Below, piece after piece: positions 1 to 64,000 of a stretch of 64,000 bases of DNA (position 1 is the first letter of the stretch; the number at the start of each line of letters is the position of its first letter). The stretch covers positions 21,866 through 85,865 of the forward strand of contig JAGAFU010000059.1 of assembly GCA_017627955.1 (NCBI GenBank), in the 5' to 3' direction. The notes under the pieces are model-generated. The model made no database searches. It was not told the DNA's origin and saw only the letters and a list, made by a program, of their open reading frames with translations. Source of the DNA: Bacteroidales bacterium (GTDB lineage Bacteria > Bacteroidota > Bacteroidia > Bacteroidales > UBA932). A program made the position numbers and the translations under genes.

Positions 1-369
1 TCCCTTTATCTTCACGGCGATATTCTTGCCCCTAACAGATATTTCCAAAGGGGTCCACTCGCCTTCATCCTCAAGAGCCCTGTAAAGGTTGCGGATATGG
101 AGGAGAGAGCCGCTCTTGATCGTCCCGTCGATCGGTCCTCCGTGCAGAAGTACTTGATAGCCACTGCCTGAACCATCGTCATGGAAGGCGACACAGGCGG
201 AAGAGCCATCTTCCGTCTTGAATTCGCCAGTAAGAGTGAAATTCTTGTAATCACCCTTGAATTGATGGGTTGTACCTTCCTTGACAGAGAAGTCTCCCCC
301 TCCACAAGAAACCATCGCGGCCACCATGACCGCCGCGAAAAACCCTTTTGCCAAACCAAATGTTCTCAT
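1..369 (-). CDS. DUF1080-like (3-keto-disaccharide hydrolase fold) lipoprotein, partial
   Basis: The reading frame runs off the left edge, so only about 123 N-terminal codons are visible. The start at 369 gives MRTFGLAKGF, a hydrophobic stretch and a lipobox ending in Cys22 (MVSCGGG), so this should be an envelope lipoprotein. The rest reads as the beta-sandwich typical of DUF1080: a segment on exposure of food-like 'GEFKTEDGSS', then WTPLEISVRGKNIAVKIKG, which matches the family's conserved late strand on a bound ligand face. Family members act on glycans or keto-sugars in the periplasm. It lies 19 bp downstream of the LOG-family gene on the same strand and probably closes the operon that begins with the GH36 gene. 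The family call is moderate because the C-terminus is missing. Confidence 0.6.
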   Translation of the reverse strand, partial: MRTFGLAKGFFAAVMVAAMVSCGGGDFSVKEGTTHQFKGDYKNFTLTGEFKTEDGSSACVAFHDDGSGSGYQVLLHGGPIDGTIKSGSLLHIRNLYRALEDEGEWTPLEISVRGKNIAVKIKG

Positions 370-388
370 CGTCTATTTGTCTGAGTCA

Positions 389-1519
389 TTATTTGTTAGC
401 CGTAAATGAAAGGATGTTGGAGATCACCTCGTCCGGATCGTCCGTGATGGAAAGGATCAGATTCTTGTAGACTCCCCGGGAGAGCAGGTCCTCCAGCAGA
501 GGATAGACCGGAATCTGCTTGCTGAAGAAATCCTTACCGAAAAAGACCATGGGACTGGCGTACCCGAACGACTGGTAGTGGTTCTGCGCCGCATCCTGGA
601 ATATCTCCTGCATCGTTCCGGCCGAACCTGGGGAGTAGATGATGCCTCCCTTGGAGATGGTCAAAAGAATATCTTCCCGGACACTGTTCATGAAATACTT
701 TGCTATGTCCGTCGCCAATGGGGTGGAAGGCTCGTGACCATAGAACCATGTCGGGATTCCGAGGCTGCGGTACATTTCCTGGGGATATTTCTTACGGACT
801 TCGAAAGCGGTCCTGAGCCAGCCTGGATCCCTGAATGTAGGAGCGACCTTCAGTATGTTCAGGGCATCGTCCAGGTCCTCCTGACTCTTTCCAGCCATCC
901 ATGCGCCAAGATGAGTGGCCTCCATGGCTCCGGGGCCACCACCGGAAGCCATAAGTTTCCCTCTCTCTGTCAAGCATTTGCTTATATAAGCGATAGTCGC
1001 GTAGGCGTCATCAGTCCTCTTCAAGGCATGACCACCCATCACGGCGACTACCTGTCTCTCGTCGAAACGGCTGAGGAAATCGTTCATAGCCTCCCCGATC
1101 GCATGGTCATGAAGCGACCGCCCAAGAGTCTCCCGGATATTGTCGCTCTCCTTGCCTTTCTCTATGTAGTCGGCGTAAACCTTGGAGTCAAAGCAGTTGG
1201 GGAAAGTCTCCTCATTCTCAGGGTCATAGCCGTCATAAAGATATTCAGCTGTGTATAATTTGCTGCGGAACACATTGTACGGCATTCCCATACGGGGAAA
1301 AACCAGACACGAGGAGCCGATCCCGTCCTCAAGTTCTTTTGGAATCTCGCATCCGAAGAAAAAACAGTCGCGGAAACGATGGCCGGCGGCGATGTACTGT
1401 GGTGCCTTGTTGAAGTCAATATACTGGAACACAAAGTGCGTCACGAAACCGGAGCCGTCCGGCGCCGGGAGCTTGTCCAGACTCTCGATCTGTTTGTAGG
1501 AAGCAGTGGTGGTCATCAT
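389..1519 (-). CDS. LOG-family (lysine decarboxylase-like Rossmann) protein
   Basis: This 376-residue soluble protein has the phosphate-binding signature of the LOG/YgdH superfamily. GGGPGAMEA lies near residue 191, and PGSAGTMQEIF near residue 296 stands where the family usually has PGGxGTxxE. LOG enzymes cleave nucleoside 5'-monophosphates to base and ribose 5-phosphate. At 376 residues it is much longer than plant-type LOG proteins (about 200) and resembles the long bacterial group, with about 150 N-terminal residues of unknown role. There is no signal peptide, so it is cytoplasmic, although the flanking genes encode secreted enzymes. Two consecutive ATGs (1519, 1516) are possible starts. 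The substrate cannot be told from the sequence. The Gly-to-Ser change in the PGG motif is discussed among the findings. Confidence 0.75.
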   Translation of the reverse strand: MMTTTASYKQIESLDKLPAPDGSGFVTHFVFQYIDFNKAPQYIAAGHRFRDCFFFGCEIPKELEDGIGSSCLVFPRMGMPYNVFRSKLYTAEYLYDGYDPENEETFPNCFDSKVYADYIEKGKESDNIRETLGRSLHDHAIGEAMNDFLSRFDERQVVAVMGGHALKRTDDAYATIAYISKCLTERGKLMASGGGPGAMEATHLGAWMAGKSQEDLDDALNILKVAPTFRDPGWLRTAFEVRKKYPQEMYRSLGIPTWFYGHEPSTPLATDIAKYFMNSVREDILLTISKGGIIYSPGSAGTMQEIFQDAAQNHYQSFGYASPMVFFGKDFFSKQIPVYPLLEDLLSRGVYKNLILSITDDPDEVISNILSFTANK

Positions 1520-1533
1520 ATCTCGGACAATTT

Positions 1534-3258
1534 TTAATCAAACTGAGGTTTCAGGTATTCGCCAATACGGTCCAGCCAGGTGTAGCTGCCGGTTCCCGGG
1601 GAAGCTTTCTCCTGGAAGCAATGGGGCCTCAACGCCAAGGTGTGAAGCTCGGACTGGATTCCCATCGCCCGCATCTTCTCCCAAATCTTGACAGAGTTCA
1701 TGGCCGCCCACGAATCAGCGTCACCATGGATGAAGAGCATCGGGGCGGTGTCGAGGTCAAAGGAGAACTCCGGTGCCAGGACGGCTGAGTCGTCATTTCC
1801 TCCGCCGGAGTTCGGGCTCTCAAGCCCGTCAGTCAAGGAATATGCGGGGTATATTCCGATGCCCCACTGGACCTTGCAGGAAACCTTGTCGATGTTGTCT
1901 ATCGGATAATAGGCCTTATGACGGGAGGAAGTGACACCCATCAATGTCAGGTGGCCTCCTGCCGAGGATCCCATGATCCCGATCCTGTCAGGGTCGAGTC
2001 CCTTTTCAGCAGCCTCGGAGCGTACGATACGGATCGCTCTCTGGAGATCCTGCCAGGCGGTGGTGTGTTTCGCAAGACCGGTCTTCGGCCGGGGGGTGCG
2101 GTATTTCATGACCACGACGGCCATTCCCTTCTCATTCAAGTACTTCCGGGCTGGAGCGACCTCGAAGTCTTCCGGACGATTGAAGTTATAGGCGCCTCCG
2201 GCATAGATGATCTGGATGGCCTTGGTCTTAAGAACCGCGGGAATATGCCACTCGATATAAGGCTTGCACTGGTCGGGCTGGGGATCGGGCATCTTCCCTT
2301 CCGGCCAGATGTCCTCGACGGTCTTTGTTACCCCGGGGACCTCGGCGCTGAAGCGGTCCATCAGCTTCTCAGGCTCGCCAAGGGGCCCGAGATACCCCAT
2401 CTGAGTCATAAACTCGATCCCTCTCTCGAAGCCGAAGGCTCCATGGCCCTGGCCAGGATAAAGATGCAGCTCGGCGGGAATACCCATGCGGCGAAGCTGC
2501 CTGTAGACCTGCGTCGATCCATTCGGGGAATATGGATCCATTCCTCCGTGATGGAGACTCATGGGGCAGGTCTTTTCGTCGAACTTGAACACCTTGCTGA
2601 GGCTGACATCCGCTCCGTATCCGTCCCTGAGGGAAGGGGTCCCGGTCTCTCCGTCAGTAGTGACGTAAGCGGGAGCGTTGACGATGGCCCAGTTGATGTG
2701 GCAAGGGACCTCGTCCAGCTTGTCAATCGGGGTGTAAGCTGGAGTCTGGGACGAAGTTGCGAGCAGAAGAGCCAGATGGGAACCAGCTGACATGGAGACT
2801 GTTCCTATCTTCTCAGGATCAAATCCCCTCTTGGCAGCCTCGCTCCGGACCATCCTGACAGCCCTCTGACCATCCTCCCAAGCGCTCTGGTAGATTGGAA
2901 GACCGACAGGGCGGGGAGTCCTGTAGACAAAGTTGACACACTGGACTCCGATCTTGGTAAGTTCTTTCTCCCAATAGTCAATCAGGTACTTATCACAGCA
3001 ATTCTGATACGAGCCGCCTGAGATAAGGATCATGCAGACATCCTTTTTGATTGAGGGGTCAGGGGCGTCGAACCATTCAATATAAGCCACTTTATGCTTT
3101 TCCGGCTTGAAACCTTTCTCCCCGACCTCATAGGTCATGGCAGCGATCTGGTGATCCTGCGGATCGGGCATCTTGCCCTTAGGCCAAATAAGCTCACGCT
3201 CCAAGGCAAAGGCCTGCATGGAGCAAAACAGAAGAACTAATCCTAATAACTTTTTCAT
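1534..3258 (-). CDS. Secreted tandem-domain alpha/beta hydrolase (carboxylesterase-like, two catalytic domains)
   Basis: A signal peptide (MKKLLGLVLLFCSMQAFA) is followed by two homologous alpha/beta-hydrolase domains of the acetyl-xylan/feruloyl esterase type (BD-FAE-like). Domain 1 (about 30-290) has the oxyanion segment ISGGSYQNC, the nucleophile elbow SMSAG near residue 154, and HGGMDP and GQGHGAFGF supplying the acid and His. Domain 2 (about 315-570) has YAGGAYNF, GSSAG near residue 430, HGDADSW and RPHCFQEK. Both halves begin with the same ...WPEGKMPDPQ-type segment, showing internal duplication, and both triads look intact. The likely role is removal of acyl groups from plant polysaccharides in the periplasm. 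It lies between the GH36 gene and the LOG gene with 15-bp gaps, which fits one operon. The exact ester substrate is unknown. Confidence 0.82.
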   Translation of the reverse strand: MKKLLGLVLLFCSMQAFALERELIWPKGKMPDPQDHQIAAMTYEVGEKGFKPEKHKVAYIEWFDAPDPSIKKDVCMILISGGSYQNCCDKYLIDYWEKELTKIGVQCVNFVYRTPRPVGLPIYQSAWEDGQRAVRMVRSEAAKRGFDPEKIGTVSMSAGSHLALLLATSSQTPAYTPIDKLDEVPCHINWAIVNAPAYVTTDGETGTPSLRDGYGADVSLSKVFKFDEKTCPMSLHHGGMDPYSPNGSTQVYRQLRRMGIPAELHLYPGQGHGAFGFERGIEFMTQMGYLGPLGEPEKLMDRFSAEVPGVTKTVEDIWPEGKMPDPQPDQCKPYIEWHIPAVLKTKAIQIIYAGGAYNFNRPEDFEVAPARKYLNEKGMAVVVMKYRTPRPKTGLAKHTTAWQDLQRAIRIVRSEAAEKGLDPDRIGIMGSSAGGHLTLMGVTSSRHKAYYPIDNIDKVSCKVQWGIGIYPAYSLTDGLESPNSGGGNDDSAVLAPEFSFDLDTAPMLFIHGDADSWAAMNSVKIWEKMRAMGIQSELHTLALRPHCFQEKASPGTGSYTWLDRIGEYLKPQFD

Positions 3259-3273
3259 ATTTTAAATAATTGA

Positions 3274-5412
3274 TTATTCGGGCAATATGTGATAAATCGC
3301 TGATGATTTCGGCTCCGGGAGCGAAATCTTTATTCCTTCGGAAGCAAGAGCGGAACCCGTCTTTATCACGGTTTCGGCAGTGTCCTCATTTGTGACTTTG
3401 TAGTTCCTGGAGGGATCGAGGAATTTAAGGAAGGCGGTATATTCCGGCTCCTGGCAAGTCTCCTGGCGGAAGGCCTGAAGCACAGCCTCATCAGTCTCCC
3501 TGTCGTGCCAGGCTATAGCCGTCCAGTTGGAGTCATCCTCCGGACGATGCCAAGGAGTCAAGGGATACATATCCTTGATCAGCAAGTGGTTATATTTCTT
3601 CCATTCTCCAAAGGTCGCCCTGAGGCGGTCGTAGTCCAGCTGCACGTCGTGGGTAAACACTTCTGAAATGTTGTAGACCGGCAACCAGGATGCCCTGGTG
3701 ATATAGAACGTGCTTCCCCCTGCGAGACCCGGGTCAAGCTCGCCTGTGGATTCCTTTGTGTTGGCTCCATGGAAAGGAACCCAGCGGTTGAAAGATGTGG
3801 TCATCGAGAGGCGAAGGGCCGTGGTCGTACGATCCGCGTCACTGCGCATGAAAGGAAGGCTCCGGCGCAGGGACTCTATGTCGTTTCTTCCACCTCCGGA
3901 AGCGCAATTGTCTATGAATGTGCACTTTCCGTTCTTCGCACAGAACTCTATGATCCGGTCCCATAGCTCGTAATGACCTTGGATCGCCAGGTTTTCTGTG
4001 ATTCCGGTCCGTGGCAGTCCTGTCTTCTCAGCTGTCTTGGCATCAAATCCTGTCCAGGCCTTGACAGGGTTGGAGTTATTGTCCTCCCTGAACAGATCAA
4101 CACCGTTCTCCCCCATCATCTTCGTGATCCTGCCGAGGGTCCACTCCAGACAGTCCTTATTACCGAGATTGTTGGTGTACCGGTTTCCACGGTTGTGGTC
4201 CGCCCACTGGGGATCGTAGCCGTAATTCTTCGCCAGGTCTTCCACATCACAGACACTCTCCGGCTCAAACCAGGTCAGGACCTTCATCCCTGCCTTGTGA
4301 CAAGCCTCATTTGACTCAAGGAAGGTCTTGCCTGGCCATTTGACCGTGTCCAGTTCCCAGGTTCCGACAGTCCCGTACCAGTCTGAAGGTACCGTGTTGC
4401 CTCTAGGGTCGAAGTACCACCCGGCGTCGAACCACCGAAAATCAGGGACAACATCCTCATAAACAAGCCTTTCCAAAGTCCTTTTCCAAGTGTAGAACCG
4501 CTCTGAGATCGATCCGTCGGAGTTGGGAAGTCCGGTGTCGGCGGCGAAACAGGTGGTCGAGAACGGCTTTATCCGGTTGCCTTGCGCATCGGCGGCAGGC
4601 ATGTTGTATTTGATGAACCACTCTCTCCAAAGGTTGGTGGCGGCATCCCTGTCCCGGCCTTTGTAAGGAAGCATCACGATGAGGGCCGTACGAACCTTCT
4701 CCCCGGGAATCAGGACGGAATCGAATCCGACGCAATTGGCCGCGGTCAAGGTCGTGACATCGCCTTCCGACTTGAACTCGGCACTCCAGGTCCCCGCCCA
4801 ACCCAAAGCGAGCAAGGTTCCTCCGTCCCCATGGACGAGATCGAAATAAGGGAAATAGACATGCGTGGCTCTCCCGTAAGGAGACACGAAAGTGACCGTT
4901 GTGTCTTTAAGAGGAGTCTGATAATCAGCGTATTTGTTTCGCTGGTCACCAAGGCAACCGCACAGGACAGGATCAACGCCATTGAATCCGATGACCGCGC
5001 TGTTGAGTCCGGACAGTGTCTTGCTGGGAGCTGAACCGGAGTTCTCGAACCAGACAGTGTACTCCAATTCCCCGAACTCACTGTTGAGGAAGGCTTCCAC
5101 GGTGGCTGTCAGATTCTCATCCATTCGGAAAGTGGCCGTTAGGGACTTCCCGGAAGTTTCTGTTTTACAGTCTTTTGAGACCAACTCAAAACCTTTGAGG
5201 CCCTTTACCGGCACACCGCCATAAACAAACGAGACAGGCACCTGCGAGGGGTCCTCAACCCAATTCCCGAACATTTCAGGTCCGGTCTGAAGATCGGCGC
5301 ATCCTCTGTCAGTTGGAGCGACCACCCCTTTAGTGGGATTGACCACACCTCCATTCCCGCAGCCGGACAGAAAGATGGAAGCGAAAATCAGCGATAAAAC
5401 GAATCTTCTCAT
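3274..5412 (-). CDS. Alpha-galactosidase-type glycoside hydrolase family 36 lipoprotein
   Basis: This protein of about 712 residues hydrolyses terminal alpha-galactosyl-type linkages, judging by family. The GH36 marks are all present: WFDAGWYFDP, LTWFEPESV, FREDNN with the expected nucleophile Asp (about residue 440), and CASGGGRNDIESLRR leading to MRSDAD with the acid/base Asp (about 525). The N-terminus MRRFVLSLIFASIFLSGCGNGG is a lipoprotein signal. I chose the start at 5412 rather than an in-frame start at 5439, because 5439 falls inside a TATCTTTG -7 box (5437-5444) and the signal peptide begins naturally at MRRF. It is the first gene of the leftward operon and diverges from the esterase pair. 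Related specificities within clan GH-D cannot be excluded. Confidence 0.87.
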   Translation of the reverse strand: MRRFVLSLIFASIFLSGCGNGGVVNPTKGVVAPTDRGCADLQTGPEMFGNWVEDPSQVPVSFVYGGVPVKGLKGFELVSKDCKTETSGKSLTATFRMDENLTATVEAFLNSEFGELEYTVWFENSGSAPSKTLSGLNSAVIGFNGVDPVLCGCLGDQRNKYADYQTPLKDTTVTFVSPYGRATHVYFPYFDLVHGDGGTLLALGWAGTWSAEFKSEGDVTTLTAANCVGFDSVLIPGEKVRTALIVMLPYKGRDRDAATNLWREWFIKYNMPAADAQGNRIKPFSTTCFAADTGLPNSDGSISERFYTWKRTLERLVYEDVVPDFRWFDAGWYFDPRGNTVPSDWYGTVGTWELDTVKWPGKTFLESNEACHKAGMKVLTWFEPESVCDVEDLAKNYGYDPQWADHNRGNRYTNNLGNKDCLEWTLGRITKMMGENGVDLFREDNNSNPVKAWTGFDAKTAEKTGLPRTGITENLAIQGHYELWDRIIEFCAKNGKCTFIDNCASGGGRNDIESLRRSLPFMRSDADRTTTALRLSMTTSFNRWVPFHGANTKESTGELDPGLAGGSTFYITRASWLPVYNISEVFTHDVQLDYDRLRATFGEWKKYNHLLIKDMYPLTPWHRPEDDSNWTAIAWHDRETDEAVLQAFRQETCQEPEYTAFLKFLDPSRNYKVTNEDTAETVIKTGSALASEGIKISLPEPKSSAIYHILPE

Positions 5413-5436
5413 TGTGGAAAAAAATATGCGGTTATT

Positions 5437-5444
5437 CAAAGATA
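5437..5444 (-). promoter_or_regulatory. Candidate promoter -7 box for the GH36 operon
   Basis: On the minus strand the sequence reads TATCTTTG, a perfect match to the Bacteroidota TAnnTTTG -7 element, about 24 bp upstream of the chosen ATG at 5412. No good TTTG was found about 19 bp further upstream. The box decides the start codon of the GH36 gene. Confidence 0.5.
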
Positions 5445-5497
5445 ATCACTATTTTTATATGTTCACTTAAAAAAACCGATTAATTATAATTGAGATT

Positions 5498-6355
5498 ATG
5501 AGAAAAATAATTTCCGCGTTGTCAGTGCTGCTGCTTTTGCCCGCAATCAGTCTCAAGGCCGGGAAAATCATAACCGACAGCGTCCAAAGCCAGATCCTCG
5601 GCGCTGAAGTGAAATACAATGTCTACCTTCCGGATGGCTTCGACAAGTCCGAAAAGCAGTACCCTGTCGTCTATCTTCTCCATGGGCTCTACGGCACCTA
5701 CCAGGACTGGGAGCAGAAAGGCACCATGAAAGATTTGGCTGACGAGCTGATCCGTTCCGGCGAGGCTGTTGAGATGATCATTGTCATGCCCAACGCCGGC
5801 GACCCTGACATACACAATGTCTACAACGGCTATTTCAATATGCCCAATTGGAACTACGAGGACTTCTTTTTCAAGGAGTTCATCCCGGCGGTGGAAAAGA
5901 AATATCGTGGAATAGGCGACAAGGGCCACAGGGCCGTGATGGGCCTTTCCATGGGCGGAGGCGGAAGCACGGTCTATGCCCAGAGGCATCCGGACATGTT
6001 CTCAAGCTGCTACGCCATGAGCGCCTGGCTCGACCAGCAGATCAATCCGAACACTCCTGAGGAGAAGAAGGACAAGTTCTACTACACCTGCAAGGCTGTC
6101 CGGGAGCATTCCGCGCTCGACTATGTCGATAACGCCGACGATGTCACCCTGGAGGCCCTCAGGACAGTCAAATGGTTCTTCGACTGCGGAGACGACGACT
6201 ACCTCGTCACCCTTTCCTTCGAGCTGCACAAGAAGATGGCCCTCAAGCGGGTGAAGGACGAACTGCGTGTCCGTGACGGAGTCCACAACTGGGAATATTG
6301 GCACACAGCCCTACGCACGGCCCTTCCATTCGCCTCAAGGAATTTTGACAAGTAA
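5498..6355 (+). CDS. Secreted CE1-type esterase (feruloyl/acetyl esterase, EstA-like), copy 1
   Basis: The protein has 285 residues with a signal peptide (MRKIISALSVLLLLPAISLKA). Esterase-D/CE1 fold features are YLLHGLYG (oxyanion loop), GLSMGGGGS with nucleophile Ser151, FDCGDDDYL (acid) and GVHNWEYW with the catalytic His near the C-terminus. CE1 enzymes release feruloyl, acetyl or similar acyl groups from plant cell-wall glycans. It is followed after 12 bp by a close paralogue of nearly the same length with Ser151 at the same position, so this is a recent tandem duplication. It opens a plus-strand run of five genes with small gaps. A role as an S-formylglutathione hydrolase is unlikely because the protein is exported. 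Confidence 0.85.
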   Translation: MRKIISALSVLLLLPAISLKAGKIITDSVQSQILGAEVKYNVYLPDGFDKSEKQYPVVYLLHGLYGTYQDWEQKGTMKDLADELIRSGEAVEMIIVMPNAGDPDIHNVYNGYFNMPNWNYEDFFFKEFIPAVEKKYRGIGDKGHRAVMGLSMGGGGSTVYAQRHPDMFSSCYAMSAWLDQQINPNTPEEKKDKFYYTCKAVREHSALDYVDNADDVTLEALRTVKWFFDCGDDDYLVTLSFELHKKMALKRVKDELRVRDGVHNWEYWHTALRTALPFASRNFDK

Positions 6356-6367
6356 CAACCGGTGATC

Positions 6368-7228
6368 ATGAGGAAGATCTTTTACTTGACCATTTTATCC
6401 CTTCTTCTGCCGGCATTTTCCGCCATGGCGGGAAAGGTTGTGACCGACAGCCTTGAAAGCAAGGTTCTGGGAGCGAGCATAAAATACAATGTTTATCTTC
6501 CCAGCGGTTTTGACAAGTCCGACAAACAATATCCTGTGATTTACATGCTTCACGGACTCAGCGACACCTACACCGCATGGGCCGAAAGAGGAGGTATGCA
6601 GACGGTTGCCGATGAGCTGATCGGCACCGGAGAGCTCAGGGAGGTTGTGATTATCATGCCCAATGCCGGTGGTCCGGACATCCACAACACCTGGAACGGC
6701 TATTTCAACATGCCTGGATGGAACTACGAGGATTTCTTCTTCAAGGAATTCCTTCCTCAAGTCGAACGGAAGTATCGGATAATCAGTGATAAAGGGCACC
6801 GGGCTGTTATGGGTCTCTCCATGGGCGGAGGCGGCAGTACCGTCTATTGCCAAAGGCATCCGGACATGTTCTCGAGCTGCTACGCGATGAGCGCCTGGCT
6901 GGAGAACAAGCAGGGCCAGGTAGGAGGGAAAGACTTGAAAAAAGACAAGTTGTACTATGTCAGCAACGCTGTCAATGAACATTCCGCGCTCGATTTCATC
7001 GACAATGCTGACGATGCCACGCTTAAGGCTCTCCGCACGGTGAAATGGTTCTTCGACTGCGGCGACGATGACTTTCTCGTCCGTCTCTCCTTTGATCTCC
7101 ACATGAAGATGAAAGAGAAAGGAGTGAAAAGCGAGCTGCGGGTGCGCAACGGGGTCCATAACTGGGAATATTGGCACACGGCCCTTCGCACTGCCCTGCC
7201 GTACGCTTCAAGGAACTTCGACAAATAG
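6368..7228 (+). CDS. Secreted CE1-type esterase, copy 2
   Basis: This is a paralogue of the preceding gene. A GTG six bases upstream (6362) is in frame, but ATG 6368 gives MRKIFYLTILSLLLPAFSAMA, which aligns residue for residue with the first copy's start. The triad is conserved: GLSMGGGGS (Ser151), FDCGDDDFL, GVHNWEYW. Divergence is concentrated in the segment after SCYAMSAWL (DQQINPNTPEEK versus ENKQGQVGGKDL), a loop after the nucleophile region, which suggests altered substrate choice with the catalytic core kept. It probably acts in the periplasm on acylated oligosaccharides and is co-transcribed with its neighbours: the next gene starts 3 bp downstream. Confidence 0.85.
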   Translation: MRKIFYLTILSLLLPAFSAMAGKVVTDSLESKVLGASIKYNVYLPSGFDKSDKQYPVIYMLHGLSDTYTAWAERGGMQTVADELIGTGELREVVIIMPNAGGPDIHNTWNGYFNMPGWNYEDFFFKEFLPQVERKYRIISDKGHRAVMGLSMGGGGSTVYCQRHPDMFSSCYAMSAWLENKQGQVGGKDLKKDKLYYVSNAVNEHSALDFIDNADDATLKALRTVKWFFDCGDDDFLVRLSFDLHMKMKEKGVKSELRVRNGVHNWEYWHTALRTALPYASRNFDK

Positions 7229-7231
7229 GAC

Positions 7232-8467
7232 ATGAGGTTCAGGGGACTGGGAATATTGCTCGCGGCGGTCACCGCCTCCGTCTTGGCTTCTTGCCGGTCG
7301 GGCGGTAAGGATAGTCATATCGTCGCCTCCGAGGTCGTGATAACCGAGTCCCCGGCCCCGGACAGCGTGTTCCTCTACACCCCCGGAATTGTTGAGGGAT
7401 TTGACGGAAGGCTCGTCGTGTCAGTCGATTACGGTGGCCCTGGCACAAGCGTGCTGGATGGTTCCCGGTCAGATTTCGGGGACTACAAGTCCGGCAACCA
7501 GATCCGGGTACTTTTGTCGGACGACGAAGGGAAAACCTGGAGGGAGACATCCGCCAGGATCCCTATGATGCACGAGATCCTGTTCAAAGCCGGGAAGTCT
7601 CTCTACATGATAGGCCATTCAGGCCGGCTTCTCATAACCCGGAGTGACGACAACGGGGAGACCTGGTCTGAGCCTTCAGTCCTGTGCCCGGAACCACGCT
7701 GGCACCAGAGCTGCGCCCCGGTTGACATCCACGACGGGAAAATAACCCTGGTCTATGAGAAATGGGTCTCTGACGGCCATCCTTGGCCAGGAGTGGGCCC
7801 GGTGCTGATGCAGGCCAAGGTCGACGACGACCTGACGGAAGCTTCCAGCTGGAAGTTCTCGGATCTGTACAACCCGGACGAGGACATGGAAGCTTCGAGA
7901 CCTTCCGGCATCCCCTTAACTGATCCCGGAAAGGCCGGCATCCTGGAGACAAATGTGATCAGGGTTTATGATGAGAAAAACCCTTTCTATGACCCGAGTG
8001 GCAAGGCTGTTGTCTTGATGATGAGGGCCAGCGTCGGTCTTCCTGACATCGGGGTCATGATGAAGGGTGTGGAGAAGCCTGACGGGAGCCTCGCTGTCGA
8101 AAAGCTCACGAAGAACGGCCGGGAGATGTACTTTGCCCATATTCCAGGAGCCGACCTGAAGTTCTACGTGGTTTATGACCCTGAAAGCCGCCTTTACTGG
8201 TTGCTTCATTCCCAGATGGACGGGAGGATGAACTACCGTCGAAGGCTCGCCCTGTCATATTCCCCGGACCTTCTGAAATGGACTTTCGCCGGTCTCGTGG
8301 CCGTCGGCCCGGCGGACAACGCCGCGCGCCACTATGCCTCCATGATCATTCATGGGGACGACCTCCTTATTGTCAGCCGCTCCGGAGACGAGCAGGCCAG
8401 AAACTCCCATGACGGGAACCTTGTGACCTTCCATAGAGTAAAGGATTTTAGAAGTTTAATATATTAA
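7232..8467 (+). CDS. BNR/Asp-box sialidase-like lipoprotein
   Basis: This 411-residue protein has a lipobox (SVLASCRSGG). Two Asp-box motifs (SDDEGKTW and SDDNGETW) mark a six-bladed beta-propeller of the sialidase/BNR class. The family includes sialidases and many related glycosidases and lyases. I did not find a clear FRIP motif or a full arginine triad, so sialic acid is only one possible substrate. YYGGPG-like turns and a late HYASMIIHGDDLLIVSRSG segment resemble Bacteroidetes 'exo-alpha-sialidase' annotations. It is co-directional and tightly spaced with the esterases upstream and the nucleoside-hydrolase gene downstream, and it is probably anchored in the periplasm or at the cell surface. 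Confidence 0.65.
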   Translation: MRFRGLGILLAAVTASVLASCRSGGKDSHIVASEVVITESPAPDSVFLYTPGIVEGFDGRLVVSVDYGGPGTSVLDGSRSDFGDYKSGNQIRVLLSDDEGKTWRETSARIPMMHEILFKAGKSLYMIGHSGRLLITRSDDNGETWSEPSVLCPEPRWHQSCAPVDIHDGKITLVYEKWVSDGHPWPGVGPVLMQAKVDDDLTEASSWKFSDLYNPDEDMEASRPSGIPLTDPGKAGILETNVIRVYDEKNPFYDPSGKAVVLMMRASVGLPDIGVMMKGVEKPDGSLAVEKLTKNGREMYFAHIPGADLKFYVVYDPESRLYWLLHSQMDGRMNYRRRLALSYSPDLLKWTFAGLVAVGPADNAARHYASMIIHGDDLLIVSRSGDEQARNSHDGNLVTFHRVKDFRSLIY

Positions 8468-8485
8468 CACAAAACTATTTCCATT

Positions 8486-9856
8486 ATGCGACCTTTGAAA
8501 TTATTATCCACCTTAGCCGTATTTCTGATCTCTTTGACCGTCTCGGCGCAGCAAGTGAAACTCTCTGATAAGGAGCTTTACAACGCCATCTGGGCGATGG
8601 GACAGATGTATCCCGACGGCTTCACCCTTGACCTGAACACCCTCAGACAGCCAGAAAAAGGACTGATGGTGTCCTACATCGCTACTCAGAACAGTTTTGA
8701 CAAAAAAAGTATCCCCGCAGTGGTGAAACACGCCCGCGAACATGACGGTCTCGTCGGTGGCTGGTACAATCCCGAGAATGGCAAATATTATTTCGACTCG
8801 ACTCGCATGTTCCCTGAGGACAGCCTCGCGGCGGCCCTGGAATTCGCCCGTCAGAACCATCAGCACACTGTTTATGACGCTGGCAAGGGCATCAACATCA
8901 AGTCCAACTACGAGCAGAAAGACTGCCGCATCATTTTCGACTGCGACATGGGCTCCTCGACCGACGACCTGTTCGCCCTGATGCTCCTTTACCGTTACAT
9001 GGACATGAAGCGCTGCAACCTCCTTGGTGTCGTGGTTGACCGCATGGGAGCCGCCAACGCTGACGCTGTCGACGTGATGAACAACTTCTACGGCTACCCG
9101 GACATCCCGATCGGCCTTGAGAGGGCGGGAATACATGATCCTAAGGTGTTTATCCCCTATCACAATGTCGCTTACGCGCGCACCGAGGATGCCGAGAAAC
9201 TCTTCAAGCAGACCTACAAGAGCAAGGACGAGTACCCGGAGGGCTACAAGCTTTACCGCAAACTCCTCGCGGAGCAGCCTGACCACAGCGTGACGATCGC
9301 CTCCGTCGGATTCGTGACCTCTCTTTCACGCCTGCTCCAATCCGGTCCGGATGAATATTCCAACCTGTCCGGAGTCGAGCTTGTTAGGAATAAGGTGAAA
9401 GCCATCTATGCGATGGGCGGAGTGTTTGGCGAGGCTGTAGAGCCTGACTACAACTTCACTCAGGCCATCGATTTCTCGCTGAAATTCTTTGAGTTATGGC
9501 CCAAGGAGGTCGACATCATTTTCTGCCCCGGAGAGGTCGGAGATCCTCTCGACTACAAGCCGGACCAGGTCATCGCCGACATCAACTGGACCGACTGCCA
9601 TCCGATCAAGTGGGTTTACCAGAACGTGCAGTGCGACACCGGCCAGAAGATGTGGGATCCGCTCGCCGTGATCAACGCTGTCGAGGGTGACGACCTCTAT
9701 ACCCTTTCCGAGAGGGGCTGGGTAGAGCTGACTCCGAAGGGCGAGACCATCTTCACTGCCGACCCGAAGGGCAACGCCCGTTACCAGTTCCCCGGCGACC
9801 AGGAGTGGTGCGACACCGTCCTGAAGTACATAAGACTGATGGCAATCCAGCATTAG
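8486..9856 (+). CDS. Secreted inosine/uridine-type nucleoside hydrolase protein with extra N-terminal domain
   Basis: The signal peptide MRPLKLLSTLAVFLISLTVSAQQ is followed by an N-terminal domain of about 125 residues that I do not recognise (SYIATQNSFDKKSIPAVV, GGWYNPENGKYYFDS, AAALEFARQNHQHTVYD). A nucleoside-hydrolase domain follows, starting at CRIIFDCDMGSSTDD (first Asp near residue 152). The usual Ca2+-binding motif is DTDxGxDxDD-like; here one of its Asp positions is Ser. Other family features are SVGFVTSLSRLL, IYAMGGVFG and MWDPLAVINAV (late metal ligand Asp). Members split ribosides to base and ribose. Its place among carbohydrate-acting genes suggests scavenging or another riboside-like substrate. 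Confidence 0.75.
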   Translation: MRPLKLLSTLAVFLISLTVSAQQVKLSDKELYNAIWAMGQMYPDGFTLDLNTLRQPEKGLMVSYIATQNSFDKKSIPAVVKHAREHDGLVGGWYNPENGKYYFDSTRMFPEDSLAAALEFARQNHQHTVYDAGKGINIKSNYEQKDCRIIFDCDMGSSTDDLFALMLLYRYMDMKRCNLLGVVVDRMGAANADAVDVMNNFYGYPDIPIGLERAGIHDPKVFIPYHNVAYARTEDAEKLFKQTYKSKDEYPEGYKLYRKLLAEQPDHSVTIASVGFVTSLSRLLQSGPDEYSNLSGVELVRNKVKAIYAMGGVFGEAVEPDYNFTQAIDFSLKFFELWPKEVDIIFCPGEVGDPLDYKPDQVIADINWTDCHPIKWVYQNVQCDTGQKMWDPLAVINAVEGDDLYTLSERGWVELTPKGETIFTADPKGNARYQFPGDQEWCDTVLKYIRLMAIQH

Positions 9857-9863
9857 AAGCGAT

Positions 9864-10382
9864 ATGGTAAAGACTATTCTGGCTCTTTCGCTCATGGGAG
9901 TACTGTTCTCATGCGTCAAACCATGGGACAACAAATATGTGAAAAATGTCGCGCCAGAGACGATCAAGGAATATGAGCACTCATATTCCGGAACGATGAT
10001 GTGGTACATCACCTGGTACAGGATTGAGAAGGGGGAAGACGGCAAACCGCGGCTCCTGTATTCCAAAGACTGCAATCCGGAGATAACGATCTACAAGTGC
10101 CCCGACGACGCTCTTGCCAAGATCGACGGGTTCGTCAGGGAGCATAAGCTCTGGAAGCTGGAGAACTCCTATACTCCTAAGTTTGAGGTACTTGACGGAT
10201 ACATGTGGCACACCCACATAGGTTACGAAGACGGTTCGATCTCGACCGGTGGCTCCAATGCCTGGCCACCGGCCAAGCTCCAGGCCGGACTCGCCGCCAT
10301 CGAATCATATATCCAGTCCATACTCGACTCCGCCACCCCCTCCGACATCCTCGGCACCACCTCCCACCCGCTCGACCGCTGA
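9864..10382 (+). CDS. Small lipoprotein of unknown function
   Basis: This 172-residue protein has a short signal and lipobox (LMGVLFSCVKPW). The body contains the pattern NPEITIYKCPDDALAKIDGF and SYTPKFEVLDGYMWHTHIGY followed by SISTGGSNAWPP, and looks like a compact alpha/beta fold. I do not recognise a family. It starts 7 bp after the nucleoside-hydrolase gene and ends that run. Its last codons are rich in Ser/Thr/Pro (SATPSDILGTTSHPL). Immediately downstream lies a pair of GGTCCCTGAGCG repeats, so the tail may have been altered by repeat insertion. Confidence 0.55.
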   Translation: MVKTILALSLMGVLFSCVKPWDNKYVKNVAPETIKEYEHSYSGTMMWYITWYRIEKGEDGKPRLLYSKDCNPEITIYKCPDDALAKIDGFVREHKLWKLENSYTPKFEVLDGYMWHTHIGYEDGSISTGGSNAWPPAKLQAGLAAIESYIQSILDSATPSDILGTTSHPLDR

Positions 10383-10392
10383 TCCAAGCTGC

Positions 10393-10475
10393 CGGCGGCG
10401 GTCCCTGAGCGGTAGTTCGGCTCCGCTCACTAACCGTGGTTCGGCGGCGGTCCCTGAGCGAAGTCGAAGGATCTC
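10393..10475 (+). repeat. Two GGTCCCTGAGCG-type palindromic repeat units
   Basis: A perfect 19-bp direct repeat (CGGCGGCGGTCCCTGAGCG) occurs at 10393-10411 and 10442-10460, a 49-bp period. The first unit contains an inverted repeat GAGCGG (10407-10412) with CCGCTC (10423-10428). The second continues AAGTCGAAGGATCTC, the standard tail of this repeat class. It fills most of the gap between the lipoprotein and the S41 protease gene. Confidence 0.8.
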
Positions 10476-10506
10476 ACCGGCATTAGGAGAATGGCACGAT
10501 ATTTAG

Positions 10507-10514
10507 TACTTTTG
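10507..10514 (+). promoter_or_regulatory. Candidate -7 box for the S41 protease gene
   Basis: TACTTTTG matches TAnnTTTG perfectly and lies 24 bp before the ATG at 10538. Its last base is the first base of an in-frame GTG, so the GTG is unlikely to be the start codon. The -33 element is not clear. Confidence 0.5.
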
Positions 10515-10537
10515 TGCTTCGGTTAATTACGAAGAAC

Positions 10538-12148
10538 ATGAATACCAAGTCAATCATAGCGGCCGCCGCGGCAATAATCCTGAGCGGCACCGCATTCGGG
10601 CAGTCCCAGAGCTTCAAATTAGGGCAGTGGACAGAGATCCAGAACTCCATCCTAAAGGAACTCAACCGTTCCTACGTGGACTCACTCCCCGTGGACCGGA
10701 TAGAAAGAGCCGGCATCAACGCGATGCTGGAGGCCCTCGACCCTTACACGATCTATATACCGGAAGAGGAAAACGAGGACCTTCAGATGATGGTCAGCAA
10801 AAGCTATGGCGGTATCGGAGCGATCATCTACAAGCCTGACCAGAACGGGAACGTCATCATCAATGAACCATACAAGAACTCACCAGCCGAGAAGTACGGC
10901 TTGAGGTGTGGCGACGAGATCATGGAGATCGACGGACAGACAACCCATGGGCTGACCAGCCAGCAAGCGTCCGACAAAATGAAGGGGAAGCCCGGCACCA
11001 CCGTGAGGTTCAAGGTCAAGAAAGTCCACACCGGAGAAATCGTGGACATCGACATCACAAGGGAAAGGATTCATCTTCCGGACGTTGAATATTACGGGAT
11101 GCTCGATTCCGAGACAGGATACATCTACCAGAGCGGCTTCACGGAGAATGTCTCCGGAGAGATCAGGAACGCTGTAATGGACCTCAAGAAGCAGGGCATG
11201 AAGAAGCTGGTTCTTGACCTGAGAGGCAACGGTGGCGGACTGATGAGCGAGGCTGTCAACATTGTCTCCCTTTTCGTTCCCAAAGGCTCGCTCGTAGTGT
11301 CCTCAAAAGGCAAGGGATCAGGCGAGCAGCAGTACAAAACGACCTCGGAACCCATTGACACTGAGCTTCCTCTGATTGTCATGGTAGATGGTGGATCCGC
11401 TTCCTCCTCCGAAATCGTCACAGGAGCCCTGCAGGATCTCGACAGAGCGACGGTTATGGGCACCAGAACCTATGGCAAAGGCCTCGTCCAGACTATCAGG
11501 CCGCTTCCCTACAACGGCCAGATCAAGGTCACCACGGCCAAGTACTACACCCCTTCAGGGCGCTGCGTCCAGGCGATAGACTACGCGAAGCGCAATGAGG
11601 ACGGAAGCGTGGCACATATTCCCGACTCCCTCACACATGAGTTCAAGACAGCCCATGGAAGAACGGTAAAGGACGGCGGCGGCATCACTCCTGATGTCAT
11701 CGTTAAAGGCCATGAATACAGCAGGTTGACTTTCTCACTCGTCTACTCCAACATAATCGAGGAATATACCCTCAAATTTGTCCGTGAGCATCAGAGCATT
11801 CCTGAGGATTGGACCTTGAGCGACAGCGACTGGAAAGATTTCGTCGAGTTCGCCAAGACAAAGGAGTTCGACTACCGCTCCAGCGCCAGGACCTATTTCG
11901 ACCAGGTCAAGAAAGAACTTGAGAAGGATGGGCTCTCAGAAAGCATGAAAGACCAGATCGAGGCCATGGGAAAGGCTCTTGAGATGGACAAGGAGACCTT
12001 CCTCAACCTCAAGAGGGACGAGATCGTGCCATTCATCGAAGAGGAGATCATGGTCCGCTACTTCTTCCAGGGAGCAGGCATCAAGACCAGGCTCAAATAT
12101 GACGACCAACTTCGGGAGGCTCTCACTAAGCCTTTGATCTCTTTCTAA
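10538..12148 (+). CDS. S41-family C-terminal processing protease (CtpA/Prc type)
   Basis: This exported serine protease has about 536 residues. The order is: signal region (MNTKSIIAAAAAIILSGTAFG), a helical segment with NAMLEALDPYTIYIPEEE, a PDZ domain with GIGAIIYKP and SPAEKYGLRCGDEIMEIDG (about 90-175), and the protease core with LDLRGNGGGL. The nucleophile Ser lies in GGSASSSEIV (about 287) and the general-base Lys in RTYGKGLVQ (about 313). Such enzymes cut protein C-termini in the periplasm using a Ser-Lys dyad. The tail of about 130 residues after TPDVIVKG is helical. The start at ATG 10538 is supported by the -7 box just upstream. The next gene, a TonB receptor, starts 10 bp after its stop, so they may be co-transcribed. 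Confidence 0.9.
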   Translation: MNTKSIIAAAAAIILSGTAFGQSQSFKLGQWTEIQNSILKELNRSYVDSLPVDRIERAGINAMLEALDPYTIYIPEEENEDLQMMVSKSYGGIGAIIYKPDQNGNVIINEPYKNSPAEKYGLRCGDEIMEIDGQTTHGLTSQQASDKMKGKPGTTVRFKVKKVHTGEIVDIDITRERIHLPDVEYYGMLDSETGYIYQSGFTENVSGEIRNAVMDLKKQGMKKLVLDLRGNGGGLMSEAVNIVSLFVPKGSLVVSSKGKGSGEQQYKTTSEPIDTELPLIVMVDGGSASSSEIVTGALQDLDRATVMGTRTYGKGLVQTIRPLPYNGQIKVTTAKYYTPSGRCVQAIDYAKRNEDGSVAHIPDSLTHEFKTAHGRTVKDGGGITPDVIVKGHEYSRLTFSLVYSNIIEEYTLKFVREHQSIPEDWTLSDSDWKDFVEFAKTKEFDYRSSARTYFDQVKKELEKDGLSESMKDQIEAMGKALEMDKETFLNLKRDEIVPFIEEEIMVRYFFQGAGIKTRLKYDDQLREALTKPLISF

Positions 12149-12158
12149 AAGATTGATA

Positions 12159-14600
12159 ATGAGCATAACTAAGCTTAGATGGAAAACAGCGCGGGCGGCA
12201 CTGATGCTCGCGCTTTTCATTAGTGTCTCGGCAGCCGCGCAAAAGAAGGTCACCATCAGCGGCCACATCACGGACATAGCCTCTGGAGAGACCCTCATCG
12301 GAGCAGGAATCCTCGAAAAAGAATCCGGGCTTGGGGCTGTTACCAACAATTTCGGTTATTACACCTTGACCATTCCGGCCGGGGAATATGACTTCCATTT
12401 CTCTTACGTCGGCTACTCTGAAAAGGTTATGCGTATCGACATGCGTCGGGACACCGTGGTCAACGTGGCTCTTGAGGCCGGAGAGACCCTTTCTTCTTCC
12501 CACATCGTGGCGAGAAAGGATGCCGGAATACAATCAACCTATCTCGGAGCGATCGACATTCCAGCCGCCCAGATCAAGAACACTCCCGTGCTGTTCGGAG
12601 AGGCCGATGTGTTGAAAGTTCTTCAGATGATGCCCGGAGTTCAGGGCGGAAACGAAGGATTCTCAGGCATTTATGTCAGAGGAGGGGGACCCGATGAGAA
12701 CCTCATCATGCTGGATGGTGTACCCATCTACAATGTCGATCACATGCTCGGCATATTCTCTGTCTTCCAGCCGGAGGCGGTCAAGAAAGTCACCCTGTAC
12801 AAAGGCTCCTTCCCCGCCCGTTATGGAGGCCGTATCTCAAGCATAGTGGACATCCGCACCAACGACGGTAACATGAAAGAGAACCACGGGACCGTCAGCA
12901 TAGGACTCATCAGCGACAAACTCCACCTCGAAGGCCCGATAATCAAGGATAAACTCGCCTACTCCGTCAGCGCCAGGGGAATGCACACAGCGCTGTACGC
13001 GCCTGTGATCAAGATGGTGCTGAAAGACGCCTACGCCAACTACTATTTTTATGACCTCAACGGAAAGGTCACGTGGCGCCTGAGCGACCGGGACCGTTTT
13101 TATTTCGGCGCTTACCACGGACGTGACCGATTCGTTTACGATGAGAAAAACGAGGGAGAAGGGACCGAGACTTTTGGCGCGCAAACCACCCACCATAAGT
13201 ACAAGGATAGAACCGATGTCGGGGTGCATTGGGGTAACACGGTAGGATCAGCAAGATGGAACCACGTGTTTAACAGCAAGTTATTCGCCAACACCACCCT
13301 CTCCTACAACCGCTATCGGATGGTCATGGGAGCCGGTTCGGCGGAAACCGACATTGTGGACGGAGTGACTACGACCAGCCGGTACCACCTCGACTACCAC
13401 TCAGGAATACGGGATTTCGGAATCCGGACTGACTTTGACTATACCCCTTCCCCCAAACACCTTGTGAAATTCGGTTCTGAATATCTCTGGCACACCTTCA
13501 TCCCGGAGAGAATGTCGGCCGTGGACAGGGAAGTCAACGGAGCGGAGATCCAGGTTGACACCACCATCCATTTCGCCGACCCGAAGAAAAAATACCTGGG
13601 ACACGAGCTGTCTTTCTATGCCGAGGATGACTTCAGCGTCGGAGAGCACCTGACCGTCAACCCTGGAGTACATCTTTCCATGTTCAACACTGAAGGGAGA
13701 ACTTACTGGAGTCTGCAGCCAAGAGTCTCCGCCAAGTTCTCGACAGGCACAGGATATTCATTCAAAGCCGGTTACGCCAGGATGGCGCAATATGTCCACC
13801 TGCTGAGCTCAGCGCAGATCTCCCTGCCTGTCGATCTGTGGGTACCTATCACCAAGGACATCCGCCCTGTGACATCTGACCAGTTCTCGGTCGGGGCTTA
13901 TTACGACGGGATCAAAGGCTGGGAATTCTCAGTCGAGGCTTACCTGAAAAACATGAGGAACATCCTCGAATACAAGGACGGCACACTTATGCTGGGTACT
14001 TCCGAAGGCTGGGAAAAACGGGTCGAGATGGGAGAAGGAACCGCTAAAGGCATAGAATTCCTAGTTCAGAAAACCGCGGGGAAGACAACCGGTTGGCTGG
14101 CTTACACCCTGGCGAAGACAGACAGGATATTCCCGGATGGGTCAATCAATAACGGGGAGCGATTCCCCTACAAATACGACCGCCGCCACTGCATAGACTT
14201 AAGCGTTGACCACCGGTTCAATAAAAAATGGGGTATCAACGCCACCTGGTCATTCGCAACTGGTGGAACCACGACGGTGCCTGTCCGTCAAGTCGCGGTG
14301 TTGTCCCCTTATGGTTATGTCACTGACGCTCAGTATGTTGATCACCGCAACAATTTCCGCATCCCTCCGAGCCACAGGCTCAACATCGGCTGCAACCTCC
14401 ACAAGGAGCGCCGCAGGGGCGAGAGCATCTGGAATCTCAGCGTGTACAACGCCTACAACCGGATGAACCCCAACTTCGTGTTTATGGACTACGGCCCTGA
14501 CTATGACAATAACGGCAACTACACAGGAACGAGCCTAAAGATGAAGAAGATCACGATCCTTCCCCTTCTGCCTTCGGTAAGTTGGACTCGAAATTTTTAG
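12159..14600 (+). CDS. TonB-dependent outer-membrane receptor with CarboxypepD_reg-like N-terminal domain
   Basis: The protein has 813 residues. A signal peptide (ALMLALFISVSAAAQ) is followed by a carboxypeptidase-regulatory-like Ig domain (about 30-110: VTISGHITDIASGETLIGAGI), a plug domain (about 115-220, with SGIYVRGGGPDENLIMLDGVP) and a long beta-barrel ending in ...LPSVSWTRNF, whose terminal Phe is typical of outer-membrane barrels. It imports an unidentified substrate using TonB energy. The gene directly downstream encodes a DUF4249 lipoprotein, the usual partner of this receptor subclass, which is distinct from SusC/SusD. I chose ATG 12159 over a TTG six bases upstream. Confidence 0.92.
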   Translation: MSITKLRWKTARAALMLALFISVSAAAQKKVTISGHITDIASGETLIGAGILEKESGLGAVTNNFGYYTLTIPAGEYDFHFSYVGYSEKVMRIDMRRDTVVNVALEAGETLSSSHIVARKDAGIQSTYLGAIDIPAAQIKNTPVLFGEADVLKVLQMMPGVQGGNEGFSGIYVRGGGPDENLIMLDGVPIYNVDHMLGIFSVFQPEAVKKVTLYKGSFPARYGGRISSIVDIRTNDGNMKENHGTVSIGLISDKLHLEGPIIKDKLAYSVSARGMHTALYAPVIKMVLKDAYANYYFYDLNGKVTWRLSDRDRFYFGAYHGRDRFVYDEKNEGEGTETFGAQTTHHKYKDRTDVGVHWGNTVGSARWNHVFNSKLFANTTLSYNRYRMVMGAGSAETDIVDGVTTTSRYHLDYHSGIRDFGIRTDFDYTPSPKHLVKFGSEYLWHTFIPERMSAVDREVNGAEIQVDTTIHFADPKKKYLGHELSFYAEDDFSVGEHLTVNPGVHLSMFNTEGRTYWSLQPRVSAKFSTGTGYSFKAGYARMAQYVHLLSSAQISLPVDLWVPITKDIRPVTSDQFSVGAYYDGIKGWEFSVEAYLKNMRNILEYKDGTLMLGTSEGWEKRVEMGEGTAKGIEFLVQKTAGKTTGWLAYTLAKTDRIFPDGSINNGERFPYKYDRRHCIDLSVDHRFNKKWGINATWSFATGGTTTVPVRQVAVLSPYGYVTDAQYVDHRNNFRIPPSHRLNIGCNLHKERRRGESIWNLSVYNAYNRMNPNFVFMDYGPDYDNNGNYTGTSLKMKKITILPLLPSVSWTRNF

Positions 14601-14606
14601 GAAGCC

Positions 14607-15686
14607 ATGAGGAAATATCTAATATTCAGCATATTGCTCACAGCCCTTGTAAGTGTCGCCTGCGAGAATACCATAAAGTACGAATATGACCTGAACGACG
14701 GGAAGATGACCCTTCTTGGGCAGCTTTCCACCGCTGACACGACGCACACTATATTCCTTTCAATAAGCTACCCCGACAGGATTGACTCTCTCCCCGGAGC
14801 GACCGTGGAGTGTTTCGTCAACGGTTCCAGAACCCTGGCGAGGTCTATACCCGCTGGCTACAGGGAAGAAACTGACTGGATGACAGGCGAGACCGGTCTG
14901 GTTCCGAACCATTTACCTTACACTGAATATAAGTTCGAGGCCATTTTCAAGCCCGGAGACAAGGTTCGTATCGAGGCCACGAAAGGACAGATGAACGCCT
15001 GGGCGGAAATAGTTGTCCCACAACCGATAACACTCATTGCCGCTGACACGGTGACTGTTGTCAAGTCTTCCGTGTACCAAAGTGTAGGAGAGACGGAGAC
15101 CTACGAGCAGGAATATGTCGAATTCACCGTCCGCCTTAGTGACGCGAAGGGAATGGACAGCTATTACTCGATGAATCCGAAGACCTCCACGGTCATCAAA
15201 CTGAGCTCGGAAAATGAAGAGGATTTCTCCACCATCTCCCAGGGGCCGTCCTCGGTGTCATACGAAACCTTCCATGACCTCATCCTCGAGGATGGATATT
15301 CATCCGGAATGGGAGACCTGTTCGAAGACCTCGTGCCGGTCAACTACACCAGATGTTTCTCGGATAAAATGTTCCGCGATTCGGAGGCCACTGTAAGACT
15401 CTATATCCCGACCTATTATTTCCGATTCTACCCTTACGAGTATTACTATATCGCCAATAAGATAGTGGTGGACAAGACCTTCCATCTCTCGGTCAAGAGT
15501 TTCGACCGTGACTTTTACAACTATCTCCGGGCGATGAACAACATGCAATGCTACGGCTACGAAGTGTCGCCGATAATCGAGCCCACGATGTTGCCGAGCA
15601 ACGTCACGGGAGGCTTGGGGATTATCTCTGTCGCTTCAGAGTCCGGGATAGACATAGCCTTCCCGACCGAGGTATTTTACCGCTAG
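14607..15686 (+). CDS. DUF4249-family outer-membrane lipoprotein
   Basis: The protein has 359 residues. Its lipoprotein signal (SILLTALVSVACEN) and the N-terminal pattern GKMTLLGQLSTADTTHTIFLSISYP, then ATVECFVNGSR, are characteristic of DUF4249: a beta-rich domain placed next to TonB receptors of the CarboxypepD_reg class. It starts 6 bp after the receptor stop and is thought to be the surface substrate-binding or accessory lipoprotein of that transporter, though the ligand is unknown. Its TAG stop is shared through the 4-bp palindrome CTAG with the stop of the convergent gene at 15683. Confidence 0.85.
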   Translation: MRKYLIFSILLTALVSVACENTIKYEYDLNDGKMTLLGQLSTADTTHTIFLSISYPDRIDSLPGATVECFVNGSRTLARSIPAGYREETDWMTGETGLVPNHLPYTEYKFEAIFKPGDKVRIEATKGQMNAWAEIVVPQPITLIAADTVTVVKSSVYQSVGETETYEQEYVEFTVRLSDAKGMDSYYSMNPKTSTVIKLSSENEEDFSTISQGPSSVSYETFHDLILEDGYSSGMGDLFEDLVPVNYTRCFSDKMFRDSEATVRLYIPTYYFRFYPYEYYYIANKIVVDKTFHLSVKSFDRDFYNYLRAMNNMQCYGYEVSPIIEPTMLPSNVTGGLGIISVASESGIDIAFPTEVFYR

Positions 15687-16411
15687 TATTCTTTCAGGGC
15701 TTTTTCCAGCTGCTTCTGGACCTCCGGATCCTCAAGGGCTTTCTCAGCTTCCTTCATGGTCTCGTCGAAGCTCTTCTGGAGCCCTTTGTACATCTTTACG
15801 GAATAGCCAAGCTTGGTGTCGTTCTTCTCGAGGAGACTGATCTCGCAGCGGTGCAAGACACCATCCCTGAGGAATGACCAGCCGTAACTTCCAATGTAGA
15901 TCTCGATACCCAGGACCTTGGAGCCGGCATTGTCCTTTATCATCTGCTCCAGATCTTTCTCGGAATATGCCTCGTCCTTGTCGGACTTGTCCTCGAAACC
16001 ATAGACATTGATCCCGTTATCGGCGACCTTTTTCGTCACGGCGTAAATCCGGCGAACATTGTCCTCGTGCTGTTCTTTGGTGTAGGTGTCCCCGTCCTGG
16101 ATCTTGAAGTTGGCGAGGACATCGCGCTCATCACCGTAATAAGTGTACTTGCTGGTCTCATTGAGCTTATACTCAGGAACCAGGTCCGAGAACTTGATGC
16201 CCTCGTTCTTCTTGAAGTAGTACTCCGCGGCCTCCTTGGAGTATTTGTCACCCTCGAAAGCCTCATTGATCATCTTTTCGGCGACCTTTCCAAGGTCAAC
16301 CTTGCCGTCCTCTGTGACAGCGCTACCGGCCTTCTTGCCGCCCTTCCCTCCGCAGGAAACCAGGGCCAGAGCGCAGGCCAAACTCATAATCAAAACAAAT
16401 AAACGTTTCAT
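15683..16411 (-). CDS. Small lipoprotein of unknown function
   Basis: The protein has 242 residues. Starting at ATG 16411 (an ATG two codons upstream is also possible), MKRLFVLIMSLACALALVSCGG is a lipoprotein signal. The mature part is Lys/Glu-rich: a helix (KVAEKMINEAFEGDKYSKEA), a beta-rich middle (KYTYYGDERDVLANFKIQDG, YGWSFLRDGVLHRCEIS) and a highly charged C-terminal helix ending in EVQKQLEKALKEY. I recognise no family. It stands alone between the TonB/DUF4249 pair (convergent, stops overlapping at CTAG) and the LuxR-type gene. Confidence 0.6.
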   Translation of the reverse strand: MKRLFVLIMSLACALALVSCGGKGGKKAGSAVTEDGKVDLGKVAEKMINEAFEGDKYSKEAAEYYFKKNEGIKFSDLVPEYKLNETSKYTYYGDERDVLANFKIQDGDTYTKEQHEDNVRRIYAVTKKVADNGINVYGFEDKSDKDEAYSEKDLEQMIKDNAGSKVLGIEIYIGSYGWSFLRDGVLHRCEISLLEKNDTKLGYSVKMYKGLQKSFDETMKEAEKALEDPEVQKQLEKALKEY

Positions 16412-16450
16412 TGCCATCTATTTATAAAAGGTTTGTCATTTAATATGAAT

Positions 16451-16705
16451 TCAGATTATTCCGGCCTTGATGGCCTTGCTTACCATCTCGACTGTGGTCT
16501 CAGCCTCAAACTTCTCCTTCAGCCTTTTCCGGTACCATTTGATGGTCGGAAGACTCAAGATCATGATCTCAGCGATCTGGGGACTTGTCTTCCCTTCAGC
16601 GATAAGGGTAAGGATCCTTGTCTCCTTCTTGTTCAAAACGATTCTTTTCGGATCTGTCGGTCGCATGTCAATAGGCATATTATTATCGCGAATTTCGTCA
16701 ATCAT
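16451..16705 (-). CDS. Small LuxR/GerE-type HTH protein (effector domain only)
   Basis: The 84-residue frame from ATG 16705 (MIDEIRDNNM) is nearly all a LuxR C-terminal HTH: LNKKETRILTLIAEGKTSPQIAEIM, then SLPTIKWYRKRLKEKFEAET. A longer frame opening at TTG 16783 would run through two dyads (16719-16756) that look like an operator, so I reject it. No receiver or sensor domain is present, so it may act as a dimer or heterodimer partner without a signal input. The HTH is clearly paralogous to the C-terminal HTH of the divergent gene at 16807, sharing SPQIAxxxxLSxxTIKWxRKxLxEKFEA. It could compete with that protein for shared sites. Confidence 0.8.
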   Translation of the reverse strand: MIDEIRDNNMPIDMRPTDPKRIVLNKKETRILTLIAEGKTSPQIAEIMILSLPTIKWYRKRLKEKFEAETTVEMVSKAIKAGII

Positions 16706-16718
16706 ATACTTGAAAACA

Positions 16719-16756
16719 CTACCCGAAAGGATAGAATGAACTATCCTAAAGGATAG
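16719..16756. promoter_or_regulatory. Two dyads 22 bp apart: candidate LuxR-type operator
   Basis: CTATCCTAAAGGATAG (16741-16756) is a perfect dyad, with arms CTATCC/GGATAG around 4 bp. CTACCCGAAAGGATAG (16719-16734) differs at two positions. Their centres are 22 bp apart, two helical turns, so both would face the same side. They lie upstream of both divergent LuxR-type genes, starting 14 bp from ATG 16705 and ending 50 bp before ATG 16807. A possible -7 box, TATCTTTC, at 16795-16802 would give the plus-strand gene a nearly leaderless transcript. Confidence 0.55.
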
Positions 16757-16806
16757 ATTTTTAAGTTGTTGAGTATTGATCAAGGGTTTTTTGCTATCTT
16801 TCAGAC

Positions 16807-18051
16807 ATGAATAGCCGACCTGCCCTGATCATAGCCTTTATCCTCTCTCTGGCATCCGCCACTCTTCGAGCGGAGTACACTGACCACCGCCGGAAGAACC
16901 TCGACTCCCTGGAGAATGTCGTGGTGAAATACACTCCCGACAAGATCGAGAACGCCACTGAAGAAGAACTGGAAGGGTTGATCAACGCCTACGACAACCT
17001 GATGAACGGCTACCTTCAGATCAACCGGGAGCGAAGCATCCTTTTCGCCCGGAAACAGATCGCCCTCGCCTCGAGAAAAGGATGGTATGTAAAGAAATCG
17101 GATGCGGAGAAGACTCTCGGGAAGCACTTCTGGGCGATGGAGCAGTACGACAGCGCCATGTTCTACTACATGACGGCCTTGAGCGATGTTGACAAGATAG
17201 CCATGATCGCGGCCGACCCTGACAATCCCAACGGCTACAGCCAGGCCACCGTGGACGACAGTTATTCAAGTCTTTACGGTGCCATCGGCAATTTATACAA
17301 CATGATGGACTCAATCCCCCAGGCGATGGAATATTACCGGATGGCAGGGGAGATATTCGACCGTTACGGCTGGAACGAGAGCAACTCGATCCTTTACCAC
17401 AACATCGGAGAGACCTATCTTGATCTGAAAGACTATCCGCAAGCCCTGGAGAATTACGAGAAATCTCTCCATTACGCCCTGGCGTCAGGGGACACTCTCC
17501 AGATCTCCAGCGCGTATACCGGCCTGGGAGCCCTGTATCTTGAACTCGGACGCACCAAGAAGGCCCTTAAGTACCTGAAAGAAGCCGACAACTACTACTC
17601 TCTCCACGAGGATCAGGAGTTCAGGTCCAGGATCGAGACTTTGGACTTGATGGGGCAAGTGCTTTCGTTGCAGAAGAAACAATTGAGAACCATCACTTTA
17701 ACAGCTATACTTCTGGCTCTGCTCAGCATAATTCTCGCGGCCGTGCTGAGAAAGGCTTGGATATTCCGCAGGCAAAGGGACGCGGCGGACGAGGCCATAG
17801 ACGAGGCTATCGCGGAGAGTAAGAATGATGACATTACCGCGGACGAGACGGCCGACGAACTCACCTTGACGGAAAGGGAGACGGAAATACTTCCGTTGAT
17901 CGCCTCGGGGATGACAAGCCCGCAGATAGCGGACAAGATATTCCTTTCCCTAGCCACAATCAAATGGCACCGCAAGAAACTACTCGAGAAGTTTGAGGCC
18001 GCAAACACCGCGGAACTTATCTCAAAAGCCAAGGAAAAGGGTTTCATTTAA
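16807..18051 (+). CDS. TPR sensor with one membrane segment and C-terminal LuxR-type HTH
   Basis: The protein has 414 residues. The signal peptide MNSRPALIIAFILSLASATLRA is followed by a tetratricopeptide array (about 60-290; repeats such as SILYHNIGETYLDLKDYPQALENYEKS and ISSAYTGLGALYLELGRTKKA), one transmembrane segment (ITLTAILLALLSIILAAVL, about 297-317), a charged linker rich in Asp/Glu/Ala, and a LuxR HTH (LTERETEILPLIASGMTSPQIADKI). The TPR part would be periplasmic and the HTH cytoplasmic: a one-protein transmembrane transcription regulator, a layout known in Bacteroidetes. Overlapping envelope genes suggest it reports on the envelope or a peptide, but the signal is unknown. Confidence 0.85.
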   Translation: MNSRPALIIAFILSLASATLRAEYTDHRRKNLDSLENVVVKYTPDKIENATEEELEGLINAYDNLMNGYLQINRERSILFARKQIALASRKGWYVKKSDAEKTLGKHFWAMEQYDSAMFYYMTALSDVDKIAMIAADPDNPNGYSQATVDDSYSSLYGAIGNLYNMMDSIPQAMEYYRMAGEIFDRYGWNESNSILYHNIGETYLDLKDYPQALENYEKSLHYALASGDTLQISSAYTGLGALYLELGRTKKALKYLKEADNYYSLHEDQEFRSRIETLDLMGQVLSLQKKQLRTITLTAILLALLSIILAAVLRKAWIFRRQRDAADEAIDEAIAESKNDDITADETADELTLTERETEILPLIASGMTSPQIADKIFLSLATIKWHRKKLLEKFEAANTAELISKAKEKGFI

Positions 18052-18058
18052 TTCAAAA

Positions 18059-18078
18059 TAGCGCTATATTAGCGCTAT
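18059..18078 (+). repeat. Direct repeat of TAGCGCTAT at the start codon
   Basis: TAGCGCTAT occurs at 18059-18067 and 18070-18078 with an 11-bp period. Each contains the palindrome AGCGCT, and the second overlaps the ATG at 18077. Confidence 0.5.
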
Positions 18079-18526
18079 GGCAAAGATCTATGTGGCGTCA
18101 AGCTGGCGCAATCCCTATCAGCCAGAGGTCGTGAGACGGCTTCTTGAGGCTGGACATGAGGTTTATGATTTCCGCGATCCAGTCGCCAATCCGGGCGGTT
18201 TCCATTGGGCCGACATCGCTGAGGACTGGCAGCAGTGGAGTGTCGACGAATATATCGGCAACCTCACCCACCCAGTCGCCGAGAAGGGCTTCAAGGCCGA
18301 CTTCGACGCCATGCTCTGGGCAGATACTTGCGTGCTGGTCCTTCCTTGCGGCCGATCAGCCCACACAGAGGCTGGCTGGTTCGCAGGAAAGGGCTTGAAG
18401 ACGATTGTATATATTCCAGAAAAGCAGGAGCCGGAGCTGATGTACAAGATCTTCGACAAGGTGGTTGGCTCAATCGAAGACCTGCTACTCAACCTCAATG
18501 ATGTCGTAAATCTCGAGGGAAGGTAG
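18077..18526 (+). CDS. Nucleoside 2-deoxyribosyltransferase-like protein
   Basis: The protein has 149 residues and no signal peptide, so it is cytoplasmic. KIYVASSWRNPYQPEVVRRLLEAGHEVYDFRDP matches the first strand and helix of the nucleoside 2-deoxyribosyltransferase superfamily, FDAMLWADTCVLVLPCGRSAHTE the segment bearing the active-site acid and ribose-binding residues, and GWFAGKGLKTIVYIP the following strand. Members exchange or hydrolyse the base of deoxynucleosides; many small versions are uncharacterised or phage-borne. The 3' end overlaps the convergent glycosidase gene by 42 bp. It does not look operonic with the LuxR-type gene 25 bp upstream, because the AGCGCT repeats lie between them. 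Confidence 0.7.
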   Translation: MAKIYVASSWRNPYQPEVVRRLLEAGHEVYDFRDPVANPGGFHWADIAEDWQQWSVDEYIGNLTHPVAEKGFKADFDAMLWADTCVLVLPCGRSAHTEAGWFAGKGLKTIVYIPEKQEPELMYKIFDKVVGSIEDLLLNLNDVVNLEGR

Positions 18527-20323
18527 CTTGAAGGTCGCCTTGCCGTCTTTATACTTGAATTTCAGGTCTTTACCTTCCGGTTGGCAAACAATCCGGGAAG
18601 GTTTCTCAGGAAGTCTCAAACTCACCTCAATATCCTTGACCGGGTCGATGGACTCAAGGATCGGGGTATTCCTGTGATCCCCCGAGGTGTTGACAAGATG
18701 AACCTGTAATTTGCCGTTCAAAGTCCTTAGAGAGACGTCCACATAAGGAGATGAGGCCACCTCGACCATCGGCTCCGGAAACAGTTCATTCACAAGCATA
18801 TTGACCTTCGCCCTTATTCCGTCCGAGCCCTTTCCGGACTCATAGTCTCCGGCGATTTCAGTTGGAATGAATCCGATTTTACCATCCCCGAGAGCCGCGC
18901 TGAACCATTCTGATTCTTTAAGTCCGATCCCTGAAGCTTTGGAGAAGAATCCGCTCATGCCCGCCCCAACAACAAGAAGCGATCCTCCCGCTTTGACATA
19001 TTCAAGAAGATCATCCCTGAAGACTTCGGAAAGGGTTTCGCACTCCGGAACCACGATCAGCGGGAAACGGCTCATGTCGGGCAGAAGGGTGGCCTCGCCG
19101 ACAAGATCCACGCTGTACTGGGCCTCCAGAAGGCAATTGAGAACTCCAGTCACCCCGCCGGTAGCGTTGGGAAACAGGGCATCGTTCCGGTGCTGGTAAT
19201 CATAAGTCGAGACCAGGACCGCCACCTGAGGGACTGATACGGAGTGGTGGCAATAAGGCTGCCTTGCCCTGGCGAAAACCGCCACATCGGCCATTGACTT
19301 AAGTTTGTCGAGGTTGAGCGATCCGTCCCTGTTCTGGGTGTAATAAGCCTGGAAACCACCGCCTTGCGAGAGTGTGACCGCGGCCTCCCGGATAAGTTGG
19401 ATAGAGGGTTTCTGCAGGTGCGCGCCATCCGTCAAGGCGAAACTCCAGGCCATCAGGTCCCAAGGTACTCCCTGCCAAGCGAGGTATCTGGCAGCTACCC
19501 TAGCCGAGTTGAGACTATTGGTAGAAGAATAATCACCTGACAAGAAGTCCACCGAAGCCGAGACGGGTTCGGACATGTGGTGGGTATATGCCCAGTTGCT
19601 GCAAATCTGGAAGTCCGGGTATTCGCTCTTCACAGCCGCGATGTAATGACGAAGATACTTCTTGTACGCCTCCCTGCAGAATTGTTTCCACTCGAACCAG
19701 TGAGGTTCCTGAGGGGAACGGGGAGCATCGAAACCGGTCTCTTCCTTGAAGAGCCTGACAGCCTTCTCGCCATAATCAAGGGTGGTCGCCCAGCACTCGC
19801 CGTCAACCCACATTCCGTCAACCTTGTACTTTCCAGCAAGCTCTTTCAGCTGGGGAATGAGCAGCTTGTCAACGTATGGCCCAAATACGGATGTGATTCT
19901 GTCACTGGGATTTCCCGCCAGATCTTTCACCGCCCAGTCCGGATGGAGTTCGACGGCTCTCGCATCCCAGACACCAGAATAATGCATGTAAAGCCCGACA
20001 CCCCGGTCCGCTGTCACCTTTCTCCAAACAGCGAGAGGATCAGTGACCAGCCCCGGGGCGGGATTCCCCACTTCGGTCGGATAACTCGAATAGCCTGGAT
20101 GGCCTTTGCAGTCAACCTGAATATAATCCGGATGGACCATGTCCAGAATTGTCCCGACCATCTCGGGGGTTGTGTTCGCGCCGATGTTCTTGTCCGTGGC
20201 ACCAGCATGGAAATCAAAGTGGATACCAAGGAAACTCTGGTCCCGACGGAGACGCTCCTGGCCACTTGCCGCCAAGGAGCTTAAGATTACAAAAAGGAAG
20301 AGGATTTGATGTTTGGCTTTCAT
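18485..20323 (-). CDS. Secreted glycoside hydrolase, GH29/GH151- or GHL6-like, with trimerisation-type domain
   Basis: The protein has 612 residues with a signal peptide (MKAKHQILFLFVILSSLAASG). The N-terminal TIM barrel (about 30-350) contains FLGIHFDFHAG, DYIQVDCKGHPG and YKVDGMWVDGECW, the last placed like the nucleophile segment of alpha-L-fucosidases. A glutaminase-like Rossmann domain (about 360-480: PQVAVLVSTYDYQ, PLIVVPECETLS, GGSLLVVGAGM) follows, as in beta-galactosidase-trimerisation modules, then a C-terminal beta domain (LQVHLVNTSGD). It probably acts on fucosyl or related glycans in the periplasm. The family assignment rests on architecture and a few motifs. It diverges from enolase through a short region with mirrored TATCTTTG boxes, and its 3' end overlaps the gene at 18077. 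Confidence 0.62.
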   Translation of the reverse strand: MKAKHQILFLFVILSSLAASGQERLRRDQSFLGIHFDFHAGATDKNIGANTTPEMVGTILDMVHPDYIQVDCKGHPGYSSYPTEVGNPAPGLVTDPLAVWRKVTADRGVGLYMHYSGVWDARAVELHPDWAVKDLAGNPSDRITSVFGPYVDKLLIPQLKELAGKYKVDGMWVDGECWATTLDYGEKAVRLFKEETGFDAPRSPQEPHWFEWKQFCREAYKKYLRHYIAAVKSEYPDFQICSNWAYTHHMSEPVSASVDFLSGDYSSTNSLNSARVAARYLAWQGVPWDLMAWSFALTDGAHLQKPSIQLIREAAVTLSQGGGFQAYYTQNRDGSLNLDKLKSMADVAVFARARQPYCHHSVSVPQVAVLVSTYDYQHRNDALFPNATGGVTGVLNCLLEAQYSVDLVGEATLLPDMSRFPLIVVPECETLSEVFRDDLLEYVKAGGSLLVVGAGMSGFFSKASGIGLKESEWFSAALGDGKIGFIPTEIAGDYESGKGSDGIRAKVNMLVNELFPEPMVEVASSPYVDVSLRTLNGKLQVHLVNTSGDHRNTPILESIDPVKDIEVSLRLPEKPSRIVCQPEGKDLKFKYKDGKATFKLPSLEIYDIIEVE

Positions 20324-20330
20324 GATAAAA

Positions 20331-20368
20331 CAAAGATAACGATAATTGAGGAATAATGATTATCTTTG
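20331..20368. promoter_or_regulatory. Mirrored divergent -7 boxes between glycosidase and enolase genes
   Basis: CAAAGATA at 20331-20338 reads TATCTTTG on the minus strand, and TATCTTTG occurs on the plus strand at 20361-20368. Both match TAnnTTTG perfectly and are 22 bp apart. The plus box would give enolase a leader of about 40 nt. The minus box lies only 7 bp from ATG 20323, implying a nearly leaderless transcript for the glycosidase. Confidence 0.45.
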
Positions 20369-20412
20369 TCTTCTGGTTTGAAATGAGATATTTATAATCC
20401 AATATTCATTAA

Positions 20413-21723
<1,311 letters not shown>

Positions 21724-21742
21724 ATCCCTCCAGGGAATATGA

Positions 21743-21780
21743 AAGAGCGGCGGCCCAGACGGGTCGCCGCTCTCTTTTAT
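21743..21780. terminator. Bidirectional intrinsic terminator, enolase/aspartase
   Basis: AGAGCGGCG (21744-21752) pairs with CGCCGCTCT (21765-21773) around a 12-nt loop. CTTTTAT follows on the plus strand; on the minus strand the hairpin is followed by TTCAT. It lies between the convergent ends of enolase (21723) and aspartase (21794). Confidence 0.85.
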
Positions 21781-21793
21781 ATTCAACCTCTGA

Positions 21794-23185
21794 TTAACCT
21801 ATCATGTTCTCAGGATCAAGGGCCTTGTCAAGGGCTTCCTTGGTCATAATGCCCTGCTCAAGGACGATGTCGTAGACGGAGCGGTTGGTCTCAAGAGCCT
21901 CCTTGGCGATCTTCGTGCTGGCCTTGTAACCGATGATCGGGTTGAGGGCGGTGACGATTCCGATGCTGTTCTTGACCATGTCGTAGCAACGCTCTTTGTT
22001 GACAGTGATGCCTTCAACACATTCTTTACGGAGTGTGTTCATGGCGTTGGTCAACCAAGTGATGCTCTCCATAATCGACTCCGCGATAACAGGTTCCATC
22101 ACATTGAGCTGGAGCTGTCCGGCCTCAGCGGCGAAGGAAACGGTCGTGTCGTTGCCTATTACCTTGAAGCAGACCTGGTTCGTGACCTCGGGGATAACCG
22201 GGTTGACTTTGCCGGGCATGATAGAAGATCCGGGAGCCTTGGGTGGAAGATTGATCTCACCAAGACCACAACGGGGACCGGAGGCCATCAAACGAAGGTC
22301 ATTGCATATTTTTGAAAGCTTCACCGCCAGCCTCTTAAGCGCTCCTGAATAGCTCACATAAGCGCCCGTGTCAGGAGTGGCCTCAACGAGATCAGGAGCC
22401 GCGATGAACTTCTCGCCGGTGAGTTCAGTAAGGTTAGCGGCGCAAAGGGTAGCGAAACCAGGCTTAGCGTTAAGGCCGGTCCCGATTGCCGTGCCGCCCA
22501 TATTGATCTCGTAGAGAAGGTTCACATTCCTCTCAAGATTAGCGACTTCCTCCTCAAGATTGGTGGCGTATGCGTGGAACTCCTGACCAGAGGTCATAGG
22601 AACGGCGTCTTGAAGCTGGGTACGGCCCATCTTGATGACATCCTTGAATTCTTCTCCTTTGGCTCTGAAAGCCTCGATAAGCTCCTTCAAGCTCTTCTCA
22701 AGCTTGCGGTTCATCCTGATGAAAGCATAACGGAAGGCTGAAGGGTAAGCGTCATTGGTGGACTGCGCGCAGTTCACATGATCATTCGGGGAGCAATACT
22801 TGTACTCACCTTTCTCGTGCCCCATGATCTCAAGAGCCCTGTTGGCGATCACCTCATTGGCGTTCATATTGACAGAAGTGCCGGCTCCTCCCTGCATCAT
22901 GTCGACCGGGAACTGGTCGTGGAACTTGCCGTCAATGATTTCTTTGCTGGCTTCCATTATGGCATCGGCAATTACCGGATCAAGAGCTCCGAGCTCTTTA
23001 TTGGTCTTTGCCGCGGCATATTTGATACATGCCATAGCTATCACATAATCAGGATAGTGGCACATTCTGGTCGTGGAGATCTTGTAATTGTTCAATGCCC
23101 TCTGGGTCTGAACACCATAATACGCGCTTGCGGGAACCTTAAGTTCTCCAAGCAAATCGGATTCAATCCTGAACTTCTCGCTCAT
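21794..23185 (-). CDS. aspA: Aspartate ammonia-lyase
   Basis: The 463-residue protein starts at ATG 23185 (MSEKFRIESDLLGELKVP). It converts L-aspartate to fumarate and ammonia and feeds the reductive fumarate branch used by anaerobic Bacteroidales. It is AspA rather than FumC by TNDAYPSAFRYA, FQVDMMQGGAGTSVNMN-like spacing (PVDMMQGGAGTSVNMN), GRTQLQDAVPMT, ATPDTGAYVSYSGALKRLAV and the SS-loop GSSIMPGKVNPVIPEV with the catalytic Ser. The frame extends upstream to 23251, but a promoter lies at 23221-23251, so the longer start is rejected. The gene appears to have its own promoter and a shared terminator with enolase. Confidence 0.95.
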   Translation of the reverse strand: MSEKFRIESDLLGELKVPASAYYGVQTQRALNNYKISTTRMCHYPDYVIAMACIKYAAAKTNKELGALDPVIADAIMEASKEIIDGKFHDQFPVDMMQGGAGTSVNMNANEVIANRALEIMGHEKGEYKYCSPNDHVNCAQSTNDAYPSAFRYAFIRMNRKLEKSLKELIEAFRAKGEEFKDVIKMGRTQLQDAVPMTSGQEFHAYATNLEEEVANLERNVNLLYEINMGGTAIGTGLNAKPGFATLCAANLTELTGEKFIAAPDLVEATPDTGAYVSYSGALKRLAVKLSKICNDLRLMASGPRCGLGEINLPPKAPGSSIMPGKVNPVIPEVTNQVCFKVIGNDTTVSFAAEAGQLQLNVMEPVIAESIMESITWLTNAMNTLRKECVEGITVNKERCYDMVKNSIGIVTALNPIIGYKASTKIAKEALETNRSVYDIVLEQGIMTKEALDKALDPENMIG

Positions 23186-23220
23186 ATCTATAAGTATATT
23201 AAAAAACGTATTAAATCGCA

Positions 23221-23251
23221 CAAATATAGTAATTATATCAGAAAGCGCCAA
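23221..23251 (-). promoter_or_regulatory. Promoter of aspA
   Basis: On the minus strand TTGG (23251-23248), a 19-bp spacer and TATATTTG (23228-23221) match the Bacteroidota TTTG-N19-TAnnTTTG pattern with one mismatch in the -33 box. Transcription should start about 28 nt before ATG 23185. The -33 box overlaps the terminator hairpin of secDF. Confidence 0.7.
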
Positions 23252-23271
23252 CCATCACGGCTGGCGCTTCC
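23242..23271 (-). terminator. Terminator downstream of secDF
   Basis: On the minus strand AAGCGCCAGCC and GGTTGGCGCTT form a hairpin with a short loop (plus-strand arms 23243-23250 and 23262-23269), followed by TCTGATAT. It lies 55 bp after the SecDF stop and just before the aspA promoter. Confidence 0.6.
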
Positions 23272-23325
23272 CTAATGCAAAATTTTCAAATATTAGGATT
23301 TAAATATAGTAACCTAAGTTTAGGT

Positions 23326-26300
23326 TTACTTCTTAATAGCCTTCTTCGCACCCTTGGCAGGCTCGGCGATCGCACGCTTCTTGTTACGAGCGACTGTAGC
23401 ATCGTACATCACCGGAGTACCGATGAAGATGGAAGCGTAAGTACCGATGAGGATACCGAGGATGAGGGCGACCGCGAGACCCCTGATGGACTCACCACCC
23501 CAGATCGCGATAGCGAGCATGGTGACGAGGGTCGAGACAGAGGTGTTGACCGTACGGGTCAGAGTCGCGTTAAGAGCAAGGTTGGTGTTCTCCTTGATGT
23601 CGGTATTCGGGTGCAGAGTCCTGTACTCGCGGATACGGTCAAAGATAACCACGTTATCATTGATAGCGTATCCGATGATCGTCAGGATAGCCGCAATGAA
23701 CGTCTGGTCAACATCCAGGTTGAACGGCAGGATGCCGGAGAACAAGGAGAAGAAACCGATGACGATGATGGCGGTGTGGGCCAGTGAGACGACACCACCA
23801 AGACCCCATGTCCAGCCCTTGAAACGGAACGCGATGTAAGCGAATATCACGAAGAGGGCAAGGATCACGGCGATCACCGCATCCCTCTTGATGTCATTGG
23901 CGATAGTAGGACCGACCTTGTCAGATGAGATAATACCATTGGCATTGCCAAGAGTTGACTTGAACTCGTCAATAGTAAGCTTCTCAGCGAAGAACGGAGC
24001 AAGAGCGTTGTAGAGCTTGCTCTCAACCTCGGCGTCAACCTCGGAAGACTCCTCATTGTTCTTGTACTGGGTCGTGATCTTCATCTGGCTCTCACCTCCG
24101 AACTGCTTGACCTCAACAGCACCGTCGAACTCGGCGATAGCGGCCTGGCGGATCTCCTCAGCGGTAACGGGCTTGTCGAAACGGACGACATAGGTACGGC
24201 CACCGGTGAAGTCAACACCATAGGTGAAGCCCTTGGTGAAGATCGACACGAGGGAGATGAGGATCAGGATGCCGGAGACGATATAGGAAACCTTGCGGGC
24301 TCTGATGAAATCGAAGTGGGTGTTCTTGAGGAAATTCTTTGTCAGGCTGTTCTCGAACGTGATGTTCTTTCCCTTCTTGATACGGTCGTCGAAGATCAGA
24401 CGGGTAATGAAGATGGAAGTGAGAACAGAGGTGATGATACCGATGATGAGCGTGGTGGCGAAGCCCTGGACAGGACCGGAACCGAAGATGAAGAGGACGA
24501 TACCGGTGAGGAGGGTTGTGACCTGACCGTCGATAATGGCGGAATAAGCGTTCTTGTAACCGTCGGCGACAGCCTTGCTCAAGCCCTTGCCGGCGGCAAG
24601 TTCCTCCTTGATACGTTCATATATAATAACGTTGGCATCAACAGCCATACCCATAGTCAACACGAGACCGGCGATACCAGGCAATGTCAGGACAGCTCCG
24701 AATGATACGAGCACTCCGAAGAGCAGCAGGACGTTGCAGAGAAGCGCGATGTCGGCGGCGACTCCGGCTCCCTGATAGAAGAATATCATGTAAAGGAGAA
24801 CCAGGAGGAAGGCAATCAGGAAGGAAATCATACCGGCCCTGATTGACTTGGCACCGAGGGAAGGTCCGACAACCTGCTCCTGGATGATGGTGGCGGGAGC
24901 GGGAAGCTTACCGGACTTGAGGACGTTCACAAGGTCAGTGGCCTCTTCCGGAGTGAAATTACCGGTGATGGAGGACTGGCCGCCAGTGATGGCGCTGTTG
25001 ACATTAGGATAAGAATACACCATGCCGTCGAGGACGATGGCGATCTGCCTTCCGACATTGTCGCCGGTCATGCGGGCCCAGATGTTGGCGCCCTCGGCAT
25101 TCATGCTCATCGAGACAGAAGGCTCACCGTTGGTGCCGTGATCGTAAACGACACGGGCGTCGGTGACGACACCACCGTCAAGCTTGGCCTTGCCGTTGCG
25201 GGCGGTGGACTTGATGGCGACAAGCTCGAAGATGTTGTCGGAATCGAACATCTCTGAAGGCTTGACTGACCACATCGGTATGAACTCGGCCGGGAATATC
25301 TCGGCGATCTGAGGCATAGCGAGGTACCTGTTGACCTTGGCGGTGTCAACGCCTGTGGCGAAACCGATGCAGGCGTTACCGGTGTATTGTGAAGGGGTCA
25401 ATATTGAGAACAGGGGGTTCTGCTTATTGTAGGCATCAAGATCAGCGTCCACATTCTGGTTCTGGGCGATCTCGGCATCGACGATGGAACCCTCTCCCTC
25501 AGCCTTGGGCTCAACCTCGGCGGCCTCGGTAGCGGCGGGCTCATCATTCGAGAGGATCTCAGCGAGCTTGGCGTTAGCCTCGGCCAGATAACCGGAGATC
25601 TCCTGGTTGGTGAAAGTCTCCCAGAACTCGAGGGAAGCGGTACCCTGGAGGAGTTTCCTGACACGCTCGGGCTCCTTGACACCAGGGAGCTCGACGAGGA
25701 TACGGCCGCTGTTTCCGATCTTCTGGATGGAAGGCTGAGTCACACCGAAACGGTCGATACGGTTCCTCAAAACATTGAAGGAGTTCGAGACGGCGCTCTC
25801 GGCCTCACCACGGATCACCGTAAGCACCTCAGCGTCAGTCGATTCGGGTTTAACCTTGTCCTTCATCTCGAAAGTACCGAAGATCTGGGCGAGCCTCTGG
25901 CCTCCGGAGACCTCTTTCCAAGCGTTACCGAAGAGAGTTATGTAGTCCTCTCTTGAGTTGACGCTTCTTTCCTTGGCAAGCGCGAGGGCCTTCTGGAAAG
26001 CGGGATTGGGGTTATCACCAGAAAGAGCCTTGACAAGATCCTGCAACTGGACCTGGAGCATGACGTTCATACCTCCCTTAAGGTCCAAACCGAGGTTGAT
26101 TTCCTTGGCCTTGCAGTCCTTGTAGGTGTTCCAGAGATAGACCTTCTTCGAAGAGACAGAATCAATGTAGACCCTGTTCTGGTCCTTCCTGATGGAATCG
26201 AGATAATAAGCCTGGTCCTCAGTGGAAACCTTGGCGAATGAAGCGGAATTCATGGCTGCGGTAGCCGCGTTCTCGGCAAATTTGTCAGCCTTTCTTTCCT

Positions 26301-26391
26301 GGATGGTCGTCACCGCGGTGAAAGAGAGCTGCCAGATCGAAGCGATGGCAAGCAATATGGCGACGAGCCTTATCCAACCTTTACTTTGCAT
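23326..26391 (-). CDS. secDF: Fused protein translocase subunit SecDF
   Basis: The 1021-residue inner-membrane protein joins SecD and SecF, which use the proton gradient to help pull secreted proteins out of the Sec channel. The SecD half has one N-terminal membrane segment, NLGLDLKGGMNVMLQV, a large periplasmic P1 region (about 110-480) and five membrane segments with GVLVSFGAVLTLPGIAGLVLTMGMAVDANVIIYERIKEE-type conserved residues (DANVIIYERIKEEL). The SecF half begins near residue 690 with GVDFTGGRTYVVRF and ends with NDNVVIFDRIRE and five more segments. A Glu/Ala-rich insert near residues 280-310 in P1 is unusual but low-complexity. The gene is single, with a promoter upstream and a hairpin downstream. 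Confidence 0.97.
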   Translation of the reverse strand: MQSKGWIRLVAILLAIASIWQLSFTAVTTIQERKADKFAENAATAAMNSASFAKVSTEDQAYYLDSIRKDQNRVYIDSVSSKKVYLWNTYKDCKAKEINLGLDLKGGMNVMLQVQLQDLVKALSGDNPNPAFQKALALAKERSVNSREDYITLFGNAWKEVSGGQRLAQIFGTFEMKDKVKPESTDAEVLTVIRGEAESAVSNSFNVLRNRIDRFGVTQPSIQKIGNSGRILVELPGVKEPERVRKLLQGTASLEFWETFTNQEISGYLAEANAKLAEILSNDEPAATEAAEVEPKAEGEGSIVDAEIAQNQNVDADLDAYNKQNPLFSILTPSQYTGNACIGFATGVDTAKVNRYLAMPQIAEIFPAEFIPMWSVKPSEMFDSDNIFELVAIKSTARNGKAKLDGGVVTDARVVYDHGTNGEPSVSMSMNAEGANIWARMTGDNVGRQIAIVLDGMVYSYPNVNSAITGGQSSITGNFTPEEATDLVNVLKSGKLPAPATIIQEQVVGPSLGAKSIRAGMISFLIAFLLVLLYMIFFYQGAGVAADIALLCNVLLLFGVLVSFGAVLTLPGIAGLVLTMGMAVDANVIIYERIKEELAAGKGLSKAVADGYKNAYSAIIDGQVTTLLTGIVLFIFGSGPVQGFATTLIIGIITSVLTSIFITRLIFDDRIKKGKNITFENSLTKNFLKNTHFDFIRARKVSYIVSGILILISLVSIFTKGFTYGVDFTGGRTYVVRFDKPVTAEEIRQAAIAEFDGAVEVKQFGGESQMKITTQYKNNEESSEVDAEVESKLYNALAPFFAEKLTIDEFKSTLGNANGIISSDKVGPTIANDIKRDAVIAVILALFVIFAYIAFRFKGWTWGLGGVVSLAHTAIIVIGFFSLFSGILPFNLDVDQTFIAAILTIIGYAINDNVVIFDRIREYRTLHPNTDIKENTNLALNATLTRTVNTSVSTLVTMLAIAIWGGESIRGLAVALILGILIGTYASIFIGTPVMYDATVARNKKRAIAEPAKGAKKAIKK

Positions 26392-26446
26392 AATGTTTTA
26401 GTTTATATTTTTATTGTTTTCACTTTCGCGCATAAAAATAAGGGTA

Positions 26447-26503
26447 CAAATTTAGCATTTTTTTCTTAGAAAGAAATTATCTGCCAAGTATTTCTTATTT
26501 TTG
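26447..26503. promoter_or_regulatory. Divergent -7 boxes for secDF and the PD40/SPOR-like gene
   Basis: CAAATTTA at 26447-26454 reads TAAATTTG on the minus strand, about 57 bp before the secDF ATG. TATTTTTG at 26496-26503 on the plus strand lies 28 bp before ATG 26532. Both match TAnnTTTG perfectly; -33 boxes are weak. Confidence 0.55.
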
Positions 26504-26531
26504 CGGGAACATTGACTCCGATATTTCCGGA

Positions 26532-28370
26532 ATGAAAAAGATAACACTAAGCATTCTCATATTACCGCTGGCGCTAGCTCTCCTTAGTCAGGCAGCCTCC
26601 GCCCAGGTCTCAATTGATCGTCTGATCGCCAAAGCCGACTCCGCCAGGATGGCGTATGATTTCATCTCAGCCGAAGAGTTCTGCCGCCAGGCGGTGGAGA
26701 TGGACTCGACCGCTATTCCCAAAGTGGAAGACTTGTTGATCATGAGCCGCAACGGCCAACAGATGATGGAGTTCTGCAGCCGGCCCGTGGTGGTGGCCAG
26801 CAAGGTTATGCCACTCAAGGACTTTCTGCTCTACTATCCCCTCCCCGACAAAAGCTGGAGACAGTCTCCAAACCAACTGGACGCCTCTGAGGGAGAAGGT
26901 TTGACGCAAGCTGTATATTTCCCGGAAGGAGCAGGAGAAATCTATTATTCCGCTCCGGACGAGGAAGGGATACGCAACATCTACAAGACAACCTTCGCCG
27001 ACACTGTCTGGACCGCCCCCACCCTTATCAACGAGCAGCTTACCAGTTCCTCCGATGAGATCTATCCGATGCTTTCTCCCGACGGGGAATCGCTGTACTT
27101 CGCCTCAAAGGGCCTCTACGGGATGGGAGGCTACGACCTCTACGTATCGAAATGGAATCCGGAGACAGGAGACTGGGATGTCCCTGTCAACATGGGGTTC
27201 CCATATTCCTCTCCATACGACGATTTCCTGTTCATCAACACCGAGGACGGCAAATATTCCATCTTCGCTTCCAACCGCGACTGCGGGAAGGATAGCGTGC
27301 GCGTGTATGTCATTGAATATGACGGGATGCCCGTGAGGGAGGCGATCATGGATGTCAAGGAGCTCAAGGAGCTGGCGGCTCTGTTCCCGGCCAATGACCC
27401 CTCGAGAATGTCCGCTGACCAGCCTTCAGTAGCGGACGACAATCTTGGCGAAGAGGCGAAGCGCTATATGATGAAAATGAAGGAGGTGCGCTCCCTGAGG
27501 GATTCCGTCTCCAGATTCAGCAAAGGGATTGAGGCGCTAAGGGCGGAGTACCCTTCCGCCTCGGCCGGGCGAAAGGAAGAATTGTCCGCCGAGATCATCA
27601 GTAAGGAGCAAACGCTTCCGGCCCTGAACGAATCTCTCCAGAAGGCTGTCCGGGAGTTACAGTCCCTTGAGATGGAATTCCTTGAGAACGGCATAGTGCT
27701 GGACATGGGCAAGCTTCAGGAGAAGGCTGACAATGAGATTTCAAGCTCCGTCAAGGGATATTCATTCTCCCGTCATTCCTACGGACCGGCCCCGGACCTC
27801 AAGATGCTTGAGCCAGAGCGTAAATTCGACTATTCGTTCATGATCCTTCCCGAGGGAAGGTTCGCCGAGGACAATACCCTGCCGGAAGGCATCGTGTACC
27901 AGATCCAGATGTTCACCCAATCAAGGAAGGCCACCGTGGCAGACATCAAGGGCCTGAGCCCTGTCTTCGAGAAAGCCTCCGGAAGCCGTTACATTTGTTC
28001 CGTCGGGCTGTTCAGGACCTACGCCGATGCTCTTTCCAACCTCAACAAGGTCAAGAAGTTGGGATTCAGGACGGCCGAGATCAGGGCCTACAAGGATGGC
28101 GAAGCAATAGGGGTCAACGCCGCCAGGAAGCTTGAGTCGGAGCGCCTGTACACCGTGGTCTTCTACCCGGAAAACGGCCAATCCCTGCCTGACGGTGCGA
28201 TGGACGCGATCCGGGAGACAGGGATGGATGTGGCCAAGAGCGTGGAGAACGGCTCCGTCGTGTTCAAGATCGGCCCGTTCCACGACAAGACCGAAGCCGA
28301 GGGACTCGTCAGCGCATTGAAGTCCCTCGGATCCGGAGATTGCTCGCTAACGCTTTCTGGGAGCGAATGA
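26532..28370 (+). CDS. Secreted PD40 (WD40-like) repeat protein with SPOR-like C-terminus
   Basis: The protein has 612 residues with a signal peptide (MKKITLSILILPLALALLSQAASA). Order: a short TPR-like helical segment (about 25-75), PD40 beta-propeller repeats (about 130-270; YPMLSPDGESLYFASKGLYGMGGYDLYVSKW is the clearest), a coiled-coil (about 315-400; KMKEVRSLRDSVSRF, EELSAEIISKEQTL), and two SPOR-like segments (about 455-530 and 540-605: VYQIQMFTQSRKAT, YICSVGLFRTYADALSNLNKV, VVFKIGPFHDKTEAEGLVSAL). SPOR modules bind glycan-stripped peptidoglycan. A Bacteroidetes envelope or division role is likely. Its end overlaps the convergent phosphoesterase gene by 24 bp. Confidence 0.7.
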   Translation: MKKITLSILILPLALALLSQAASAQVSIDRLIAKADSARMAYDFISAEEFCRQAVEMDSTAIPKVEDLLIMSRNGQQMMEFCSRPVVVASKVMPLKDFLLYYPLPDKSWRQSPNQLDASEGEGLTQAVYFPEGAGEIYYSAPDEEGIRNIYKTTFADTVWTAPTLINEQLTSSSDEIYPMLSPDGESLYFASKGLYGMGGYDLYVSKWNPETGDWDVPVNMGFPYSSPYDDFLFINTEDGKYSIFASNRDCGKDSVRVYVIEYDGMPVREAIMDVKELKELAALFPANDPSRMSADQPSVADDNLGEEAKRYMMKMKEVRSLRDSVSRFSKGIEALRAEYPSASAGRKEELSAEIISKEQTLPALNESLQKAVRELQSLEMEFLENGIVLDMGKLQEKADNEISSSVKGYSFSRHSYGPAPDLKMLEPERKFDYSFMILPEGRFAEDNTLPEGIVYQIQMFTQSRKATVADIKGLSPVFEKASGSRYICSVGLFRTYADALSNLNKVKKLGFRTAEIRAYKDGEAIGVNAARKLESERLYTVVFYPENGQSLPDGAMDAIRETGMDVAKSVENGSVVFKIGPFHDKTEAEGLVSALKSLGSGDCSLTLSGSE

Positions 28371-29720
28371 CACCTGGTCCTGGACTTGTCCTGTCAGGAC
28401 ATTGTGGACCGTGATGTTAAGCTTGCCACCCTCGACTTTTCCTTCTATCACCGTGGGGAAATGTACCTCATCAAGTTTTGGCCCTCCTCCGACAAGTTGG
28501 GTCCAACTTCTGCCTGAGGTCGGATCATCCCGACGGTAAGTATGCTCGTGGGCAGTGATAATCAATTGGCAATGAGCTTTTTCCAAAAGCGGAGTCCAAA
28601 GCTCGGCACATGTGCGTTGCCAAATGGCGAAATCATGGGTGTACTTTGGATCTTTGTCATCCGGAGCCACATCGCCAGGATTGGACGTCGGTCTGGAGTC
28701 AAATAACGGAATATGGCAGAAGGCGACAAGGTAAGGAGCCTTGGCTATTTCCTTCCGCTTCAGAGCGTCGCGAAGCCAGGCGACTTGCGCGCGGCGATAG
28801 GCGTCGCTGTTGAACAATCCGGCGAAGATCGGGTTGGTGTCCATCTTGTCCTCAGCGGTGTCAAGCCCGATCAGGGCTATATCTCCCATCCTGACGGCGA
28901 AATTCCTGCCGAGATCCCAGTCCCTCGGAGACCTTTCCTCGGGCTGGCGGTACATCCAGACCCTTTCCAGATGGCGATTGGCCATGCCTCTTGAGTCGTG
29001 GTTGCCCGGACTGAAAAGGTAAGGAATCTCTGAAGCGTAGTCCTTGGTTGAGATCTTTGGATCCAGGAATATCTCAATCTGGCTCTCAATGGTTTCCTGG
29101 GTGTTGGAAGCGTCACCGTTCCAAATCACACATGAAGGAGCAAGAGAGTTGACCTTGGCGATCGTCTTCTCAAGGCCGGGCCAATGTACGTGGGTGTCGT
29201 TGATCACACAGAAATGAGCCTTTGAATCTTTCCCGGCCGTCGTGAATGAATATGTCCTCGGATCTTCTTCATTGCCAAGAATCTTCATGTCGTAGCCACT
29301 GCCGTAATGGATCCTGTCAGCTCCGATCCTGTAGTAATACTTGGTGGAGGGTTTGAGGCCGGTCACCCTGATCTGGCTGACCTTGTCGCTGATCTCCGTC
29401 AGGCGGTAGCCACCGCACTTGATTTTCCTCGCGTCACTCAGGTCAGGTTTTTCTCCGACAAGCACATAGCCGTTGGCCAGAGCCCCGACAGCGAAAGCCA
29501 CACCGATTGAATCCTCAGCATAATTCTGCAGCATAGGAGCCGAAGTTATCAGCTTCCCGTCATCAGCAGCCATTTCACTGTCATGACTGGCCTGCGCGGT
29601 CTTCCCTTCCTCTGTCATACTGAGCGAAGCGAAGGATCTATCCGCCGCCTTAAGCGCATTCCCCGCGCCGGCGGCCGCCACCAACATCGCCGAATCCTTT
29701 ATGAACTCTCTTCTTTTCAT
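28347..29720 (-). CDS. Tat-exported calcineurin-like metallophosphoesterase (purple acid phosphatase type)
   Basis: The protein has 457 residues. A twin-Arg signal (KRREFIKDSAMLVAAAGAG) is followed directly by DRSFASLSMT, the translation of a palindromic repeat (29614-29639). A Fn3-like N-domain (about 75-150; KPSTKYYYRIGAD) precedes the catalytic core: INDTHVHW, NGDASNT, SPGNHDSRG, VAFCHIPLF and ITAHEHTYRRD supply the two-metal site ligands. Family members hydrolyse phosphate esters in the periplasm. Just downstream, 24 bp after a TlpA-type gene stop in the same direction, it may share a transcript with the cassette from 35030. The repeat adds about 8 residues after the signal and is probably tolerated because it lies in a linker. 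Confidence 0.85.
   Translation of the reverse strand: MKRREFIKDSAMLVAAAGAGNALKAADRSFASLSMTEEGKTAQASHDSEMAADDGKLITSAPMLQNYAEDSIGVAFAVGALANGYVLVGEKPDLSDARKIKCGGYRLTEISDKVSQIRVTGLKPSTKYYYRIGADRIHYGSGYDMKILGNEEDPRTYSFTTAGKDSKAHFCVINDTHVHWPGLEKTIAKVNSLAPSCVIWNGDASNTQETIESQIEIFLDPKISTKDYASEIPYLFSPGNHDSRGMANRHLERVWMYRQPEERSPRDWDLGRNFAVRMGDIALIGLDTAEDKMDTNPIFAGLFNSDAYRRAQVAWLRDALKRKEIAKAPYLVAFCHIPLFDSRPTSNPGDVAPDDKDPKYTHDFAIWQRTCAELWTPLLEKAHCQLIITAHEHTYRRDDPTSGRSWTQLVGGGPKLDEVHFPTVIEGKVEGGKLNITVHNVLTGQVQDQVSFAPRKR
29614..29639. repeat. CTGAGCGAAGCGAAG-type repeat inside the Tat phosphoesterase gene
   Basis: GTCATACTGAGCGAAGCG followed by AAGGATCT is one member of the repeat class also found at 33539, 61056, 61379 and 62138. 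It is translated in frame as the antisense reading DRSFASLSMT. Confidence 0.85.
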
Positions 29721-29744
29721 ATTGCCGTGTTTTATAATTAATTA

Positions 29745-30245
29745 TTATTCAATACCTCGCATATAAGAACGGACTTTATTCCAGAGATCGTCACCTCGAA
29801 GATCCCTCTCCAGAATCGTCCCGTCCGGACCGACCAGGATGATGTAGGGGATGTAGTCGAAGCCATAGGCCTTGGAGACAGACTCGGGAACGTTCAGAAT
29901 CTGTTTCCACGGGATTTTAAGCTCATTGACAGCTTCCAAGGTGTTCTCGGATTTGTCAAAGACAGGGGCGCCGACAATGTCAAACGGCTTGTCCTTAAAC
30001 TGGTAATAAATGTCTTTAAGATGTGGGATCTCCTCCCTGCACGGGCCACACCAGGAGGCCCAGAAATCGACCAGGACATATTTCCCTTTACCCACGAAAT
30101 CCGACAGCTTCAATGTTTTTCCGTCTGGTTGAACCGCCTCGAAATCAATGAATTTCTCGGATTTTTCTGTGGTTTTGGACTGCCCCGCGGCTGTCATGCA
30201 GCAAAGTGCCGCTATCAATGCGGTCAATATGTGTATTCCTTTCAT
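29745..30245 (-). CDS. Periplasmic TlpA/ResA-type thioredoxin
   Basis: The protein has 166 residues with a signal peptide (HILTALIAALCCMTAAG). The thioredoxin fold carries the redox motif WASWCGPCREE, with KYVLVDFWASW before it and a cis-Pro segment DYIPYIILVGPDG near the C-terminus. Family members reduce disulfides or act as AhpC/TSA-like peroxidases; CGPC points to disulfide reduction. The gene starts 26 bp after the MBOAT stop on the same strand, so it may be co-transcribed with the O-acetylation cassette, where it could keep exported enzymes reduced. Confidence 0.88.
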   Translation of the reverse strand: MKGIHILTALIAALCCMTAAGQSKTTEKSEKFIDFEAVQPDGKTLKLSDFVGKGKYVLVDFWASWCGPCREEIPHLKDIYYQFKDKPFDIVGAPVFDKSENTLEAVNELKIPWKQILNVPESVSKAYGFDYIPYIILVGPDGTILERDLRGDDLWNKVRSYMRGIE

Positions 30246-30271
30246 ATATTTCGCAATTTACGAAATAATAA

Positions 30272-32290
30272 TCAGAACTGGAAGTAGATGAAGGATTGCA
30301 GATCAGCGGTAATGAACTGACAGATGATGAAGATAGCGATCATGCAGGCAAAGACCATCAGCGCAAGAGGCATCTTGGCGAACCAGATACGGTACCTCCT
30401 CTTGAAGTTCTCCGGAAGCCAGTGAATCAGCATTCCTATCACAAACACCAGGATGATGCTCCTGTGCTGCCATGCCATCTGCGGCACCAGGGACCAGTCC
30501 CACTGCCCTCCGATCTGGTTAACCATGTTCTTGGCCGTACTCCAGGCCTTCTCATTCGCCTCCGCTGGATCAAGATTGGATCCGCTGCGGAAGAAAAGCC
30601 TGGTGAAAGTGATGAATATGAAGGTCATCAGCACGGCCCACGCGTCGCTGATCCAACTGACGGCCTTCCCCTTCCTGACCTTATGGAAAAGCATCCCGAC
30701 GAAGGCGCCAAGGAGAATGATCACGGTCCACCAGAAGAACATATTGAACACCGGAGCTCCGAAATAATACTTCAAAGCCCCAAAAGCGGCGACGGTGGAT
30801 CCGATCACAAGCACTTTGAAATAAGCGTTGCAGCTCGCCCAGAAACGGTAGATGAGCATTCCGAGGCCGTTGAGGCCGCCCCAGATCATGAAATTCCAGC
30901 TGGCTCCGTGCCAGAGTCCTCCAAGAAGCATGGTGTCCATCCTGTTGATGTCCGAGATGAGCTCCTTGCGCCAGGATTTCTTGAAAGCTATCAGTAAAGC
31001 CACTATGACCGTAAGAACCAGGACACTCCCGAAGACCCACCAGCTTCCGGCCAGGGCGGAAGCCAGGAAAGCTATTCCAAGGATGATCGCATAAGAGCCG
31101 AAAGTGCCGTTGCGGTTGCCTCCAAGCGGGATGTAGAGATAGTCCTGCAGCCACTTGGATAGGGATATGTGCCACCTCTTCCAGAACTCTCCCGCGTTTC
31201 TGGCCTTGTAGGGAGAGTTGAAGTTCTTCGGAAGATAGAAGCCCATCAGCATCGCCACACCTGTAGCGATGTCAGTGTAACCGGAGAAGTCCGCATAGAC
31301 TTGCAAGGAATATCCGAACAGGGCGGTGAGGTTCTCGAAACCGGTGTAAAGAAGCGGGTTCTCGAAGACGCGGTCGCAGAAGTTAACTGCAAGGTAGTCG
31401 CTCAGGATCAGCTTCTTGGCAAGTCCGTTAAGGATCCAGAACACAGCAAAACCGAACTGGGTGCGGCCAAGGAAGAAGGGCTTGTGGAGCTGGGGGATGA
31501 ATTCCTTAGCCCTGACGATCGGTCCGGCGACAAGTTGGGGGAAGAAACTCAGGTAGAAGCCGAAGTCCAGGAAGTTCCGCACGGGCTCGATGCCGCCTTT
31601 GTATTTATTCGGCCCTTCGGCTCCGCTCAGGGACCGGGATGGTGCACTCTCGGACTTGTCATCAGCGGCAGAGGACTGCCGGCGAGCATTTTCCCGGATA
31701 GGGCGCGAAGCGCAGCGAGACGGCGGTAGCTCTGCCGCTGATGCTACTCCTCTGGAGACATCTACGACATAGCTGATGGCCTGGAAGATGAAGAAGGAGA
31801 TACCGACCGGAAGAAATATCGAATCGACGCTGAAAGCTCCGGAACCGACCACAGAGTTGCCCCATGAAGCGATCCAATCCTTCACGACGAACGAAGTGCC
31901 GAACAAATTATTCAGAACATCTGTGATGAAATAGGCGTACTTGTAATAGCACAGGAGCGACAGGTCGACGACTATACTCGTGACCACCACGAAATTCCTC
32001 CAGAACTTTCGCTTGCAATGAGGTAAAACCAAGCCAGCCAGATAGTTATAGACTATTACAAAGCCAAGGAGCATCAAGAACAACCCGCTGGTCTTGTAGT
32101 AGAAGAAAAGGCTCACGAAGAACAGGAAGGCGTTCCGCAGCAGGGTTTTGTTCTTGAACACGCAAAGGAACGCGAGCACAATGGCGAAGAACGCCCAGAA
32201 ATAGAACTGGGTGAACAGCAGCGGATGGGCCTGGTCAAAAGCGAACAGGTCCTTCAGAAACTGCAGCGACACTTCTTTCAAACCGGCCAT
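30272..32290 (-). CDS. MBOAT-family membrane O-acyltransferase (AlgI/PatA-like) with repeat-derived insert
   Basis: The 672-residue polytopic protein should carry acyl groups across the inner membrane for O-acetylation of a polysaccharide or cell-wall polymer. MBOAT marks are SYVVDVSRG, FYLSFFPQLVAGPIVRAKEFI, FWKRWHISLSKWLQDYLYIPLGG and LLGGLWHGASW with the catalytic His (about 462). Between SYVVDVSRG and GIEPVRNFLDFGFY the protein carries about 45 extra, hydrophilic residues that are translated repeats (31611-31639 and 31661-31742). The family normally joins these blocks with a short loop. The two SGNH proteins directly upstream would act as the periplasmic acyl-transfer step. Its start overlaps the upstream gene by 13 bp. 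Confidence 0.88.
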   Translation of the reverse strand: MAGLKEVSLQFLKDLFAFDQAHPLLFTQFYFWAFFAIVLAFLCVFKNKTLLRNAFLFFVSLFFYYKTSGLFLMLLGFVIVYNYLAGLVLPHCKRKFWRNFVVVTSIVVDLSLLCYYKYAYFITDVLNNLFGTSFVVKDWIASWGNSVVGSGAFSVDSIFLPVGISFFIFQAISYVVDVSRGVASAAELPPSRCASRPIRENARRQSSAADDKSESAPSRSLSGAEGPNKYKGGIEPVRNFLDFGFYLSFFPQLVAGPIVRAKEFIPQLHKPFFLGRTQFGFAVFWILNGLAKKLILSDYLAVNFCDRVFENPLLYTGFENLTALFGYSLQVYADFSGYTDIATGVAMLMGFYLPKNFNSPYKARNAGEFWKRWHISLSKWLQDYLYIPLGGNRNGTFGSYAIILGIAFLASALAGSWWVFGSVLVLTVIVALLIAFKKSWRKELISDINRMDTMLLGGLWHGASWNFMIWGGLNGLGMLIYRFWASCNAYFKVLVIGSTVAAFGALKYYFGAPVFNMFFWWTVIILLGAFVGMLFHKVRKGKAVSWISDAWAVLMTFIFITFTRLFFRSGSNLDPAEANEKAWSTAKNMVNQIGGQWDWSLVPQMAWQHRSIILVFVIGMLIHWLPENFKRRYRIWFAKMPLALMVFACMIAIFIICQFITADLQSFIYFQF
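31611..31639. repeat. GGTCCCTGAGCG-type repeat inside the MBOAT gene
   Basis: GGCCCTTCGGCTCCGCTCAG followed by GGACCGGGA is the reverse complement of the GGTCCCTGAGCGGAGCCGAA unit also seen at 61267. It is translated as SRSLSGAEGP, about residues 218-227. Confidence 0.85.
31661..31742. repeat. Long hairpin element (conserved loop, self-complementary arms), MBOAT copy
   Basis: Perfect 13-bp arms ATCAGCGGCAGAG (31661-31673) and CTCTGCCGCTGAT (31730-31742) enclose a 56-bp loop containing CCCGGATAGGGCGCGAAGCG (from 31693). The loop aligns with that of the aroB element (59305-59391), whose arms are unrelated. It encodes part of the insert in the MBOAT protein. Confidence 0.8.
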
Positions 32291-33543
32291 GTCTTTCTCC
32301 TTAAATGCTCTATATATTTAGCCATGAAGGCATTGTACAGCAAGTCACCGATGATGGTGTAACCCTCATCAGTGAAATGGATCTTATCCCTCTTGGCAAG
32401 CCCTGCCTCCTCCCATTTCTTCATCGACTCCAGCCCGCCCATGATGTCAAACAAATCCCAATATCCACCACCACAATCCTGACAAAGCCGGAAAAAGGCT
32501 TCCTGCGCCTCCAATCCATTGCGGTTGACAGCATACACCCTGCGGCGCACCCGCTTGTAGCTGTCGTTATTCGTCACAAACAGAAGGGCGCAATCGGGAT
32601 TGACAGCCCGGACCCTGGCGATCAGACGCTTATAACATGCGATAAAATCGTCTTGAGTGAAATTCTTCCCGGAAGCGTCATTGATCCCGATCGCGAAAAT
32701 CACAAGGTCAGGATTGACCATCCCCAGGTCCCTTTCAAGGTCCTCGCACCTTAGGAACGACGGCACAGCGGCACCGTTAACTCCGATCCCCGTGACCGAA
32801 ATCCCAGGAGATGGATTGTCCAGATATATTCCAGTCAAAGTCAGGTCTCCACCTTTCCCGGCCACCGCGATCTTGACAGAATCCAGTGGTTCAGGCAAAA
32901 GGTAAGACCAGCAAGAGTTCTCTTCGACCCGGACTCCCTGAAGAGTGTCCCCGGACTCCAGGACAACGACAGGAAACCTCTCTCCATCAGTGGCATAGCC
33001 AAGAATATTCAAACGATCGAAAGTGAAATCAGGATCAGAGGAAGTAGCGTTTCTGGCCTTCAGGACAATTTTCACGGAAGCCGTTGAGTCAGATGTGGTT
33101 ACAGCCATTCCGGTAAGGCCGAGCCTCCGTGGAAGATCTCTTTTGACATTTTTCGTGGCCTCCCACTCTCCCTCGTAGCGGGAGCGGTAACTGCTCGGAG
33201 TGTTGGTCTTGGCCGCGGTGAAAGGAAACACCATTCCCCTTCCGCCTTCTATCCCTTTCCCAAGGGCAAGCAGGTCGTTGCGGAAACGCCTCGTCAGAGT
33301 GCCGGCCTGCACGTGCGAACCTCCTATATGCATGATTCTGAAGTTGCCTTCTCCGCCCAGAAGGGCAGCGTCCATCTTCGCGAAAGCTTTCTCGAAGGCC
33401 GAGCTGTCACCGAGGAAGATGATCTTGTTCTTGTCGAAATGAGCGAACTCCAATTCGGGAATATCCTTGCGTACAGTCTGTCCGGAAAGGACCGACGGAA
33501 TCGCCAGCAAAGCCAGAACCAGTATTTTCGTCATCCTTGTCAT
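32278..33543 (-). CDS. Secreted SGNH/GDSL-type acyl hydrolase or acetyltransferase, gene 1
   Basis: The protein has 421 residues; the signal peptide is best seen from the fourth residue (MTKILVLALLAIPSVLSG). Block I reads MHIGGSHVQAG, with Ser kept and the usual Asp of GDSH replaced by Gly. Block III is FAIGINDASG and block V RDKIHFTDEG, with the Asp-x-x-His pair. The lineage belongs to proteins that pair with MBOAT transporters to acetylate exported glycans (AlgJ/AlgX or PatB analogues), so transferase or esterase activity are both possible. The start overlaps the upstream gene by 4 bp (ATGA) inside a palindromic repeat, and ATG 33534 is a reasonable alternative. Confidence 0.8.
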   Translation of the reverse strand: MTRMTKILVLALLAIPSVLSGQTVRKDIPELEFAHFDKNKIIFLGDSSAFEKAFAKMDAALLGGEGNFRIMHIGGSHVQAGTLTRRFRNDLLALGKGIEGGRGMVFPFTAAKTNTPSSYRSRYEGEWEATKNVKRDLPRRLGLTGMAVTTSDSTASVKIVLKARNATSSDPDFTFDRLNILGYATDGERFPVVVLESGDTLQGVRVEENSCWSYLLPEPLDSVKIAVAGKGGDLTLTGIYLDNPSPGISVTGIGVNGAAVPSFLRCEDLERDLGMVNPDLVIFAIGINDASGKNFTQDDFIACYKRLIARVRAVNPDCALLFVTNNDSYKRVRRRVYAVNRNGLEAQEAFFRLCQDCGGGYWDLFDIMGGLESMKKWEEAGLAKRDKIHFTDEGYTIIGDLLYNAFMAKYIEHLRRKTWPV

Positions 33544-33563
33544 TCTGAGCGAAGCGAAGAATC
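33539..33563. repeat. CTGAGCGAAGCGAAG-type repeat at the junction of two SGNH genes
   Basis: The 25-bp sequence beginning GTCATTCTGAGCGAAGCG is identical to 61056-61080. On the minus strand it supplies the last six codons (SSLRSE) and TGA of the upstream gene and the ATG of the downstream one. Confidence 0.88.
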
Positions 33564-35030
33564 CGCCTGAAGATCAGGCAATGAGTCAAGATACTCTCTG
33601 ACAGCTGTTTCCGACAGAGTCAACCGCAAGCGGCGGAAATCGTCGTAAAGGAGCAGGGACTTGCCAAGGGCCGTACCGACTTCCTCCGCGCCCTTGGTTG
33701 TGAAATGGATATAATCCGGACCGGCCAGCGGTGGATTATGTTTGACCCACTCTTTCATAGAACCGACTCCTCCCATCATGTTGAAAGTGTCCCAATATGC
33801 TATTCCGTTGTTGAGGCAGTGGACCTTGAGCGAGTCGTTCAAGTCCGGGAGCAGGGGCCATGTCACAAGGCTTCCGTTGACGCTCTTGCTCATGTCGGCC
33901 GGGCCGACAAAAAGCAGCTTTGCCCAAGGAGCGACACCTTTGAAATATTCAAACTGCTTCTCCAACTTATTCATGTAAAGGGATATAGCCTTCCTTGATC
34001 CGATTCCAGGCATGGCGTTGCCTCCGAACTGGAGAATTATGAGGCGGGTGTCCGTGTTCTCGTAGGCGGCTCTCAACGAAGTGGAATCTATTCCTGAAAG
34101 GATGGTTCCGGAACAGCCGCGCATGGCAACATTGTCAACAGTCACTCCGGGGCCGCCATCAAGCATTATCCCGTAGATCTCAGCGGTGCCATTCAAGGTC
34201 AGCGATCCACCCCGGACCTCAGATGGGAGATCCCAAGTCACCACCGAGACTCCGTTCACTGAAGAATCTACTGTGGCCGTCAACAAGGAAAGAGTGTCGC
34301 ACTTCAGGCTCATCTTCAACCCGGGACCGCTATGACCGAACAGAACGCCGACCCTTTTTATGGATTTGACTCTCTCCCGCGCGTAACGGTTCTCGGCCCG
34401 GCGGAAATTGAACCTGGCCTGTCCGGTCAGCGTGGCGTAGCGGGTCAAGGGACCGTAACGATGGGTAGAGGACCACCTTGAAAGGGTGTCGGAGACTAAT
34501 GAATACCTGGTCAAGCTTCCGGTTGTGTTCTGGCTGACCGAGACCGAAGACATCGGTTTCAGGATAGGGACCATCCCGGGGCCGGAACCGCCGAAACGGT
34601 CTTGCAGCATCTGTCGGAGCATCGACGAGATGCGGTCCATCTCCAACTGGGAGTCCCCGTAATGGACTATTCTCGCAAGTTGCCCGGAGACGGCCGCCGT
34701 GTCAAGTCCCTCGAAAAATGAGTCGAAGAAGGTGTAGTCATCTCCCGGAAGATGGATCCGGTTGGGATTGGAAGTAATATATTCCTTATAGAAAGCGAGA
34801 GTGTCTCCATGCTCCCGGACCATCTCGTAACTCTTCTGGACAGCCAGCAGGACCGAGTCCACATCGACTTCTGAGCCTCTGTTCTCAAGGTCTTGGATGG
34901 CAGACTCATAGGAAGGGAACCTCAATTTCACTCCCGCCACCTCAACCCCTTCCGAGGGGAAGAAAAACCAACAGGAGAACATCAACGCGAACAGCGCCAA
35001 AAAGAATAAAACTATCTTGTGAGGCTTCAT
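33540..35030 (-). CDS. Secreted SGNH/GDSL-type acyl hydrolase or acetyltransferase, gene 2
   Basis: The protein has 496 residues with an N-terminal membrane anchor (KIVLFFLALFALMFSCWFFF). Block I is VHYGDSQLEMDRIS with nucleophile Ser, block III LQFGGNAMPG, and block V DYIHFTTKG with the Asp and His of the triad. A beta-rich domain lies between (about 230-310), as in two-domain acetyltransferase-like SGNH proteins. It is the first gene of the leftward run SGNH2-SGNH1-MBOAT. Its C-terminal DLQADSSLRSE ends in repeat-derived residues, so the original end of the protein has probably been replaced. TAACTTTG lies about 20 bp upstream of its ATG. Confidence 0.8.
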   Translation of the reverse strand: MKPHKIVLFFLALFALMFSCWFFFPSEGVEVAGVKLRFPSYESAIQDLENRGSEVDVDSVLLAVQKSYEMVREHGDTLAFYKEYITSNPNRIHLPGDDYTFFDSFFEGLDTAAVSGQLARIVHYGDSQLEMDRISSMLRQMLQDRFGGSGPGMVPILKPMSSVSVSQNTTGSLTRYSLVSDTLSRWSSTHRYGPLTRYATLTGQARFNFRRAENRYARERVKSIKRVGVLFGHSGPGLKMSLKCDTLSLLTATVDSSVNGVSVVTWDLPSEVRGGSLTLNGTAEIYGIMLDGGPGVTVDNVAMRGCSGTILSGIDSTSLRAAYENTDTRLIILQFGGNAMPGIGSRKAISLYMNKLEKQFEYFKGVAPWAKLLFVGPADMSKSVNGSLVTWPLLPDLNDSLKVHCLNNGIAYWDTFNMMGGVGSMKEWVKHNPPLAGPDYIHFTTKGAEEVGTALGKSLLLYDDFRRLRLTLSETAVREYLDSLPDLQADSSLRSE

Positions 35031-35049
35031 CCTTATCCAAAAACGGCGT

Positions 35050-35057
35050 CAAAGTTA
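35050..35057 (-). promoter_or_regulatory. Candidate -7 box for the O-acetylation cassette
   Basis: CAAAGTTA on the plus strand reads TAACTTTG on the minus strand, a perfect TAnnTTTG, 19 bp upstream of ATG 35030. The -33 element is weak. Confidence 0.45.
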
Positions 35058-35125
35058 CAAATTAATTATCTTATGCTTAACAATTAGGCTTTTATTTGTA
35101 TATTGGTAAACAAAATCAAACAGTT

Positions 35126-35746
35126 ATGAGCCCAAACGACTATTCTGGCAGCAGGGTGTCCCTATGCGAGGACGGTAAATACCGCTGGACCTACCCGCTG
35201 GACATGCTGAAGAACCCGAGCATCCTTTTCGTCCTCCTGAAGATTTTTGGAATCCTGCTGAGCATTCCTCTGCTTATCGCGCTCATCTCAGCCGCCGCCA
35301 ACAATGACTGGCAGAAAATCTGGGACGGCTTCATTAAAATCTGGCTCATCGTCATGGTTGTGTTTTTCGTGATCATCTTGATCTCTTACCTGATCGTGGT
35401 CTGGATGAACGGAGGCAAATATGTCGTGAATTTCACCATGGACGAGAAACGTCTCATCCACGAGCAGGTCCCTGTCCAGTACGAACGCGCGCGTAAAGTC
35501 GGGCTTCTCGCGGCCCTGGTGGGAATATTCGCTAAACGTCCTGCCGCGGCCGGCGCCGGGGCTCTGGCCGCCTCCCGCGACACTTCAGTCTCGGTATTCG
35601 ACAAAGTCCGGCGCGTCAAACCACGCCGCGGACAAAACCTCATAAAGGTCAACCAGAGCCTGGAACGGAACCAGGTCTATGTCCCCGACGAGGATTTCGA
35701 CTTCGTCCTCGATTTCATCCGCAAACACTGCCCTAACGCTAAATAA
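35126..35746 (+). CDS. Membrane protein of unknown function, first of a three-gene set
   Basis: Starting at ATG 35126 (MSPNDYSGSR; an upstream in-frame start at 35096 lacks support), this protein has 206 residues. Two membrane segments (about 31-55, FVLLKIFGILLSIPLLIALIS; about 72-94, WLIVMVVFFVIILISYLIVV) follow a polar N-terminus. The C-terminal half is a beta-rich soluble domain (KYVVNFTMDEKRLIHEQ, NLIKVNQSLERNQVYVPDED), similar in outline to PH-like domains of small membrane proteins. I recognise no family. It is 10 bp upstream of the zinc-ribbon gene and co-directional with the giant secreted protein. Confidence 0.6.
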   Translation: MSPNDYSGSRVSLCEDGKYRWTYPLDMLKNPSILFVLLKIFGILLSIPLLIALISAAANNDWQKIWDGFIKIWLIVMVVFFVIILISYLIVVWMNGGKYVVNFTMDEKRLIHEQVPVQYERARKVGLLAALVGIFAKRPAAAGAGALAASRDTSVSVFDKVRRVKPRRGQNLIKVNQSLERNQVYVPDEDFDFVLDFIRKHCPNAK

Positions 35747-35756
35747 TTCTATACCA

Positions 35757-36173
35757 ATGGCATACTGCACCCATTGCGGCGCCTCCTTGCCTGACGGCGC
35801 CCGGTTCTGTCCTGTCTGCGGCAAGGCCGTAGCGACCGTCACAGCAAGGACCTCGGCTGATGGCCGGGGCATCATCATCGACGCCCCCAAAGGCTCTACA
35901 GTAAGCATCTCCGAAGTCCCGGAGAAGACTTCAACATTCGACGCCCCGGACCTTAAGGGAGAATTCACATTGAGCGAATGGGACGAACCCGTAGCCAATC
36001 CCAAACAAACATCACAGCCAGCGGCCATTCCCGCAAAGCAGCCATCGGGCAAGAAAGGGAAAAAGAAAAGATCCCTCTTCGCGCGCGTTATCCGCTTCAT
36101 TTTCGGGATGATCATAACCGTAATCATCCTGCTGTTCCTGTACTGGTTCTATCAAGGTTACACCTCAGTTTAA
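35757..36173 (+). CDS. Zinc-ribbon protein with C-terminal membrane anchor
   Basis: The 138-residue protein starts at ATG 35757 (MAYCTHCGASLPDG); longer in-frame starts overlap the previous gene and give no recognisable extension. A zinc_ribbon_2-type knuckle uses Cys4, Cys7, Cys18 and Cys21 (CTHCG and CPVCGK). A flexible Lys/Pro-rich linker (about 75-110) and one C-terminal membrane segment (about 112-133, IRFIFGMIITVIILLFLYWFY) follow. Such proteins are common in Firmicutes and Bacteroidetes as small membrane partners of larger proteins, but the partner is unknown. The gene starts 11 bp after the preceding one and ends 13 bp before the 1271-residue gene. Confidence 0.8.
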   Translation: MAYCTHCGASLPDGARFCPVCGKAVATVTARTSADGRGIIIDAPKGSTVSISEVPEKTSTFDAPDLKGEFTLSEWDEPVANPKQTSQPAAIPAKQPSGKKGKKKRSLFARVIRFIFGMIITVIILLFLYWFYQGYTSV

Positions 36174-36185
36174 TCCACGACCGCC

Positions 36186-39100
36186 ATGAAACGATTCCTG
36201 ACAATATGCTTCGCTTTATTCCTTGCCGGTCCATTTTTAAGGGCAGACTACAAGGAAGCCACTCTGGATGGTGTGACCTTCCGGGCGGATATCCCCGGAG
36301 TAAAATTTCGGGATTTCGATCCCCGGAAGGATGATTTAAGCGATTTTTCACGAGGATTGCTCACAACTGTTCGCGACAACACTGTCTACTGGGTAGCCAC
36401 TTACAAGCCCGGAACCATTCTCGATGCTGAACTCTCTGCCGAAACGAGTTATATCGCCCACTTCAATCACTACAAAACCCAAAATAAACCGGAGCATACT
36501 CCTTTCCTCAGGTTCTTGGTAGACGATTCAACTTATTCTTCGTATACCAACAAGTATACCGGCTGCTTTCAATACACTAAACACAGCCGTGAGGTCAATG
36601 TTTTCGACTATTATGGCCAATCGCGCCAAACTGGTCGTATTACAGCACTGCATGAACTTTCAGACCAGGGCAAGGGAAAGTTTTATTGGCGTTTTGAGGC
36701 AACAACACTTAAAGAATATCAGAGACCAAGCGTGCCGGGTGAATACGACAATAAATCACATGTTGTTTATTTGGTAATTTTATTTGAGAGGAATAACTCC
36801 GCCACTTACGAGACCACGACCATCGCCTCGGATGATATCGGTGAGGAAGGAGAGGGGTATGACGAGGATGGAAGCGGCCGTGAGAAAGGGACCGAAATCC
36901 CCTGGGAGATCATCGGCGGCGGAGCTGCCGTCATCGGCACCGGGATAGCGCTGGGACGGAGAAAGAACAAGAATAAGAAGGGCAAAGCCGAGGATAAGGA
37001 TAAGGAAAAGAAAGAAGACAAGAAAAAGAAAGGACAGAGTTCCTTCCGGATGATCCTGTACAAGAATTTCGGAAGTACTCTTCCACTGGATGCCGACAAC
37101 CTGGAAGTTGGGGCGAGGATCGAGGAGACCACCCCTGAAGGACATAAGGTTGACCGACGGGACCTATCAGCGCAGATCACGATCGAGGATGAGGAGAACT
37201 GCGTCATCAGCCGGGTCCGGATGAACGGGCCATACCAGCTGGCCCAGATCAAAGGAAGCGAGAATCCCACATCTTCCGGAAGGGCTGTTGTCCGCCTCAG
37301 TTTCAAAGGCAAGGGGGGAACTTTTGTGAACCATGTCGTCTTTAAGCTTGAAGAGGCTGCGGAAATAGTGATGGATGAGGCGCTTACGTTCGCCGCCTGC
37401 AGCGGGAAGACCCTCGACATGGAATTCGGGATCAACAATTTCAACGAAGAGGTGACGGCCCTCACCGCCGATGCGGGAACCCGGGCGAAAGACATCTTCA
37501 AGATCGCCATAGAAAAGGCAAAGGATGTTCCCGGAAAATTCGTCGTCCACGTCACCGAATGCGGCAGCAAGAAGATGGATTCGGGCGAGATCGACCGGTA
37601 CACATGCGACATTTCCGTCCAGTCCCGCTCCAGGAAGAAACCCATCACCGGCTCTTTCGACATCTACCGGGTTGGCCTCGGATTGCGGCTTGAAATGCGG
37701 GCAATCAAAGCGTATCTGGTCGAGTTCGACAGCACCTATGACAGTGAGCGGCTGGCCACTGACCCGAAGGTGCGGAAGAAATTCGCCGAGAGCAAGGTGA
37801 CCTTCAAACTGCTTGCGGAGGATCCCGAGACAGGGCAGATCCAGGCCGTCATTCCGGACAGCGGCCCGGACTTCACCTACGAGGACATCAGGGAGGAGAG
37901 CCTTCTGTTCCGGGACAAATACGGCAACGATGTCCCGTCTCCGGTGGGATCGATGATGCCGAAATTCGAATTCGTGGGTGTCGACACCGACAACACGGTC
38001 ATTGGGGTCATCCATTCCACGGCGGGCGGTCTGCTGCCGCCAAACCGCGGCAAAGCCAAGGTGACGCTGAAAGTAGGCTGGAAAGGAAAGACCTTCCAGG
38101 AGAGCGTCACCGTTCCGGTCATCTCGCAGCCGTTCGTGGACATCAATGACAACAGGGAGTACAACAACTGGCTCAAAGACAACCAGAAGAAATACGAGCA
38201 GCTGGTGGACATCCGTTCCAAGATTGCCTACGATCCCCGCTTTGCCGAGCTCCTCCCGTTCTACTATAAGGTCCACGCCCTGGTGGAAGCCTACGATCCG
38301 AAGTTCGGAGTCTATGAGCCTGATTACCAGAAGATCAAGCGAGTCTTCGACCTGTATTGCTCCGGCCAGATCGGCCACTATTTCGTCAATGACTCCGTCT
38401 GGACTCCCGCTTGGACCGAGGCTGACGAGAATTTCAACGCCTTCGTTGCCACCTTCGGCAAAATGGAGAAATCAATCCCGGTCATCGGCCTTCGCATAGC
38501 GCTGGGGTATTTCACGGCAGGAGCGTCGGAGCTTGTCCTGACCCCCTACAGCAGTCTAGCGAAAATGCAGGAATATGTGAATAAGGGCGGAGACAGCGCC
38601 TGGGAAGGCTTCGTGATCGCCAGCAAGAATGTAATCTTCTGGGAGGGCGTATTTTACGTCGGAGGAAAAGCCTTCGAGTTTGCCAAGCATAAGGGCTGGA
38701 CCACCGCGGTCAAGGATAAGGCGAAGGCTGGCTTCTCCAAGCTGAAAGAGGGTTACAACAAGCTGAAGGAAGGATTTAAGAAATCCAGCAGTGCCAAACA
38801 GGCGGCTGAAAACATGTCCAAGGCTAAGGGCGTCAACACTGCCGGTCTCGGTGACAAGGTGACGAGATCCGCCGGAAATGTCAAAGCCACCAAGGAGGGT
38901 GCCGCCCAGAAGGCCAACGATGCCATCCGCCGCACCCGTATGAAAGGGGATGATGTCTTCACCAAGAGCTCCGTCTATGCCGAAGAATGCGCCAAACGCG
39001 CCCGCCAGGATGCCCGCAAGATCCTCGACGAGTTTGAAGCCGTGATGAACAATCCGACCGCGTCACCTGACGAGATGAGGCGGGTGACCCTGATGCTCCA

Positions 39101-40001
39101 GGGGAACAAGAACGCCCAGAACCTGCTTCGCAACCACCCTTCAGACATCCTGAGGGCCAACTTCAACGCCCAGATGCAGCAGATGTACAAGAACACGGAC
39201 CCTATAGCGATCAAAAAGATGGCCGAGAAGCTCGGGGTGCCGGAATCGGACATCAAGGTCTGGAACGGGGCGACGGGTAACGACGCCAAGGACCTGTTCC
39301 AGGGCAAGAAGATCGGCGCTGACCGTGACGTGACCTTCCAGGTGCGCGGCAAGGACGGGAAGTGGATGGACATCCAGGAGGATGTCATGGAGGAATGCTA
39401 TGCCCAGGCCTTTGACGAGGTCCATTACGGGTTCTACTCGCACCAGCGTCAGGAACTGCTCAAGACCCTGAAGAAATACGACCAGGCGACCGTCAACGGC
39501 ATGTATGGAGCCGAGTCGTACGGACAGGATCTGGGCAGGATCATCGACAAGGCAAGGCAGGCCGAGAAGTTGATGGATCCCCAGCGTGTCGCTGGCACTT
39601 TCAAGTATAAATGCAAGGAGTTCATCGGCCAGGGAGAGAGCTGCCGGAGGCAGGCGGAAGCGCTGTACGACGCGGGGCTCTATGAAGAGGCGATGCGGGT
39701 ACAGGGTTATGGAGAAGCCCTTGTCGAGGAGGGTATCCGCCAGAATGTCAAGCAGTTCAAACGTATCCTGGACCCCCGTATCCAAGCGCTTGCGACCAAA
39801 GGTGCCGGGAAGGACTACTCAGTCCTTTACGAGAAAATACGCATCCTGGAAAGCCTGGGCAATCCACCACCCAAGGATGCCCTTTCAATCACCCTGGAAG
39901 AAGCCCGGATTGTGCTGAAAGACCAGTATGGAACCACACTGGAGAATGTCATCGAGGAGTGCGCGAACGTCATCGAGGAGATAAATCCGCTCCTTTCTTG
40001 A
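36186..40001 (+). CDS. Giant modular secreted protein of unknown function
   Basis: The protein has 1271 residues. The signal peptide MKRFLTICFALFLAGPFLRA is followed by a domain encoded by visibly AT-richer DNA (about 36440-36800), one hydrophobic segment near residue 236 (WEIIGGGAAVIGTGIAL) and a Lys/Glu/Asp stretch (about 258-283). Several Ig-like or beta-sandwich segments (about 285-690) come next, then a hydrophobic module (about 763-835; PVIGLRIALGYFTAGASELV, VIFWEGVFYVGGKAFEF), a long Lys/Ala helix (about 840-950) and a C-terminal globular part with KKIGADRDVTFQV (about 1040). The order resembles a secreted effector or polymorphic toxin, but no toxin family is recognised. No immunity-like gene follows within 50 bp. 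It ends a three-gene cluster. Confidence 0.7.
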   Translation: MKRFLTICFALFLAGPFLRADYKEATLDGVTFRADIPGVKFRDFDPRKDDLSDFSRGLLTTVRDNTVYWVATYKPGTILDAELSAETSYIAHFNHYKTQNKPEHTPFLRFLVDDSTYSSYTNKYTGCFQYTKHSREVNVFDYYGQSRQTGRITALHELSDQGKGKFYWRFEATTLKEYQRPSVPGEYDNKSHVVYLVILFERNNSATYETTTIASDDIGEEGEGYDEDGSGREKGTEIPWEIIGGGAAVIGTGIALGRRKNKNKKGKAEDKDKEKKEDKKKKGQSSFRMILYKNFGSTLPLDADNLEVGARIEETTPEGHKVDRRDLSAQITIEDEENCVISRVRMNGPYQLAQIKGSENPTSSGRAVVRLSFKGKGGTFVNHVVFKLEEAAEIVMDEALTFAACSGKTLDMEFGINNFNEEVTALTADAGTRAKDIFKIAIEKAKDVPGKFVVHVTECGSKKMDSGEIDRYTCDISVQSRSRKKPITGSFDIYRVGLGLRLEMRAIKAYLVEFDSTYDSERLATDPKVRKKFAESKVTFKLLAEDPETGQIQAVIPDSGPDFTYEDIREESLLFRDKYGNDVPSPVGSMMPKFEFVGVDTDNTVIGVIHSTAGGLLPPNRGKAKVTLKVGWKGKTFQESVTVPVISQPFVDINDNREYNNWLKDNQKKYEQLVDIRSKIAYDPRFAELLPFYYKVHALVEAYDPKFGVYEPDYQKIKRVFDLYCSGQIGHYFVNDSVWTPAWTEADENFNAFVATFGKMEKSIPVIGLRIALGYFTAGASELVLTPYSSLAKMQEYVNKGGDSAWEGFVIASKNVIFWEGVFYVGGKAFEFAKHKGWTTAVKDKAKAGFSKLKEGYNKLKEGFKKSSSAKQAAENMSKAKGVNTAGLGDKVTRSAGNVKATKEGAAQKANDAIRRTRMKGDDVFTKSSVYAEECAKRARQDARKILDEFEAVMNNPTASPDEMRRVTLMLQGNKNAQNLLRNHPSDILRANFNAQMQQMYKNTDPIAIKKMAEKLGVPESDIKVWNGATGNDAKDLFQGKKIGADRDVTFQVRGKDGKWMDIQEDVMEECYAQAFDEVHYGFYSHQRQELLKTLKKYDQATVNGMYGAESYGQDLGRIIDKARQAEKLMDPQRVAGTFKYKCKEFIGQGESCRRQAEALYDAGLYEEAMRVQGYGEALVEEGIRQNVKQFKRILDPRIQALATKGAGKDYSVLYEKIRILESLGNPPPKDALSITLEEARIVLKDQYGTTLENVIEECANVIEEINPLLS

Positions 40002-40022
40002 CCAAAACTCAACCTCTTTTAT

Positions 40023-40030
40023 TATCTTTG
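40023..40030 (+). promoter_or_regulatory. Candidate -7 box for the transglutaminase lipoprotein gene
   Basis: TATCTTTG matches TAnnTTTG perfectly, 22 bp before ATG 40053. TTGACC lies about 22 bp further upstream, so a TTG-containing -33 box is possible. Confidence 0.55.
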
Positions 40031-40052
40031 TAAGATTGATTTTAGTTAAAAA

Positions 40053-42572
40053 ATGAGAAAATTCTTACTTATTTTGCTGTCGCTCGTGGTTTTATCATCG
40101 TGCGAAGTTCATCATTTGATCAATGACCCGGATTACCGCCGCCAGGTGGAGAAAGACCTCCAGACGAGGCTCGACGGCGAGGGTGACCTCAAGCAGTTTT
40201 ACAAAGCTGATGATCTAGTCATCACGACCGAGGAAAAAGAGGCTCTCCAGTTCCTATATGCCTACATGCCGCTGGCTGACCTGACTGATTACACGACGGA
40301 GTACTATCTGGCGAATGTCCAGTCCTCACTCGCCACAAGAGACGAGATGGGCTGGAACGTCCCGGAGAGGGAGTTCAGGCATTTTGTCCTTCCGATAAGG
40401 GTCAACAATGAGGACCTTGACAGCGCGAGGATCGTATTCTCAAAAGAGATAAAGCCCAGGATCAAGGGAATGCCGATGAAAGACGCTATCCTTGAGGTCA
40501 ATCACTGGTGCCACGAGAAACTCACCTACAAGCCCTCTGACGCCAGGACGCTTTCCCCTCTCTCAAGCGCGAGAAGCTCCCTAGGACGCTGCGGAGAGGA
40601 ATCCACTTTCACGGTGGCCGCCCTCCGCTCGGTAGGTATTCCCGCAAGGCAGGTCTACACCCCCCGCTGGGCTCACTCAGACGACAATCACGCCTGGGTC
40701 GAGGCGTGGGCCGACGGGACATGGTACTTCCTCGGGGCCTGCGAGCCTGAGGCGGTGCTCAACCTTGGATGGTTCAACACACCGGCAAGCCGAGGCCTGC
40801 TTATGCACACGAGGGTATTCGGATGCTATGACGGACCGGAAGAGAAGGTCATGGAAGGACCTAATTATACCGAGATAAACCTGATCGACAACTACGCCAA
40901 GACCGCCAAGGTAGATTTCATAGTAAAGGACGAGAGCGGGGCCCCTGTCGACAGCGCCCTCGTGGATTTCGACATCTACAATTACGCCGAGTTCTATCCC
41001 GCCCTTGCCAAATACACCGACAATGAAGGCAAGACCTTCCTCACCGCCGGCATGGGTGACATGCTCGCATGGGCCTCAAAGGACGGAAAGTACGGCCATT
41101 CTAAGGTCTCCTTCGGAAAAGACTCCCTCGTGACGATCGTGATCACAGCCAACCATCCCGACAATTCTGAGAGCATGATGATTGTCCCGCCGGTCGGAGG
41201 AGCGAATATTCCTGAAGTCACCCCTGAACAGCGTCAGGAGAACAACGCCCGCACCGCCAAGGAAGACGAGATCCGCAAGTCCTACATGGCCACATTCGTC
41301 CAGGACGACGGGACCCCAAAGGGCAAGTTCCTTTCCAAGTCGGCCGGCAACCACGAGGTGATCGAGGGGTTCCTCGCCGACCATCCGGACCAGAGGGCTC
41401 TCGACCTGCTCGCCTCTCTCTCGGAGAAAGATCTTGTTGACGTGACAAGGGAGATCCTTGAGGACAGTTACCAGGCAAAGGATGCCATTCTTTGCCCCAG
41501 GGTGGCCAACGAGTTCCTCTCCCCTTACAAGAGTTTCTTCAACAGCGCCCTGACCGCCGACCAGAAGAAAGAGCTTTCGAACCCCGCAAACCTTGTCAAA
41601 TGGGTGAAAGACAACATCACTCTTGTAAACGACACCAAGGCCTGGAGAATAACGATGTCCCCGATCGGGGTCTTCAAGTCAAAGCTGGCTGATCCCCGTT
41701 CAAGGGAGATCTTCTTCGTGGCACTTGCCAGAACCCTCGGCATCGACGCCCGGAAAGACCCCGTAACCGGAAAGGTGCAATACAACACAGGAGAATGGAT
41801 CGATGTGGACTTCGAGTCCGCTAAAGAGACCGTGACCCCCAAAGGCACAGTGATTCTCAAATACGTCCCCGTCGGGAAGCTCACCAACCCGGGTTATTAC
41901 AGCCATTTCACAATCAGCAAGATAGAGAATGGCCGCACCAGCCTTCTAACTTTTGACGAGGGTGAGGTCGACATGGGCGGCGGTGTCAGCTGGGAGAACG
42001 TGTTCAAGAAGGGAACAACCCTTGACGCGGGAGATTACATCCTCGTGAGCGGCAACCGCCTCTCTGATGGCAGCGTGCCGGTGACCTTGAAGAAATTCTC
42101 AATCAAGGAAGGCCAGACGACGACCGTTGACCTGGTCATAGAGATCCCAGACAATAAACTCAGCGTGATCGGAGAGTTCGACTCAGAGACAAGATATTGG
42201 AAGACAGCTGGTTCCGAACCGGTATCCATCCTCTCTTCGACCGGCCGTGGAGTCTATGTGGTCGGATTCCTTACCCCCCGCCACGAGCCATCAGTCCACG
42301 CTGTCAACGACATAATAGCCGCCAAGGAAGGGCTCCAGGCATGGGGACGTCCGATAATGCTCCTCACAAGCGAGGAAGGCTTGGGCTGGCTCAAGGAATA
42401 TGCCTCCAGAATGCCATCCAACGTCCAGTACGGTATCGCTCCCAAGGAAATGCTTGAGGGCACCATGCCGAGAGTCATGATCGCCGACACCTTCAACCGG
42501 GTGTTCTTCAAGACCGAGGGTTACACCATCGGCCTCGGCGAGCAGATCCTGGGCGCGTTGGGCAAGATGTAA
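40053..42572 (+). CDS. Large lipoprotein with transglutaminase-like domain
   Basis: The protein has 839 residues with a lipobox (LLSLVVLSSCEVHH). The transglutaminase-like domain (about 130-270) has SLGRCGEESTF with the nucleophile Cys, DNHAWVEAW with the His, and YFLGACEPEAVLN where an acidic residue completes the triad. The rest has two or three beta-sandwich modules and a second transglutaminase-like segment (about 480-570, NPANLVKWVKDNI, REIFFVALARTLGIDAR) with no clear catalytic Cys, then Ig-like domains. In Bacteroidetes such proteins are envelope proteases or transferases of unknown substrate. It has its own promoter and converges with the next gene, 2 bp from its stop. Confidence 0.78.
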   Translation: MRKFLLILLSLVVLSSCEVHHLINDPDYRRQVEKDLQTRLDGEGDLKQFYKADDLVITTEEKEALQFLYAYMPLADLTDYTTEYYLANVQSSLATRDEMGWNVPEREFRHFVLPIRVNNEDLDSARIVFSKEIKPRIKGMPMKDAILEVNHWCHEKLTYKPSDARTLSPLSSARSSLGRCGEESTFTVAALRSVGIPARQVYTPRWAHSDDNHAWVEAWADGTWYFLGACEPEAVLNLGWFNTPASRGLLMHTRVFGCYDGPEEKVMEGPNYTEINLIDNYAKTAKVDFIVKDESGAPVDSALVDFDIYNYAEFYPALAKYTDNEGKTFLTAGMGDMLAWASKDGKYGHSKVSFGKDSLVTIVITANHPDNSESMMIVPPVGGANIPEVTPEQRQENNARTAKEDEIRKSYMATFVQDDGTPKGKFLSKSAGNHEVIEGFLADHPDQRALDLLASLSEKDLVDVTREILEDSYQAKDAILCPRVANEFLSPYKSFFNSALTADQKKELSNPANLVKWVKDNITLVNDTKAWRITMSPIGVFKSKLADPRSREIFFVALARTLGIDARKDPVTGKVQYNTGEWIDVDFESAKETVTPKGTVILKYVPVGKLTNPGYYSHFTISKIENGRTSLLTFDEGEVDMGGGVSWENVFKKGTTLDAGDYILVSGNRLSDGSVPVTLKKFSIKEGQTTTVDLVIEIPDNKLSVIGEFDSETRYWKTAGSEPVSILSSTGRGVYVVGFLTPRHEPSVHAVNDIIAAKEGLQAWGRPIMLLTSEEGLGWLKEYASRMPSNVQYGIAPKEMLEGTMPRVMIADTFNRVFFKTEGYTIGLGEQILGALGKM

Positions 42573-42574
42573 CC

Positions 42575-44437
42575 CTACTTCCTCACCAGGACTATGTTTC
42601 CTCCGGCGACTTTCCAGATATTCTTCCGGAAAACGCGGTATTCCTCATAGTCCTCCTTCGGGAATTTTCCCGGGTTATGCCTGACGGAAAGTTTTATCGT
42701 GACCTCACCGGTATTTTCTGGTGAGGTCATACTGTATTCGATGTGGCCGAATTTGTTGTCAAAAACGAAATCCCGCTCACCAGACTCCACCTCATAACCA
42801 TCAGGAATCTTGATGGTTATGATATCGTTATCCTCCCATCCGGTCTTGAAATAAAGGTCGTTGTTCCTGATTTTGGTCGTCCTGTCCGGATAGTTTCTGA
42901 AAGGATCCGCAGGGACAAACAGTCTCATCCCTGTCTTGCTGGCATAAGTCGAAGCGGTAGCCTCGTACGATATCGAACAATGAGGCTTCGGACCTGGAGA
43001 ATCGTCGATAGACAGATTGGATATTGTTGCCATCGGTACCGTAAGTCCATTTTTGACAAGGTCTGCCCGCTTGTCGGAAGACATCTTGGCCAGCTCATGG
43101 AAAGATTCCCAGTTATAGCCGCCAACCGTCTGCTCGACAATGGCTTGAGCGCTTCCGCCAGCATTCAAGGTGACCAGCGCTCGAAGGGTGTCGGTGTTTT
43201 CCGCGCTGTCAAGCCACGGCAGTCTGGTCACGTAAGACTCCCCTTTCTTGACGACAAGGGCATGGTTGCCTGCTATACCTCCGTGGACATATCCGAGAGG
43301 CACCTCCGGATCAGTACACTCGATCCAGAGCGTATCCCCCTGGACAGGAACGGACAAGATGGCATGATTGGTGGTCGCCAGGGAAGGGAAATCCGGAACA
43401 AGAGCGTCCGCGCCCATATTGATGATCACATAATCAGAAGGGATCCCGCAACAATCCAACATGGATTTCATATACCATGACAACGCCTTGCAGTCACCAA
43501 ACTTGTTCTTGAACACGAAACCCGGATCGAGCGGTCTCAAGCCGCCGAGTCCGAGCTGTATGCTCACGTATCGGGTTGTCTCGCCCAGATACTTGTATAT
43601 CCTTCCGATCTTTTCAAGGTCAGTGGCACAGCCTTCCGTCAATGATTTTACTTTGTCCCTCAACTCCTCAGGAGGCCCAGGAAGACCCGCCGACAGCGAC
43701 TCTATCCAATCCCCTATGGACTTCCAGCTTTTCCCGGAACCGGTATTCCCTTCATAGGAGAACTCGGAAGAAGTGAAAAGGACAACCTTCAGACGCTCAT
43801 TGGCAGGAGGGGAATTTGGTTCCGAGACCCCGGCCGGAAGGTTGCTTACGGTCCACTTGTAAATGAGTCCGTCAGAAGTCTCCGACAGTTCGGGTTCAAC
43901 ACCCGGCATGTTCAAGGCCTTGTACGAGAAACAGTCTGAAGAAGGCACCTTGAGGGTATATGTCGCCGATTCGAGGGAGACTCCGCTCGCGAACGGAAGT
44001 GGCTCGAAAGGAACCATTCCCAGCACGGCATCGGTGTAGGATATCTCATAAGAATATGTCACCGTGGCCGGATATGAATTGATCCCGGGAGAGAAGTAGT
44101 AGGTACCGTAACTGTCCGCGAGACCATCGGAGTACTCGGTGTATTCAAGATCGCTTCTCTTCAGTTTCCGAGGTTTCCCAGAGCCTTCGGTGACCTCTCC
44201 TGAAAAGGATTTCAGTTTGGTACGGCCATTATTGACATCACATGAGAACAAAGCGTACCTCGAATGGGCCTTGTCCGGAATCAATATGGTAAAAGAGCGA
44301 GAGTACGTGGCCCGGGTCGGGCCGCCGTATTCGAAGACGGCGTCGTTCCTCAAGAGCCTGGCTTCGGGAGGATTCTGGGCGGAAACCATCCGGACAAGGC
44401 AGACAGCCATCACTATCAGGAATACACTCTTTCTCAT
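42575..44437 (-). CDS. Secreted DUF3857/transglutaminase-domain protein, catalytic copy
   Basis: The protein has 620 residues with a signal peptide (MRKSVFLIVMAVCLVRMVSA). The N-terminal half is the beta-rich DUF3857 domain. The transglutaminase-like core follows with FGDCKALSWYM (catalytic Cys), TNHAILSV (His) and WIECTDPEVPLG (Asp), then a DUF3858-like C-terminal domain (GHIEYSMTSPENTGEVTIKL). All three triad residues are present, so this copy should be active as a protease or transglutaminase. Its ATG follows the TAG of the upstream gene directly (44437/44438), a translationally coupled pair with a related, inactive protein. Confidence 0.85.
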   Translation of the reverse strand: MRKSVFLIVMAVCLVRMVSAQNPPEARLLRNDAVFEYGGPTRATYSRSFTILIPDKAHSRYALFSCDVNNGRTKLKSFSGEVTEGSGKPRKLKRSDLEYTEYSDGLADSYGTYYFSPGINSYPATVTYSYEISYTDAVLGMVPFEPLPFASGVSLESATYTLKVPSSDCFSYKALNMPGVEPELSETSDGLIYKWTVSNLPAGVSEPNSPPANERLKVVLFTSSEFSYEGNTGSGKSWKSIGDWIESLSAGLPGPPEELRDKVKSLTEGCATDLEKIGRIYKYLGETTRYVSIQLGLGGLRPLDPGFVFKNKFGDCKALSWYMKSMLDCCGIPSDYVIINMGADALVPDFPSLATTNHAILSVPVQGDTLWIECTDPEVPLGYVHGGIAGNHALVVKKGESYVTRLPWLDSAENTDTLRALVTLNAGGSAQAIVEQTVGGYNWESFHELAKMSSDKRADLVKNGLTVPMATISNLSIDDSPGPKPHCSISYEATASTYASKTGMRLFVPADPFRNYPDRTTKIRNNDLYFKTGWEDNDIITIKIPDGYEVESGERDFVFDNKFGHIEYSMTSPENTGEVTIKLSVRHNPGKFPKEDYEEYRVFRKNIWKVAGGNIVLVRK

Positions 44438-46387
44438 CTAGTTCTTTTTTATCACCACCTTCGCATTGCAAATCTCGGCGATTTTCGCGAAAAGCCTTCT
44501 CAAATCCTCATATTCCTCCGTAGTGAACATGACCTTTCCGACGTTCAGAGTAAGGCGTACGGAGAGGCTGTTGTCTGTCACTTGTGTCAGGTACCGGAAC
44601 GTTATCTCTCCTCCGCAGGCAGTAGCCTTGATGTTCTGGGGAGCGTCTTCGAAAGAGTACCCTTCCGGAACCATGACCATAACCTGCATCGTGGAATTGC
44701 CGGTCTGGTCAAACTCGACAGGAAGCTGTCGCACCTGCTGGTCAAAGGGATTCACGCTCAAAAACTGGATGACCGTTGGATTGATGTAGATATGTTCACC
44801 GGCTTTCTGGGTCTCCATTGAAAAAGACACCTTGCTGGTCACATTCATCGTGCCAACTCCTTTGAATTCAGCGTCTTCCACCTCGATCTTGTGCTCTTTC
44901 TCAATATTCTCCTCTATGTACTTTTCCTCTGATTCGGCTTTGTGGAAAGCCCTGTTGAAGGAATACGCGTCCTGGTTTGTCATAACCTCGGTATACTCCC
45001 CCTTCAGGACGCCGGAATCCTCAAGTTTGACAACAATATTCATCTGGGTATTATTCTGAACCGGGGAGGACATATCAACCCAGGCGTCGGAACTTTGGCC
45101 AAAAATCCTGGCATTCTTTACAAGGAACTCCGGGGAGAGCACATCCAGGTCGGATTCCGTATCCCCAGCGTCAAGGAAATGGAATTTGCCTTCCGAGTCC
45201 TTTACCCTGACCACGAAGGTGCCGATCTGCTGGATAGTGGGAAAATAAGAAAGGCGGCCGAGAGACCTCGGGTTAAGCAGCATGATGTCCGTCTCGAAAC
45301 CAGCGTCTTTCAGGGCAACTGAAAGTAGGTTATTGATGTCAGCCCTGTCGCCCGTTCCTTTCTTCAGCACGCTGGCAGGTGAGTCCGGAATCAATCCGAG
45401 GCTACCGTCTCTCTTAACCTTGTCACGGACAAGATTCAGGATAGCCCTGATCTTTTCGACATCCGTAACATCCTCTGAGACTATGGCTTTCACCTCATCC
45501 TTCAAGGGATTCCTGGCGGCCTGATAGTCTCCGAGCTTGGATTCCCGCAGAGCCTTGTTCACATCGTCCCAACTATGGGAATACCTCTGGCTTACGTGGA
45601 GATCGGCCACATGCAGCTCTATTCCGGAAACCTCCGTCTGAAGCTTCGCCCTGTAATCCTCCAGGCACCAAACCAACGGCTCGTCCTTCAACGAAGGCAC
45701 ATTGTCATGGTCAGCTATGACTTGTTTGACCAAGAAACGCGCGCCACCGACACTGAAGAAGCCCGGCGCGTCCTTCTTGATCACGTTTATTGGAAAGCTG
45801 CCTTGGGTGCGGACATTGAAGCCTATGAATTCCGGCAAACTAACCTCCTTGTGGGAATGCAGAACCGGATAGTCCCGCTGGATATCGAGGTCGGGAATCC
45901 TGGATAACGACGTGGTGGAGAAAGTATATTTATACTCGATAACACTCCCCTCACGTACTTCCGGGAGAGAGAACTTGACAACAGACAAGTCGGCTGAAAC
46001 CTTCTCCCTGAAAATATTCTTCTTCGACATCTCCGTCTTGACCAGCTTCCCGTCAACCATGTTGTAGGTGTTGGCCTCAACCCCCCTCACAGACTCAGAC
46101 AGATCAGTGGAATTCACAAAAGGCACCTCAACATCAGCAAGTTCCACAGCGTCCTTCTTGAATATACGGATCCTGACATACACATCATAAGAAACTTCGA
46201 ACCGGCTGGAATAACTGATATTCCCGTGATCGAATATGTACAAGGCACCTGCCTCTGGCTCAATAGGACATGTTGCCATCGAAACCTCCTCTTCGGAGAC
46301 CTTACCAAACTTGGGATTGAATCCTTGGGCAGATGAGGAGAACCCAAAGGCGGCAAAAGCCACCAGCATTACAAAGAGTTTTCTCAT
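44438..46387 (-). CDS. Secreted DUF3857/transglutaminase-fold protein, non-catalytic copy
   Basis: The protein has 649 residues with a signal peptide (MRKLFVMLVAFAAFGFSSSA). The domain order matches the downstream gene, but the core reads GTGDRADINNLLSVAL where the catalytic paralogue has GDCKA, so the Cys is gone. The expected NHA segment is GTFVVRV without His, and only LDAGDTESDLD retains the Asp. GNSADIN-type, Cys-less versions are known in this family and are thought to be structural or regulatory. It pairs with the active copy directly downstream, with GH116 15 bp upstream. I infer a complex or an envelope scaffold, which is untested. Confidence 0.82.
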   Translation of the reverse strand: MRKLFVMLVAFAAFGFSSSAQGFNPKFGKVSEEEVSMATCPIEPEAGALYIFDHGNISYSSRFEVSYDVYVRIRIFKKDAVELADVEVPFVNSTDLSESVRGVEANTYNMVDGKLVKTEMSKKNIFREKVSADLSVVKFSLPEVREGSVIEYKYTFSTTSLSRIPDLDIQRDYPVLHSHKEVSLPEFIGFNVRTQGSFPINVIKKDAPGFFSVGGARFLVKQVIADHDNVPSLKDEPLVWCLEDYRAKLQTEVSGIELHVADLHVSQRYSHSWDDVNKALRESKLGDYQAARNPLKDEVKAIVSEDVTDVEKIRAILNLVRDKVKRDGSLGLIPDSPASVLKKGTGDRADINNLLSVALKDAGFETDIMLLNPRSLGRLSYFPTIQQIGTFVVRVKDSEGKFHFLDAGDTESDLDVLSPEFLVKNARIFGQSSDAWVDMSSPVQNNTQMNIVVKLEDSGVLKGEYTEVMTNQDAYSFNRAFHKAESEEKYIEENIEKEHKIEVEDAEFKGVGTMNVTSKVSFSMETQKAGEHIYINPTVIQFLSVNPFDQQVRQLPVEFDQTGNSTMQVMVMVPEGYSFEDAPQNIKATACGGEITFRYLTQVTDNSLSVRLTLNVGKVMFTTEEYEDLRRLFAKIAEICNAKVVIKKN

Positions 46388-46402
46388 ATCTGTTGTTATT
46401 TA

Positions 46403-48958
46403 TCATATATTGAAAGCCATAGAATCACCCTCGCTGAGGGAGATTTTTTTGGCAATTGGTTTGGATCTATCTTTGAGGAACAGGGAGTCGAGTCCCAAGG
46501 ATCCCTTGAGGACTTCCAACCTCACCGAAGAGGATCCCACCTCGCAGATGCCGAAAGCGCTGCCGTTGCTCCAGAAATATTTCCCGGGCTTGGAGGTGAA
46601 ACTCATCGTCTTGTCAACTCCCGAATAGTGGAAATCGCTCAGTGCCAGAACCGCGGCCCAACTCGCCATGGAACGGGCATAGTGCTTCCCGCACTCCGGC
46701 TCGTCGAAAGGATTGCGTTTAGCCCCGTCGAAACGGTCCCTGATAGCCTTGATGCATTTCAGTCCGTCCTCGACCTGGCCCTCGTAAATCATCCCGACGG
46801 CCGCTGAATATTCAAAGCCTGTCATCGCTTCCGGGAAATACGGGAACGGGACCTCAAGCCTCCCCTTCGGCCATGACGCCATGATGAGGCCGGCCTCATG
46901 GCCCATGACATAGGAGCGCATGTTGTTGAACTTGCCGCTGAAATCAGGCACGTAATTGTATTTCATCACGCTCTGAAGGGTCTTTTGGATGTGGTCCTTA
47001 TTGCCAAGATAGCCAAGGCCGCAGATATGGGCCATGTACTGTCCCACAAGCTGATCCACAAGACAACCCTTCCCGAGCTGGAAAGGAGGGATCTTATCCG
47101 AGCCTTCGGGCAGGAAGTCGAAAGTTTCGGGATCCGTGATTCTGTGTTCGTAATATTCCCCGTTGAAAAGGTTGGCGTCCATCCATGCGCTGCCTTTCTC
47201 GAACAGCGTCCGGCATTTTTTGGCGAACTCCTTGTCCTTCATCGCCTTCGACATCTCTTCGGCCGCCCTCAACGCTCCCATGTACCAGAATCCCATCTGG
47301 GGGTTAGGACCGAAATAATTGACATCCATCGTGTTATGCTGTGACCCTTCCATGACTCCATCCTGGTTGCCGTCCCATCCTTTCTCCTTCCAGGCGAAAG
47401 CCAGGGCGCTCTTGCAAGCGGGCCAGTATTCCTTGAGAAAGTCATTGTCCCCGCTCAGCTGCCACTCCCTGTAAAGCTTCATTACGCAGCCCATCTGTCC
47501 GTCCGCGGCAATCTGGTTAGGATCCGGAGCGGAACCCAAGGGGAGGTTGACCCTGAAATCCATCGCCCCGTCTGGATTCATCGCATAGCGGAACTCGACA
47601 TCCCGCATCGTCCTGGCCAAGTCGCCGAAAAGGAAAGCCGTGGCCACTTCATAATTCCACACATGGGTACAGGATCCAGCGCATGAGCCATAGTGGTCCA
47701 TCACACCCTCCCAGCCGAGCATGTGGCCGTCCTCAACCCTGAAGACTGTCTGGGAGCGAAGAACCGCCAGATTGTAAAGTGCGGCCTCCTTGACGACCGC
47801 GGGATAGGAAGAAGACAGGAAGGAGTTGACAAACAATAAGGTACGTTTCTCCAGATCTCCGATCCTGGGAATAAATTCGAGGGCTGACTTCCAGGAATCC
47901 GGGTATTTGGTGCTGTAGTAGTTGCCCACGACTTCGCTTGACCAGGCCATACGGTTGGGAAAGTTCCATGTCAGGAAGAAGTTGAAGTTCCGTGTCTGAC
48001 CCGGCTGTAAGACGGCTTTGACGGAAAGGGCGCCCATAGGATCCTGGTCATTGCCGACAGAATGGCGGATACTGGCCACCGGATTTGAGATCAGGCCGTC
48101 GTCACTAAAATCATCCCAAAAGTTGAGCATTGAGTTGGACCAACTGTTGTCAGTCGTGAATGTGCGGTAGGTAACCTCGTCGGCACTGTCAGTAGAAAGG
48201 CAGAAATTACCCCAGGCCTTATCTCCCGGATCAACACCCTCAGTATAGAACTGGATGGCCCGTATTTGGCCGGCCTCCCTGAACTCGTTCTTGTTATGAT
48301 CAGCTCCGACCGGTATCCTGTCGCCTTTCCAATCAAGCCTGTAGTTCTGGCCATCCTTGCCGATGAAGTTGCGGATGGCTCCGCTGACCGCCACCTCAAG
48401 AGCCTCTCCAGAAATATTCGTGACCTCGTACGAGAGAACGGCCAATGGGAGCCCGCTGGACTCCGAATCTCCTGGAATCAACGGATTGAAACCTTTGATC
48501 TTGACCTTGACCGGCATTTCGGGATCGCTGAGACTGACCTGCCCGAAAGGATAGGCGGCGTCAAAAGAAGCCTCGTCGAAACGGGGAAGCCCGTGATGAT
48601 TGACAGGACGGCCCTCATAGTGAAGATATTCCTGGGGATAGAGCGGACCAGCCAGAAGCCTCGTCGCCGACTCACCACCGCTCTTCTTTGTGAATATGGC
48701 GAAGAATGGAGCGTCATTGCCTGTCGTGACCGTGCTGTTGCCTTTTCCGGGAACGTTCATGATCTCCCAGTCCCGGATCTCGCCTCGGCCTCCGAGCGAC
48801 ACGGTTCCTGTGCCGATCCCCCCAAGAGGAAGGGCGACCCGCTGGAGATGATCCGAATCATAACTTGTCAAAACCGGCCATTCAGATGGGACCCATCCTT
48901 GTGCCGCGAGAGTAACCGGGGCCAGCAACACGGCCAGAAGCAAGGCTTTTTTTCTCAT
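46403..48958 (-). CDS. Secreted GH116 glucosylceramidase-type glycoside hydrolase
   Basis: This 851-residue protein starts at ATG 48958 (MRKKALLLAVLLAPVTLAAQ), a clean signal peptide; an upstream start at 49024 adds a non-signal tail across the terminator of the EF-G gene. GH116 N-domain features include PLGGIGTGTVSLGGRGEIRDWEI; the catalytic (alpha/alpha)6 domain (about 430-830) has HVWNYEVATAFLF, LPLGSAPDPNQIAADGQMG, GVMEGSQHNTMDVNYFGPN (candidate nucleophile Glu) and YVMGHEAGLIM, with PDFSGKFNNMRSY nearby. The family includes beta-glucosidases and glucosylceramidases. It leads a minus-strand set with the two DUF3857 proteins and may use a weak TATCTTTA promoter just after the terminator. 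Confidence 0.88.
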   Translation of the reverse strand: MRKKALLLAVLLAPVTLAAQGWVPSEWPVLTSYDSDHLQRVALPLGGIGTGTVSLGGRGEIRDWEIMNVPGKGNSTVTTGNDAPFFAIFTKKSGGESATRLLAGPLYPQEYLHYEGRPVNHHGLPRFDEASFDAAYPFGQVSLSDPEMPVKVKIKGFNPLIPGDSESSGLPLAVLSYEVTNISGEALEVAVSGAIRNFIGKDGQNYRLDWKGDRIPVGADHNKNEFREAGQIRAIQFYTEGVDPGDKAWGNFCLSTDSADEVTYRTFTTDNSWSNSMLNFWDDFSDDGLISNPVASIRHSVGNDQDPMGALSVKAVLQPGQTRNFNFFLTWNFPNRMAWSSEVVGNYYSTKYPDSWKSALEFIPRIGDLEKRTLLFVNSFLSSSYPAVVKEAALYNLAVLRSQTVFRVEDGHMLGWEGVMDHYGSCAGSCTHVWNYEVATAFLFGDLARTMRDVEFRYAMNPDGAMDFRVNLPLGSAPDPNQIAADGQMGCVMKLYREWQLSGDNDFLKEYWPACKSALAFAWKEKGWDGNQDGVMEGSQHNTMDVNYFGPNPQMGFWYMGALRAAEEMSKAMKDKEFAKKCRTLFEKGSAWMDANLFNGEYYEHRITDPETFDFLPEGSDKIPPFQLGKGCLVDQLVGQYMAHICGLGYLGNKDHIQKTLQSVMKYNYVPDFSGKFNNMRSYVMGHEAGLIMASWPKGRLEVPFPYFPEAMTGFEYSAAVGMIYEGQVEDGLKCIKAIRDRFDGAKRNPFDEPECGKHYARSMASWAAVLALSDFHYSGVDKTMSFTSKPGKYFWSNGSAFGICEVGSSSVRLEVLKGSLGLDSLFLKDRSKPIAKKISLSEGDSMAFNI

Positions 48959-48992
48959 GACTGACGGAATTAATATTCTGGAAATAAAGATA

Positions 48993-49027
48993 ATAAAAAA
49001 ATGCCACCCAAAAAAAGGCGGCATTTT
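48993..49027 (-). terminator. Terminator of the EF-G2-like gene
   Basis: On the minus strand AAAATGCCGCC, a T-rich loop and GGGTGGCATTTTTTT form a hairpin followed by T residues, about 18 bp after the stop at 49045. One G-U pair is needed. Confidence 0.8.
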
Positions 49028-49044
49028 TGAACTCTTGAACCGGA

Positions 49045-51198
49045 TTAGTCCTCGTCCTGCTCCTGGGCAGCGTACTCGGCGAGAAGCTTGGTCTGGACAT
49101 CGGCAGGAACCTGCTGATACTCAGCGAACTTCATCGTGAAGGTAGCGGCGCCACCAGTGAGTGAGCTCAGAGTAGTGGAATACCTGTAGAGCTCCGCGAG
49201 AGGAACGCGGGCGTGGAGAATCGTGAATCCCTTGTCCATGTCCTGGTTCATGATCATTCCCCTACGGCCATTGAGGTCGGACATACAAGGACCGACGAAC
49301 TCGTTCGGAGTCAGGATGTCGACATTGTAGATAGGCTCGAGGATCTTCGGACCGGCGTTACGGAAAGCCTCCTTGAAGGCGTTACGACCGGCGATGATGA
49401 AGGCGATTTCCTTGGAATCCACCGGGTGCATCTTACCGTCATAGACATAAACCCTGATGTCACGGGCATAGGAACCGGTGAGAGGGCCCTCGCTCATCTT
49501 GTCGTTGATACCCTTGAGGATAGCGGGCATGAATCCAAGATCGATAGCACCACCGACGACGCAGTTGATGAACTCGAGCTTGCCGCCCCACTCCAGGTCG
49601 TAAGACTCCTGGGACTTGATGTTCAGGATGGTTTCCTTACCATTGATCATGAACTTGTTGCCGGCGGGCTCACCCTCGACGTAAGGGCAGACGAGGAGAT
49701 GGACCTCACCGAACTGACCGGCACCACCGGACTGCTTCTTGTGACGATACTGGGCAGTAGCGACCTTGGTGATGGTCTCACGATAAGGGACCTTCGGTGC
49801 AAGGAACTCGATATTCTGCTTGAACTCGTTGTTCATCTTCCACTTGACAAGGTTGATCGCCTGCTCGCCCTGTCCGCTGAGGATGGTCTGGCGGAGCTCC
49901 TTGGAATACTCGACATTGATGGTAGGATCCTGGGCGGCGATCTTGTTCAGAGCCTCACCGACCTTGGCCTCGTCGTTCTTGTCGACGGCCTTGACGGCGC
50001 AGCGATACCTGGCGTCAGGGAAGACCATGTGCTCGTAAGCCTCGGCTCCGGGAGCGGCGAGGGTCACATCGGTCTTTCCGCCCTTGAGCTTCATGACGCA
50101 ACCGATGTCTCCGGCGGAGATTGAAGAAACCTTCTCCTTCTTGTCTCCAGCGACGGCGTAAATGGCGGAAAGGCGCTCGCTATTGCCATTCTCAGGATTG
50201 ACGAGGTCAGCACCCTCCTTGAGGACACCGCTCATCACCTTGAAGTAAGACACGTCACCAAGGTGCTGCTCGACAGCGGTCTTGTAGATGAACAGGCTGA
50301 CAGGGCCGGCCGGATCACACTTGACCTCACCGCCACCGATAGTCTTGTTGACCTCTCCTTCCGGTGAGGGAGCGACATTGATGACAAACTCCATAAGCCT
50401 CTTGACGCCGATGTCTTTTCTGGCGGAAAGGCAGAAGACGGGCATGATCTCCCTCTTGGCGAGACCGGCGCGCAATCCGGCGCGGACCTCGTCAATAGAA
50501 AGCTCCATTGTCTCGAAATACTTCTCCATGAGGGCGTCATCGCCTTCAGCGGCCTTCTCGACAAGCTCCATGTGCATCTCCTCAGCCTCGTCGGCGTATT
50601 GAGCGGGAATATCACTTTCCTCGAACTTGCCGTTCTCGTCGGTGAAGTGGTAGTACTTCATCGTGATGACATCCACGATACCATCGAAACCAAGACCGGG
50701 GTTGACCGGGAACTGGGCGAAGACAACCTTCTTGCCGAAAGCCTCCTTGAGGGTGTCACGTGTGTGCTCCCAATTGGCCTTCTCGGTGTCAAGCTGGTTG
50801 ACGGCCACGATCATAGGCTTTTCATACTGATCGGCGTAACGGGCGAAAATCTCAGTACCGACCTCGACTCCCTGAGCGCCGTTGACGGTCAGGATAGCGG
50901 ACTCGCAGACTTTGAACGCGGAGATCGCGCCACCGCAGAAGTCATCGGAACCAGGAGCGTCGATGATATTGAACTTGGTGTTCATGAACTCGGCATAAAG
51001 CGGAGTAGCATAGACCGACTTCTGGTTTGTCTGCTCGAATTCGGTGTTGTCGGAAACAGTGTTCTTCCCTTCCACCGTACCCCTGCGGTCGACCACTTTA
51101 CCCTCGAAGAGCATGGCCTCGGACAACGTGGTCTTACCGGACTTGGAGCTACCGATGAGGACGACGTTGCGAATGTCTTTTGTTGAATATTCCTTCAT
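49045..51198 (-). CDS. EF-G2-type elongation factor paralogue with degenerate GTPase motifs
   Basis: The 717-residue protein has all five EF-G domains by alignment of motifs. The G domain departs from standard EF-G: P-loop GSSKSGKTT is kept, but switch I RGITI is replaced by QTNQKSV, DTPGH by DAPGS (catalytic His lost) and NKMD by NQLD. Domain IV-V features such as YRHKKQSGGAGQFGEVHL, GFMPAILKGINDKM, GPCMSDLNGRRGMIM and MKFAEYQQVP are intact. This matches Bacteroides EF-G2, reported to support translation without GTP hydrolysis when carbon is limiting. It should act on the ribosome. A consensus promoter (TTTG-N19-TAAATTTG) precedes it, and a terminator follows. Confidence 0.85.
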   Translation of the reverse strand: MKEYSTKDIRNVVLIGSSKSGKTTLSEAMLFEGKVVDRRGTVEGKNTVSDNTEFEQTNQKSVYATPLYAEFMNTKFNIIDAPGSDDFCGGAISAFKVCESAILTVNGAQGVEVGTEIFARYADQYEKPMIVAVNQLDTEKANWEHTRDTLKEAFGKKVVFAQFPVNPGLGFDGIVDVITMKYYHFTDENGKFEESDIPAQYADEAEEMHMELVEKAAEGDDALMEKYFETMELSIDEVRAGLRAGLAKREIMPVFCLSARKDIGVKRLMEFVINVAPSPEGEVNKTIGGGEVKCDPAGPVSLFIYKTAVEQHLGDVSYFKVMSGVLKEGADLVNPENGNSERLSAIYAVAGDKKEKVSSISAGDIGCVMKLKGGKTDVTLAAPGAEAYEHMVFPDARYRCAVKAVDKNDEAKVGEALNKIAAQDPTINVEYSKELRQTILSGQGEQAINLVKWKMNNEFKQNIEFLAPKVPYRETITKVATAQYRHKKQSGGAGQFGEVHLLVCPYVEGEPAGNKFMINGKETILNIKSQESYDLEWGGKLEFINCVVGGAIDLGFMPAILKGINDKMSEGPLTGSYARDIRVYVYDGKMHPVDSKEIAFIIAGRNAFKEAFRNAGPKILEPIYNVDILTPNEFVGPCMSDLNGRRGMIMNQDMDKGFTILHARVPLAELYRYSTTLSSLTGGAATFTMKFAEYQQVPADVQTKLLAEYAAQEQDED

Positions 51199-51249
51199 TT
51201 CTATAAGTGATTAATTATGATCAAAATTTGGCTATCGGGTATATCCGGG

Positions 51250-51280
51250 CAAATTTAAGAAAAAAAGCCCCATTAGCAAA
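51250..51280 (-). promoter_or_regulatory. Consensus promoter of the EF-G2-like gene
   Basis: On the minus strand TTTG (51280-51277), a 19-bp spacer and TAAATTTG (51257-51250) match the Bacteroidota promoter perfectly. The leader to ATG 51198 is about 45 nt. The -33 box overlaps the last codons of the small AraC-like gene. Confidence 0.85.
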
Positions 51281-51467
51281 ACTTCGACCGATAAAAGTCC
51301 ACAAGCTCCCTCCCCGAATAGCCGATTTCCTTTAAAATCAGCTTGTCAAGAGCATTGGCATCCGCCCCTAGAGCGGTGCAGATCTCATTATAATCCAGGT
51401 CGAGGTACACTTTGTCCTCGTCCAAAGCCCGCTCGAACGCGGCGTAATCTTTCATTATTTTTTCCAT
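51273..51467 (-). CDS. 64-residue AraC-like single helix-turn-helix protein
   Basis: The protein is very short; its core YNEICTALGADANALDKLIL then KEIGYSGRELVDFYRSKFC aligns with one half of an AraC DNA-binding domain (helix, turn, helix, then KEIGYS and an Arg-rich last helix). No second half and no ligand domain are present. ATG 51467 gives 64 residues; ATG 51455 is an alternative. It lies immediately upstream of the EF-G2-like gene, whose promoter overlaps its 3' end, so it could regulate that gene or be a by-product of decay. Function is inferred from the short motif only. Confidence 0.5.
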   Translation of the reverse strand: MEKIMKDYAAFERALDEDKVYLDLDYNEICTALGADANALDKLILKEIGYSGRELVDFYRSKFC

Positions 51468-51505
51468 GTGTTTTGTTGTTTTCGCGGATTCTCCTCCGGC
51501 AATGC

Positions 51506-51539
51506 GAAATTGGTGAAAAACAATCAGAAGTTGGTGAAA
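51506..51539 (+). promoter_or_regulatory. Direct repeat GAARTTGGTGAAA, candidate operator
   Basis: GAAATTGGTGAAA (51506-51518) and GAAGTTGGTGAAA (51527-51539) differ at one base and start 21 bp apart, two helical turns. They lie between the small AraC-like gene and the XRE gene. Confidence 0.4.
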
Positions 51540-51606
51540 TACCAGGGGGTAAGAAGCTGATTATTTCTGTTTTTTATCAAAATGATGTGTTTTTTAATAA
51601 CTTTAG

Positions 51607-51621
51607 GTTTGCAATACAAAC
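51607..51621 (+). promoter_or_regulatory. GTTTG/CAAAC dyad, candidate XRE operator
   Basis: GTTTGCAATACAAAC is a 15-bp perfect inverted repeat (arms GTTTG and CAAAC around 5 bp), 46 bp before ATG 51667 of the XRE gene. Autorepression is a guess from position. Confidence 0.35.
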
Positions 51622-51666
51622 TTTTGATTTATCGGATAAACTGATCTTGTTGGATAATTTCGCGTC

Positions 51667-52116
51667 ATGGAGGACAGGCCACATACCACAAGCGGCACCA
51701 CTCTGGACGAGACCCTGATGAGGGAGAACCTGCGCAAAGCAAGGAGCTCCCGAGGCTTGACACAGGCCCAGGTCGCTGAAAGCCTTGACATCTCCGTGAC
51801 AGCTTACCAGAAAATCGAAAGCGGTAAGACCAGGATTCTCAACCCCCATTTCACAAAATGCGCCTCCACCCTGGGTGTTCCCCTGACGGAGCTGGTCAAC
51901 GGATTCTCACCAGTAAAAGACGCCGCCCGCACCATCGAGGAGATGAAGGAATCCTATGGGATAAAGATGAAAGTACAGGAAAGCGACTTTCTTCAGGAGA
52001 TCCAGCGGAGGGACAGGGAAATCGAACGTCTGAACAATGTCATCAAAGACAAGGATGAGACTATCTCGACCCAGAAAATCCTGATAAACCAGTTGATGGG
52101 CCACCTCAAGGATTAA
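51667..52116 (+). CDS. XRE-family transcriptional regulator with C-terminal coiled coil
   Basis: The protein has 149 residues. An HTH_3 domain (about 18-75; LRKARSSRGLTQAQVAESL, SVTAYQKIESGKTRIL) is followed by a charged coiled coil (about 95-145; QEIQRRDREIERLNNVIK), which probably dimerises it. There is no ligand-binding domain. It may autoregulate through the dyad upstream. The RNase HII gene starts 37 bp downstream in the same direction, perhaps with its own promoter (TATCTTCG). Confidence 0.85.
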   Translation: MEDRPHTTSGTTLDETLMRENLRKARSSRGLTQAQVAESLDISVTAYQKIESGKTRILNPHFTKCASTLGVPLTELVNGFSPVKDAARTIEEMKESYGIKMKVQESDFLQEIQRRDREIERLNNVIKDKDETISTQKILINQLMGHLKD

Positions 52117-52153
52117 GGAATCTTTTTTATCTTCGCGCTAGACATCCACACTG

Positions 52154-52774
52154 ATGAAACCCGCGCGGAATCTACTCCCATACATGGAAGCCGGCAGGCT
52201 TGAGGCAGGCTGCGATGAGGCAGGACGCGGTCCGCTGGCAGGCCCGGTTTTCGCCGCTGCCGTGATCTTGCCCCCGGATTTCCACCATCCCCTTCTCAAC
52301 GACTCAAAGCAGATGAGCGAGAAGGACAGGGACATTTTGCGCCCGATCATCGAGGAAGAAGCCTTGGCCTGGGCGGTGGAAGCCGTTGAAGCCGAGGAGA
52401 TTGACCAGCTTAATATACTATGGGCATCCGTGACCGGGATGCAGCGGGCCGTCTTGAGACTGGATCCGAGACCTGATTTCCTGCTGATAGACGGCAATAA
52501 ATTCAGACCCTTCGGGGGATTCGGCTTCAATTCCTACAAGACCGTCGTTCACGGAGACGCCACTTTCGCCTCCATCGCCGCCGCTTCCGTTCTGGCCAAG
52601 ACCCACAGGGACGAGAGAATGAGGGCGCTTGCCAAAGAATATCCCCAATATGGCTGGGACCGCAATTTCGGTTATCCCACCCCCGAGCACATCCAGGCGC
52701 TCAAAGAATTCGGCCCAACCCCCTATCACAGGCGCAGTTTTCATCCGAAGGCGCTAGAACCTTCGTTATTTTGA
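52154..52774 (+). CDS. rnhB: Ribonuclease HII
   Basis: The 206-residue enzyme removes ribonucleotides misincorporated into DNA and RNA primers. The four carboxylates of RNase HII appear in EAGCDEAGRGPLAGP (Asp and Glu), LLIDGNKFRP (Asp) and the later Asp in the KTHRDERM region; SIAAASVLAKTHRD and YGWDRNFGYPTPEH are family hallmarks. Position 52154 (MKPARNLL) is the first ATG and gives the usual length. Just downstream, a -7 box and S46 peptidase gene start a separate unit. Confidence 0.95.
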   Translation: MKPARNLLPYMEAGRLEAGCDEAGRGPLAGPVFAAAVILPPDFHHPLLNDSKQMSEKDRDILRPIIEEEALAWAVEAVEAEEIDQLNILWASVTGMQRAVLRLDPRPDFLLIDGNKFRPFGGFGFNSYKTVVHGDATFASIAAASVLAKTHRDERMRALAKEYPQYGWDRNFGYPTPEHIQALKEFGPTPYHRRSFHPKALEPSLF

Positions 52775-52775
52775 T

Positions 52776-52783
52776 TATTTTTG
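52776..52783 (+). promoter_or_regulatory. Candidate -7 box for the S46 peptidase gene
   Basis: TATTTTTG is a perfect TAnnTTTG, 23 bp before ATG 52807. It is inside the tail of the rnhB gap; no good -33 box was seen. Confidence 0.5.
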
Positions 52784-52806
52784 CAAATACATAACAAACG
52801 AACACG

Positions 52807-54921
52807 ATGAAAAGAATATTTTGTTCAATAGCCGCCGCCCTGGTAATCGCCACGAGCGCGATGGCTGACGAGGGTATGTGGTTACTCCCCCTCATCCAAC
52901 AACTAAACGCGGGTGCCATGAAAGATCTCGGCTGCAGGCTTACCCCTGACCAGATCTATAGCGTCAACCATTCCTCCCTGAAAGACGCGATTGTCATCTT
53001 CGGAGGAGGCTGCACGGGAGAAATGATCTCCGACCAGGGACTCCTGGTGACCAACCATCACTGTGGTTACGGTACCATCCAGGCCCTTTCGTCCGATGAG
53101 CACAATTATCTCGAGGACGGCTACTGGGCCATGAGCCGTGAACAGGAGATCCCCGCTCCAGGGCTATCTGTCACCTACCTGGTCAGCATGACGGACGTGA
53201 CTGACGCCATCAACAAGGCGGAAGACGCGGGCGCCACAAGGGAGGCTCTTCAGAAAGCCGCCCAGGAGAACAATCCCAACTGCAGGGTGCAGGTAACCTC
53301 CTTCTACAATGAGAACGTGTGGTACCTGATTGTCTACAAGACCTACACCGATGTGCGTTTCGTAGGAGCCCCGCCGGCATCTGTCGGAAAATTCGGAGGC
53401 GAGACCGACAACTGGATGTGGCCCCGTCACACCGGAGACTTCTCCATGTTCAGAGTCTATGCCGGCCAGGACAATGAGCCTGCCGCATATTCCCCCTCCA
53501 ACAAGCCCTATGTCCCCGCCCAGTCCTTGAAGGTTTCCCTCAAAGGCATCCAGCAGGGTGATTACACGATGATCATGGGGTATCCCGGAAGCACCCAGAG
53601 GTTCCAGACCGAGGCCCAGCTCAAGGCCATGCTTGACCGCCAGGCTGTCTCGATCGACGCCAGGACCCTCCGCCAGGACATCATGTGGAAATGGATGGAG
53701 ACCGATCCCTCGATCCGTCTGAAATATGCCAACAAGTACGCCGGAAGCGCCAATGGCTGGAAGAAATGGCAGGGCGAGAGGCTCGCTTTCAAGAACCTCG
53801 GAATCATCGAGAAAGAGCAGCAGAAAGAGGCCGACTTCATGAAGTGGGTAGGCAAGAACAAAAAGCGCCAGGCCAAATACGGTGACGCCCTTGAGAAGAT
53901 CAAGAACGGAGTCGAAGCCAACACCACCGCCCTTGACATGCAGCTCCTCGGCGAGACTGTAGCCAACATCGAGCTCATGGGATTCTCCAGCGGAATTCAG
54001 AATGCCATGGCAAGAGGCTTGAGGAACGGACAGGACTCCACCTCCGCCCTTGAGGCCGCGATCACCGCCCAGGCCAAAAGGTATCAGGACTACTACGAGC
54101 CTCTCGACCGCGAGGAAGCCGCCGCTCTCCTGAAATACTATCAGGAGAAAGCTAAGCCTGAATATTCACTCGCCGGCTTCGAAAACATCGACATTGACTC
54201 CTACGTCAAGAATCTCTATGACAACAGCATCTTCACCTCCCCCGAGAAGTTGAAGGCGGCTGTCCAGGCCAATGGCTTCAAGGCCATTATGGAAGATCCC
54301 GTGAACCAGCTCATGAATTCCCTCCTTATGACCTACGCCAAGATGGGTCTCGGCGGCGGGATGGGCGGACGCAGACCGTCTGTCAACGCCGGAGCTGATG
54401 ACATAAGGGAAGGCTCCAAGGCATTCACCGCCGGCCTGCTTGAATGGCAGAAAGGCAAGGCGACATATCCGGACGCCAACTTCACGATGAGACTTACCTA
54501 CGGAAGCGTGCTGCCTTATTCCCCGAAGGACGCCCTTATGTACAACTACTACACCACCCTGAAGGGTGTTATGGAAAAAGAGGATCCTGACAACTACGAG
54601 TTCAAGGTTCCCGCCAAGCTCAAAGAGCTTTATAACGCCAAGGATTACGGCCAGTACGCCATGGCTGACGGCAACCTTCCCGTCTGCTTCCTGACGAACA
54701 ACGACATTACTGGAGGTAACTCCGGAAGCCCTGTCCTGAACGCTGACGGAGCCCTTATCGGACTCGCTTTCGACGGCAACTGGGAGAGCATGTCCAGCGA
54801 TGTGATGTTCGAGCCTGATCTCCAAAGGTGCATCTGCGTCGACATCCGCTACGTCCTCTTCCTGATGGACAAGCTCGGTGGTGCCGGTTATCTCCTCAAG
54901 GAAATGAATATTGTTAAATAA
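52807..54921 (+). CDS. S46-family dipeptidyl-peptidase (DPP7-like)
   Basis: The 704-residue periplasmic enzyme has a signal peptide (AALVIATSAMA). The chymotrypsin-like triad appears as VTNHHCGYGTIQAL (His), DNWMWPRHTGDF (Asp) and TGGNSGSPVLN (Ser). S46 enzymes take dipeptides from peptide N-termini, feeding amino-acid catabolism. The residue 18 after the catalytic Ser, known to set P1 preference, is Gly (LAFDGNWE), as in DPP7, which favours hydrophobic P1 residues; DPP11 has Arg there. It sits directly before the mrp gene, whose ATG follows its TAA. Confidence 0.92.
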   Translation: MKRIFCSIAAALVIATSAMADEGMWLLPLIQQLNAGAMKDLGCRLTPDQIYSVNHSSLKDAIVIFGGGCTGEMISDQGLLVTNHHCGYGTIQALSSDEHNYLEDGYWAMSREQEIPAPGLSVTYLVSMTDVTDAINKAEDAGATREALQKAAQENNPNCRVQVTSFYNENVWYLIVYKTYTDVRFVGAPPASVGKFGGETDNWMWPRHTGDFSMFRVYAGQDNEPAAYSPSNKPYVPAQSLKVSLKGIQQGDYTMIMGYPGSTQRFQTEAQLKAMLDRQAVSIDARTLRQDIMWKWMETDPSIRLKYANKYAGSANGWKKWQGERLAFKNLGIIEKEQQKEADFMKWVGKNKKRQAKYGDALEKIKNGVEANTTALDMQLLGETVANIELMGFSSGIQNAMARGLRNGQDSTSALEAAITAQAKRYQDYYEPLDREEAAALLKYYQEKAKPEYSLAGFENIDIDSYVKNLYDNSIFTSPEKLKAAVQANGFKAIMEDPVNQLMNSLLMTYAKMGLGGGMGGRRPSVNAGADDIREGSKAFTAGLLEWQKGKATYPDANFTMRLTYGSVLPYSPKDALMYNYYTTLKGVMEKEDPDNYEFKVPAKLKELYNAKDYGQYAMADGNLPVCFLTNNDITGGNSGSPVLNADGALIGLAFDGNWESMSSDVMFEPDLQRCICVDIRYVLFLMDKLGGAGYLLKEMNIVK

Positions 54922-55986
54922 ATGATTGATACTGAAATTAAAAGCTGGCTCCTGGAGGTGGTTCATCCCGCCAAAGGGAGCCAGAACATTGTAGAGTTGG
55001 GGATGGTCGATGACATCTCCGTGGAAGGAAACAGGATCACTGTCACACTCGCTTTCCCAAAAAGACGCGATCCGCTTACCGAGTATCTCGTGGGAGCGAC
55101 AAAGGCCACGATCATTCGTAACGCTCCCGCCGGAACCGAGGTTGAGGTCAAGACGACAGTGAAAGACGAAGCCCCCAAGAAAAAGCCCGGACTGGATCTC
55201 GGTATGGAAGAGCTCAACAATGTCCGGCACATAATCGGGATAGCATCCGGCAAAGGTGGCGTCGGGAAATCAACCGTGGCGGTAAATCTCGCTGTCGCGC
55301 TGGCACGGCTTGGCTATAAAGTCGGCCTGGCGGACGCTGACGTCTACGGCCCTTCCGTTCCCCTGATGACAGGCACGATGAACGAGGTCCCTGCCGCCGA
55401 GGAAAACGGGGAAGGAAAGGAAGTCATCCTTCCGATAGAGAAATATGGGGTCAAATGGATGTCGATAGGCTATTTCGCCGAGCCCGGACAGGCCTTGATA
55501 TGGAGAGGCCCGATGGCCTGCAACGCCCTCAAGCAGATGATCCTGCAAGTGCGTTGGGGTGTCCTGGACTTCCTCCTTATCGACATGCCCCCCGGAACAG
55601 GTGACATCCACATCTCCCTCGTGAACGACATCCCGATGGAAGGAGCCCTCATCGTGACGACTCCCCAGGACGTCGCTCTCTCGGATGTCGAAAAAGGCGT
55701 GAATATGTTCCGTAACGAGAACATTAACCGCAAGATCTTCGGCCTTGTAGAGAACATGGCCTGGTTCACTCCGGAGGAACTTCCTGATAATAAATATTAT
55801 ATATTCGGAAAGGATGGAGGGAAGAAGATGGCTGAAAAGTACGGAATTCCTCTACTCGGACAGATTCCCCTGGTCCAGGGTATAAGGGAGGGAGGAGACT
55901 CCGGAGAACCTTCGGCTCTCTCGACACGCCCCGACGCCCTCGCTTTCATCGATCTCGCGAACACACTTAATAATATCCTCGGATGA
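54922..55986 (+). CDS. apbC: Mrp/ApbC-type Fe-S cluster carrier ATPase
   Basis: The protein has 354 residues. The N-terminal DUF59 (FeS-assembly-P) domain (about 1-85) is followed by a P-loop ATPase: GIASGKGGVGKSTVAVNLAV (deviant Walker A), IDMPPGTGDIHISL and VTTPQDVALSDVEK. The protein should carry Fe-S clusters to target proteins. The usual C-terminal CxxC cluster-binding motif is absent: VENMAWFTPEELPDNKYYI stands where it would be, as in other Bacteroidales. It starts directly after the S46 peptidase TAA, and its stop overlaps the next ATG by 4 bp. Confidence 0.9.
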   Translation: MIDTEIKSWLLEVVHPAKGSQNIVELGMVDDISVEGNRITVTLAFPKRRDPLTEYLVGATKATIIRNAPAGTEVEVKTTVKDEAPKKKPGLDLGMEELNNVRHIIGIASGKGGVGKSTVAVNLAVALARLGYKVGLADADVYGPSVPLMTGTMNEVPAAEENGEGKEVILPIEKYGVKWMSIGYFAEPGQALIWRGPMACNALKQMILQVRWGVLDFLLIDMPPGTGDIHISLVNDIPMEGALIVTTPQDVALSDVEKGVNMFRNENINRKIFGLVENMAWFTPEELPDNKYYIFGKDGGKKMAEKYGIPLLGQIPLVQGIREGGDSGEPSALSTRPDALAFIDLANTLNNILG

Positions 55987-57206
55987 GAAAAGCTTTATTA
56001 GTCGCCATTATGATCCTGCTCTCCTGCCTGGGACTGCAAGCAGGAAAGAAAAAGGCTGTCATCATCATTGTCGACGGGATCCCTAAGGATGTCATCGAGA
56101 GGCTTCATGTGCCAGTGATCTACGACATCGCCCGCTCCGGAGCGTTCGGGGCCAGCCATGTCGGAGGTGAGACAGGAATGTACAATGAGACCCCGACCAT
56201 ATCCGCGGTAGGTTACAACACGATGCTCACCGGAGTCTGGGCCAACAAACATAACGTGTTCGGCAACAGCGGATTGTCTCCCAATTACAACTACTGGTCC
56301 CTTTTCAGGATAGCCAAGGAGCAACCAGAGCCTTTGACCACCGCCATTTTCTCCGGCTGGTCAGATAACAGGACCGTGCTCATTGGAGAGGGTAAACCGG
56401 AGACAGGTAACCTTAAAATAGACTATGTGTTTGACGGCTACGATCATGACGAGAAGAATTTCCCTCATAAGGAGAGAGACATGCATATCTTCGACTACGA
56501 CGAGCGAGTCTCCCGCGATGCGGAGAAATGCATAAAAGAAAACGGTCCGGATCTCAGCTGGGTCTATCTTTGGTACACCGACGACGCATCCCACATGTTC
56601 GGGGACGGTTCATATTTTGACGAGTATATCCTCAAGGCCGGGGAGCAGATCGCCAGGGTTTGGAACGCTGTCCAGTACCGTCAGAGGAATTTCGGAGAGG
56701 ACTGGATGATAGTGGTCACGACCGACCACGGACGCACCGTCAACGGACATGGGCATGGTGGCCAGTCAGCGCGCGAACGCGCCACATGGATCGCCACGAA
56801 CCAGAAAGTCAATAAGTATTTCAAAGAGGGCAAGGCTTCGATGGTTGACATCAATCCGAGCGTGTGCGAGTTCCTCGGGTTGAATGTCCCGGATCAAGTC
56901 GCCTGGGAGAGGGACGGAATTCCTTTCATCGGGAAAACACAGATCAGCGACCTGCAGGTCTCAACTTACGACAGGGAGGTGATTCTCAACTGGAAAGCGA
57001 CCGATAAAAATGCCCGGGTGAGTGTTTACGCGTCCCCTAAAGATGATTATAAAACCACCGGCAAAGAAGCCTGGAAACATCTGGCGGACATCAAGGCCGG
57101 AGAAGAGGAGTTCCGCTACGACCTGGACATGATAGGGCAGTCTGGCCTCTACAAATTCGTGGTGGTCTCAGAGCACGAGAGCCTGGGGAGATGGCTTGTT
57201 ATGTAA
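55983..57206 (+). CDS. Secreted nucleotide pyrophosphatase/phosphodiesterase (alkaline phosphatase superfamily)
   Basis: The protein has 407 residues with a signal peptide (MRKALLVAIMILLSCLGLQA). The phosphodiesterase core has VIIIVDGIP (metal Asp), NETPTISAVGYNTMLTG (nucleophile Thr), YTDDASHMFGD (metal ligands) and VTTDHGRTVNGHGHGG (Asp-His-His). It is similar to type I phosphodiesterases that cut nucleotides or phospholipid head groups in the periplasm. A C-terminal fibronectin-like extension (about 310-405; DREVILNWKATDKNARVSVYAS) is an addition to the family's minimal length. Overlap with mrp by ATGA and a 9-bp gap to the next gene suggest one transcript. Confidence 0.88.
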   Translation: MRKALLVAIMILLSCLGLQAGKKKAVIIIVDGIPKDVIERLHVPVIYDIARSGAFGASHVGGETGMYNETPTISAVGYNTMLTGVWANKHNVFGNSGLSPNYNYWSLFRIAKEQPEPLTTAIFSGWSDNRTVLIGEGKPETGNLKIDYVFDGYDHDEKNFPHKERDMHIFDYDERVSRDAEKCIKENGPDLSWVYLWYTDDASHMFGDGSYFDEYILKAGEQIARVWNAVQYRQRNFGEDWMIVVTTDHGRTVNGHGHGGQSARERATWIATNQKVNKYFKEGKASMVDINPSVCEFLGLNVPDQVAWERDGIPFIGKTQISDLQVSTYDREVILNWKATDKNARVSVYASPKDDYKTTGKEAWKHLADIKAGEEEFRYDLDMIGQSGLYKFVVVSEHESLGRWLVM

Positions 57207-57215
57207 TTAGTTAAT

Positions 57216-58664
57216 ATGATGAGACACAGTAGTTTCTGCAGTTTTGCGATATTCATCACACTTCTTGCCGCACCTTCGTGCAAGCAATATGTGACCCATC
57301 CGGACTGGAATCCGGACGCCAAGAAAGCCCTCAACAGCTTTATCCGTTCGGAGCGCGGCCAGAAGGAAAAGCCCTATGTCGTCTTCGACTTTGACAACAC
57401 CTGCTCCATCTTTGACGTGTCCGTCCAGCTGATGGCCTACCAGCTTGAGACCATGTGCTTTGGTCTTGACCCTGAGGAGTTCTCCAAGATGGCTAACACG
57501 GGGATGGAAACCTATCCCGAGAGTCTTCAGGAATCCTTGAGGTCAATCATCAGCGATTATGCCGACCTGTACTCCCGTTACGGACCGTTCACTCCAAAAG
57601 GTGTTGATTTTCAAACACAAGCCCGTATGGGTTCAGATCCCGTCTGGAAGGATTTCGCCTCTGACATGGGACTCATGTACCAGAAGCTCCAGGAATACAT
57701 GACCGCTGACGACGCTTATCTCTGGACTATGGGATGGTTCTCCGGGATGACCGGTGAAGAAGTCTACCAGATGGCACGCCGTTCACATGAGAAATATTCC
57801 GTCATCGAGACTGGCTACCGCTCGCTGGAAGGCAGCCATGGAACTTATTCATGGGTAGACGGAATCGCTGTGACCGACAACATCAGGGAGCTTTGGAAAG
57901 CGTTGTACGACAATGGATTCGATATCTGGGTCTGCTCTGCCTCAGAAGTCGGTCCCGTGATGGCGGCGGTAGACGTTTTCGGACTGCATGATTACTGCAA
58001 GGGAGTCCTCGCCATGACCATGGCCAGGGATTCAGCCGACAGGTATCTTCCTGAATATGACTACACGACCGGATGCGGATTCCTTGCCGCTCCGGACGGA
58101 GGCTGGATCAAGGACAGCATACCCACCAGGACCAGGCCGATGGGGCCAGGAAAAGTTGAGGCTGTCAGGAATTCCCTCGTGCCAAGATACGGGCAGAAAG
58201 GCCCTCGTGCAGGGTTCATGGACTCGACGGGCGACTTTAATTTCTGCACGGAATTCTCCTCCATGAAGCTTGTGATATGCTTCAACAGGGCAACCAGGAA
58301 GGTGACCGACGGCGGTGGATTGATCGCGGAAGTCGCCATGTATGAGAAAGAAACCCTTGACTACAATTTAAAGAAGGCCAACAAGGCCGGGGATATTCTC
58401 TACATCCTCCAGGGCCGGGACGAGAACGGGCTGCGGACTTTAAGGCCGTCGGAGAAGACGCTCCGCCTCGGCGAGAAGAGTCCGAAGACTTTCGCCGGTA
58501 AAGAGAACCAGAGATGCCTGGATTATTTCAAGGAAAAGAATCTTTCCGTCAAGGAGATTCTCGAGACCTTCAGTGTCCTTACTGATGTTTCCGCGCCATC
58601 CAACACATTGGGCTTTACCTACGGTTTTCTCGACAAATACGACGGTTACCGGAGCAAGGAGTGA
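57216..58664 (+). CDS. HAD-superfamily phosphatase lipoprotein
   Basis: The protein has 482 residues with a signal (SFAIFITLLAAPSCKQ) and lipobox. The HAD core is VVFDFDNTCSIFDVSV (motif I; first Asp nucleophile), DIWVCSASEVGPVM (motif II) and MDSTGDFNFCTEF (motif IV). A long insert separates motifs I and II (about 60-230), as in acid-phosphatase-like or SerB-like periplasmic HADs. Two adjacent ATGs at 57216 and 57219 are equivalent starts. It is downstream of and probably co-transcribed with the phosphodiesterase. The substrate is unknown, but release of phosphate from organic esters is likely. Confidence 0.8.
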   Translation: MMRHSSFCSFAIFITLLAAPSCKQYVTHPDWNPDAKKALNSFIRSERGQKEKPYVVFDFDNTCSIFDVSVQLMAYQLETMCFGLDPEEFSKMANTGMETYPESLQESLRSIISDYADLYSRYGPFTPKGVDFQTQARMGSDPVWKDFASDMGLMYQKLQEYMTADDAYLWTMGWFSGMTGEEVYQMARRSHEKYSVIETGYRSLEGSHGTYSWVDGIAVTDNIRELWKALYDNGFDIWVCSASEVGPVMAAVDVFGLHDYCKGVLAMTMARDSADRYLPEYDYTTGCGFLAAPDGGWIKDSIPTRTRPMGPGKVEAVRNSLVPRYGQKGPRAGFMDSTGDFNFCTEFSSMKLVICFNRATRKVTDGGGLIAEVAMYEKETLDYNLKKANKAGDILYILQGRDENGLRTLRPSEKTLRLGEKSPKTFAGKENQRCLDYFKEKNLSVKEILETFSVLTDVSAPSNTLGFTYGFLDKYDGYRSKE

Positions 58665-58698
58665 TATTATTACTATATTAGTTGAAAATTAATTGATT

Positions 58699-59121
58699 AT
58701 GTATTCATTCATCCAGGATGGCGACACTTATGTCGTCAGCATAGACAACCATCAGGAAGTATTCGCCGCCCTGACGGCTTTTTGTGAGGAGCAGAATATC
58801 CTGGCGGGTGAGATCACTGGCATCGGGGCCGTGAATTCCGCCACCCTGCGTTTCCTTGATCCAGCGACCAAGAAATATGTCGACAAGACATTTGAGGAAC
58901 AGATGGAGATCTCAAGCCTCATCGGCAATATTTCCGAGAAAGATGGCAAACCGTATCTCCATCTCCATGCCAACTTTGGACGCAGAGATTACACCGTGAT
59001 CGGTGGCCATCTGCTGTGCTGCACCCTTAACGGGGCTTGCGAGGTGGTTGTCAAGAGGTTCCATTGCAAGGTCGGCCGCCGCTTCGAGCCTACCCTCGGA
59101 ATCAATCTCTACGAGTTTTAA
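58699..59121 (+). CDS. PPC-domain (DUF296) DNA-binding-like protein
   Basis: The 140-residue protein starts at ATG 58699 (MYSFIQDGDTYVVSID); a TTG six bases upstream is less likely. The beta-rich PPC fold is recognised by DNHQEVFAALTAFCEEQNIL, AGEITGIGAVNSATLRFLD, GKPYLHLHANFGRRD (metal-site His pair) and GGHLLCCTLNGACEVVVK. Members bind metal and are trimeric; bacterial ones have unknown targets, while plant AHL proteins join the domain to an AT-hook. There is no AT-hook here. It is cytoplasmic and lies between the HAD lipoprotein and aroB. Confidence 0.82.
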   Translation: MYSFIQDGDTYVVSIDNHQEVFAALTAFCEEQNILAGEITGIGAVNSATLRFLDPATKKYVDKTFEEQMEISSLIGNISEKDGKPYLHLHANFGRRDYTVIGGHLLCCTLNGACEVVVKRFHCKVGRRFEPTLGINLYEF

Positions 59122-59144
59122 TAGGCGTTTTTATAAGCTGCTGA

Positions 59145-59173
59145 TCTATCGTGTTTTATAGAAAACGCGTAGA
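59145..59173 (+). terminator. Hairpin downstream of the PPC-domain gene
   Basis: TCTATCGTGTTTT and AAAACGCGTAGA form an imperfect hairpin around ATAG, 23 bp after the stop. The following run is not strictly U-rich (ttaattgac, then acgttttttg), so a termination role is likely but not certain. Confidence 0.4.
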
Positions 59174-59213
59174 TTAATTGACTACACGTTTTTTGTAAAG
59201 TGCTTATTCCTAA

Positions 59214-60356
59214 TTGATTATAAAATCGGCAAAATTGAGCAACTTAATAAACATTGTGCATTGCGCTATTTCGGAGGTCGGGAAACGCTTGAAGGTGTTG
59301 CATTCCGGCGTTGAGGGAGTCACTACCGCCGACCATTTACCCGGACAGGGCGCAAAGCGCAGGGAGGCGGAGGGAGCTCCCTCAACGCCGGCACATCAGC
59401 TATTCATTGTGTGCGACCGGAATGTCAGGGCTATGGTGGAAATGATTGGTACTGAGGCGGATGGCGTATTCGAGCTGGATGCCAACGAGGAGAACAAGAC
59501 TTTTGGGACAGTTGTCGAAATAGAGCGCTGGCTGATGGACAGCGGAGCCGACCGGAACGCCATTCTGCTTGGAATAGGCGGAGGAATAACCACGGACATC
59601 ACAGGGTTCACCGCCTCAATCTACAAAAGAGGAATACGCTTCGCTTTCGTGCCGACTACGCTTCTGTCCCAGGTCGATGCCGCCATCGGAGGCAAGAACG
59701 GGGTAAACCTCGACTCCTTCAAGAATATGATCGGCGTGATCCGCCAGCCGGAGGCTGTGTTTATATGCCCGGAACCACTTGAGACTCTGCCATATCCGCA
59801 GATTGTGAGCGGAGCCGCCGAATTATTGAAGACCTTTATTATCGACAACTCCAAAGGCCTTTACGACATGGCAGTGGAAACCCTCTCGGGAATCCGTCGG
59901 GCCGGAGGGAATATCACCGGATATTCAGAAAAGCTCAACGACTTGATCGCTGAGGCAGCCCTGATCAAAGCAGGAATAGCCGGCCGCGATCCTTACGAGA
60001 AAGGCGAGCGCAGGCTTCTGAATCTCGGGCACACTTTCGCCCATGCCATCGAGAAGCTCTCCCGGGAGAAGATATCCCATGGAGAGGCGGTCTCGGTCGG
60101 GATGATTCTCGCCGCCCGGCTCGCTGGAAAGGTCGGCATCGCTAATAAGGCCCTTGAGAGCCGCCTGAAAGCTGATTTCAAGGCTTGCGGGATGGCGATT
60201 GACTGTCCTTTCTCAGTCAGCGAGATGACCAGCGCCATGGCGAAAGACAAAAAAGCGGAAGGAAGTATCATTCATTATATTTTGCCTGCGGAGATCGGCC
60301 ATGTCCTCGTTGAGGATATGACTCCAGCCGAGGCGACAAGACTTCTACAGGAATAA
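59214..60356 (+). CDS. aroB: 3-dehydroquinate synthase with in-frame hairpin insert, TTG start
   Basis: The 380-residue enzyme converts DAHP to 3-dehydroquinate in the shikimate pathway. NAD/metal features: GIGGGITTDITGFTASIYKRGI, FVPTTLLSQVDAAIGGKNGVN, VSGAAELLKTFII (metal Glu), LLNLGHTFAHAIEKLS and ISHGEAVSVGM (metal His). The only plausible start is TTG 59214, preceded in frame by TAA 59211-59213; the next in-frame ATG is well inside the fold. Between residues 31 and 60 the sequence (EGVTTADHLPGQGAKRREAEG) is encoded by an 87-bp hairpin element at 59305-59391 and has no counterpart in the family. The true N-terminal strand resumes at HQLFIVCDRNV. Catalytic residues are downstream, so activity may be kept. 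Confidence 0.88.
   Translation: MIIKSAKLSNLINIVHCAISEVGKRLKVLHSGVEGVTTADHLPGQGAKRREAEGAPSTPAHQLFIVCDRNVRAMVEMIGTEADGVFELDANEENKTFGTVVEIERWLMDSGADRNAILLGIGGGITTDITGFTASIYKRGIRFAFVPTTLLSQVDAAIGGKNGVNLDSFKNMIGVIRQPEAVFICPEPLETLPYPQIVSGAAELLKTFIIDNSKGLYDMAVETLSGIRRAGGNITGYSEKLNDLIAEAALIKAGIAGRDPYEKGERRLLNLGHTFAHAIEKLSREKISHGEAVSVGMILAARLAGKVGIANKALESRLKADFKACGMAIDCPFSVSEMTSAMAKDKKAEGSIIHYILPAEIGHVLVEDMTPAEATRLLQE
59305..59391. repeat. Long hairpin element (conserved loop, self-complementary arms), aroB copy
   Basis: Perfect 15-bp arms CCGGCGTTGAGGGAG (59305-59319) and CTCCCTCAACGCCGG (59377-59391) enclose a 57-bp loop containing CCCGGACAGGGCGCAAAGCG (from 59340). Loop positions match the MBOAT element, but the arms are unrelated in sequence. 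Confidence 0.82.
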
Positions 60357-60358
60357 GC

Positions 60359-62620
60359 ATGATCTGTGTGACTCTTCAGAACCGTTCCCTCGGGGAGATT
60401 CTTGATATTCTTGAGAATAAGGTCCCGGCCATCCAGATGGCTGAGATCCGTCTGGACAGGTGTCATTTGGACGAAGATGAGATCGCCGAGCTGTTCTCGT
60501 CTTCCGACACTCCATTGATCGCCACTTGCAGGGTAGCGGGTGACGGTAGCGGGACTTGGGAAGAGGCGGAGGCCAAGCTTCAGGCCGCAATTGAGGCCGG
60601 AGCCGCCTTCGTGGACCTGGAGATTGAGGCTCCGAAGGAGATGGGAAAGCGTCTCCGAAGGTCCTGCAGCGAATATGGCACCAGGATGATCCGCTCTTGT
60701 CATTTCTTTGACGGGACTCCGTCGCTGGAGGTTCTTTCGGATACGGCCGAGAAATGCCGCAGGTTCGGAGGTGAGATCATAAAGGTCGCCGTGTCAGCTA
60801 GTTCCGATTCTGATGTTGATCGGGTTTTGTCATTATACGACTCTTGTGAGGAGGGTCGGCTTGTCGCTTTCGCTATGGGCGAAGCCGGGCGTATGAGCCG
60901 GCTTGATTGCCTTCGTCTCGGGGCTCCGTTCACTTATGCGGCCCTTTCCGCTGAAGAAGCCGCCGCCCCCGGCCAGTGGGCATATTCAGAAATGACTGCC
61001 AGGCTGTATGGAAGATCCTTCGGAGACAAATGTCTCCTCAGGATGACAAAGGAATGTCATTCTGAGCGAAGCGAAGAATCTATGCGCAGCGGCGGTCTTT
61101 CCTCCGGACAGCCAGTCCAGATGCCCGCATCAAAAAGTTTCGCCCAACGGGCCATCATCGCCGCCGCCCTCGCTGACCGCTCCCAGAGCGACATGTCCCG
61201 GGCCCAAAACACCACATCCCGGTCCCTGAGCGAAGCCGAAGGGCCCGGTGCCCATAGCACTTCCCCCCGGTCCCTGAGCGGAGCCGAAGGGAGCGAAGCC
61301 GAAGGGCCAACTCCGGCCAACAGCGCCCTCACCGGCTATTCCCCCTGCGGCGACAGCGAAGCGGCAAAAGCCGTCGCTGTCATCCTGAGCGATGCCCTGA
61401 GCTTGTCGAAGGGCGAAGCGAAGGATCTCCCCACGCATATCCATGTCGGAGAATCCGGCCTTCTGACCCGGCTTATGATCCCGATCGTGGCCGCCCTCCA
61501 AAATACGGGAAAATTCGCTAAAGTTGTGGAAATCACCGGGGAAGGGACTCTATTAAACCGTCCTTTAAAAGGTGCCTCCGTGATAATGGCTAAATTCGGG
61601 ACCGTCCTCAGACCCATTGGAGACCAGGCTGCCGGAGACATAAAAGTACCACTGTCCGTACAAGGTCCCCTGCTTCCCGGCAAAGTGGATATTTCCGGGA
61701 AAGACGGCTCCCAGCTCATCTCCGGCCTGCTGATGGCTCTTCCTCTTCTGCAAGGCGATTCGGTCATCCATGTCCATGACCCTAAAAGTATCCCCTACAT
61801 GTTCATCACGATCGACGTTCTGAAGAAGTTTGGTATCAGGATCGGAAGCGAGATGGAGGGAGACGAGGAGTTTATGGAGACACAGGACTGGAGCCTTTGC
61901 ACTGGCATAACCTTCAAGATTAAAGGTGGTCAGGAATATAAACCAGCCAGTTTCAGCATTGAGGGCGACTGGAGCGCCGCCGCCAATTTCCTTGTTGCGG
62001 GAGCGGTATTCGGAAAAGTCCAGCTCAAAGGTCTTGACACCACCTCCCTCCAGGCGGACATATCCATAATGGACATCCTTATGGACGCTGGTGCCAGCCT
62101 CTCTCAGGAAGAGCCCGCCTCCGTGGCAACCGACACTGTCATCCTGAGCGAAGCGAAGGATCAGCCACAATCCACTACAGGAATAGTCACCGCCCAACGG
62201 GCTCCGCTACGAGCATTCGACACTGACCTCGGTAACTGTCCGGACTTATTCCCGATAGTTTCAGTGCTGGCAGTTTTCTGTTGCGGCACAAGCCATATTC
62301 TCGGATTCAAGAGATTGGCCGGCAAGGAAAGCGATCGGGGCAAAGCCATTCTTGAGACACTGGCTAAGATGGGGGTGAAAGCTTATGCTGAAGGAGACAT
62401 GCTTACTGTCGAGGGGCACTCCCTGGAGAGCCGCATCCTCAACGGAACCCTTCTCAAAAGTGGTGAATATACTTCGTACCACGACCACCGCATGGCCATG
62501 GCCTTGACTGTCGCCTCACTTGGTGCAGACGGTCCGATCACGATTGATGACACCGCCTGTGTCGCCAAATCCTTCCCCGGCTTCTTCGACACCTGGCGCC
62601 AAGCGATCCGGATGCAGTGA
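60359..62620 (+). CDS. Fused type I 3-dehydroquinate dehydratase and EPSP synthase with multiple repeat inserts
   Basis: The 753-residue protein catalyses two shikimate-pathway steps: 3-dehydroquinate to dehydroshikimate (AroD, about 1-225) and 5-enolpyruvylshikimate-3-phosphate formation (AroA, about 255-753). AroD motifs: MAEIRLDRCHL, RSCHFFDGTP (His), EIIKVAVSA (Schiff-base Lys). AroA motifs: MPASKSFAQRAI, GESGLLTRL, FGTVLRPIGD, GSQLISGLLMALPLL, SIEGDWSAAANFLVAGA and YHDHRMAMALTVASLG. Five segments are translated repeats, near residues 233-241, 287-296, 303-317, 341-357 and 594-602 (HSERSEES, RSLSEAEGP, VILSEAKDQ). Reading frame and active-site blocks are kept. The gene starts 2 bp after aroB, which suggests an operon. 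Confidence 0.9.
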   Translation: MICVTLQNRSLGEILDILENKVPAIQMAEIRLDRCHLDEDEIAELFSSSDTPLIATCRVAGDGSGTWEEAEAKLQAAIEAGAAFVDLEIEAPKEMGKRLRRSCSEYGTRMIRSCHFFDGTPSLEVLSDTAEKCRRFGGEIIKVAVSASSDSDVDRVLSLYDSCEEGRLVAFAMGEAGRMSRLDCLRLGAPFTYAALSAEEAAAPGQWAYSEMTARLYGRSFGDKCLLRMTKECHSERSEESMRSGGLSSGQPVQMPASKSFAQRAIIAAALADRSQSDMSRAQNTTSRSLSEAEGPGAHSTSPRSLSGAEGSEAEGPTPANSALTGYSPCGDSEAAKAVAVILSDALSLSKGEAKDLPTHIHVGESGLLTRLMIPIVAALQNTGKFAKVVEITGEGTLLNRPLKGASVIMAKFGTVLRPIGDQAAGDIKVPLSVQGPLLPGKVDISGKDGSQLISGLLMALPLLQGDSVIHVHDPKSIPYMFITIDVLKKFGIRIGSEMEGDEEFMETQDWSLCTGITFKIKGGQEYKPASFSIEGDWSAAANFLVAGAVFGKVQLKGLDTTSLQADISIMDILMDAGASLSQEEPASVATDTVILSEAKDQPQSTTGIVTAQRAPLRAFDTDLGNCPDLFPIVSVLAVFCCGTSHILGFKRLAGKESDRGKAILETLAKMGVKAYAEGDMLTVEGHSLESRILNGTLLKSGEYTSYHDHRMAMALTVASLGADGPITIDDTACVAKSFPGFFDTWRQAIRMQ
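61056..61080. repeat. CTGAGCGAAGCGAAG-type repeat, AroD-AroA linker
   Basis: The 25-bp unit starting GTCATTCTGAGCGAAGCG is identical to that at 33539-33563. It is translated as CHSERSEES in the linker between the two enzymes. Confidence 0.9.
61218..61308. repeat. Two GGTCCCTGAGCG-type repeats inside the AroA domain
   Basis: Copy one (61218-61245) reads CCCGGTCCCTGAGCGAAGCC and copy two (61267-61308) CCCGGTCCCTGAGCGGAGCC with a second GAGCGAAGCCGAAGGG tail. They encode RSLSEAEGP and RSLSGAEGSEAEGP. Confidence 0.88.
61379..61429. repeat. Nested repeat: GGTCCCTGAG-class unit inside a CTGAGCGAAGCG-class unit
   Basis: GTCATCCTGAGCGA is followed by TGCCCTGAGCTTGTCGAAGG GCGA and then AGCGAAGGATCTC. 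Removing the middle 24 bp restores an ordinary GTCATCCTGAGCGAAGCG unit. Translated as VILSDALSLSKGEAKDL. Confidence 0.8.
62138..62162. repeat. CTGAGCGAAGCGAAG-type repeat late in the AroA domain
   Basis: GTCATCCTGAGCGAAGCG followed by AAGGATC, translated as VILSEAKDQ. It lies between a domain-II strand (SQEEPASVATDT) and AFDTDLGNCPDLFP. Confidence 0.88.
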
Positions 62621-62663
62621 CACCGTGCGGTTGCGGCCCGTACTTCCCACAGCCACTAACGAG

Positions 62664-62775
62664 CCGTGATTTGTAAGGGTTTGATTTATTGTAATATAAG
62701 CCAAAGCCATCCTGCTGAAATGACAGGATGGCTTTTATGTTAAGCATTGATAATCAACCATTTCCAAATCACGGG
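62664..62775. repeat. Composite palindrome flanking the transposase, left copy
   Basis: CCGTGATTTG (62664-62673) and CAAATCACGG (62765-62774) form an outer 10-bp inverted repeat. Inside it AAAGCCATCC (62703-62712) pairs with GGATGGCTTT (62726-62735), followed by TAT. The inner hairpin may also terminate transcription from the aro genes. Confidence 0.85.
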
Positions 62776-62780
62776 CGACC

Positions 62781-62788
62781 TATTTTTG
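62781..62788 (+). promoter_or_regulatory. Candidate -7 box for the REP-associated transposase
   Basis: TATTTTTG is a perfect TAnnTTTG, 44 bp before ATG 62833, and lies just outside the left composite palindrome. Confidence 0.5.
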
Positions 62789-62832
62789 TTTTTACAGAGA
62801 AAAACACTAAACTTGCAAAAACCGCTTTTACT

Positions 62833-63750
62833 ATGAGATTCAGAAAGAACAAATTCTACCGGGAAGGTGCTTTTCACCATCTTTACATCAAGGCCAAGAA
62901 TGGAAATGTCATTTTTTACAGGATTGAGGACTATCTCTTTATCTACACGTTAGCCAGCGTTTTAAGCAGAAGGCACAAGGTGATCGTCGAGTTGTTCTGC
63001 GTCATATTCAACCACCTTCACGGCTGCGTCAAGGCGCGGACTCAAGGTGTCTTCAGAGCCTTCCTACGTGACTTATCATCCTTGTTCACTGTTGGTTACA
63101 ACGAGGAGTACCACCTGACAGGATCTCTTCTTTTGCCTTGCGGATACGCCCCGAAGGTTTCTGCCAAAACCCATAAGACTTGTCTTATCTATATTGCCAA
63201 TAATCCTTCAACCGGACGGTTAGTCAAATCTGTCCTGGACTATAAGTGGGGACTTGTCCCATATTTCTTCTCAGACCACCCGTTTTCCGAGAAACTTGTC
63301 AAGAGAAATGCCCGGTTTGCCATGAGACAAGCGTTGTCGATTGTTGACGGATGCAAGCGTAGAGGCCAACACTTGAATTACCCTATCCTCAGAAAGATCT
63401 TCAAAAAGTTGAATTCCAGGGAAAAAGCACAAATTGTTGACTACATAATAATCAAATACTTTTTCCTGGACAAGCAATCTTTCTTCTCCCATTTCGAAAG
63501 TGAAGAGAAAGCGCTGGTGGCGATGGATTCGTCAGCGGGGTCGGAACACGACCTTTATGAACCGTGGGAAGATTATTCTGTCTATCTTGAAATGATCCGC
63601 GCTACTCTTTCTTCAGGTTTGGACTATAAGATGTTCCGCTTTCATCAGATGCCTGCGGATCAACTGAACATTCTTCGTAACAAGTTGTCCGGACTTCCTG
63701 GAGTGACTAAGATACACATTGAAAGATTCCTGCATCTGAACGAGCCGTGA
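62833..63750 (+). CDS. REP-associated tyrosine transposase (Y1_Tnp, RAYT)
   Basis: The 305-residue protein starts at ATG 62833 (MRFRKNKFYREGAFHHLYIK), after a palindromic region. Y1_Tnp marks: IFYRIEDYLFIYTLA, then CVIFNHLHGCVKA with the HUH-type His pair (in place of PNHVH), VGYNEEYHLTG (candidate catalytic Tyr region) and IYIANNPSTGRLVKSV (in place of YIHLNPVRAGLV). This class cuts single-stranded palindromic DNA and is thought to spread REP sequences. The C-terminal helical extension (about 175-300; KFLNSREKAQIVDYIIIKYFF-type) is longer than in E. coli TnpA-REP. Its TGA stop (63748-63750) lies inside the right palindrome. Confidence 0.88.
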   Translation: MRFRKNKFYREGAFHHLYIKAKNGNVIFYRIEDYLFIYTLASVLSRRHKVIVELFCVIFNHLHGCVKARTQGVFRAFLRDLSSLFTVGYNEEYHLTGSLLLPCGYAPKVSAKTHKTCLIYIANNPSTGRLVKSVLDYKWGLVPYFFSDHPFSEKLVKRNARFAMRQALSIVDGCKRRGQHLNYPILRKIFKKLNSREKAQIVDYIIIKYFFLDKQSFFSHFESEEKALVAMDSSAGSEHDLYEPWEDYSVYLEMIRATLSSGLDYKMFRFHQMPADQLNILRNKLSGLPGVTKIHIERFLHLNEP

Positions 63751-63855
63751 TTTGGAAATAGTTGAATATCAACTAAAAACGAGAAATCCATCCCCTCATT
63801 TCGGCGGGATGGCTTTCGTATAATCATTTGTAAATTAATTGTTTCCAAATCACGG
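63745..63855. repeat. Composite palindrome flanking the transposase, right copy
   Basis: CCGTGATTTGGAAA (63745-63758) pairs with TTTCCAAATCACGG (63842-63855), a perfect 14-bp inverted repeat. Inside lie AGTTGAATATCAACT (63760-63774) and CCATCCC/GGGATGG (63788-63812) followed by CTTTCG. The layout matches the left copy. Confidence 0.88.
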
Positions 63856-63875
63856 GACGTGTATCGTCCTGAAAA

Positions 63876-63900
63876 AAGTTTACCTCCAAAAAGTAAACTT
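63876..63900 (+). repeat. Short inverted repeat before the last gene
   Basis: AAGTTTAC (63876-63883) and GTAAACTT (63893-63900) flank a 9-bp spacer directly before ATG 63901. It could be an operator or the end of a second mobile element. Confidence 0.5.
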
Positions 63901-64000
63901 ATGATGAATGAAAGCCAACGTTACAAGTTGCAGATGAAAGCAGCCAGCAGGATGCTTCGAGAGTACTTCAGCGGGATTCCAATTGCGAGTCTAAGCCGCC
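63901..64000 (+). CDS. Unidentified gene, cut by the right edge
   Basis: The frame opens at ATG 63901 (MMNESQRYKLQMKAASRM, then LREYFSGIPIASLSRR) and runs off the window after 33 codons. The helical, Arg/Lys-rich start with a possible HTH (SGIPIASLSRR) is compatible with a transposase or DNA-binding protein, but no family can be assigned. It is preceded by an inverted repeat and by the right-hand palindrome of the RAYT. Confidence 0.4.
   Translation, partial: MMNESQRYKLQMKAASRMLREYFSGIPIASLSR

Follow-up and report, generated by a model that had tools for sequence, protein, structure and literature searches.

Dispersed hairpins with a constant tip and varying but complementary stems in some gut Bacteroidales

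The window analyzed here, a stretch of 64 kb of DNA from a Bacteroidales genome, contains two copies of a hairpin element of the tip type termed class I below. The first lies in aroB, the gene for 3-dehydroquinate synthase (ORF 59214-60356, forward strand, confirmed by Pfam), which probably starts at the TTG at 59235, as judged from the protein of the relative G042. The element (59305-59391, forward strand) has a length of 87 nt, equivalent to 29 codons, and is in frame. It is composed of the left outer arm CCGGCGTTGAGGGAG (59305-59319), the left inner stem CCGCC (59326-59330), a conserved tip with a neck of the type GACC/GGGA (59331-59365), the right inner stem GGCGG (59366-59370), and the right outer arm CTCCCTCAACGCCGG (59377-59391), all given for the forward strand. 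The tip reads GGACAGGG instead of the GGATAGGG of most other copies, and this variant avoids an in-frame TAG. The inner stem CCGCC also borders the reversed tip in the relatives G090 and G146. Folded as single-stranded DNA, the aroB copy reaches -31.2 kcal/mol, versus -15.0 (sd 2.5) for shuffled sequences (z -6.4). The second copy (31660-31743, forward strand) is situated in an ORF on the reverse strand (30272-32290), putatively an MBOAT-type gene, a name taken from an earlier note on this DNA. Its tip (31684-31718, forward strand) has a neck of the type GAGC/GCGA and runs antisense to the gene.

The earlier note had described the aroB arms as perfectly paired over 15 bp with 57 nt between them, the loops of both copies as alignable in spite of different arms, and both copies as being in frame. 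All of this was confirmed, and each copy lies in one long ORF. The arms of the MBOAT copy are perfectly paired, as had been stated, but they extend one base further at each end than reported, resulting in arms of 14 bp (31660-31673 and 31730-31743) that enclose 56 nt. Within the window alone, a shorter core pattern is weakly above chance, with 2 matches at up to 2 mismatches, a number that 7 of 100 shuffles reach. The window also contains two imperfect inverted repeats (62664-62774 and 63740-63860) with a common CCGTGATTTG / CAAATCACGG end and a GGATGGCTTT motif nearby, apparently representing a second palindromic family. A separate dispersed repeat near TGTCATCCTGAGCGAAGCGAAGGATCTC is found beside the hairpins L002, L006, L012, L014, and L022, and beside some of their counterparts in G042; it is also read in frame (CHPERSEGS, VILSEAKDL) and can contain GCGAAGC.

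The genome-wide search for the loop core that the earlier note had proposed found it 25 times in the 2.58-Mb genome when up to 3 mismatches were allowed, versus 0 for a reversed control, which is far beyond chance. Of these matches, L025 looks like a chance match, and L023 has little of a right arm. L017 and L018 (G000:C40:6560-6665) are one element in a tandem partial duplication, of which L017 is one half. When 21 copies were used to train a covariance model, it found 24 matches in the same genome. Among eight relatives, which were picked via an aroB search in 250 genomes, the number of model matches was 29 in G146, 26 in G090, 16 in G188, 13 in G049, 3 in G072, 2 in G042, 1 in G211, and 0 in G017. 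Under strict filters, by which weak matches are lost, matches were obtained in 13 of 61 genomes of the genus sample (the own genome included, 48 without a match), in 3 of 149 genomes of the family sample (the own genome, G090, and one genome of another genus with 2 weak matches), and in 1 of 295 genomes of the order sample, the own genome. The tip pattern is present in at least 116 named stretches; the 80 that were listed are all metagenome-assembled genomes of Bacteroidales or Bacteroidia, many of them of ruminant origin. The earlier analysis of tip classes took in 80 of the 116 stretches; a recount of all 116 among the matches listed gave 58 copies of class I and 59 of class II. Carriage by phages was considered and rejected, as viral contigs did not contain any exact match to the tip pattern. 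No report of this hairpin family was found among the matches listed for the open-access literature, a collection mostly outside the subscription journals. In brief, these are dispersed hairpins of about 85 nt that are scattered by the dozens in the genomes of some gut Bacteroidales.

Each hairpin consists of a stem of about 22 bp and a conserved tip of about 35 nt. The class I tip reads approximately GA-SC-ATTTW-CCCGGATAGGG-CGC-GNA-GCG-CA-GS-GA. Three types of neck dominate the 128 class I copies, GAGC/GCGA (48), GACC/GGGA (43), and GGAC/GGGA (28), in addition to nine single variants, and the first two types were never found to be crossed. The neck could form a two-base-pair step beside purines, for which G.A pairs are conceivable, followed by the mini-hairpin CGC-GNA-GCG. 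In DNA, loops of the GNA type have an exceptional stability. The class I stem often has a one-base bulge on its 3' side, and beyond the stem the information content is near zero on both sides (128 copies). The second tip class, class II, reads ATTTNCCCGNACAGGGTCGCGAAGCGAC, and its mini-hairpin is invariant among 27 aligned copies. The idea that the stems of different copies are unrelated had to be given up: there is a weak family-wide consensus (about GGCGGCAAGACCGCCCCTGGC), and subfamilies exist that share their stems, e.g., L003/L006/L012. This indicates that stems are copied along as the element spreads.

The covariance test that had been suggested revealed a very strong covariation of the stems. 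In an alignment of 21 class I copies 84 cells were changed on both sides, versus 30.0 after shuffling, a value reached in 0 of 500 shuffles; both sides have changed in 12 of the 14 pairs of helix 1, and the signal is lost when the partners are slid against one another. In the 27 aligned class II copies, 97.8% of the cells are paired, all 19 of 19 stem pairs have been changed on both sides, and 162 double-changed cells are found versus 44.2 after shuffling. The first class I alignment comprised 22 of the 25 matches of the own genome (excluding L017, L023, and L025), while L021 was also excluded from the second alignment and from the covariance model (21 of 25). The class II alignment comprised 27 of 41 copies, i.e., the 31 with the canonical ACG after the tip minus L306, L314, L354, and L365. 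The earlier note was right insofar as the element recurs with a constant loop and differing and yet complementary stems, with copies that are mostly in frame.

Comparison of the same insertion site in different species gave 82 site pairs. The tip points the same way in 49 of them and opposite ways in 33; 8 of the 82 involve the chimeric hairpin L133 (5 same, 3 flipped). The agreement drops with divergence, from 9 same versus 1 opposite at flank identities of at least 86% (one of the 9 same pairs involves L133) to 10 versus 10 at 68-76%. The pairs with L133 were excluded from the compensation counts, the neck types, the list of 30 flipped pairs, and the figures for tip and arm divergence. L133 itself (G049; L359 reads the same) has a left half that resembles the L013 site and a right half that resembles the dsbD site, by recombination at the tip or by an assembly error. 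At another site (L005, around 1500, and L128) the own genome contains one full element and the right half of a second. G188 has the reverse combination, with the second element complete and the first represented by its right half, which looks as if each genome had retained a different member of a former pair.

In the 32 of 49 same-orientation pairs whose stems can be aligned, 44 Watson-Crick compensations were observed among 682 base pairs, versus a mean of 14.7 and a maximum of 25 after shuffling, and 22 of the 32 pairs have at least one. Furthermore, 49 one-sided changes break the pairing, 29 give G.T, and 11 two-sided changes remain unpaired. The compensation counts comprise pairs with a stem similarity above the 95th percentile of the null distribution (32 of 49 same-orientation and 14 of 33 flipped pairs), which favors conserved stems, and related pairs were counted separately, which makes the p-values too small. 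At ccmA, the elements of the own genome and of G188 differ at one pair only, which is G-C in one and A-T in the other. The stems of flipped pairs are also more similar than those of non-orthologous pairs (p about 3e-8, for pairs that are not independent). The outer stem is recognizable in the flipped pairs L001/L135, L263/L287, and L118/L279, the first two of which contain compensated changes; L001/L135 share the outer stem GAGG(C/A)GGCAAGG. The stem bulge switches side together with the tip in flipped pairs, as predicted for an inversion between the outer arms, but the independent insertion of a family member would give the same result. The combination of compensated changes with an inversion of the spacer between inverted arms is the pattern of template switching, which would be the underlying process.

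Opposite orientations at one site might alternatively be explained by independent insertions into common hot spots, without any inversion. The stem similarity of 18 of the 33 flipped pairs is not above the 95th percentile of the null distribution, and the flips at dsbD look unrelated in stem, as would be expected. However, 9 of the 30 usable flipped pairs, L001/L135 among them, exceed the 99th percentile, and the agreement in orientation drops with divergence, so that we regard this explanation as unlikely.

The tip is far more constant than the stem. At orthologous sites with a flank identity of 70-80% the tip differs by 7.3% (36 pairs) and the arm by 29% (16 pairs), and among the copies within the own genome the values are 11% and 57%, respectively, with a downward bias for the tip because detection was based on the tip (up to 3 mismatches). 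Selection for structure, one of the two readings of the earlier note, would be one explanation: each copy could function as an RNA or single-stranded DNA structure, and selection at each site would hold the stem paired and the tip constant. The low divergence of the tip, the distinct neck types, the first two of which are uncrossed, and the invariant mini-hairpin of class II are in agreement with such a function. If it were exerted in the mRNA, wobble pairs should be enriched on the mRNA strand. This was not observed, as G.U and A.C mismatches numbered 21 versus 39 in class I (ten innermost pairs, in copies where 7 or more of the 10 are paired) and 18 versus 24 in class II (58 of 59 copies, best-pairing register), which argues against selection on mRNA hairpins. 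Because, in addition, 0 Rfam matches at the gathering score were found in the window, an RNA element acting in the mRNA was rejected. On the tip strand, G.T versus A.C mismatches are even in class I (37 versus 30), but lean toward G.T in class II (35 versus 19, p 0.04), which leaves room for a role of the tip strand; the one-sided changes at same-orientation sites gave 19 G.T versus 10 A.C on that strand.

The genomic context provides additional arguments. Class I copies reside in ORFs of at least 200 aa at a frequency similar to that of random windows taken from these loci (107 of 128 versus 1810 of 2205), and both orientations of the tip relative to the gene occur (59 and 48, with 21 copies outside of long ORFs). 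Six reading frames are used, five commonly and the sixth rarely (8, 19, 21, 30, 27, and 2 copies). The two frames in which the common tip contains a stop codon are represented by 10 of 107 copies, all of which have another base at that position, which is partly a consequence of the ORF definition. The random-like frequency in ORFs, the two orientations, and the lack of a match in most genomes of the genus sample and in the near relative G017 speak against a function at each site. Selection for structure retains the constancy of the tip and the class II lean on its side, and as an explanation of the family it is rather unlikely.

The second reading of the earlier note was that one arm is built by inverting local host sequence during insertion. 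It was evaluated at 70 sites, drawn from the own genome, G188, G090, and G146, for which the corresponding site in G042 was compared. G042 has the tip at 5 sites, neither the tip nor a 10-bp hairpin at 63, and a tip-less hairpin, judged to be unrelated, at 2; a hairpin of the class I/II family with a degraded tip was not detected at any of the 70 sites by the test used. Of the 65 sites without a tip in G042, 21 differ in length by 72-90 nt, 20 by more, and 24 by less, some of the latter being even shorter than in G042; in 59 of the 65 the difference is a multiple of 3. Hence 41 of 65 sites are longer by at least the 72 nt that a whole hairpin needs. At ccmA, lysA, and MBOAT both arms are extra relative to G042, which fits an insertion of the whole hairpin; not all sites are so clean, and other repeats are also present at these sites. 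No target-site duplication, as would be typical of a MITE, was noticed in the insertion-site alignments, which were read by eye.

Some sites are candidates for a host-derived arm. At aroB, the left arm mirrors with its outer 10 nt the stretch TCAACGCCGG of the right arm, and this right arm can be aligned with TCAACGCTGG in the linker of G211. The linker has an equal length in three relatives, which would favor a host origin of the arm, with deletion scars being possible as well. The right arm at tilS matches ASPSTGSTS of G042, and that of L120 matches G042 over about 16 nt. The proposal is supported by the alignment of one arm with a tip-less relative at these three sites and by the 24 of 65 sites that gain less than a whole hairpin or lose length. 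It is not supported as a rule, since the majority of sites gain at least 72 nt, both arms are extra at ccmA, lysA, and MBOAT, and stems are common to unrelated sites. Furthermore, an element at tilS and L120 is also found in other species, so that the state of G042 may be a deletion scar. As an explanation of the family, an insertion that generates one arm from the host sequence is improbable, and at the three candidate sites it may have taken place. At the site of L015, the tip-less relative (L168, in G042) has a short palindrome CCGGTGG-TCTTCCCG-CCACCGG, perhaps a deletion scar.

It is very doubtful that the hairpins are ordinary REP elements mobilized by RAYT/Y1 transposases: the own genome has 6 Y1_Tnp matches, such matches also occur in 11 of the 12 other genomes tested, and some REPs share the bulge of the class I stems, but the hairpin stems are longer than REP stems, a conserved GTAG/CGTC tag or any conserved base outside of the stem is absent from the 128 class I copies, the Y1 matches do not track the number of elements in the 13 genomes (G017 has 0 elements and 3 Y1 matches), and the six Y1 genes of the own genome (L026-L031) have no tip, at up to 5 substitutions, within the surrounding 2-3 kb.

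The comparison of sites fits better with arms that are re-matched after insertion by template switching than with either of the two readings of the earlier note. The family itself, the covariation, the compensated changes at one site, and the flipped tip directions between copies that share a site and a conserved stem were observed; template switching is what we infer as their cause. We consider it somewhat more probable than its negation that the hairpin is a non-autonomous palindromic element whose arms are kept matched, and whose center is inverted, by template switching during replication. A palindrome of about 85 nt would have been dispersed in Bacteroidales to numerous sites within genes and to some outside of genes, usually inserting as a whole hairpin, and in-frame copies would be tolerated. 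Template switching between the inverted arms would copy a mutation in one arm into its partner, and the stem could thereby drift in sequence and yet remain near-perfect. Occasionally it would invert the segment between the outer arms, leading to opposite directions of the tip in different species. In the published cases, template switching between short inverted repeats has been reported to homogenize arms and to invert spacers, coding DNA included (available parts of PMC8604942), and to create and maintain hairpins (available parts of PMC8794818). A site-specific invertase was judged to be unlikely as the cause of the flips, by inference from the arms, which differ between sites.

The tip, with its mini-hairpin and purine neck, would be conserved through recognition by a putative factor during the spread; a search for Y1 enzymes in 13 genomes did not reveal a mobilizing enzyme. 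Several observations speak against this explanation. The tip diverges far less than the arm in spite of several frames and both orientations, and its conservation at orthologous sites is predicted neither by template switching nor by selection that acts only during spread. In addition, the sizes of the sites vary widely, 18 of the 33 flipped pairs do not exceed the 95th percentile in stem similarity, and some changes in same-orientation pairs break the pairing or leave it unpaired. The lean toward G.T in class II and among the one-sided changes would result if selection acted on a single strand derived from the tip strand. A more speculative version, which we offer tentatively, is a mobile DNA defined by a folded tip and any perfect stem: the single-stranded tip would be recognized by a putative factor and remain constant site by site, the stem would be free to change due to re-matching by template switching, and the center could be inverted without a site-specific recombinase.

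A strongly covarying stem commonly counts as proof that an RNA is functional. The Bacteroidales hairpins would be a large natural case in which covariation, at up to 19 of 19 pairs, may stem mainly from a mutational process of DNA. If true, this would call for caution in the discovery of RNAs, and the hairpins could serve as a natural reporter of the rates of template switching and inversion in bacteria.

Several known systems have features in common with these hairpins. REP elements of the GTAG and CGTC superfamilies, as characterized in the available parts of PMC3733652, have stems of 5-13 bp, loops of up to 20 bp, and a terminal tag. They are likewise dispersed palindromes, have subfamilies with alternative complementary stem bases, are in part intragenic, and the CGTC type is known from Bacteroidetes (PMC3733652), whereas the Bacteroidales hairpin has a stem of about 22 bp, a structured tip of about 35 nt, and no tag that we could see. 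Template-switch mutation at quasi-palindromes shares the homogenization of arms and the inversion of the spacer; the cases in the available parts of the respective papers are native repeats of yeast genes and RNA genes (PMC8604942, PMC8794818), in contrast to the dispersed bacterial family at many sites described here. The repetitive hairpins and palindromes of organelles (sponge mitochondria, Volvox), known to us from partial descriptions, are also dispersed. In behavior, the hairpins resemble the Rickettsia palindromic elements, which according to the available parts of PMC10969869 have about 150 bp and comprise ten families, each with a conserved peptide. Like these, the hairpins are short palindromes in unrelated protein-coding genes, often in frame; compared by description, they differ in their length of about 85 nt, in the use of several frames without a common peptide, and in the phylum (PMC10969869), so that membership fails on size and common peptide. 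A further difference is that covariation at one site and inversion have been demonstrated for the Bacteroidales hairpin. The family adds a Bacteroidales case to the palindromes of protein-coding genes.
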